A stretch of DNA of 38,934 nt from Oceanospirillales bacterium. GTDB taxonomy: Bacteria; Pseudomonadota; Gammaproteobacteria; Xanthomonadales; SZUA-38. The number at the start of each line of letters is the position of its first letter. Positions within the stretch are counted from its first letter, which is position 1. This document shows positions 1 to 38,934 of this stretch, piece by piece. The notes under the pieces are model-generated. The model did no database searches, was not told the origin of the DNA, and saw nothing but the letters and a program-made list of their open reading frames with translations. The stretch spans positions 1 to 38,934 of the forward strand of contig QIKT01000197.1 in NCBI GenBank assembly GCA_003233095.1, read 5' to 3'. The translations under genes were made by a program, and so were the position numbers.

Positions 1-195
1 CCGGTAAAAATCCGAAGTCCTGTGGTTGTGGGTCGCAAAGCAGTGTGTGTCATAGTCGTGTCTCTGATCCTGGGAATAATCATAGTGACTATTGATCAAC
101 AGCTCGTAAACTACAATGAGGCCTTTTTTTCCCCGATGACAGGGCCAAAAGACAGGCTTGAATTCTTGCTGTTGTGGCACGGGGTCGTTTGGGAA

Positions 196-486
196 CCTCT
201 AGAAACCTACTGCGCGGTCCGATTGAGGCGTTGCGCGGTGCTCGGAATCCTCATGTACTGCCAAGTACACTGCGGTTCCTGTGCTCCGTGCGCCTTGTAC
301 TCGAACCGCTCGCTACGGTTTCTAGGGAGCCTCTGAACAAGTCTGGACGAGTTGGATTGAGATGCGAAATTCGTCCGATCAAGGCGCATGAGCTGAGTCA
401 TAGTGGTGCTATGGCTTAGCTCATGCAACGCCGAGCGGGCGTATTTCACGCTCAAGACAGCCGTTCACGACTTGTTCAGAGGCTCC
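196..486. repeat. MITE-like composite inverted-repeat element (non-coding)
   Basis: Perfect 18-bp terminal inverted repeats GGAGCCTCTGAACAAGTC (326-343) / GACTTGTTCAGAGGCTCC (469-486). Internal near-palindrome GCATGAGCTGAGTCATAG/CTATGGCTTAGCTCATGC (386-403/409-426). Adjacent inverted pair CTAGAAACC (199-207)/GGTTTCTAG (317-325). No convincing protein. Confidence 0.6.
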
Positions 487-513
487 TTAGTGGTTCCCGT
501 TTGTATGGCTATG

Positions 514-684
514 TCATACCGTGGACTGGGTGCGTTGCTTGCCGATCACAGTCCACAACAGGATGTACGCCATCAGGCCGATGGGCCCGACCACCAGACA
601 GAGGCTGAGGATGGGCAGCAAGGCTCCCTTGTGTGAGCGGGAGTGATGATGCCGGGTTTGAATGGGTTCTGGAGGCGCAGCCAT
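514..684 (-). CDS. small single-pass membrane protein (hypothetical)
   Basis: Internal Met of the 514..801 ORF gives MAAPPEPIQTRHHHSRSHKGALLPILSLCLVVGPIGLMAYILLWTVIGKQRTQSTV, with one strong hydrophobic helix. No family recognised with certainty. Confidence 0.4.
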   Translation of the reverse strand: MAAPPEPIQTRHHHSRSHKGALLPILSLCLVVGPIGLMAYILLWTVIGKQRTQSTV

Positions 685-762
685 GCCGTTGACCGCGTCC
701 CGTTGTAAGCATGCTCCGATCTGTCTCAGGGAAAATGAATCCAGTCTGGAGTTCCAAAGCGT

Positions 763-1278
763 ATGAGCATGCCAACGCCTCAATCTGGCTCGATTGAACA
801 ACTCTGGTCGCGATTTTTAAATGCCGCTAAGGCCGATCAGTTGGACTTTAGCGACCGCCCTGACAAGCCCGTTGATGCGGTGCGTTTTGGTGACAATGAG
901 GTCGACGTCAACGAATGCCTGCATTGGGTGGTGATTGGTCAGAAACGTGCGACCTCCCCTTCATTGTGGTCCATCGAGGCTGGTCTGGATCATCACCCTC
1001 AGGTGGGCGATCTGAACGTGGTGATAGACTGGCAGGGAGTGGCCTGCTGTGTCATCCAGACGCAGGCCGTTGAACGTAGACGTTTTGCCGATGTGGATGA
1101 GGCCTACGCCTGGCTGGAGGGTGAGGGCGATCGCAGCCTGGCTTACTGGCAAAGGGTTCACGAGGCGTATTACCGACGCGAACTGGCTGGCACCGGCGTG
1201 GCCTTCGATCCGAAGATGGAGTTGATTCTGGAAACCTTCAGCTGCCTGTGGGTCGATCCAGGCTATGCGAGACGCTGA
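763..1278 (+). CDS. ASCH domain-containing protein
   Basis: 171 aa; ASCH-like motifs: 'VVIGQKRATSPSLW', 'VGDLNVVIDWQGVACCVIQTQAVERRRFADVDEAYAWLEGEGDRSLAYWQRVHEAYYRRE'. Confidence 0.8.
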   Translation: MSMPTPQSGSIEQLWSRFLNAAKADQLDFSDRPDKPVDAVRFGDNEVDVNECLHWVVIGQKRATSPSLWSIEAGLDHHPQVGDLNVVIDWQGVACCVIQTQAVERRRFADVDEAYAWLEGEGDRSLAYWQRVHEAYYRRELAGTGVAFDPKMELILETFSCLWVDPGYARR

Positions 1279-1329
1279 CCTCTGATCCGCTGCTCAGACG
1301 CAGTCGAATCAGAGATCGCGTTGTTCGGT

Positions 1330-4300
1330 TCAATCCTCGAAACTGTCGCTGAAGATGATCGGTGAGAGGGCACCGCACATGGCGGGTGAACTGGCCTGGG
1401 TCACCTGAACGTCATCGAGGTAAAACCCTTCATCCTGGCTGCCAGGATCAGTCGACATAACCCAGCGTATCTGAACGGTCTGACCGGCAAACGCCGACAG
1501 GTCGGAGCTGAAACTGTTGAAGTCGCCAAGGCTACTGCCATTGAAAGCCCCCTGGGTGGTTACATAGCCGCAGGCATTGATCGGTGGATTGCCAGTCATG
1601 TTGAAGTCACCTGGGTAACCACCAGCTGGCGGAAGGTCGTTCCAGCTGTTGCCGCCATCTGTCGAAATCTCTACAACTACGCCGTCCCAGTCTGGCTCCA
1701 GATCATATCTCGCGGTGTAATCAAGTGATGGCGAGCCTGACTGGAGTTCCAACGGCGGTGTGGTGATTGTGGCACAGGTATTGGGAATGTACTGTGTTGC
1801 AGCATCGGTGGCATTGCGATAACTCAGAACCCCGGTGGCAGCGCGATTGTCAGTGACTGACCAGGGGCCTTGCAGAGTCATCAAGGACAGATTGTCAGCA
1901 CCGTCACTGAAGGTGCCTGCCATGTTGAAATTGCCCACCGGGGTCGCTTTGACGCGTAGATTGCCCGGTGTTTCGGATGCATCGGCAGCGCGAACCACGT
2001 AGTAATAGGTTTGTGAGCTGACACTGGTATCGCTGTAGCTTGTTCCGGCAAATCCGGTTTCAATTCGGTTGGCCATCGACGGGGTGAAGAACGGATCGGT
2101 ATCTCGATAGAGGTTATAGCTGACCGAACCGGCTGGGCAACTGGCGGTCGCTGCTGTCCATGAAACGGTCGTTTCGTAGTCATTACTGCTGGCATCACCG
2201 GCAATCACACTGGTCTGATCGAAATCGGGAGTCAGATTACATGCTGCCGTGGACATGGCCACCGATGCACTGCTACAGGAGGAGGCTTGTCCTTCATTGA
2301 CGTCAGATCTAACGCTACGAATCAGGTAGGAGTAGGTGAAACCCCCAATGACATTGGTATCGGTCAGCGATTCAGTTGTTGTGGTGCCAATCAGGCGAAA
2401 TTCTGTGGCAGACGCCGTGCAGTCGCCGTCTGCCCGGTACACATTGAAGGTACTGATCCCGCCGCGCACAGGAGAGGCAAAAGCAACATCAATTCCAGTG
2501 ATGCCCTGATCTGTTGCCGTCACCGAAGTCGGTGCCGAAATCGTTGCAGGTTCTGCGCTGCCTGTGCTGACCAGCGCATAACCCTGGGAGTCCGAGAAGT
2601 TCTGACCATCTCCGGGAATGGAGCTGCCGTCGACGCTGATCTCATAGGTGCCGGCCAGTGGCGCAGGCAGAATCACCTGTTCGACATTGTTGACCGAGTC
2701 GGCGGTGCCGCCCGTTGACGAAGCGCCTGCTGTGACCACATTGCCCAGCCAAGTCGTATTGGTACCGATATGCCGAACTGTCAGGTCCAGGTTGTTGACC
2801 AGATTGCTCGCAGCCGAAGGGAATGATGGTGGATCGTTCCAGACCAGCGTGACCCGCAGTTCTTCACCGGCGTCGACTGCAGCCTGATAGGTGTCTGACT
2901 CGCCTGTCGCGAGTCCGCCACTGTGAGGCACATCCCAGACGCGTGTATAGCGACTGTCGCCGTCAAAGTAGAGGTTGTTGTCCAGGAATACTCGGCCCCA
3001 GCCGAAGGTCTGACTGGGGACGGCAAAAGACGCGGGAATGGCCGTGCCATTGAGCAGCATCGCTTTCATCAGCGCGCCAGATGGTTGCCGTGTATCGGCT
3101 GGGTTGGCGCTGCCTAGCGGATAGAAACCATCGGTAAAATACTGACGCATCAATGCCGCAGCACCTGCGACTGTTGGTGCTGACATCGACGTGCCACTCT
3201 TGGAACTGGTCTGAGCTGTTTCGACGGTGGCGCTATTGTTGGTATCGCCACGTGCCGAGATGATTGACGAGCCGGGGGCCTGAATATCGGGCTTCAGACG
3301 ACCGTCATCGGTGGGGCCTCTGCTGGAGAATCCGGCAGCAGACAAGCTGTTGCCATGCCCCAACGCACCGACGGTCAGAGCGTTCTTGGCCGTACCTGGA
3401 GCGCCAATGGTATTGCCCCCCGAACCGCTGTTGCCAGCGGAGAACAGCACCAGATGATCTTCGAACTGCCAGGTGAATTGATCAAGCGAAGCCGAGTCGG
3501 CGTTGTAGGCACCGCCTGTTACAGCGCCCCAGCTGTTGGTATGAATGTAGGCACCGCCATTGCGAGCCTGTTCCAGACTCTGGCCCAGATTGGCTATCGA
3601 CAGGCAGCCTGAGGTGTCATTGCCGATATCCTGGAACAGGATCTGGGCATTGGGTGCCATGCCGTCATTATTGTCATAGCCTGGATCGGTCGGTGTAGAC
3701 CGGGTGAGTGTGTCACCGGCAACTGTGCCACTGACGTGTGTACCGTGGAAGCCGTTTGCACTTGTCGTACACACTGCATTGTTGTCGTATGCCGTCGCGC
3801 CTGGTTGAACCCAGTAGGCGACGATCTTTCGATCTGGAAAGGTGGCTGCGATGGATGGTGGCAGTGGCTCCTCGCTGTCGGTCAATTCAACCAGTGGGCC
3901 GCTACCTTGGTCATAGCCCACGAACCAGTCCTCGTTGCGGTCCAGGCCTGAGTCCATCACCGCAACAATCTGGCCGCTACCGATCAGACCCTGATCCCAG
4001 ATGGGCGTATTGGTCGGCGCGCCGGTACTTGCCGCGTTGCGCTGAATGGGCTCGACAGAATCGCTGTTGTTGATGGTTACAGGGATATAGGGCGACAGAA
4101 ATGACACGGCGTTGATGGCAGTGGCCTGCTCGATCAGAGCCGTTGCATTTGTGCGACTGATCCAGAGCTGAATGACGGGTGCATTGGCATAGTTCGAGGC
4201 GTTGATCAGGATGGCCTGAGGCGCTATTTTGCGCAGGGCCAGTGTCAGTGACTGTGTCGTCTCGCCAGGGTAGCCGTTGATTTCGATGCCCAGACCGTTT

Positions 4301-4791
4301 TGTCTGACCTGGTCTTCGCCGGATAGCCGAAATGGCATGACCTGCGCATCCAGATCGAGCAGTGCAGAGGACAGCTTCCACTCCGGTTGAACAGGCCCTG
4401 CAAACCGAATGGCAAGGCTCGAATCGTTGCCAAGAACGGTCAACTGATCCTTGCTGGCTCGTACCAGATAGGCCTGCTTTGGCAGAAAGCCCAGAATCTC
4501 GACGTTCTGATCAATCAACGCCTTGCGATAGTCGGCGGCCAGACCGTCAAACTGAATCACATGGACGTCCGATCCAGTGCTGGATTGGAGCTCGAATTGA
4601 CTGACAGCCAGTCGTTCTTGTGTGGGATCAATGGCTCCGGTACTGAACATCAGCATGGTGGGATCGCTGACCGTTCTGATCGTATCGGGGGTCAACTGTT
4701 GAGCATTGACTGGTTCCAAATTGGCGCTGACAAGTGATGGCATGGCCATCATGCTGATCAGGATGATAGGCAGGCTGGATCTGAAATGCAT
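1330..4791 (-). CDS. secreted S8 (subtilisin-like) serine protease with fibronectin-III-like C-terminal regions
   Basis: N-terminal signal peptide. Catalytic motifs 'VAVMDSGLDRNED' (Asp), 'NGFHGTHVSGTVAGD' (His), 'SGTSMSAPTVAGAAAL' (Ser). C-terminus ends 'IIFSDSFED'. Confidence 0.92.
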   Translation of the reverse strand: MHFRSSLPIILISMMAMPSLVSANLEPVNAQQLTPDTIRTVSDPTMLMFSTGAIDPTQERLAVSQFELQSSTGSDVHVIQFDGLAADYRKALIDQNVEILGFLPKQAYLVRASKDQLTVLGNDSSLAIRFAGPVQPEWKLSSALLDLDAQVMPFRLSGEDQVRQNGLGIEINGYPGETTQSLTLALRKIAPQAILINASNYANAPVIQLWISRTNATALIEQATAINAVSFLSPYIPVTINNSDSVEPIQRNAASTGAPTNTPIWDQGLIGSGQIVAVMDSGLDRNEDWFVGYDQGSGPLVELTDSEEPLPPSIAATFPDRKIVAYWVQPGATAYDNNAVCTTSANGFHGTHVSGTVAGDTLTRSTPTDPGYDNNDGMAPNAQILFQDIGNDTSGCLSIANLGQSLEQARNGGAYIHTNSWGAVTGGAYNADSASLDQFTWQFEDHLVLFSAGNSGSGGNTIGAPGTAKNALTVGALGHGNSLSAAGFSSRGPTDDGRLKPDIQAPGSSIISARGDTNNSATVETAQTSSKSGTSMSAPTVAGAAALMRQYFTDGFYPLGSANPADTRQPSGALMKAMLLNGTAIPASFAVPSQTFGWGRVFLDNNLYFDGDSRYTRVWDVPHSGGLATGESDTYQAAVDAGEELRVTLVWNDPPSFPSAASNLVNNLDLTVRHIGTNTTWLGNVVTAGASSTGGTADSVNNVEQVILPAPLAGTYEISVDGSSIPGDGQNFSDSQGYALVSTGSAEPATISAPTSVTATDQGITGIDVAFASPVRGGISTFNVYRADGDCTASATEFRLIGTTTTESLTDTNVIGGFTYSYLIRSVRSDVNEGQASSCSSASVAMSTAACNLTPDFDQTSVIAGDASSNDYETTVSWTAATASCPAGSVSYNLYRDTDPFFTPSMANRIETGFAGTSYSDTSVSSQTYYYVVRAADASETPGNLRVKATPVGNFNMAGTFSDGADNLSLMTLQGPWSVTDNRAATGVLSYRNATDAATQYIPNTCATITTPPLELQSGSPSLDYTARYDLEPDWDGVVVEISTDGGNSWNDLPPAGGYPGDFNMTGNPPINACGYVTTQGAFNGSSLGDFNSFSSDLSAFAGQTVQIRWVMSTDPGSQDEGFYLDDVQVTQASSPAMCGALSPIIFSDSFED

Positions 4792-4897
4792 GTAAAAACC
4801 TCGGATAATGAGATGGTCAAACCACGTTCCCAGCCACGGAGCATAGTGCAGGTGGTTACGCTGTCAAAATGACTCGCGCACAGCACTGTTGTCACTC

Positions 4898-5874
4898 TCA
4901 GCCCAGGTCGAGACGCTGCAAATCGGGGGCTGGATGGGCTATTTGCCAGATCTGCTCAAACTCGCGTATGCGCTGCCTGACTTCCTGGCGCTGATTGATT
5001 CGAAACGATGCGTCATAGCGATCGCTGAAGTTTCTGAAAATCTCGGTGTGATCATCAATCAGTACCCAGGCTCGCGTATCGCTCTGATGTTCAGGCGAGG
5101 GCATACGACAAAGGATGACACTCTGAAGACGTCGGGCAAGCTGGATCAGCCGATGGCCATTCATCACGGCCTGTTTCGAGTCATGAATAAGGATTCGAAT
5201 GTCGGGTCGAGTGGCGGTTGTTGCGACCCGACGAATCGCACTGACAACGTCATCGGTGTTCATGGCCAACGGGTCGAGGTCTTGAGTCTTGATCAGGATT
5301 CGCCGGTGGGCGTTGTTAAGACATTCGATCAGACCATCACGGTACTCGGACAAACTGCGAGCCTCGTAGATGCCAGAACGAGAGCCCTCGGGAATCGACT
5401 CCGGAAATTCCATTCGTGCCGGGTGCAGGGACGACTGTATTTGATCACTGACGTCCAGTCGCATCCATCGATGCGGGATGCCCACGTCGTCAAACAGCTC
5501 CCCTTCAGGCACGAATCCCTGCTTTGCGTAAAACGGCAATGCATAGTCTTGAGCGGCAAGCCGAAGCGGGGTCATGCGGCGTACGATAGCCTGTTCGATA
5601 CAGCTTCGCAGCAATGCGGCACCGACTCCCCTGCCGCGCCATCTTGATGATACCGCCATGCGTCCGATTCGCCCGTCAGTGGTCAGGCGAGCGGTTCCGA
5701 TGGGTCTGCTCTTGTGATCTCGAGCAAGGAAGTGTGTGGCCGTCTCATCGTCCTGATCCCACTCTTCATGCTCAGGCACCTGCTGTTCAATGATGAATAC
5801 CTTGGTTCGAACCAGTTTGATATCGATTCGATCGTGGGCCCAGGATGCCGGTTCGATGTAGTAATCAGAGATCG

Positions 5875-5878
<4 letters not shown>
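4898..5878 (-). CDS. GNAT family N-acetyltransferase with C-terminal PLD-like/DUF7931-like domain
   Basis: GNAT motif 'GRMAVSSRWRGRGVGAALLRSCIEQA' and 'ALPFYAKQGFVPEGELFDDVGIPHRWM'. The ~150 aa C-terminal extension 'RRILIKTQDLDPLAMNTDD...ILIHDSKQAVMNGHRLIQLARRL' resembles PLD-like folds. Confidence 0.8.
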
Positions 5879-8407
<2,529 letters not shown>

Positions 8408-8479
8408 CTAATCACAGCGGCTCATAATACAATGCTTCACTTCAAGTTGCCTGTTTTATCTGATCAAGGGAAATCACCA

Positions 8480-9859
8480 ATGACCGACTATCGCATCGAA
8501 CGAGACAGTATGGGTGAACTGAATGTGCCTGCAGACGCACTATATGCCGCACAGACACAGCGCGCCATACAGAATTTTCCCATCAGTGGCTTGAGGATTC
8601 CGCGTCAGATGATTCGAGCGCTGGGTCTGATCAAGGGAGCGGCTGCGGTCGTTCACCGTGATCTGGGCATGCTCGATGAAGAGATGATGATGGCGATTCA
8701 TAATGCCGCCCGTCAGGTGGAGAAAGGGGAGCATGATGATCAATTTCCAATTGACATCTTCCAGACCGGATCAGGCACCAGCTCGAACATGAATGCCAAT
8801 GAGGTCATCGCCACGCTGGCCCGTCGACAGGTTGACAGTGTCCATCCCAATGATCACGTCAACATGGGCCAGAGCAGCAATGATGTGATTCCTACTGCGA
8901 TCCACGTCAGTGGTTGTCTTGCAGTCCGCGAACAGCTGATTCCAGCCTTGGAGCATCTGGCATCGGTCTGTGAACGTCGCGCAGAAGAATTGGGTCAGGA
9001 ACCAAAGACCGGGCGAACCCATCTGATGGATGCCATGCCGGTGACCTTTGGTCAGGAACTGGCCTGTTGGGCGGCTCAGATTCGAAGTGGTATCGATCGC
9101 GTTGAATCGTCCTATCTGCGTCTCTCCAGGCTTCCTCAAGGTGGCACGGCGGTGGGTACCGGAATTAATGCGCATCCTGAACTCGGTGTGCGGATGGCCA
9201 GACAGTTGTCAGAGATGACCGGCATTGATTTCTCATCCAACGATAATCTCTTCGAAAGCATCAGTTCGATGGATGCGGCTGTCGAAATGTCGGGTCAATT
9301 GAAAACGCTGGCCTGCAGCATGATGAAAATTGCCAATGATTTGCGTCTGATGAACAGCGGCCCGTTGGCCGGCATCGGTGAAATTGCATTGCCTGCACTT
9401 CAGCCAGGCAGCAGCATCATGCCTGGCAAGATCAATCCGGTGATTCCCGAGGCAGTTTGCATGGTCTGCGCGCAAGTGATCGGCAATGATTCGGCGATTA
9501 CAGTCGGCGGTCAGTCAGGGTTGTTCCAGCTCAATGTGATGTTGCCGATGATTGGTTACAATCTGGTGCAAAGTATTGAAATATCAGCAAATGCTGCTCG
9601 TGCTCTGGCGGATAGTGCGATCGAGGGTTTCACCGTTAATCGTGATTCGGTGGCTGACGCGCTGGCCCGCAACCCGATTCTGGTCACTGCGTTGAATGCC
9701 GTTATCGGATACGACCTGGGTGCGGCCACCGCCAAAAAAGCGTACAAGGAAGGTCGGCCGATCAAGGAAGTAGCTCTGGAAATGACCGATCTGGATGAAG
9801 CCCAGCTCGATAAATTGCTGGATCCACTGACGCTGACCCGCGGGGGAATTCACAAATAA
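8480..9859 (+). CDS. fumC: class II fumarate hydratase
   Basis: Internal Met of the 8372 ORF: 'MTDYRIERDSMGELNVPADALYAAQTQRAIQNFPIS'. Also 'TGSGTSSNMNANEVIA' and lyase signature 'GSSIMPGKINPVIPEA'. Confidence 0.95.
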   Translation: MTDYRIERDSMGELNVPADALYAAQTQRAIQNFPISGLRIPRQMIRALGLIKGAAAVVHRDLGMLDEEMMMAIHNAARQVEKGEHDDQFPIDIFQTGSGTSSNMNANEVIATLARRQVDSVHPNDHVNMGQSSNDVIPTAIHVSGCLAVREQLIPALEHLASVCERRAEELGQEPKTGRTHLMDAMPVTFGQELACWAAQIRSGIDRVESSYLRLSRLPQGGTAVGTGINAHPELGVRMARQLSEMTGIDFSSNDNLFESISSMDAAVEMSGQLKTLACSMMKIANDLRLMNSGPLAGIGEIALPALQPGSSIMPGKINPVIPEAVCMVCAQVIGNDSAITVGGQSGLFQLNVMLPMIGYNLVQSIEISANAARALADSAIEGFTVNRDSVADALARNPILVTALNAVIGYDLGAATAKKAYKEGRPIKEVALEMTDLDEAQLDKLLDPLTLTRGGIHK

Positions 9860-9870
9860 ATGTGACGGTT

Positions 9871-9903
9871 GTGGGGTTGGGGGTGACAACCTCCACTTTT
9901 TTT
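9871..9903 (+). terminator. Rho-independent terminator downstream of fumC
   Basis: GTGGGGTTG...CAACCTCCAC stem followed by a T7 tract, 12 nt after the fumC stop codon. Confidence 0.75.
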
Positions 9904-9942
9904 CGTAGATTAGCGGGCTGACTCTCACAAACGGACGTTAAT

Positions 9943-11343
9943 GTGATCAAATACTCATGGTTGGGGCTGTTGTTGGCGATATTTTGCACATCGCTGCACG
10001 CTCTGGAAATTGTTGAGACTGTTCGTATGGACCCTCAGGATGTCAACACTGGTGTGGTCAACCAGGACATCCAGGCCCTGGCTCGTCGCGCCATTGATGA
10101 GAATTTGCAACTGACCCTGACCGCACCCGAATTCTGGAAAGACAAAGTCATTGCTCAGCTAGAAGAGGGCAGCGGTGATGACACCCTGAATTTCAAATAC
10201 CGCAAAACAGTGATTGAAAACGTCATCATCCGCCTGATTAGCACTGAAGTGGCGGCTAAACCGGCTGCTCCGGCACCTGTCGCCGTAACACCTCGCGTTC
10301 AGACTGACAATACCGAAACGACTGAACTGGCTGATGCAGCCGTCGAAGCAATGATCTCCGAGTCGACTTCCAGGGCCGAAGATGACGCCCGTCAGGTCGC
10401 CCGCGAAGCCGCAGAGAAAGCCGCCAGTGAAATGAGCATGAGTCAGGAAAAACTGGACATGGTGGTCGCTCCAGTGACTGCGGTGCCCTTGTCAAAGCCT
10501 GAGCCTGTCATGCAAGAACCCGTCGCTGAGAAGGACAATGCTTCTGTCGTGCAGACGACAGCGGCTGAAGTCGCTGTCAGTGTTCCTCAGGAGGCTACCA
10601 CCGATACGACTCCGCCTGTGACGCCAGAATCTGTCATCGCACAGGCTGCTCCAGCTGAGGAACCTGCGATTGTCGCCGAGACTGACAACGCCTCACGCGT
10701 CGTGCTGGATACTGATCAGGATCACGTGACCACTCCAGCTACGCTTGGCGTGGCCGACCAGGCCGCCGCTAGGACAAGTCTGGAACGACGCCTGAACAAT
10801 GGCCGCAGCATTGACCGTGATATCGCGGTTGACGAGATCCGTCAGGGTGATGTGCTGTTTGTCACAGACGGCGTCATGGCACTGGTTCGACGCGGAGGGG
10901 CACGTCAGCGCGTTTATTGGGTCAACGGCTCAGTTGACCTGGAGTCGGACGCATTGAATCGGGAGCAGGCAGGCAAGTATTCGGTTTTGTCGACGCTGAA
11001 CATTGCTGGTGAAGATGCTGAGGGGGCGACCGTCACCGAGGTGATCGCGGACGAACCTGAAGAGGTTATTGTCGAGGTGGAAGTGGCCGTTCCAGCCAAT
11101 CAAACTGAGCGCGCCCGAATGGAAGCCTTGTATAACGATGGCAAAATAATCGACGAAGGGCTATCTATCGCCGGACTGCTGCCTGATGACACCCTCTATG
11201 TTGGTAACGGCGAGATCATGGTCTTTCGTCAGGGGCGACTGCGAGCTCGGAAATTCTGGCTGGAAGAGCCGATTGATCTGGAACTCGAAGAGTTGTACAA
11301 CATCGGCACTCGCAAGTATCTCGTCAAGCGTCTCATTCGTTGA
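9943..11343 (+). CDS. secreted protein of unknown function with a C-terminal duplicated ~70-aa domain
   Basis: GTG start, signal peptide 'MIKYSWLGLLLAIFCTSLHA'. Long Ala/Pro/Glu/Val/Thr-rich linker, then two related modules (LNNGRSIDRDIAVDEIRQGDVLFVTDGVMALVRRGG... and LYNDGKIIDEGLSIAGLLPDDTLYVGNGEIMVFRQG...). Confidence 0.75.
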   Translation: MIKYSWLGLLLAIFCTSLHALEIVETVRMDPQDVNTGVVNQDIQALARRAIDENLQLTLTAPEFWKDKVIAQLEEGSGDDTLNFKYRKTVIENVIIRLISTEVAAKPAAPAPVAVTPRVQTDNTETTELADAAVEAMISESTSRAEDDARQVAREAAEKAASEMSMSQEKLDMVVAPVTAVPLSKPEPVMQEPVAEKDNASVVQTTAAEVAVSVPQEATTDTTPPVTPESVIAQAAPAEEPAIVAETDNASRVVLDTDQDHVTTPATLGVADQAAARTSLERRLNNGRSIDRDIAVDEIRQGDVLFVTDGVMALVRRGGARQRVYWVNGSVDLESDALNREQAGKYSVLSTLNIAGEDAEGATVTEVIADEPEEVIVEVEVAVPANQTERARMEALYNDGKIIDEGLSIAGLLPDDTLYVGNGEIMVFRQGRLRARKFWLEEPIDLELEELYNIGTRKYLVKRLIR

Positions 11344-11378
11344 AGCCCCCTGGAAGCCTGTTGAATCTCTAAGGGTTC

Positions 11379-11403
11379 TATTCCCCGCCGCTTGCGGCGA
11401 ATA
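11379..11403. repeat. REP-like palindrome (imperfect)
   Basis: TATT-CCC-CGCCGC-TT-GCGGCG-AATA read directly from the sequence. Confidence 0.55.
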
Positions 11404-11435
11404 AACGCTAAGCAATGCGAAACGAGCGATTTCTT

Positions 11436-11469
11436 CTAAATACCCCGCCCCTTGGGGCGGGGTATTTAG
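11436..11469. repeat. perfect 34-nt palindrome (REP-like and/or bidirectional terminator)
   Basis: CTAAATACCCCGCCCC TT GGGGCGGGGTATTTAG: 16-bp arms with a 2-nt centre. Confidence 0.75.
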
Positions 11470-11659
11470 CGGTGTTATTCGCCTCAAAAGATCGAAAAAT
11501 CTGACTCAAATCGACTGTTCCTCGCGACGACCCGTTAAGTCCGACAGGTTGCTAGCCGATGGAGGGTGTTTCTTCATCAATGAGACTTAAGTGGATTGTG
11601 TTGCTGCACAGCAGACATTCCATGATGCTCAGACAGCTCTCGTCTGTGACTCCCCCAAC

Positions 11660-11696
11660 CTATAAAAAGGCCGACAAACTGTCGGCCTTTTTATAG
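11660..11696. terminator. bidirectional Rho-independent terminator
   Basis: CTATAAAAAGGCCGACA AAC TGTCGGCCTTTTTATAG: perfect 17-bp arms with flanking A and T tracts, between convergent genes. Confidence 0.85.
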
Positions 11697-11710
11697 TGCG
11701 CTTGAAGTCC

Positions 11711-12682
11711 TCAATCCTCGTTGGCGTAGCGCCTCAGATAGATCGCCACACTCAGGAAGACCGCGCCCAGAATCAAGCCATACCACATCCCGGGTTCGGC
11801 GAATTTGTTGATCATGATTGACCAGTCATAAGGAGAGAACAGGGCCTCTCCCTCTTTCATCTGCCCAACAGAGATCCCGTTGATCAGGAATGAGTCATTC
11901 TGAAAGTCGCCTGCAATCGGAATGGTTCCGGACATGAAGCGCTGCCCAATCACAACGGTCAGATTGGGGCCGGTGTTCATCTGCAGCAGATTGCTGATCC
12001 ACAGTTGCAGCAGTGAGACCACGGCGATGGGCAGTGCGAACCAGAGAAATACTTTGCCCTTGGCCCTGGCAGACAACATCATGCAATACGTCCAGAGCGG
12101 AAACAGCCAGAAGGCATTGATGACAAAGGCCACGACATAGCTGAAGAAGTCTCGAATTGGATTGGCCGGATACCAGATGTGAGACCACAGCGACAGACCC
12201 GAGTCAAACAAAAGCACACTGAAGATAACCAGCAAAATCGAGTAGACGACCGTGAAGATGACTGCCCAGATCAACGGGGTCATCAAGCTGCCAGCAACCA
12301 GCTTGGACAGGACTGATTGGGTGTCCGATACTGGCATGGAGCGCCAGAACAGAATGCTGCGGTCCTTGCGATCATCGAGCAGGCTGCCCAGATAGTAAAA
12401 CAGCAACACAAACATCAGGATCATATTCGACAGAGTAGACAGCGCCATGAATCCAATCTGATATCCAATCGATAACTTTTCATGGGACAGTTCGGTCACT
12501 TGCTTGGCGAAATTTTCCAGGATAAAGAAGTCCGGATCAATGCGTCCCTCGGTCACCGAGAGCCAGGTCACGAACAGGATGATTCCGAACAGAAACATGC
12601 CACCCAGGATGAGTGGCAGTCGGCTGAATGCAAATCGGTGTTCCCAATATTCTCGTTTGAGCAATGCGGCAAACGTCTTCAT
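11711..12682 (-). CDS. ABC-2 type transporter permease
   Basis: 323 aa with multiple hydrophobic helices; overlaps the upstream ABC ATPase gene by 4 nt. Confidence 0.8.
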   Translation of the reverse strand: MKTFAALLKREYWEHRFAFSRLPLILGGMFLFGIILFVTWLSVTEGRIDPDFFILENFAKQVTELSHEKLSIGYQIGFMALSTLSNMILMFVLLFYYLGSLLDDRKDRSILFWRSMPVSDTQSVLSKLVAGSLMTPLIWAVIFTVVYSILLVIFSVLLFDSGLSLWSHIWYPANPIRDFFSYVVAFVINAFWLFPLWTYCMMLSARAKGKVFLWFALPIAVVSLLQLWISNLLQMNTGPNLTVVIGQRFMSGTIPIAGDFQNDSFLINGISVGQMKEGEALFSPYDWSIMINKFAEPGMWYGLILGAVFLSVAIYLRRYANED

Positions 12683-13536
12683 TCGCCTTCCTCCGTCATT
12701 GTGGCCACGAACAGGTCAGCTACGCTGGGGTGTCGGACCTCACCCAGGGTACTGACTACCGCAGGGTCGGCATTGTCGTACAGACACACCAGCTTTCCGA
12801 AGACATCGCGTTCATGCAGTGGTCCCAATGCTCGAGCCTGTTCAAACTTTTCCGGGGCGACCATGACTTCACAGAAGCGTTGCGCGACATCATCCATCGT
12901 CGCGTCGAGAATGATCTCCCCATCCCGAATGAACATCAAGTCAGTGAGAATATGTTCGATTTCTTCGACCTGGTGGGTGGTGATAATGATGGTTCGCTCT
13001 TCGTCAAAATAGTCATTGAGCAGGTTGGCGTAGAATTTCTTGCGAAACAGAATGTCCAGGCCCAGTGTAGGTTCATCCAGGACCAGCAGTTTGGCGTCGA
13101 TCGCCATGACGATGGCCAGATGCAGTTGCGCGACCATGCCCTTGGAGAGTGTTTTGACCTTGCTGGCGGGTTTGATTTTCGATGAGCTCAGGTAGTAGTC
13201 GAGTTTTTCCCTTGAAAACCTCGGATGAACCGCCTGAACGTATTCGATCACTTCCCGAACTCGTATCCAGCGTGGCAATACAGCCACGTCTGCAATAAAG
13301 CAGACATCCTGCATCAGTTTACCGCGGTCAGCCATGGGATCATTGCCAAGTATCTTCAGGTTACCATCGAAGCGTGTCAGGCCGAGTATGGCTTTCAAAG
13401 CCGTGGTCTTGCCCGCGCCATTGGGACCAATCAGACCGACAATTCTACCGGCTGGAATCTCGAAGCTGACGTCGTTCAACGCGACGTGCTTACCGTATTT
13501 CTTTGACAGATGTTCTGCCTTGACGATCATGGACAT
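12679..13536 (-). CDS. ABC transporter ATP-binding protein
   Basis: Walker A 'GLIGPNGAGKTTALKAILG', Walker B 'LLVLDEPTLGLDI', 'TLSKGMVAQLHLA' in the signature position. Confidence 0.93.
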   Translation of the reverse strand: MSMIVKAEHLSKKYGKHVALNDVSFEIPAGRIVGLIGPNGAGKTTALKAILGLTRFDGNLKILGNDPMADRGKLMQDVCFIADVAVLPRWIRVREVIEYVQAVHPRFSREKLDYYLSSSKIKPASKVKTLSKGMVAQLHLAIVMAIDAKLLVLDEPTLGLDILFRKKFYANLLNDYFDEERTIIITTHQVEEIEHILTDLMFIRDGEIILDATMDDVAQRFCEVMVAPEKFEQARALGPLHERDVFGKLVCLYDNADPAVVSTLGEVRHPSVADLFVATMTEEGE

Positions 13537-13566
13537 GATGCCCCCCTTGTCTATTGGCCGTGGGTC

Positions 13567-13917
13567 TTACAGGGTGTGTAAAAGGTCGTTTTTGTCGATG
13601 TCGAGACGATGTATCCGTTCGATAATTCTGGGCCATTCTTCGTTCAGAAAGCGATCACGTTCATGACTGAGCAATTTCTGACGGGCTCCTGTGAGTACGA
13701 ACATGCCCAGTCCGCGGCGAGTCTCGACCAGGCTCTGTTCGGCCAGTTCCTGATAGGCCCTGGAGACGGTGATCGGATTGAGCTGGAACTCTGCAGAGAC
13801 TTTCCTGACTGAGGGCAATGGATCGCCCTCGGCCAGAGTACCGTCGAGAATCATGGCGACTGCGTGATCCTTCAACTGCTGATAAATGGGTTGGTTGTTG
13901 TTCCAGTTGGGCTGCAT
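13567..13917 (-). CDS. GntR family transcriptional regulator (YtrA-like)
   Basis: 116 aa; 'PIYQQLKDHAVAMILDGTLAEGDPLPSVRKVSAEFQLNPITVSRAYQELAEQSLVETRRGLGMFV' winged-helix signature; next to ABC genes. Confidence 0.92.
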   Translation of the reverse strand: MQPNWNNNQPIYQQLKDHAVAMILDGTLAEGDPLPSVRKVSAEFQLNPITVSRAYQELAEQSLVETRRGLGMFVLTGARQKLLSHERDRFLNEEWPRIIERIHRLDIDKNDLLHTL

Positions 13918-13933
13918 CAGTGGATGACCCTCT

Positions 13934-14164
13934 TCAAAACAAGAACAGGTCTTTCAGGCTCACCCGGTCTGCCATCATCGTAGCCGGTTCATCCTGATCG
14001 CTTGACTGAGCCAGCGGTGCAGAGAGGCCTGGCTGCTGTTCTACAAGTTCTGGGCTGACTGGCTTGAAAAACACCACACCGGCCAGCATCAACAACGCCA
14101 GCGTGGCGGTTTGCCAGCCAAGAATGGCCAGAACAGTCTGTATTCGTTGTCGGGTGATGGTCAT
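13934..14164 (-). CDS. small membrane protein of unknown function
   Basis: From internal Met (MTITRQRIQTVLAILGWQTATLALLMLAGVVFFKPV...). One transmembrane helix, upstream of and co-directional with the GntR/ABC genes. Confidence 0.5.
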   Translation of the reverse strand: MTITRQRIQTVLAILGWQTATLALLMLAGVVFFKPVSPELVEQQPGLSAPLAQSSDQDEPATMMADRVSLKDLFLF

Positions 14165-14307
14165 TTCGAGTTCTCCGGCGACATGGTGTTGTAGTGCACT
14201 ATAACACCGAGTCATCAAGTCCATCACTGCCAGAGGTCATACTTCGAGAAGCAGCGTGGTCTGATAGCGGGCACCGACCTGTCGGTCAGTACCCTGATAG
14301 CATCAGA

Positions 14308-16029
14308 TCAGTGCGCGTTTGGCACGATCAGCCCGAGGTTTTCCAGTTCGAGAATCAGCATTTGCACGGCACGTTCATTCCTGCAGACGCTGGTATCAAT
14401 GGTCAGCTCGGGTGATTGGGGAATTTCATAAGGGTCACTGATGCCGGTGAATTCGGCAATTTTCCCTGCTCTGGCCAACGCATAGAGTCCCTTGCGATCG
14501 CGCTCCTCACAGACTGCAAGCGGTGTGGCCATGTGAACTTCAATGAACGGTCCATACGGTTCGATCATGCTCCGAACAGTCTGCCTGGTGTTCTCATACG
14601 GGGCGATCGGTGCGCAGATAGCCACACCGCCGTGCTTGGTGATCTCGCTGGCGACAAAGCCGATGCGAGTGACATTGATGTCGCGATGTTCGCGCGAAAA
14701 GCCCAGTTCGCTGGACAGATGCTTGCGAACGACATCACCGTCAAGCAAGGTGACGGGGCGATCACCCATTTCCAGAAGTCGAATCATCAGACCGTTGGCA
14801 ATGGTTGATTTACCAGCGCCAGACAAGCCTGTGAAAAAGACGGTAAAGCCGCGCTTTTCGCGTGGTGGAAACGTGCGCCGCAATTCCTCGACCACATCGG
14901 GGTAGGTGAACCACTCCGGAATGTCCAGGTTTTCGCGCAAGCGTCTGCGCAACTCAGTGCCTGAGATGTTGAGGGTTTCTTCATCCTTCTCAACATCATC
15001 CAGAGGCACATATTGGGCGCGCTGTTTGGAGTACACCATCATCTGAAAGGGAACCATGCGTATTCCCAGTTCATCCTGATGCTGGGTCAGCAGCTCCTGA
15101 GCATCATAAGGGCCATAGAACGGGTTGCCGTCCTTATCATCGCCCGGGCCAGCATGATCGCGGCCGACGATCAGATGCGTGCAGCCGTAATTCTTGCGGA
15201 TGATGGCATGCCAGAGTGCTTCTCTGGGACCTGCCATTCGCATGGCCAGGTTCAGAAGAGACAACTCTGTGGTTTGTGAGGGAAACCGTTGCAGTACTTT
15301 CTGATAACAGCGAACTCGCGTCATGTGATCGACATCGCCGGGTCGCGTCAGACCGACGACCGGATGAATCAGCAGATTGGCCGATTCCTGGCGCGCTGCG
15401 CGGAAACTGAGTTCAACGTGCGCACGGTGCATCGGGTTGCGTGTCTGAAACGCCACAATTCGCTCCCAGCCAAGTCGTTCAAAGCGTGCTCTGAGCTCGG
15501 CAGGCGTCAGCCTCAGGGAGCGAAAGTCATAGTGGACGGTTCGTTGCAGTGCTCGAATGCTGCCGCCAAACGCCGTGGTGCCTTGCAATGCCAGGGTCTG
15601 TTTGACGCCAGGGTGGGTCTCATCGAGTGACCCGAAGACTTGTTGCGCTTCATGCTGTCGGTCTGGTTGCCATTGGTCGGTGACATCCAGTACTGCAATC
15701 GGAACGCCTTCCGGATCTCTGAGTGTCAGATGGTCGGTTGAATCCAGCGAATCAATCTGCTCAGCCGTCAAGTCCAACGTAATGGGGATTGGCCAGAGGG
15801 TCTGATCCGACAGGCGCATCTGTGAGACAACGCTGTGGTAGTCCTGCTTGCCCATGAAGCCTGACAGCGGCGAAAAAGAGCCATCAATCAACAGGTCCAG
15901 ATCGCACAGCTGTCTCGGAGTCAGGGTAACCGAGGAATAACCCCCGGCTTCAGTTTTCAGGGCATCACGTTGAGCGTCATCGACCAGCAGGTTCTTCAGG
16001 TCGCCGCCATGGGCTTGTATCAAAGGCAT
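14308..16029 (-). CDS. sat/cysC: bifunctional sulfate adenylyltransferase / adenylylsulfate kinase
   Basis: Sulfurylase motifs 'VAFQTRNPMHRAHVELSFRAA' and 'IVGRDHAGPGDD', fused to APS kinase 'GFTVFFTGLSGAGKSTIANGL...LLDGDVVRKHLSSELGFSREHRDINVTRIGFVA'. Confidence 0.95.
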   Translation of the reverse strand: MPLIQAHGGDLKNLLVDDAQRDALKTEAGGYSSVTLTPRQLCDLDLLIDGSFSPLSGFMGKQDYHSVVSQMRLSDQTLWPIPITLDLTAEQIDSLDSTDHLTLRDPEGVPIAVLDVTDQWQPDRQHEAQQVFGSLDETHPGVKQTLALQGTTAFGGSIRALQRTVHYDFRSLRLTPAELRARFERLGWERIVAFQTRNPMHRAHVELSFRAARQESANLLIHPVVGLTRPGDVDHMTRVRCYQKVLQRFPSQTTELSLLNLAMRMAGPREALWHAIIRKNYGCTHLIVGRDHAGPGDDKDGNPFYGPYDAQELLTQHQDELGIRMVPFQMMVYSKQRAQYVPLDDVEKDEETLNISGTELRRRLRENLDIPEWFTYPDVVEELRRTFPPREKRGFTVFFTGLSGAGKSTIANGLMIRLLEMGDRPVTLLDGDVVRKHLSSELGFSREHRDINVTRIGFVASEITKHGGVAICAPIAPYENTRQTVRSMIEPYGPFIEVHMATPLAVCEERDRKGLYALARAGKIAEFTGISDPYEIPQSPELTIDTSVCRNERAVQMLILELENLGLIVPNAH

Positions 16030-16194
16030 CGATAGGTACTTGTCAGCAGAGTGATCGGCAGGATACGCAGGAATCCATTCAAAGTGAACCCTGTGATCGC
16101 GTTGCGGTCAGAGTTTGCTGGCATGCTGTTAGTGTTTGCAGTTATATCGGCAACGCGCGACAATCGACGTTTTTTGGACGAATCTGGAGAGACC

Positions 16195-16893
16195 ATGAAA
16201 AATAACACCCTGATCAGGCTGGCTTCAGCCACTGCACTCGGCCTGATGCTGGCACAAGCTGCTATCAGCCAGACCGTTAACGACGAAGACGTCGTCAGCT
16301 ATAAACTGGGACATGACATTGGGCTGCGGATCAAGGCACTGGGAGTCGAGGTCAGTGATACACCATTTCTGGCCGGCGTCCGTGCCGCACTCAACGACGA
16401 GCCTTCGGTGTTGACTGAACCACAGAATCAAGCGGCACTGACTGCTATTTCCGAATCCCAGCAGCAGCAGGCAGAAGCACTGCGCCTGGAACTGGCCTCT
16501 GTGGCCGAAAACAACAAGACCGAAGGCGTCGAGTTTTTGGCCAAGAACAAGATGCGCGAAGGCGTGACTGAAACGGCTTCGGGACTGCAATATGAAGTGG
16601 TCGAAATGGGCGATGGACCCAAGCCGGAACCAACCGACACCGTGGAAGTGCACTACCGCGGTGTGCTGTTGAACGGCACCGAGTTCGACAGTTCCTACAA
16701 TCGTGGTGAGCCGATCAGCTTCGCACTGAACGGCGTGATCAAGGGTTGGACCGAAGGTTTGCAACTGATGCCGGTTGGCAGCACGTTTAAATTCTATATT
16801 CCTTCCGGGCTGGCGTATGCGGGCATGAACCGCGATCCCATTACACCCAACTCTACTCTGATTTTTGACATCGAACTGCTCGACATCAATTAA
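16195..16893 (+). CDS. FKBP-type peptidyl-prolyl cis-trans isomerase (exported)
   Basis: From internal Met: signal peptide 'MKNNTLIRLASATALGLMLAQAAISQ', then FKBP 'VEVHYRGVLLNGTEFDSSYNRGEPISFALNGVIKGWTEGLQLMPVGSTFKFYIPSGLAYAG'. Confidence 0.95.
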   Translation: MKNNTLIRLASATALGLMLAQAAISQTVNDEDVVSYKLGHDIGLRIKALGVEVSDTPFLAGVRAALNDEPSVLTEPQNQAALTAISESQQQQAEALRLELASVAENNKTEGVEFLAKNKMREGVTETASGLQYEVVEMGDGPKPEPTDTVEVHYRGVLLNGTEFDSSYNRGEPISFALNGVIKGWTEGLQLMPVGSTFKFYIPSGLAYAGMNRDPITPNSTLIFDIELLDIN

Positions 16894-16904
16894 TCATGCT
16901 GCAG

Positions 16905-16934
16905 CGTCTGCGGGTCAGCTCTGACCTGCAGACG
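16905..16934. terminator. hairpin between convergent genes (putative terminator)
   Basis: CGTCTGCGGGTCA-GCTC-TGACCTGCAGACG (12 of 13 bp pair). No strong T tract; overlaps the 3' end of the lasso B1 gene. Confidence 0.45.
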
Positions 16935-17196
16935 TTCGCATCAGCCCGCGTTCGAGTAATGAATCGACCAGCTTGATCAGATCGGTGTGAATGATCTGGG
17001 TCTCGGCTTCAAACTCTTTGCCTATCTGTTTGACGATCTCTGTTTCGGAGTCGCCACTGAGGATCATTTCGAACATTCTGGTGGCCACCACATTGAGTTG
17101 AAAGTACTGGCCGGATTCCGGCTCTACCAGAACCATTTCTTCGCCCACTCGCTCGGCTAGCAACGTCTCGTTGACTTCCAGTTGTTCCACGTTCAA
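16915..17196 (-). CDS. PqqD-like RiPP recognition element protein (lasso peptide B1)
   Basis: 93 aa, TTG start in a TTGA overlap with the upstream gene; 'VLVEPESGQYFQLNVVATRMFEMILSGDSETEIVKQIGKEFEAETQIIHTDLIKLVDSLLERGLM' is a PqqD-family pattern. Confidence 0.88.
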   Translation of the reverse strand: MNVEQLEVNETLLAERVGEEMVLVEPESGQYFQLNVVATRMFEMILSGDSETEIVKQIGKEFEAETQIIHTDLIKLVDSLLERGLMRTSAGQS

Positions 17197-17618
17197 GGCG
17201 TTTTCTCCGTGCCAGAAGACTGAGTTGGCTTGAGGGTAATCAGTCGCTCCAGCAAGCTCTCGTCCTGATCCAGTCTCAATGAACCGGCTTGCACCCAGGC
17301 ATGCGCCCTGAATGCAGACGCCGTCCCAGTGGTGGCGTGCACTCCGAGTTTGATGCAGGCATCAATTCCGTCAGAACGAAGTCGTCTGCTTAGCCAGATT
17401 GCCCGCGTCAGACACGTTGACCATGGCATCCACGCGGATCCCATGGACTGATGCAGGCGATGCTGACACTGCGCTTCGGTATGGCTTGACAGTGGCTGCG
17501 TTCTGGCATCTTCTGTGCCTAACAAGTGTTGTGCAACTGGTTGAAAACCTTTCAGTTTCAACTGGATTGAAACACGGGATACCCCAACAGTTCCAGTCAT
17601 TCTATCGATCAGTGTCAT
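17193..17618 (-). CDS. lasso peptide biosynthesis B2 protein (transglutaminase-like leader peptidase)
   Basis: From internal Met (MTLIDRMTG...), ATGA overlap with the HprK-like gene. 'CLTRAIWLSRRLRSDGIDACIKLGVHA...FRAHAWVQAGSLRLD' contains the conserved Cys and His regions of the B2/McjB family. Confidence 0.88.
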   Translation of the reverse strand: MTLIDRMTGTVGVSRVSIQLKLKGFQPVAQHLLGTEDARTQPLSSHTEAQCQHRLHQSMGSAWMPWSTCLTRAIWLSRRLRSDGIDACIKLGVHATTGTASAFRAHAWVQAGSLRLDQDESLLERLITLKPTQSSGTEKTP

Positions 17619-18556
17619 AGGCTCAGTATAGTGTCTGCAATGGGCTGAACCAAGCGAGAATCCTCGATCGACTGGATCTTCAGGGAGTGGCATTGGCCGG
17701 ACAGGGTGTCTGCCCAGGCAGCGAAGCACGTCAACTGTGTCGCGGTCTGTTTAGGCGCATAGAGCCGAGCGGTGACGGTATGACGGAGCAAGCTCATGAC
17801 GATCTGTGCGCCAGTCAAAGCGGTGGTTTCAATCGGTTTATGAGAGGGGTCAGCAGCACTGATTCGTTCGAGCACAATGAAGCGAGTGATGCTGTTCGGC
17901 TCAGGCTGGAAATCAAGTTTGCCAGACTCAGGCAGTTTCAGTTGCGGATAGTTTTCCGCACGGAATGCATCATCGGCATGTTCCAGCCAGGCGATGTCAT
18001 CGCCCAATCGTCGCCATCCTGGGGATTGCGACAACCGTGCAGACAGGGTTGATTTCCCCGTCCCGCTTTCGCCGCAAATCAGACATAGCCCTTCGGGAGA
18101 TTCGAGCATCGCAGCATGCAACATCGGCTTGCCTGCTGCCGCCATCGCCATGGGTAACAAGGGCCCGAGTATCAGGGTCATCAACTCGGCAGAAGTGATG
18201 GTCCCTTGAGGGTGGATGCGAATAGTCGCCGGCAAATCGGCTGTGGCATATTCCAGTTCACAGTCGGCGAACTGTGGCAGCCGGAGGCTGATACCATTGC
18301 TGTGATGGGCCCAGTGCAGGGCTCTGTCTGCAGACGCAATCCAGAAGCGATCGCACGACTCGATGCTCGTTGACGTGGGATGCTTCCATGATTTCTTGCC
18401 ACTGGCAGGCAGGCCACACAATGGCGAGGGCGCTTGAACTTCGAATGAGTCAAGCGCTTTGCTGAGTCTGGGTGAGGAAACAATCATGGCCCCAAACCGA
18501 TAGTGGATCGGGGTGTCATCGCGGTGAGTCAAATGGAGGATAACTGACAGAGTCAT
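17615..18556 (-). CDS. HPr kinase-like protein of a lasso peptide cluster (putative peptide kinase)
   Basis: 313 aa; P-loop 'GLCLICGESGTGKSTLSARLSQSPGWRRLGDDIAWLE' and overall HprK-related layout, located between precursor and B2. Confidence 0.82.
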   Translation of the reverse strand: MTLSVILHLTHRDDTPIHYRFGAMIVSSPRLSKALDSFEVQAPSPLCGLPASGKKSWKHPTSTSIESCDRFWIASADRALHWAHHSNGISLRLPQFADCELEYATADLPATIRIHPQGTITSAELMTLILGPLLPMAMAAAGKPMLHAAMLESPEGLCLICGESGTGKSTLSARLSQSPGWRRLGDDIAWLEHADDAFRAENYPQLKLPESGKLDFQPEPNSITRFIVLERISAADPSHKPIETTALTGAQIVMSLLRHTVTARLYAPKQTATQLTCFAAWADTLSGQCHSLKIQSIEDSRLVQPIADTILSL

Positions 18557-18578
18557 CGGTCCATGATCCGTGGTGGTG

Positions 18579-18752
18579 TCAGGGCCTCAAGGAACCCGAG
18601 TTACCGCTTTCACCGACGCCTGGTGTTGGCCCCATGGTCACGTCACGAACGTCTCCACAGTCAAGCACAAGCGGAGTCTGATAGGCCTGCCGAGGAGTGT
18701 TCGGCGAGGTTTCGATGCTGGGTGGATGGTTTCCGGCATGTTCTGGGGTCAT
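18579..18752 (-). CDS. lasso peptide precursor (57 aa)
   Basis: Hand-translated from the minus strand; missing from the ORF track because of length. MTPEHAGNHPPSIETSPNTPRQAYQTPLVLDCGDVRDVTMGPTPGVGESGNSGSLRP. Leader segment YQTPLVLDCGDVRDVTMG matches Y-x2-P-x5-G-x5-T-x-G spacing. Core starts with Gly and has Glu at position 8. Lies in the gap between the cyclase and kinase genes. Weak SD 'AGG' 9 nt upstream of ATG. Confidence 0.9.
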   Translation of the reverse strand: MTPEHAGNHPPSIETSPNTPRQAYQTPLVLDCGDVRDVTMGPTPGVGESGNSGSLRP

Positions 18753-18841
18753 GTTGCTCTACCTGAGGGTCGCTTAACTGCCAATATTAGCCGCTAATTC
18801 ACTGATCCACAATTCCAGACTGATCATCTGCCATAAAACCA

Positions 18842-20536
18842 TCAGGCCACGGTCCGAGAATGGCTCAACTGGGATTCGATCCAGTCAGCCTCCAGATAGT
18901 CAGGCCAGCAGGCATGGTCGGCATGCAGAATCTGCTCAGCCCGATGGCGATGCTGTTCGATGCCGTGCATAAAGATCGAGGCGAAGCTTGTCTTGCCGAC
19001 TCGCTGGGTGATCTGCTCAGGGAGACGTTGCTGCATGGCTTGTCTCATCAACCATTTACTCTGGCCTGTCACTGGGTCGGTGAGATAGTGGGCCGGCAAG
19101 CTGAGCATGAAGCGTATCAGTGCAGGATCTCGCAGGGGGTAGTGTTGATTGATTCCCCAGTTGGCATGAATCTGCCGGCCAAGCAGGGCTGAGTCGGCGG
19201 CATTGACACTCAGGCAGGCTTCGAAGCGGTCGGGCTCAGCGAGGGCGTTGAGATACTCCCTTTGGCGCGATTCGAACAACAGTCGATTGGCACCTGGTGT
19301 CAGCCAGGCGGTATGCCGCTGCCTGAATCGTCTGGAGCATCCGTTCAGCGGTAACAGTCTGCGAAGCGAATCCTGCCGACGAAATCCTTTCAAACCATGA
19401 GCCTTGATGCGACTGCGAATGACGGAGGCGATTCCCGGCTGTCGCGCGCGCCACGCGTCTCGCAGATGATAGTGTTGTCCCAGATAGAGGTGGTCGCCGA
19501 AGTCGCCGGTCATCAGGGTATCCATACCATCGTCGAGAACACGACATGCCAACTGATGCCTGAGCACGCGGTAAGGGTCGATGAACGGGGCCTGGAGCGG
19601 TGACTTCATGGCCATGAACGCATCACTGAGTGGCTCAGGTTGCCGAATCGTGACGCGTTCAGTCGCGATGCCGAGATGAGCACGGAGTGCGTCGGTGTAG
19701 CGATGCTCATTACCGGCCGGGAAATCTGCAAAATCCCAGCTGTACGCCACCGCCTTGTCGGTCTGTCTGGAGAGGCTGGCTGCGACAGCGGTCGAATCCA
19801 TGCCGCCACTGACGGCCAGACCGATTTGTCCCGAGCTGCTATTCAGCGACATCATGCTGCGCTCTACCGATTCATCCATCAAGCGGATCAGTTGCTGTTC
19901 AGCATCATTCTGGTTCATCGTGCGGGCTTGAGAGTCCACATGGAACCATTGGAAGCGTTTCATGCGGACCTGCATTGGATTCAGTGTCACCGCATACATG
20001 GGCACCGCTTGCCTGATTTCATTGAAGAATGTGCTTCCGGGTTCGGCGTTTTCCAGACCCAGATGACTGGCAATGCGATGTCGGTTGAGCGTATAGCGGC
20101 GATCATTGCAGTTGAGTAAGCACTGTTCGTCAGAGCTGATCAAAGTCTGTCCTCTCAGTTGCTGATAGAACAGGCTATAAAGGCCACACATCGATCGATA
20201 CAGCGTGGCATGCTGGCCCCGGATTTCAAGCATGGCGAAATGATTGTCATCAGGATTGTTCAGACGGCCTTGTGCATCGAGACAGGCGGACTCAGTCATC
20301 AACACTCTCAGGTGATCAGCCTGTTGGTTCAGATGAACAACTCCAGGGTGCTGATCGGCCAAGCTGGCAACAGGCAGTTCGGATGCCGATTCAGTCAGCA
20401 TGGCCAGACTGGCGCAACGAGTGCTGAGAATAATGGGCTGGCGATCGCTGACTCGAGCCAACATGTGCTGTACCTGTCTCTCGCGAGCCTGGACAGGCGC
20501 ATCCGACACGATAGCGGTCAATGCTCGTACTTTCAT
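18842..20536 (-). CDS. asparagine synthetase-like lasso cyclase (C protein)
   Basis: 564 aa; PP-loop 'IGLAVSGGMDSTAVAASLSRQTDKAVAYSWDFADFPAGNEHRYTDALRAHLGI', 'DTLMTGDFGDHLYLG'. No N-terminal catalytic Cys as in true glutaminases. Confidence 0.9.
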   Translation of the reverse strand: MKVRALTAIVSDAPVQARERQVQHMLARVSDRQPIILSTRCASLAMLTESASELPVASLADQHPGVVHLNQQADHLRVLMTESACLDAQGRLNNPDDNHFAMLEIRGQHATLYRSMCGLYSLFYQQLRGQTLISSDEQCLLNCNDRRYTLNRHRIASHLGLENAEPGSTFFNEIRQAVPMYAVTLNPMQVRMKRFQWFHVDSQARTMNQNDAEQQLIRLMDESVERSMMSLNSSSGQIGLAVSGGMDSTAVAASLSRQTDKAVAYSWDFADFPAGNEHRYTDALRAHLGIATERVTIRQPEPLSDAFMAMKSPLQAPFIDPYRVLRHQLACRVLDDGMDTLMTGDFGDHLYLGQHYHLRDAWRARQPGIASVIRSRIKAHGLKGFRRQDSLRRLLPLNGCSRRFRQRHTAWLTPGANRLLFESRQREYLNALAEPDRFEACLSVNAADSALLGRQIHANWGINQHYPLRDPALIRFMLSLPAHYLTDPVTGQSKWLMRQAMQQRLPEQITQRVGKTSFASIFMHGIEQHRHRAEQILHADHACWPDYLEADWIESQLSHSRTVA

Positions 20537-20539
20537 GAC

Positions 20540-21751
20540 TCAGTGATTCACGTTTGGCTTGGGGCCTCGAATCAAGTTCCAGAAACCATTGAGCAGACGT
20601 CTCAGATAAAACCAGGGCAGGGTGATTCGATGGCGGATGCGATAGCGTTGGATCATGTAACGAGCCGGTGGCAGCATCAATTCCAATAGAAAGGCCAGCC
20701 GATCTGGCCATGACTGGACGGACAAGTCCTGTTTCAGTGCTTGCCATCCTCCGACCTCAACGGCGATCTGGTCTCCCGCCGCAACGGCCTGCACGAGTTG
20801 CTGGCGTTGATCAGCATCGATCAGCGGATCGAACCAGCACAGCATGGCATCGGCTTCGTGAAGCAGGGCCTCAGCCAGGCCATGCTCTGAAAACAGCTTG
20901 AGACACTGACTCTGCTGGGTACTGTCGAATTGCTGCCAGATCAGCCACAGATCAATCCACCAGATCATTCGGATGTCCTCATGATGATGGCTGACCCTGT
21001 GGATGACCGCATGGATCATGGCCAGTTCTGGAGGCAGGCAATGGGCTGTTTGAGCCGCTGCTGCAGCGTCAAACAGTGTCTGCTCATTGAGACTCGCAGC
21101 GTACACCTTGCGGTTGGAGACTGACCAGTGAAGATCGACGGCAAGATGACAGCTGCTCGAAAGCGTTCGACCATATTGCTGTTCGGAAAAAACCAGGTCA
21201 GCACCGGTAGACAGGGTTCTGAAGTAGCCACAGCGCTCGAGTAAGGCCATGGCCCTGTCTCGATGGTCGCGACGGACCAGCACATCCACGTCGCCTCTCA
21301 TCCGAAGTCGCGATGCCGGGTACAGCCAGCGCCCCAGTGCCTCGCCCTTGAGCAGTATCCAGTCGATCGATGCCTCGTCAAATTGACGACTCAGGTCGAC
21401 AAATGCCTGTTGTTGCATCAACCATTGAGCCGTGTACACACGGGCTGATTCGGCCACCGGTTTTTGCTGCAGTTCCGAGAGCTGAATCAAGCCTTGTAGT
21501 GACCATTCATGAACCATCAGCGTGATACCATGAAGATCCAGAAATTCGAGCAGATTGTCGCGGTCATTAGAGACTTGACTGTCGATGCACGACTGAACGG
21601 CAGAAATCAAGGACTTATCTGCCCAAATTGTTGAATTTTTGGTAAAATTGTCCAAGAGTGCTTTGATTTCAAACCATTCAGACAACATACTAGCAGTATC
21701 AGTCAGGGAGTCGGCAGAAATGCGCAGTAAACGGCAAGACGGGACGGTCAT
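20540..21751 (-). CDS. nucleotidyltransferase family protein (NTP_transf_5-like) of the lasso cluster
   Basis: 'SIDWILLKGEALGRWLYPASRLRMRGDVDVLVRRDHRDRAMALLERCGYF'. The ORF extends to 21868, but that start would overlap the divergent CDS; Mets at 21751 and 21688 are more plausible. Confidence 0.85.
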   Translation of the reverse strand: MTVPSCRLLRISADSLTDTASMLSEWFEIKALLDNFTKNSTIWADKSLISAVQSCIDSQVSNDRDNLLEFLDLHGITLMVHEWSLQGLIQLSELQQKPVAESARVYTAQWLMQQQAFVDLSRQFDEASIDWILLKGEALGRWLYPASRLRMRGDVDVLVRRDHRDRAMALLERCGYFRTLSTGADLVFSEQQYGRTLSSSCHLAVDLHWSVSNRKVYAASLNEQTLFDAAAAAQTAHCLPPELAMIHAVIHRVSHHHEDIRMIWWIDLWLIWQQFDSTQQSQCLKLFSEHGLAEALLHEADAMLCWFDPLIDADQRQQLVQAVAAGDQIAVEVGGWQALKQDLSVQSWPDRLAFLLELMLPPARYMIQRYRIRHRITLPWFYLRRLLNGFWNLIRGPKPNVNH

Positions 21752-23549
21752 GATTCTACGTACAATTTTGTTTGCAGCGCTGTTCAGTGCGGCAACCTCG
21801 GGCATGTCGGCAGAAATCAGGGAAGATATCTCTGACGCCAAGCAGGACGATGTGTCGGCTCGCGACATTACACGTCAACTCGTCGACCGCGGCGAACATC
21901 CTGCCAACGTCGCTCAGGCCGTGTCCGAAATCTACGGCAGCTGCGACGACATTGCCAGCAGCGTTTCAGAAGCTGTCGAAGGCCGCCGGGAATATCTTGA
22001 ATCGGTCGTTTCCTCGGTCTCTGCATTGGGTGAATGCGGTTGCAGTGCAGATTCATTATGGTCACGTACCCGACTGGAGTCGCGACTCAGGTTGCCCTCA
22101 ACCAGACTGCTGGTAGAACTTGATCCGAGCATGGCCTGTGCGGCGGTGGCCGCTGAATCGGCCAGTTACCACTTTGCTGAAGATTCCGGCCTGATTCTTG
22201 AGGCGGCCATGCAAGCGCGTCAACCTCAGTCCATTCCCTACGACTCTTTCGGAACCTTGACCAAGGGCAATCAGGCACCAGCACAAGCTTACAAACGCCA
22301 GTCCTTCTATTGCAGTAACGATCGTGATTTGTCGGATGAATTTGAACAGCAGGATCGATGGATGGCATTTTCTCCGGGTTCTCTGCCGCAGGCTGACTGG
22401 ACGCCGGATTGCGATGAGGATGACGAATATGAATCTGAGGATCGCGATGGAACTGATACCCTTCTGATTACCGAAGTGGCTATGCCGGGTAGCGGCGGTT
22501 CCTACGTAGCACTGTATAACGGCACCGATCAGCCTCAGGATCTCAAGCAGTCCGGTATCAGCTTGTCGGTCTTCTTCAATGGCGCGGCCAAGCCTGGATT
22601 GGTGGTTCCTCTGGAGGGTGTGATCCCGTCTCGAGGCCATTTTGTGGTCGGTGGATCACGCTTTGACGAAAATCAGATTGATCAGGTCGAAAGCGGTTTC
22701 AAGCTCTCACCGAACGACAGTGTCGCGATTACGCCTCCGGTGGTCAGCTATAACTGTGACGGCATTCGATCGGTGTTCGGAGGAGCGCTTCGTGGTGCCG
22801 TGCAGATCGACGATGCTGATGAAAACAGCCATCTTGTGATTCATCCGCGCGAATTGGTCAAGAACAAGGTCGCCCGACAGTTTGGTGCTCTGCAGGGCAA
22901 GACGCCAGGCTACGTGGCCGATGCAGTCGGTCAGGTGCCTCTGGATGAGGACGATCTACCGATTGCGCTGCTCGACAACGCGCTGACTCGACAGACCAAT
23001 CAATGTCAGCCAGACAGCAATGAAACCGATACCTTTGCCGGCAGTTCGAACTGGACCAGCACTGCAGGTGCCAGTCTGGGGAAACCTAACAATCAATGCC
23101 GTAGCAACTGGCATGACGGGGTTCTGATTTCGGAGCTGGCCAACGGTGAAGATCAGCAAGATGCCGTCGAAATCTACAACGGTGGTCAAGGGACAATCGA
23201 TCTCGGTGAGGAAGGCTACTTCCTGGAGATTTATCGTGGTGGCAATGAGCAGCCTGATGAAATTGTCACGCTCGAGGGGAAAATCTCACCTGAGCAGATT
23301 TTCCTCATCGCCAATAATGATGTGGATGACAGCATCCAGGATCTTGCCGATCAATTGACTGACGAAATTGTCCTCGATGATGCGACAGCGGTGTTGCTGG
23401 TTCGTCAGCTGACACCCGGTGGTCGCCAGTGTCGCAATTCCATTGCCGGTCTGCTGACGCTCGAGAACGTCCCGAATGTAGTTTATGTGCCGGGGCCTGA
23501 TCGAACACCCGAGCCTCCCAGAGTCGATCCGATCGCCAGCCCGAATTGA
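21750..23549 (+). CDS. exported lamin-tail-domain (LTD) protein
   Basis: From internal Met: signal peptide 'MILRTILFAALFSAATSGMSA'. Two LTD-like segments, 'LLITEVAMPGSGGSYVALYNGTDQPQDL' and 'VLISELANGEDQQDAVEIYNGGQGTIDLGEEGYFLEIYRGG'. Confidence 0.75.
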   Translation: MILRTILFAALFSAATSGMSAEIREDISDAKQDDVSARDITRQLVDRGEHPANVAQAVSEIYGSCDDIASSVSEAVEGRREYLESVVSSVSALGECGCSADSLWSRTRLESRLRLPSTRLLVELDPSMACAAVAAESASYHFAEDSGLILEAAMQARQPQSIPYDSFGTLTKGNQAPAQAYKRQSFYCSNDRDLSDEFEQQDRWMAFSPGSLPQADWTPDCDEDDEYESEDRDGTDTLLITEVAMPGSGGSYVALYNGTDQPQDLKQSGISLSVFFNGAAKPGLVVPLEGVIPSRGHFVVGGSRFDENQIDQVESGFKLSPNDSVAITPPVVSYNCDGIRSVFGGALRGAVQIDDADENSHLVIHPRELVKNKVARQFGALQGKTPGYVADAVGQVPLDEDDLPIALLDNALTRQTNQCQPDSNETDTFAGSSNWTSTAGASLGKPNNQCRSNWHDGVLISELANGEDQQDAVEIYNGGQGTIDLGEEGYFLEIYRGGNEQPDEIVTLEGKISPEQIFLIANNDVDDSIQDLADQLTDEIVLDDATAVLLVRQLTPGGRQCRNSIAGLLTLENVPNVVYVPGPDRTPEPPRVDPIASPN

Positions 23550-23619
23550 GTCGACAGGCTAGTCTGATACGTTGATAGACGGCATAATTCGCCACTGAAT
23601 TCAATTCGGAAACCCATTA

Positions 23620-24975
23620 ATGCGAGTGACTATCTTTGGTACCGGCTATGTCGGACTGGTGACTGGTGCCTGCTTGTCCAACATGGGCAATCAGGTGTTG
23701 TGCATGGACCTGGATCAGACCAAAATTGATGGCCTGAAGCAGGGCGTCATTCCGATCTACGAGCCCGGACTGGATGCGATCGTTCAGGAAACCACTCAAT
23801 CTGGCCACCTCAGATTCACCACTGACGCCGAGGAAGCAGTCGCCTTTGGCGAGATTCAGTTGATCGCAGTGGGTACTCCGCCCGATGAAGATGGCAGTGC
23901 CGATCTTCAACATGTGCTGGCGGTGGCAAACACCATTGGCGAATTGATGAGCGACGACAAGATCGTTGTCGACAAGTCGACTGTGCCGGTCGGCACAGCG
24001 GATCGTGTCCAGCAGACCATTCAAGCTCAGTTGGACAAGCGCGCAGTGAGGGCACATGCTGCGGTGGTCTCAAACCCAGAATTTCTCAAGGAAGGCGCTG
24101 CGGTTGACGACTGTATGCGACCAGATCGAATTATTCTGGGCTCTGATGATGAAGACGCTATTGCGGTCATGAAGGCATTGTATGCGCCGTTCAATCGCAA
24201 TCATGACAAGATCATTGTCATGGATGTTCGATCGGCCGAGCTGACCAAATACGCCGCCAATGCGATGCTTGCAACCAAGATCAGCTTCATGAATGACATG
24301 GCCAACCTGGCCGAGCGAGTGGGTGCTGATATCGAACTGGTTCGCCAGGGCATCGGATCAGATCCTCGAATCGGTTTTTCTTTCATCTATCCGGGCTGCG
24401 GCTATGGCGGCTCCTGTTTCCCCAAAGACGTCAAGGCACTGGTGCGCACGGCTGGTCAGCATGATTACAACATGCGAGTGCTGGATGCCGTCGAGGCCGT
24501 CAATCAGGATCAGAAACATCGACTGTTCGAGCGGATCACGGAGTTTTATCGCGGTTTAGAGCTGTCGAGCAAGACCTTCGCTATCTGGGGGTTATCGTTC
24601 AAGCCCAATACCGACGATATGCGAGATGCGACCAGTATCGAGCTGGTTCGAGCACTCTGTGATGCAGGTGCCAGGGTGTGCGTGTTTGACCCGGAGGCCA
24701 TGGACGAAGCCCGGCATGAATTCTCTGATCTTGACTCTGTGATTTACGCCGAATCCGCTCAGGATGCGGTGTCGGGAGCGGATGCTCTTGCGGTGGTTAC
24801 CGAGTGGAAGTCGTTCTGGAGTCCGGACTTCGAGTTACTGGCCAAGACCCTGACTGATCGCGTCATCTTTGACGGTCGCAATATCTACGATCCAGACGTG
24901 GTTGCCGAGGCAGGCATTGCCTATTACGGGATTGGACGCGGGCTGTCTGTCTCGCGTCCAGTGATGTCTAGCTGA
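23620..24975 (+). CDS. ugd: UDP-glucose 6-dehydrogenase
   Basis: '[32 protein letters not shown]', catalytic '[20 protein letters not shown]', '[18 protein letters not shown]'. Confidence 0.97.
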
Positions 24976-25958
24976 TGCGCTCGACACTTGAACCGCTGCG
25001 TACACTGGTGACCGGCGGCGCCGGCTTCCTGGGCTCATATCTGTGTGATGCGTTGCTCGCCAAGGGTCACGATGTGGTCTGCGTCGACAATCTGTTTACC
25101 GGAAGCAAGCGAAATATTGTTCATTTGCTCAATCATGAGCGATTCGAATTCATCCGTCATGATGTGACCTTTCCGCTCTATCTGGAAGTAGATGAAATTT
25201 ACAATCTGGCCTGCCCAGCGTCGCCCGTCCACTACCAGCACGATCCGGTCCAGACGACCAAGACCAGCGTGCATGGCGCAATCAACCTGCTGGGTCTTGC
25301 CAAGCGCCTGAACGTACCCATCTTTCAGGCGTCCACGTCTGAAGTGTATGGCGATCCGGCGATCCACCCACAGATCGAGTCCTATTGGGGCAACGTCAAC
25401 CCGATCGGCCCTCGATCCTGCTATGACGAGGGCAAGCGCTGCGCTGAGACCTTGTTCTTCGACTATCACCGTCAGCATCAGCTACAGATCAAGGTGGCCA
25501 GAATTTTCAACACCTATGGTCCGCGCATGCATCCCGACGATGGCCGAGTGGTCTCCAACTTCATTGTTCAGGCGCTTCGCGGAATCGATATCACCATCTA
25601 CGGCGATGGCAGCCAGACTCGTTCCTTCTGCTACGTCAGCGACATGATTGCTGCGTTCACAGCACTGATGGCCACTGATGCTAGCGTCACCGGTCCTGTC
25701 AACGTGGGTAACCCGGGAGAGTTCAGCATTCTTCAGCTGGCTGAGCAGGTGATCGAACTGACCGGCTCCTCGTCGAAAATCGTGCACAAGCCCTTGCCAG
25801 TGGATGATCCGGTGCAGCGCCAACCGGATATCAGCCTGGCACAACAAGTTCTGAACTGGCAGCCCGAAGTCCCTCTGAAAGAAGGGCTGATCGAGACGAT
25901 CGCCTATTTCGATTCCTTGTTGTCCGGTTCAGACTCTGTAGAGAACGGCCAGGAATAA
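24975..25958 (+). CDS. NAD-dependent epimerase/dehydratase, probable UDP-glucuronate decarboxylase
   Basis: '[38 protein letters not shown]', '[38 protein letters not shown]', 'STSEVYGDP', '[23 protein letters not shown]'. TGATG overlap with ugd. Confidence 0.93.
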
Positions 25959-27004
25959 ACGCTGGCCTCACGGTTACCGAGGCTGAGACGATCGATCAGG
26001 ATTGTCATGGGCTGTGCATGACGCATCAGCGTTAGCTTGACAGTCTCACCCGCGTCAGTCCGACTCAGGCGCTCCAGTAGCTGGTAGGGTGTGCTCACCG
26101 GTTCGCCATCGACAGTCATCACCACATCACCGGCTTTCAGGGGACTCTGGTTTCGCTCTGAGGACAGTACCAGTACGCCATCTGTGGTATGAAAATATGC
26201 CGCCAGGCCCTCATTCAGAGCCTTCAATTCAAGGCCGGTAACAGGTCGCACGAAACGGAAGGTGTCTGGAAACGGACTGCCTCGGCCACCCGAACTTCGC
26301 AGCACATCAATATTCATCGGTTCGAAACGGCTCAACAAACCTTCAAGTTGCTTAAGGGACTCGTCGGGGACAACATTGAAGCCGGAGGCAAAACTGTCAG
26401 TTTCAGGACGATACACCAGCGGCCGTATCTTTCCATCCAGCAAGCCGACGCTCGGCGTCATCAGGGTCAGTGTCACGAGGGTGTTCATGGGTTCATTGTC
26501 GCGGACGAAATCCAGTTCGCATTGATCTCCGGATTCAGACTGCGCCATGGTCTCGAACAGCGTCGAAATACCGGTCAATGAGGTCAGCGGTGTTCCGTTG
26601 ATCGCAGTGAGCCGATCTCCGACCTGCAGCCCAGCCTGATCGGCAGGCCCGTCCGCTGTCACAGCGGCCAGTCGGATACCTTTTGCATCACTCGCTGGAG
26701 AGAGCACTACTCCCAGCATGGGCCGCTGAGTGTTCAATGAACTGGGGAAAAGCCGGGACGTAAGCGGTTCAACGCGACCCGAGCCGGATAATGGCGACCG
26801 TGATGATTGTTGCTGCGTCTGTTGAATCACCCGCATTGCTTCTTGAGTCGCCCGTAGCTCCCGTTCCAATTGGTCGACGGTTTGCTGGAGTGCATTCAGG
26901 TCAGTTGACTCATCAGCCCATGTCACACTGCTCGATAGCAGCGCAGCGATCAGGATCAACCGCATAGCGTCATGCAGCACTTGTAAAGAGTATCGTGTGA
27001 TCAT
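25904..27004 (-). CDS. exported PDZ domain protein
   Basis: Signal peptide. PDZ-like segments '[45 protein letters not shown]' and '[42 protein letters not shown]'. No protease catalytic domain visible. Confidence 0.85.
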
Positions 27005-27016
27005 CGAGAGTGTCTC

Positions 27017-27556
27017 CTAAAGTTCGTAATAAGACGGTTCATTCGAGCCAGAGATTGACACTGTGTCAGTGACATTCTCGCTGAGATTGGCGGCCGCAGC
27101 TTGTGCCTGCAAGTTCAGCAGATCCAGCAGTGTGGCCGCTCTATGCTGCTCAAGGATGAGTCGATCCTCATCACGCGTGGCCTGCAGCAAGGTTTGACCG
27201 ATCGTTTCAAGCTGCTGCTGCAAGTGGTTCTCGATCAGCAAATCTTCGATCCGATAGAGCGATTCCGGCGCGACCAGCGCGTCAATCTGTACGACCAGTT
27301 TTTGGTTATAGCCTTGCCAGCGATCAATGGCTGCGGCATGGCTGTCCTTGGGCTTGAGTGTCATCATCAGAAGCAAACCTGCAGCAACACAGACAGAAGC
27401 CGCCATGGCCAGTCGCATCGTCCAGGGCTGTCTTGGTCTGCCTTGGTTGGGCTGTGGGGTGTTCAGTTGCAGTTGAATGTCTTGCCACAGCTGCTCGGGC
27501 GGCGACTGCCAGTCATTCTCTGCATAGCGGGGTCCATCACAAAGGGGTCGGTTCAT
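27017..27556 (-). CDS. anti-sigma-factor-like single-pass membrane protein
   Basis: 179 aa; basic N-terminal segment, one transmembrane helix 'LAMAASVCVAAGLLLMMTL', C-terminal helical domain. Sits between the ECF sigma and PDZ genes. Confidence 0.55.
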   Translation of the reverse strand: MNRPLCDGPRYAENDWQSPPEQLWQDIQLQLNTPQPNQGRPRQPWTMRLAMAASVCVAAGLLLMMTLKPKDSHAAAIDRWQGYNQKLVVQIDALVAPESLYRIEDLLIENHLQQQLETIGQTLLQATRDEDRLILEQHRAATLLDLLNLQAQAAAANLSENVTDTVSISGSNEPSYYEL

Positions 27557-27557
27557 G

Positions 27558-28169
27558 TCAATACTCTGTCATCAGTTCGTGGCTGCTCTGTCCGTCCTGC
27601 AAGAGTCGTGATTCCAGAGACTCTCGCATGCGTTGTCGAGCGCGTAGCAGGGTGGTTTTCGAAAAGCTCAGGCTCCGATTGAACTGCGTGGCAATGTCCT
27701 GATGGGGGATTCCTTCAACATCATGCATCCAGACGACTGTTCGAGCGGTGGGTCCGAGTGTCTGATAGGCCAACAGGAGCTCAGACTGGCGAGACTCGGT
27801 GAGTTCGACAGATGGCTGTGGATCGACATGGTATTCAGCAAGACTCTGGCTGCTGCTGTCCATCCGCTGCATGTCTCGCTGACGCACACGCAGGCGGTCC
27901 AGAATCGTGTTCAGGGCAATCCGACGGACCCAGGCCCAGAAGGGGGACTTGCCGAGAAATTGATGTGACTGCTCAAATACCTTGATAAAGGTGTCTTGTG
28001 TGCAATCCATGGCATCGGATCGCGACTGGGTCATTCGCAACGCCATCGTGAAGATACGGGTGCAATAGGCGTGATAAATCTGCTCTCGAGCCTTCGAATC
28101 GCCTTGTCGCAGGCGTCGGAGCAAGGACTCCTCTAGCGGAACATCAGACCAGTGTATCGGTGTTGTCAT
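27558..28169 (-). CDS. RNA polymerase sigma factor, ECF/sigma-70 family
   Basis: 'REQIYHAYCTRIFTMALRMTQSRSDAMDCTQDTFIKVFEQSHQFLGKSPFWAWVRRIALNTILDRLR' (region 2) and 'LGPTARTVVWMHDVEGIPHQDIATQFNRSLSFSKTTLLRARQRM' (region 4). Confidence 0.94.
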   Translation of the reverse strand: MTTPIHWSDVPLEESLLRRLRQGDSKAREQIYHAYCTRIFTMALRMTQSRSDAMDCTQDTFIKVFEQSHQFLGKSPFWAWVRRIALNTILDRLRVRQRDMQRMDSSSQSLAEYHVDPQPSVELTESRQSELLLAYQTLGPTARTVVWMHDVEGIPHQDIATQFNRSLSFSKTTLLRARQRMRESLESRLLQDGQSSHELMTEY

Positions 28170-28277
28170 GCTGTGAAGACGTCGCAGCGTCAGATAAGGT
28201 CACATCAATCGACCGCTGACTAGTCGACATGGTTCCTCGTGACACCTAGGCAGAGGCCTCGATGAACGGTGAAGTGC

Positions 28278-28727
28278 TCAAGAACTGATGACAGACAACC
28301 TCAGTGTTTCCAGCTCTCTCTGGCTGATGCCGATGGCGTTGGCCACTCGGTTGATCAGGTGACCTTCCAGCGTGTGCAGTTCACCATCTGCGTAGGCTGT
28401 TGCCCACAAATCAGAGATCAGTTTGAGTTTCTGGTCCTGTGTCGCATGGTCATTGATGAGGCTGGTGTAGATTCGAATCGATACCGAACATTCAGTCTCT
28501 TCGGTCACGCTCTGAATCAACTGCCGAGTCTCGTCCTGATTCAGCTTGAAGGAAGTGCGAATGGTGTCTGCCAGTGACTGGCGTTCTTCCTGCTTGATTT
28601 CGAAGTCGGCCCGGACCATTTCCATCAGCAGCGCGCCGGTGGCAAGACGCATCTGATGCTCGACGTCCTCAGGTAGAGCAGGGCGTTTGGCATCCAGTTT
28701 CGAGCGAATGAGTTCCCAGAGTTTCAA
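28278..28727 (-). CDS. TerB-like protein
   Basis: 149 aa; 'LLMEMVRADFEIKQEERQSLADTIRTSFKL...LISDLWATAYADGELHTLEGHLINRVANAIGIS' repeats typical of TerB-fold proteins. Confidence 0.85.
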   Translation of the reverse strand: MKLWELIRSKLDAKRPALPEDVEHQMRLATGALLMEMVRADFEIKQEERQSLADTIRTSFKLNQDETRQLIQSVTEETECSVSIRIYTSLINDHATQDQKLKLISDLWATAYADGELHTLEGHLINRVANAIGISQRELETLRLSVISS

Positions 28728-28796
28728 CGGTGTGATGCCGGTGCGAAGGTGGCGCCAAACTATCAGTCAGCGCCAGAACGGTCAACCGTTATGCGA

Positions 28797-30278
28797 TTAG
28801 CGTTTGCCTCTCAAGGCCCCGAGAATTCCACGTAACAGAGACTTTCCGAACGATTGAGCAGCACTGCGTGCGATCGAACCAGCGGCCTTTTCCCACTCTG
28901 ATTTACGAGCTCGCCCACTGCGTGTTCGAGTGCTGCTTCCAGAGCCTGATCGTGATGTTGGGGGTGGTTTGTCCTCGGCTTCTTGCTGAGCACGTCGTGC
29001 GGCTCGTGCCTGAAGCCTTTCATACGCCGAGTCGCGATCGATGGTGTGATCATAAACATCACTGATCGGGCTGTTGGCTCGAACAGCGGATCGTGTCGCT
29101 TCGTCTATGGGTCCCATGCGAGAGCGAGGTGGGCAAATCAGACAATGGTCGGCCATGCTCGGGATGCCCTTGCCAATCAGCGTCGAGACCAGGGCTTCGC
29201 CGACACCCATTGATGTCAGAGTGTCCCGAATATCGAGATCGGGATTTTGTACAAATGTTTCGGCTACCAGCCGAAGTGCTTTCTGGTCTTTCGGTGTGAA
29301 GGCACGCAAGGCATGCTGAACTCGATTGCCCAACTGGCCCAGAACCTCATCGGGGATGTCCTGAGGGTTCTGAGTGACAAAGTAGATGCCAACACCCTTG
29401 GAGCGAATCAGTCGAACCACTCGCTCAATCTGGTCCTGGAATGATGTGCTGGCATCATCAAACAACAGATGTGCTTCATCAAAGAAAAAGACCAGCTCTG
29501 GGGTGTCCTGGTCACCCACTTCAGGTAAATCTTCGAATAGTTCAGCCAGCAGCCAGAGTAGAAACGTCGAGTAGAGTCTCGGATTCTGGATTAACTCTCG
29601 GGCATCCAGCAGATTGATGATGCCGCGTCCATTCTCATCACGGCGCATCAGGTCCGACAAGGACAGTGCTGGTTCAGCGAACAGCTGGTCGCCACGGGCA
29701 TTTTTCAGAACCAGCAGCTTTCGCTGGATAGCACCAATGGATGCGGTGGTCACTCGTCCATACTCGATCGAAATCTGCTGTCGGTTTTTGCCGGTGAAAT
29801 TCAACAGTGCATGCAGATCCTTGTAATCGAGCAGCAACAGGCCCTCCTCATCAGCGACACTGAAGGCGACGTTGAGGACGCCTTCCTGAGTCTCGTTGAG
29901 GTTCAGCATGCGAGCTAACAGCTGCGGGCCGATCTCGGAGATGGTGGTTCTCAGAGGGTGTCCGGATTTCTGGTAGAGGTCCCAGAACACCACCGGCGAG
30001 GCTTCATGCCTGTAGTCGTTCAGTTCGAGAGTATCGACTCGCTTCTGAATGCCTTTTGAAGGATCAGAAGCCACTGCCAGCCCGGACAGATCGCCTTTCA
30101 CGTCGGCCAGAAAAACAGGCACACCCATTCGTGAGAAACCTTCCGCAAGCACTTGAAGTGTCACGGTTTTACCCGTTCCTGTTGCACCAGTTATCAAGCC
30201 GTGACGGTTGGCGTATTTGCCGAGTATGACGGCAGGAGAGTCTCCTGCGCCAAAAAAGAGTGACGGTTGTTCAGTCAT
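28797..30278 (-). CDS. HerA-like helicase/ATPase (DUF853, YjgR-like)
   Basis: 'KYANRHGLITGATGTGKTVTLQVLAEGFSRMGVPVFLADVKGDLSGLA', 'LPEVGDQDTPELVFFFDEAHLLFDDAS', 'GIYFVTQNPQDIPDEVLGQLGNRVQHALRAFTPKDQKAL'. Confidence 0.93.
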   Translation of the reverse strand: MTEQPSLFFGAGDSPAVILGKYANRHGLITGATGTGKTVTLQVLAEGFSRMGVPVFLADVKGDLSGLAVASDPSKGIQKRVDTLELNDYRHEASPVVFWDLYQKSGHPLRTTISEIGPQLLARMLNLNETQEGVLNVAFSVADEEGLLLLDYKDLHALLNFTGKNRQQISIEYGRVTTASIGAIQRKLLVLKNARGDQLFAEPALSLSDLMRRDENGRGIINLLDARELIQNPRLYSTFLLWLLAELFEDLPEVGDQDTPELVFFFDEAHLLFDDASTSFQDQIERVVRLIRSKGVGIYFVTQNPQDIPDEVLGQLGNRVQHALRAFTPKDQKALRLVAETFVQNPDLDIRDTLTSMGVGEALVSTLIGKGIPSMADHCLICPPRSRMGPIDEATRSAVRANSPISDVYDHTIDRDSAYERLQARAARRAQQEAEDKPPPTSRSGSGSSTRTRSGRARKSEWEKAAGSIARSAAQSFGKSLLRGILGALRGKR

Positions 30279-30322
30279 CTGATCCAGAGGTCCTTGTCTG
30301 CATTGTGGATGAGTCGCAAGGC

Positions 30323-30907
30323 TTATTTGAACAGGCTGCCCAGCAGACCGCCGCCTTTTTTCATCAGATCGCTCAGATCGACGTCGCCATCATTGTCGCT
30401 ATCCAGCAGGCTTTCGACGAGACCAAATCCGGCGCTTTTTTGCTTCAATTGAGTGCGTTCCTGATTGAGGATTGAATCAAGAGCATCAGGCTTCTGCTTG
30501 TTGACCTTGCCGACGGCGCCCATGACCAGTGGTCCAAGGGTGGCCATCAGCTTGGTGACCGTAGCCATGTCCAGACCTGAGTTACTGCTCAACTGGCGCT
30601 CAACGTTTTGTTGTCGGCCTGAGAACAGGTGCCCCAACAAGCGTTGGTCCCCATCACTGGGTCCCTTGTCAAAAAATTGACCCAGTTGATCCAGAACTGA
30701 TCCGTCGTGGTCTTTTTCGATTGCACGTCTCAAGCCTTCGGCCTGTTCGGGCTGTCGAGAGTTTTTCATGACCTGTCCAAGAATCATGGGCAATGCGACT
30801 TCGACGGCTGCACTGACTTGCCCTGAATCTGCACCCAGTCTGGCTGCCAACTTGCCCAGTTCGTTCCCTCCCAATTGGCTCTTCAGCAGATTGATAATGT
30901 CGCTCAT
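30323..30907 (-). CDS. DUF937 domain-containing protein
   Basis: 194 aa; 'ALPMILGQVMKNSRQPEQAEGLRRAIEKDHDGSVLDQLGQFF', 'LLDSDNDGDVDLSDLMKKGGGLLGSLF'. Confidence 0.88.
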   Translation of the reverse strand: MSDIINLLKSQLGGNELGKLAARLGADSGQVSAAVEVALPMILGQVMKNSRQPEQAEGLRRAIEKDHDGSVLDQLGQFFDKGPSDGDQRLLGHLFSGRQQNVERQLSSNSGLDMATVTKLMATLGPLVMGAVGKVNKQKPDALDSILNQERTQLKQKSAGFGLVESLLDSDNDGDVDLSDLMKKGGGLLGSLFK

Positions 30908-31033
30908 GACGTCTCCCCGTTAATTGATGGGCACATTATGCCTTAATCTATGCAACTGGATGCACAGACAGTCGCTGCAGACACGATTGTTTTCAATTAT
31001 GATGCCGATGAGACTCTCATCGGGAACGAGACT

Positions 31034-32602
31034 ATGCGCAAACTGCAGGCTGGACTGATTCGCCATGCTCCACGAACCTTGATCGGACTGCTCGTTCTGG
31101 GCTTCATATCGGCTTGCGCGACTAATCCGGTTACCGGGAAACGAGAGCTCGGTTTGGTGTCTGAACAGCAAGAACGTCAGATTGGTGCTCAAAGCTATGC
31201 GCCCAGTATTCAGATGCAGGGTGGCAGCTATGATGTGGATCCAGAGCTGTCGGCGTATGTCAATCAGGTCGGTCAACGACTGGCTCAACACAGTGATCGA
31301 CCGCTCGACTACGAGTTTGTGGTTCTGAACAATTCGGTTCCCAATGCCTGGGCGTTGCCGGGTGGCAAGATTGCCATCAATCGAGGTCTGTTGATGGAAC
31401 TGAATTCAGAGTCTGAGTTGGCCGCGGTTCTTGGTCATGAAATTACCCATGCGGCGGCACGTCATGGCGCCAAAGGCATGGAACGGGGGTTGCTGCTTCA
31501 GGGCGCCATCGTGGCCACTGCCGTGGCCACTCGAGACAGCGACTACTCGCAGTATGCGGTTGGGGGCGCCTCGGTGGCCGCACAATTGCTGAACCAACGT
31601 TATGGCCGAAATGCCGAGCTCGAATCGGACTACTACGGCATGCAGTACATGGCCGAAGCAGGCTACAACCCACAAGGGGCAGTTGATTTGCAGGAAACTT
31701 TCCTTCGCCTCTCAGAAGGTCGCCGCAGCGATTGGCTCAGTGGTTTGTTTGCGTCCCATCCGCCTTCTGCAGAACGGGTCGCTGCCAATCAGCAAACCGC
31801 CGCTGAGTTGAGCCGGAATGGTGAACGCGGGGTCGAGGAATATCAGCGTGCGATGGCTTATCTGACCCGCATGAAACCGGCTTATGATCAGTATGATGAT
31901 GCGCGCAAATTGCTGGCCGACTCCAAGCCCAGGGAGGCAGTAACACTGATCAATCAGGCCATTCGCACTGAACCCAAAGAAGCACTGTTTCATGGGTTTT
32001 TGGGCGATCTGGAGTTCGCGCGTGGAGATTACAACAAAGCCACTCAGCACTATTCACGTGCGCTGGACCTGAATGATCAGTATTTTAAATTCTATCTGGG
32101 TCGCGGTGAATCGTATCGCAATCTGAACAAGCCGGAGTTGGCAAAACGTGATCTGGAAAAAAGTCGTGAACTGTTGCCTACCGCTGATGCAATGACCTCG
32201 TTGGGCCTGATTGCAGAAGGCCAGGGCCAGACCGATCAGGCGCTCGCCTATTATCAGGTGGCGAGCGAATCAAAAACACCCGCAGGCAGCATGGCCACTA
32301 CACACCTGGTGAGTCTGGACTTGCCGCTCAATCCGCAAAAATACATCGCCATCACCAAGGGTCTGGATCAGAGTGGCCGGGTCTATCTCGAATTCATGAA
32401 CCAGACACCCGTTGCGATGATGGGCATTGAAGTCGAATTTGCCTGGATAGATGTCAACAGCAAGCAACGGGTCGAGAAGCGTCGCTATGCGCAGCCGGTA
32501 GACCCTGGAGCTCGCGGCTTGATCATGCTCGGCGGTGATCCCTATTCATCGGCCTACAATTCCCTTCAGTATCGCATCAGCAAGGCTGCAGTGGCGCGTT
32601 AG
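31034..32602 (+). CDS. M48 family metalloprotease with TPR region (BepA-like lipoprotein)
   Basis: Internal Met start; lipobox 'LGFISAC'; zinc motif 'LAAVLGHEITHAAARHG'; 'AELESDYYGMQYMAEAGY'; C-terminal TPR-like repeats. Confidence 0.92.
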   Translation: MRKLQAGLIRHAPRTLIGLLVLGFISACATNPVTGKRELGLVSEQQERQIGAQSYAPSIQMQGGSYDVDPELSAYVNQVGQRLAQHSDRPLDYEFVVLNNSVPNAWALPGGKIAINRGLLMELNSESELAAVLGHEITHAAARHGAKGMERGLLLQGAIVATAVATRDSDYSQYAVGGASVAAQLLNQRYGRNAELESDYYGMQYMAEAGYNPQGAVDLQETFLRLSEGRRSDWLSGLFASHPPSAERVAANQQTAAELSRNGERGVEEYQRAMAYLTRMKPAYDQYDDARKLLADSKPREAVTLINQAIRTEPKEALFHGFLGDLEFARGDYNKATQHYSRALDLNDQYFKFYLGRGESYRNLNKPELAKRDLEKSRELLPTADAMTSLGLIAEGQGQTDQALAYYQVASESKTPAGSMATTHLVSLDLPLNPQKYIAITKGLDQSGRVYLEFMNQTPVAMMGIEVEFAWIDVNSKQRVEKRRYAQPVDPGARGLIMLGGDPYSSAYNSLQYRISKAAVAR

Positions 32603-32608
32603 TGTACC

Positions 32609-32772
32609 CCGCTGTTATTCCTTTGACCTTCAGAGCGCGTCTGAGGCGACAGTGCAAGGCGCGACCCGTGGTGAATAACCAAGCTCTTGGCAAGGATGCT
32701 GCCATTGTCGGCGAGACCAGCCTTGCGGCTAACCGCTATCCGCCTCGCTGAATGTGAATGGTATAACGGCGG
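32609..32772. repeat. MITE-like ~164-bp element with imperfect 13-bp terminal inverted repeats
   Basis: CCGCTGTTATTCC (32609-32621) vs GGTATAACGGCGG (32760-32772; reverse complement CCGCCGTTATACC), 11/13 match. Non-coding, between convergent genes. Confidence 0.5.
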
Positions 32773-32793
32773 TGCGCACCAGCAGTGCGCTTC

Positions 32794-34308
32794 TCAGCAG
32801 CTGGGGACCTTGATGCTTTTGCCGGCTCGGAGTGTGTAGCGTGGGCCGGCAATATTATTCATGCTGGCCAGTTCTTTCATGCTGACGCAGCGATAGCGTC
32901 GGGCGATGCCGCTCATGGTGTCACCACTCCTGATGCGATAGGGCGCGACATCGGGTTTGTCTTCATAGGCAGCGACATGCATGGCTTCACTGCTGATTCT
33001 GATCTGTTCGTCGCTGCAGCGTTGAGCATAGTCGTCGACGATCTGTCGGGTTGCCCGAATACTGTTCCCAACATCGATGCGTTCACCGGCCTTGATGCCG
33101 GGATTGAGGTTTCTCAGAGTCCGAAACCAGCCACCTGCCAATCGATCATTGCCCAGGCATATGGTCAATTCACCCAGCGAGGCGGGGTGCTGCAAGGTCA
33201 GATCTGCCGATTGTGCCTGTTGATCATCAAACGCCAGTTTATAGTCGGCAGCATGATCGAATAGCCAGGCAGCAGCCAGCACATCGGGTACGTATTTGCG
33301 CGTATCCCGGGGCAGCGCATAGTAGAAATTCGATGACCAGAAATCGGCTTGATTGTGCTGTCGATTGAGTCGCTTCAGGCGATTCTCTCCGGCATTGTAT
33401 GCGGCCAGAGTCTTGGTCAGATCCTGCCCAAGTGCCTGATACTGCTCGACCAGATAGGCTGCTGCAGCACGGCCTGCCAACTCGGGGTTGAGACGATCAT
33501 CATATCCGCTCTGATTGCCCAAACCGAAGCGTGAGCCGGTGGCTCGCATGAACTGCATGGGTCCGGCCGCTCCAGCACTTGAATAGGAATGAACCCGGCC
33601 GCCCGACTCGGTCGCCATGATGCCAAACAGCAGGCTTTCCGGCAGCCCCCGCTCCTCGAATGCAGGCCACATCTGGGCTCTGAGATGGCGGTAGTTCTCA
33701 TGCGTATTCATCAAATGAGGTCGATTCCAGGTCAACCAGTTATTCATGGACTCCAGAACCTGCTGTCGGTCAAGCCAGCTGCCATCGATGCTCATATCGA
33801 CCTGATTCCCGGTTTGTAGGGATGAGGTCAGTTGATCAGTCGCAGGCGGTTCGTCGAATGTGTCGTTGAGCGGCTCAATTCCTTCGGCACTGGCAGGGCG
33901 ATTGGCGCCTAGAAACAGTTCCTGCTGAGCGATAACAATAGATTGATAGGCAGCGAACAGATGATTGTAATCACAATCTTCCAGCAGCCTGCAGGCCAGA
34001 GCCAACTCATCAAGTGATTGCATGCTGGTCTGAATATCCTGCTCTCCAGGTGTCTGAGAGCCAGCCTCCAGACCATCCAGGTCCGACTGTATTTGTGTCA
34101 CAAGGGCATCGATTCTCTGATGGTATTCAGCCGCCCTCAGCGTCGGTTGAGGCTGAGTTAGTGTCGAGGGGGCGTCCGAAGGCGGAGAATCATTGGCAGG
34201 ACGATCGTCAGATCGATTCAAGCCGGGGAAGGTATTGCACGCACTCAACAGAAACAGCGAGGCAATGATCAGCCAGCGTCTTGGAAATGGATTGAACACG
34301 TTGAACAA
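32794..34308 (-). CDS. lytic transglycosylase with LysM domain (MltD-like lipoprotein)
   Basis: Lipobox 'LFLLSAC'; SLT motif 'ESLLFGIMATESGGRVHSYSSAGAAGPMQFMRATGSRFGL'; C-terminal LysM 'YRIRSGDTMSGIARRYRCVSMKELASMNNI'. Confidence 0.93.
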   Translation of the reverse strand: MFNVFNPFPRRWLIIASLFLLSACNTFPGLNRSDDRPANDSPPSDAPSTLTQPQPTLRAAEYHQRIDALVTQIQSDLDGLEAGSQTPGEQDIQTSMQSLDELALACRLLEDCDYNHLFAAYQSIVIAQQELFLGANRPASAEGIEPLNDTFDEPPATDQLTSSLQTGNQVDMSIDGSWLDRQQVLESMNNWLTWNRPHLMNTHENYRHLRAQMWPAFEERGLPESLLFGIMATESGGRVHSYSSAGAAGPMQFMRATGSRFGLGNQSGYDDRLNPELAGRAAAAYLVEQYQALGQDLTKTLAAYNAGENRLKRLNRQHNQADFWSSNFYYALPRDTRKYVPDVLAAAWLFDHAADYKLAFDDQQAQSADLTLQHPASLGELTICLGNDRLAGGWFRTLRNLNPGIKAGERIDVGNSIRATRQIVDDYAQRCSDEQIRISSEAMHVAAYEDKPDVAPYRIRSGDTMSGIARRYRCVSMKELASMNNIAGPRYTLRAGKSIKVPSC

Positions 34309-34397
34309 GCTCCTAGATTCGTGAACGGAAAAGGGTGGGTGTCTAGAGATTCTGCGACATGGATTGTTCTGCCGTCATGCTGAACTGACCGTGATCA

Positions 34398-37300
34398 TCA
34401 CGAGTCGTTCAGTTGCAACAAGTCAATCAACGGGCTTGGGCTGTGTATTGCGCTACCCTGGATGTAATCAATTTCCAGGTGACTCAACACATCAATGATT
34501 TCCTGGCTTTCCACATGCTCGGCAATGGTTTCTTTGCCCATGTAATGAGAGATTTCATTGATGGTCTTGACCAGGCCCAGATCGACTGAACTGGTCGTGA
34601 CTTCCTTGATGAACGATCCATCGATCTTGATGTAATCGACCGGTAGAAACTTCAGATATGAAAAGGAGGACAGCCCGGTACCGAAGTCGTCGAGAGAAAA
34701 GCGACAGCCGATTTTCTTCAACTCTTTGAGAAAGCCACTGCACTGTGACAGATTGTTGATGGCGGCTGTTTCAGTGATCTCAAAGCAGATTCTGGACGGT
34801 GGTATGTCGACTTTTTCGAATTGCTGCTTGATATAAGGCACAAATCCAGGGCGGTTGATCGTTTTACCGGAAATATTGATCGCCAATCTGGATATCTGTT
34901 GCTTGATGGGGCTGGATTCAAGCATTCTGAGCGCATTGGCAATGACCCATTCGTCCAGAAAATGAATTCGACCATAGGCTTCTGCCACGGCGATGAACTT
35001 GTCCGGTGGAATCATCTCACCCTTTGAATCGCGCATCCGGCAGAGAATTTCGTATTGCCGACGCGTTCCTTCATCGGAGTTCAGTGACTTGATCTGCTGG
35101 CCATATAACTCGATCCGGTTCTGTTCGAGGACATCATCGATCTCGAGCACCCAGGATTCGGTTTCGTCCAGAATTTTCTGATCATTCTTGCCGTTAGTAC
35201 TGATGATCACCTGATCGCGACCATTCTGTTTGGCAGTGCGAAGCGAGGTCTCCAATTGATTGAGTACCGTGCCAATGCTATCGGAATTTCGATTGATCTG
35301 CGTCAGCCCGAGGCTTGCGGTTACTTTCAGATTGCTGTTCTTGCGCCGATTGTGAATGTTGGCAATGGCCTGTCGGATACTGTCTGCGGTTTCCTCGCCC
35401 TGTTTGACATCGGTCGAGGGCATCAGAACGGCAAATTCATCGGCATTCAGTCGGGCGACAATGGACTGTTCGCTGACCTGCTTCTCAATGCTCCGAGAGA
35501 CATCCTGGAGCAATTGGTCGCCGGTTTCCTGGCCATAGATGTTATTGATGACTCGGAAATGATCGAGGTTGACCAGCACGGCTGTATGCACCGTATGCAT
35601 CAGCTTCGATTCACCGATCTTGAGTCTCAGCAGACGACTGAATTCCTTGCGGTTGTAGGTGCCGGTCAATTCATCGTGAGTGGCCTGGTGAGCAATCTGA
35701 CCGTGCAATTTGTTGACCATGCCATGCCATGAACGATCGACCAGCGACTGGTCCTGAGCATCAATCATCACCGCTCGATCGGTTTCGAAGTCATGGGCCA
35801 ACTCAGTCAGGCTGCGTTCGACCACCTTGCGCCCGTTGCGGTTGACAAACACATACTGCGATCTGTCTTCACTGACCCAGGCCAGGCGAATCGGTCGTGC
35901 TTGCCCGGAAGAGTCAGGATACATCAGCCACATGTTGGTATCGATGGATTTGGCCACGTCCAACCAGTGACTCTGTTCCTGGGTCAGGTCTCGGTTTTCA
36001 TCGATTCGGTCGTCATTGAAGACCGGCTCATAGGCCACATGAGGAACGTCGGACTCCGGTTCGATGAGCGCCTCATCCAGATCTTCGATCAGACGGGCGC
36101 ACTGTTTTGGCGCAATGTTGTTGTCGTGCAGTCGTTCGCGAATTCGTTCAAGTAGATCGGTTCGATCTGCCTCAGAGATGATGTTGCCCTGATTATCCTG
36201 ACCGAGATGGTCATCCAACTCGTCAATGACCGACAACAAGCCCTGATATTCACCATCGTCGTCACCGCGAACAATGGCTAAATCCATGAGTTCCCGCCAG
36301 CCCAGGTTCAGAAGCTGATCGATCAATTCGGGAATTTCACGTCCTGTAAATCGCTGGTCCAACGACTGATGAACCTCTTTACGGGCATTCGACAGTCGTT
36401 GCTGACCTTCACACATGTCGATGACGCGCCTGAGCTGCGTGACACGTTGACGCCGTTGGCGACTGAGCAGGGTGTTGAGTCGATCAGCGGATTCACTGAA
36501 CAATGACTGATCCGGTGTGTCCAGGTTCTTGAGCCGGTCAACAATGTCGCTGATCTGCGAGATCAGTCGCTGATCATTGGGACTCATATCATCACTGGAA
36601 TCAAAGCTGGAGTCGCCCAGGTTGTCGACCACTGCCCGGGCAGCATTATGCTCGTCGGTAAACAGTGGCTGTTGCTCCAGCAACACCTTGAGTAACTGAA
36701 CATCGAGCTGCCCGATCCATTTTCGAGATTGATCATCCAGTGCATCATCATTCTGAATGGTGTCGACCAGTTGCTCGGCGACGCCGATGATCTGTTCATG
36801 TTCTTGCTGGATGCGCATGGCTTCCTGACTGCCAAATCGCATGCACAACGCATCATCAATCCGCTGTCTCAGCGGCTTTGCCGCGGATTCGGATTCGGAT
36901 TCGTTGATCTGAAGGTCTGACAGTGCGGCATTCAGATCATTGAGTTGCAACATGGGGCCTGTGTATTCAGCAGATGTCGAGAGGCCTTCATTGGCATGCT
37001 GGGTCTGGCTACCCTGTCTGAGCAATTCCAGAAGGTCGATCACCTTGGCCGTGGCATCGGCCGGTATTCTGGGGCGTTGCTCGCTCTGGGCCATGCCATT
37101 TTCACCTGAGTCCGATGACGGAGACGTTACAGGCGACGACGACGACAACCCGATATTCGATTGCGCTGTCGATTCAGCCTGTTCGGAACGAGCTGGCTCG
37201 ACCTCGTTCGAGGGCTCAGAGGTCACCGGTGCTGATCGACGCTGCGAGACCTGATGCGGCGTCAAGACAATATTGGGCAGGATATCGGCTTCGGCCAGCG

Positions 37301-38324
37301 TGCCATTGATGCCCTTGTACAAACTGCTGATATGTTTGTTCAGATGACTGCTGAAGGTCTTCCAGATCAACTGATTGGCGTCATGGCCAAACTCATGCGC
37401 GACCATGGCCTGGGTCAGGTAATGGTGAAATACCATAGGGTCGAGCGGATTGTTCGAGCTTTCAATGATCTGGCCGGCGACAATCCCCAATCGTGTTTCC
37501 AGCTCCATCAGAGTCTGATGGTTGCGGTTGTGAATCGCGGAGATGAATTCGGAAAAAGACAACCATTCTTCAAATTGCTCATCATCCACCAGGGCGAGCA
37601 ATTTGCCCTGATCCTCCTGATGTTGCTGTTGCGCACTCTGGACGTGTCTGAAATGGCTGAAATGACTGGATATCTCTGCCAGAAAAGTGTCCAGGATCGC
37701 AGCCTGATGATTGTGCAAGGTGCTCAGCGCGTCGAAATAGAGGGTCTGCTTGCCCGGGTCTCGAGAGTCACTGGCCGCATCGAGCATGCGATGCTTGATT
37801 TCCTCAAACGCTTCTCCCAGGTAGCGACTGAAAAAACTGACGGTGCGTCGATTGACCTTGTCGATGAGTTGGCTGCGTTCGGGTTCATCAATGTGCAACT
37901 GGGCCTGAGATGAGTCGAAACCCTGCTGCTCGGCGACCTGATTGAGCTGGCTGCTGAGTTGGTCATGCAAGGCATCAAAGGCCACGGCAAAACCGAGTTG
38001 GGTGGAACGAATGATCCGACCTGGATATTGTTGAATTGTCTTGTCGATCGACATCTGGATGCCGATGGTCACCTGGTCTCCCGCCTGCAGACGACGCGCT
38101 ATTGGGTGATCGGCGGGCTGAGTGCGATCAACCATGGTGACATAAACGCCACCTGGACTGTGGTTGTTGATCAGTACTGGAATATCTCCAGACTGCGAGA
38201 TCTGCAGCCAGGCTGTATGACGCACTGAATATCGAATATGCCTGCGCTGGTTCTGTGTCGTCATCAAATCGCCTGGTGTTTGGCTGTGGTTGTCTGGACC
38301 CAACCTTCGATCATGGTAGCGCAT
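34398..38324 (-). CDS. PilZ - (DUF1631-like) - GGDEF - EAL c-di-GMP signalling protein
   Basis: PilZ-like N-terminus 'RRHIRYSVRHTAWLQ...NHSPGGVYV'. GGDEF-like 'LTGTYNRKEFSRLL...ARLNADEFAVLMPST' (degenerate motif). EAL domain 'YEILCRM...FEITETAAINN...LDDFGTGLSSFSYLKFLPVDYIKIDGSFI'. Start may be the internal Met 'MTTQNQRRHIRYS'. Confidence 0.9.
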   Translation of the reverse strand: MRYHDRRLGPDNHSQTPGDLMTTQNQRRHIRYSVRHTAWLQISQSGDIPVLINNHSPGGVYVTMVDRTQPADHPIARRLQAGDQVTIGIQMSIDKTIQQYPGRIIRSTQLGFAVAFDALHDQLSSQLNQVAEQQGFDSSQAQLHIDEPERSQLIDKVNRRTVSFFSRYLGEAFEEIKHRMLDAASDSRDPGKQTLYFDALSTLHNHQAAILDTFLAEISSHFSHFRHVQSAQQQHQEDQGKLLALVDDEQFEEWLSFSEFISAIHNRNHQTLMELETRLGIVAGQIIESSNNPLDPMVFHHYLTQAMVAHEFGHDANQLIWKTFSSHLNKHISSLYKGINGTLAEADILPNIVLTPHQVSQRRSAPVTSEPSNEVEPARSEQAESTAQSNIGLSSSSPVTSPSSDSGENGMAQSEQRPRIPADATAKVIDLLELLRQGSQTQHANEGLSTSAEYTGPMLQLNDLNAALSDLQINESESESAAKPLRQRIDDALCMRFGSQEAMRIQQEHEQIIGVAEQLVDTIQNDDALDDQSRKWIGQLDVQLLKVLLEQQPLFTDEHNAARAVVDNLGDSSFDSSDDMSPNDQRLISQISDIVDRLKNLDTPDQSLFSESADRLNTLLSRQRRQRVTQLRRVIDMCEGQQRLSNARKEVHQSLDQRFTGREIPELIDQLLNLGWRELMDLAIVRGDDDGEYQGLLSVIDELDDHLGQDNQGNIISEADRTDLLERIRERLHDNNIAPKQCARLIEDLDEALIEPESDVPHVAYEPVFNDDRIDENRDLTQEQSHWLDVAKSIDTNMWLMYPDSSGQARPIRLAWVSEDRSQYVFVNRNGRKVVERSLTELAHDFETDRAVMIDAQDQSLVDRSWHGMVNKLHGQIAHQATHDELTGTYNRKEFSRLLRLKIGESKLMHTVHTAVLVNLDHFRVINNIYGQETGDQLLQDVSRSIEKQVSEQSIVARLNADEFAVLMPSTDVKQGEETADSIRQAIANIHNRRKNSNLKVTASLGLTQINRNSDSIGTVLNQLETSLRTAKQNGRDQVIISTNGKNDQKILDETESWVLEIDDVLEQNRIELYGQQIKSLNSDEGTRRQYEILCRMRDSKGEMIPPDKFIAVAEAYGRIHFLDEWVIANALRMLESSPIKQQISRLAINISGKTINRPGFVPYIKQQFEKVDIPPSRICFEITETAAINNLSQCSGFLKELKKIGCRFSLDDFGTGLSSFSYLKFLPVDYIKIDGSFIKEVTTSSVDLGLVKTINEISHYMGKETIAEHVESQEIIDVLSHLEIDYIQGSAIHSPSPLIDLLQLNDS

Positions 38325-38466
38325 TTGTACCCGGATGCGGAACCCGTGGATGAAAATTGCAACACATCAACCTTCTGTCCCAACAGCGCTGTTAACAAGC
38401 CGTTGAACTGAACCTCGACACGTTGTGTCATATACTCACCGATCAAATGACTGTTTGGATGGACCA

Positions 38467-38934
38467 ATGACTCTTCCACTAGACCCGCAACCCGAATCAC
38501 TCACCCCGGTTCTCGCCGGACTGTCTCGATTGTTCAGTGTCTGGATCAGCGTCTTGTTGATTGGACTCAGTTCAGTGGTGCAAGCCGAAGCTCCACAGGA
38601 CAGCTACTTGCAAGGTCTGTCCAAAGTGGGCGGGGTTTATATCGGGCCGCAGCCTGATGCCAGTGCCTTGGAAGGGTTCAAGGCAGATGGTATCCAGACG
38701 GTCATCAATTTTCGCACAGCGGAGGAAATGGCCGAGTTAGCCTTTGACCCTGAGCAAATACTGGCAGCAGATGGGATTCGCTATCACCTGATCCCTACCG
38801 GCGGCGAACAGACGCCCATCGGACCTGATCAGCTACGCCAACTTGATGCCCTGATGAGCACTGTCGAGGGGCCTGTCGTGATGCATTGCCGCAGTGGCTA
38901 TCGTGCCGGAGTCGTGTTGGCAGCCTGGCTGCAC
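38467..38934 (+). CDS. partial CDS: DSP/beta-lactamase-hydrolase-like phosphatase family protein with N-terminal membrane anchor or signal
   Basis: Open to the window end, so not in the ORF track: MTLPLDPQPESLTPVLAGLSRLFSVWISVLLIGLSSVVQAEAPQDSYLQGLSKVGGVYIGPQPDASALEGFKADGIQTVINFRTAEEMAEL...GPVVMHCRSGYRAGVVLAAWLH; CX5R motif HCRSGYRAG. Confidence 0.8.
   Translation, partial: MTLPLDPQPESLTPVLAGLSRLFSVWISVLLIGLSSVVQAEAPQDSYLQGLSKVGGVYIGPQPDASALEGFKADGIQTVINFRTAEEMAELAFDPEQILAADGIRYHLIPTGGEQTPIGPDQLRQLDALMSTVEGPVVMHCRSGYRAGVVLAAWLH

Follow-up and report, generated by a model that had tools for sequence, protein, structure and literature searches.

A predicted lasso peptide precursor beside an HprK-like kinase gene, and its core family with a conserved phosphorylatable head

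Kinases of lasso peptide clusters use the C-terminal Ser of the precursor, a residue that is extremely conserved in such clusters (reviewed in PMC9266682 and PMC8498205). The Paeninodin, Thco and Syan systems described there combine B1, B2 and C with an HprK-type kinase that carries the HKDD residues and acts on the lasso precursor, as does the locus reported here, but their kinases modify the C-terminal Ser, whereas none of the 18 kinase-linked distinct cores that we collected ends in Ser. Similarly, the Pseudomycoidin (Psm) locus joins a kinase and a nucleotidyltransferase-like N protein in one lasso locus, and PsmK and PsmN act on a C-terminal Ser that the present core lacks (PMC9266682, PMC8498205). 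Two described systems come closer. The bsf cluster of Bradymonas sediminis (PMC10368454) has A, B1, B2, C, K and N genes, a core starting at Gly1 with an 8-residue ring and a hydroxyl at residue 3, no C-terminal Ser, and a kinase whose H, K, D and D stand at nearly the same numbers as here; BsfK works on the precursor while it is linear, with the help of B1, and phosphorylates Ser3 of the ring, where Thr is also tolerated. Unlike our locus, bsf has Ile(-2) rather than Thr(-2) in the leader, an ABC transporter, and a core (GTSGNEVDGSTPADRGNNPGD) without the GxxxGxG[DE]SG head. The linear polyphosphorylated peptides (LPP) share kinase, RRE and NTase with our locus, and LppK modifies Ser3 of the linear core and rejects Thr at this position; however, LPP clusters have no cyclase and another leader peptidase and give a linear product, while here C lies beside A and B2 is present (PMC13381572). 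These two papers rule out that a lasso-like kinase without a C-terminal Ser would be unprecedented. The functions of most lasso tailoring steps are still to be unravelled (PMC9266682).

The locus and its precursor gene

The window, by which we mean the whole analysed stretch of 38,934 nucleotides (contig QIKT01000197.1 of the Oceanospirillales bacterium assembly GCA_003233095.1), carries on its minus strand the genes N (PF14907), C (PF00733), A, K (a weak HprK-related match), B2 and B1 in this order (Table 1). The ATG start of B2 overlaps the stop of K.

Table 1. Features of the lasso locus and its neighbours in the window
Feature	Position	Strand	Basis
Lasso precursor gene A (very probable)	18579..18752	minus	57 codons + stop TGA
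Leader MTPEHAGNHPPSIETSPNTPRQAYQTPLVLDCGDVRDVTM with Y(-17), P(-14), G(-8), T(-2)	18633..18752	minus	NF033521 match, residues 24-41; cleavage point predicted from T(-2)/G1
Core GPTPGVGESGNSGSLRP, predicted 8-residue ring Gly1-Glu8	18582..18632	minus	ring position predicted from G1 and D/E8 across the family
K, HprK/PEPCK-fold kinase; H147, K168, D186, D187 present	17615..18556	minus	alignment, structure model
B2, transglutaminase-like leader peptidase; Cys in STCLTR, His in AHAW	17193..17618	minus	NF033537 and PF13471, both over cut-off; alignment
B1, PqqD-type RRE protein, TTG start	16915..17196	minus	PF05402 over cut-off; NF033530 below cut-off
C, asparagine-synthetase-like lasso cyclase, SGGMDS ATP motif, shorter than relatives	18842..20536	minus	PF00733, alignment
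Out-of-frame continuation of C, DRGLMVLWQMISLELWISELAANIGS, conserved C-terminal LWxxxxxxxW tail	18774..18854	minus	alignment
N, NTP_transf_5 nucleotidyltransferase-like protein	20540..21868	minus	PF14907, alignment
UDP-glucose 6-dehydrogenase	23620..24975	plus	neighbour kept in the family's four genomes
NAD-dependent epimerase/dehydratase resembling UDP-glucuronate decarboxylase (putative name)	24975..25958	plus	neighbour kept in the family

Gene A lies between the asparagine-synthetase-like cyclase gene C and the HprK-like kinase gene K. The first-pass annotation had proposed there a minus-strand ORF of 57 codons, from the ATG at 18752 to the TGA at 18579, and we found both coordinates and translation to be exact. 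It had read the spacing of Tyr, Pro, Gly and a penultimate Thr as that of a lasso leader and had named a precursor-model search as a check. The NCBIfam model lasso_leader_L3 (NF033521), whose proteins carry the same leader motif, aligns to the very stretch that was named, residues 24-41, so the check succeeded in place but not in score, which was 16 bits against a cut-off of 19. The cut-off was passed by four of the six core-family relatives tested (19.7-28.2 bits). As expected from the sub-threshold score of A, a search across the class with this profile did not recover the window's own genome. NF033521 is a general leader model and is silent on core and tailoring.

Over the block GDVRDVTxGPTPGVGESGN, all differences between the window and its nearest relative (L077) fall on third codon positions, 11 of the 19, indicating that the minus-strand frame of A codes and that the antisense ORFs do not. 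Against three family relatives, the same 19 codons show 11, 12 and 12 third-position changes, zero or one at first positions and none at second positions. A conserved ORF, which the annotation had expected in homologous clusters, is indeed present: each of the three other genomes in the window's family has one between C and K, and a similar gene adjoins K in about 15 further loci of the order; these comparison loci were collected by a kinase search and not by a precursor search. Moreover, the combination of leader motif, tail and upstream Met was found in one ORF of the window and in none of 200 first-order Markov simulations of it. A tblastn search of plasmids with the precursor gave no match.

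The ORF at 18752-18579 is a coding gene, and almost certainly a lasso precursor, as the annotation had held: the leader HMM, the PqqD-type RRE protein, B2 over cut-off, the AsnB-like cyclase, the conserved position and the codon-level selection all support this reading. A has both the YxxP...T(-2) leader and an acidic residue at core position 7-9 (Glu8), and quite probably it would give a class II lasso peptide of the phosphorylated kind. The hydroxyl residues of the core are T3, S9, S12 and S14, and the core ends in Pro.

No transporter or isopeptidase was recognised beside the lasso genes of the window, which leaves export unexplained. An ABC ATPase and a membrane protein at 11711-13536 (minus strand), syntenic near the lasso locus in all four family genomes, are a possible but unproven candidate exporter. 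The window further encodes an apparently secreted lamin-tail-domain protein at 21756-23549 (plus strand), whose frame overlaps the 5' end of N on the opposite strand by about 113 bases, and a 1308-residue protein with DUF1631, GGDEF and EAL domains at 34398-38324 (minus strand).

The core family and its kinases

The annotation had not recognised the core as a characterised one. It belongs to a widespread conserved family with the common head G-x-[S/T]-x-G-x-G-[D/E]-S-G, notable for an HprK-type kinase that has no C-terminal Ser as acceptor. For the conservation claim we used a set built without any core pattern, by a kinase search of the order in which flanking ORFs were read for the leader motif; all 16 distinct cores of this set carry G1, S/T3, G5, G7, D/E8, S9 and G10. 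Pooling all sources raises the number of distinct cores to at least 36, found in Lysobacterales and Arenicella genomes; in this wider set the conserved ring is partly imposed by the search pattern. The degenerate DNA pattern, applied to 85,462 species genomes, gave 41 loci, nearly all labelled Lysobacterales/Xanthomonadales, Arenicella, Alcanivoracaceae or unplaced Gammaproteobacteria/Proteobacteria.

Thr(-2) is present in the leaders of the window and the family. All four genomes of the window's family share the first 11 core residues without a single change, but identity between the window and its family relatives is 24-37% for N, C, K, B2 and B1 and about 35-41% for the leader, compared with about 53-75% for most syntenic housekeeping neighbours. 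If the target were fixed, one would expect such a pattern of an unchanged ring made by rapidly evolving enzymes.

The four residues H147, K168, D186 and D187 of K are invariant in an alignment of 21 family kinases and match H148, K169, D186 and D187 of BsfK. Modelled with a mean pLDDT of 77, K resembles known structures of PEPCK and HPr kinase, with E-values of about 1e-5 and modest TM scores. Kinase clusters from other genomes of the phylum served as an internal control for the C-terminal Ser: precursors ending in Ser were found there and in one cluster of the same order (L094), with L194 and L198 as exceptions. The L094 cluster (G158, 4550-8778) represents another type of kinase lasso cluster; both of its precursors have a C-terminal Ser (NVNVLGGGDTVFSSLNPS and NVNTPGPGDTVFSVLAPS), and an ABC transporter-like gene adjoins it. 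The kinase-linked precursor at L194 (G774, 8524-8724) has a different core (VGLTNPGGDVWPGKADHDPGSITHSNAGGN), likewise without a C-terminal Ser. In one family genome, a second set of PqqD, kinase and NTase-like genes (L127, G003:C104) lies away from the lasso locus and may belong to another RiPP or an HPr-rel-type system.

In the kinase tree, the family kinases are split from the C-terminal-Ser kinases and from BsfK with 98/98 support. BsfK stands outside the family clade on a long branch, and the family kinases are no closer to it than to the C-terminal-Ser kinases; a residue-3 acceptor thus rests on conservation and analogy, not on inheritance. We consider it likely that K phosphorylates the core head. 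Residue 3 is the preferred acceptor because it is Ser or Thr in every core, and by analogy with the described kinases Thr3 would be the acceptor in the window with a likelihood somewhat below even; that the window has Thr3, the residue rejected by LppK, counts against the analogy. Alternatively, Ser9, Ser12 or Ser14 might be the acceptor, or A might not be a substrate of the kinase. Ser9, which lies next to the ring-closing residue, is present in every core, but two characterised kinases without a C-terminal Ser acceptor both use residue 3, and residues 12 and 14 are not conserved. This alternative is on the whole unlikely, and Ser9 taken by itself is a rather improbable acceptor.

The cyclase gene and the arrangement of the pathway

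The annotation had called the locus a complete core lasso locus. This held for the presence of the B1/PqqD, B2, C, K and N genes, but the frame of C loses a conserved tail. C is about 26 residues shorter than its aligned relatives (15 in the alignment) and keeps the SGGxDS motif. The missing tail, with two nearly invariant Trp residues, is encoded in another frame (Table 1) and ends 21 bases before the start of A. The break near 18855 would be either a base error of the assembly or a fresh genuine lesion; given the frameshift, the peptide may not be made from this assembly as written. C and K gave no match in a phmmer search of PDB sequences, and a scan of the contigs of close-relative genomes with C found nothing because C is too divergent.

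It could be proposed that the pathway is decaying in this genome, with A intact, the tail of C lost and no lasso made. The early end of C, its LW..W tail in the next frame and the lack of any other locus in the own genome matching the window's C at E <= 1e-10 speak for such decay. However, the genome is a fragmented assembly of 232 contigs, in which a base error is plausible, every other gene is open with its catalytic residues, and the out-of-frame tail is still conserved and still keeps its distance from A, indicating little decay since. We think decay the less likely reading.

The order C-A-K-B2-B1 recurs in other families of the order, and C lies directly beside A in f1, f4, f10, f11 and the Arenicella loci. 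In the f8 genomes, A, K and B2 stand together beside conserved housekeeping genes, with C and B1 elsewhere; in several g10 genomes, A-K-B2 has tatC and pepN on one flank and hemN on the opposite one (names read from sequence). Those A-K-B2 loci that lack C were considered as possible non-lasso systems, and same-family C homologues were found elsewhere in those genomes. Among 12 Arenicella-labelled and similar genomes, C and A form one locus, a family-type K is present in 11, and K stands divergent from N, mostly with B1, at a separate locus in 10 (noted at L205-L215). In G006, assembled in two contigs, the C-A-K locus and N are 3.4 Mb apart on one contig.

N is not confined to the window's family: 13 of the 15 other family genomes in the order carry an unlinked N gene, compared with 5 of 20 genomes of the order in which no K was detected (Fisher p 0.0005, a value that ignores relatedness, and the K-negative genomes may include missed kinases).

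A product of the LPP type, that is, a linear phosphorylated RiPP made with kinase, RRE and NTase and left uncyclised while C acts elsewhere, would fit the genes that LPP clusters share with lasso clusters and their phosphorylation of Ser3 (PMC13381572), the truncated C of the window and the unlinked C of the f8 genomes. Yet C adjoins A in the five groups of loci named above, the f8 genomes also hold a same-family C, residue 8 is always D or E at ring-closing distance, and the peptidase seen is B2 and not an SpI-like one, so that this reading is very improbable. As for A being a chance open frame, its shortness and the overlapping antisense ORFs carry next to no weight against the codon-position test, the kept position and sequence and the simulations, and we count it refuted.

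Proposed pathway and role

For the lasso reading that we prefer, B1, through its RRE, would bind the YxxP leader, and K would phosphorylate a head hydroxyl while the precursor is linear, likeliest at residue 3 (Thr3 here, Ser3 in most relatives) and otherwise at Ser9. The phosphate may next receive a sugar- or nucleotide-type group from N. B2 would cut after T(-2)-M(-1), and C would close Gly1 onto Glu8 around the tail. N retains the aspartates that a nucleotidyltransferase should have, D193, D195 and D245, which are invariant in its family alignment. It precedes C in each of the four genomes of the window's family and is oriented divergently from the UDP-glucose dehydrogenase and UDP-glucuronate-decarboxylase-like genes; the former enzyme is a possible source of a sugar donor, a link that amounts to a hint because these neighbours belong to a longer syntenic block.

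In several lineages the genes stand at separate chromosomal places and yet the core does not change, a pattern that points more to a conserved role in the cell than to an arms race between antibiotics. Such a role is made plausible by a core head that stays constant as the enzymes change, and by the retention of the genes even where they are unlinked, and a conserved non-antibiotic function of the product (signalling, metal or envelope binding) is possible, at well under even likelihood. The combined picture is, as a whole, less likely than not: a family with a near-fixed ring, made by an order-wide chromosomal pathway (A, C, K, N, B1, B2) that is sometimes split over at least two loci, with the ring phosphorylated by a kinase lineage of its own and with a conserved function in the cell rather than interbacterial killing.

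A text search of the open-licence literature gave no paper on the core motif or on lasso peptides in these taxa. The family is apparently an undescribed, distinct subfamily within the phosphorylated lasso peptides, a known kind; as far as checked, its new features are the conserved head, a kinase clade of its own and genes that can be unlinked. Unlinked pathways would escape miners that require B and C next to A. With more than 30 natural cores that share an invariant phosphorylatable head, a separate kinase clade and a nucleotidyltransferase that co-occurs with it, the family allows direct tests of acceptor and function. If the fixed head reflects a fixed target, these would be lasso peptides with a cellular role besides killing competitors.
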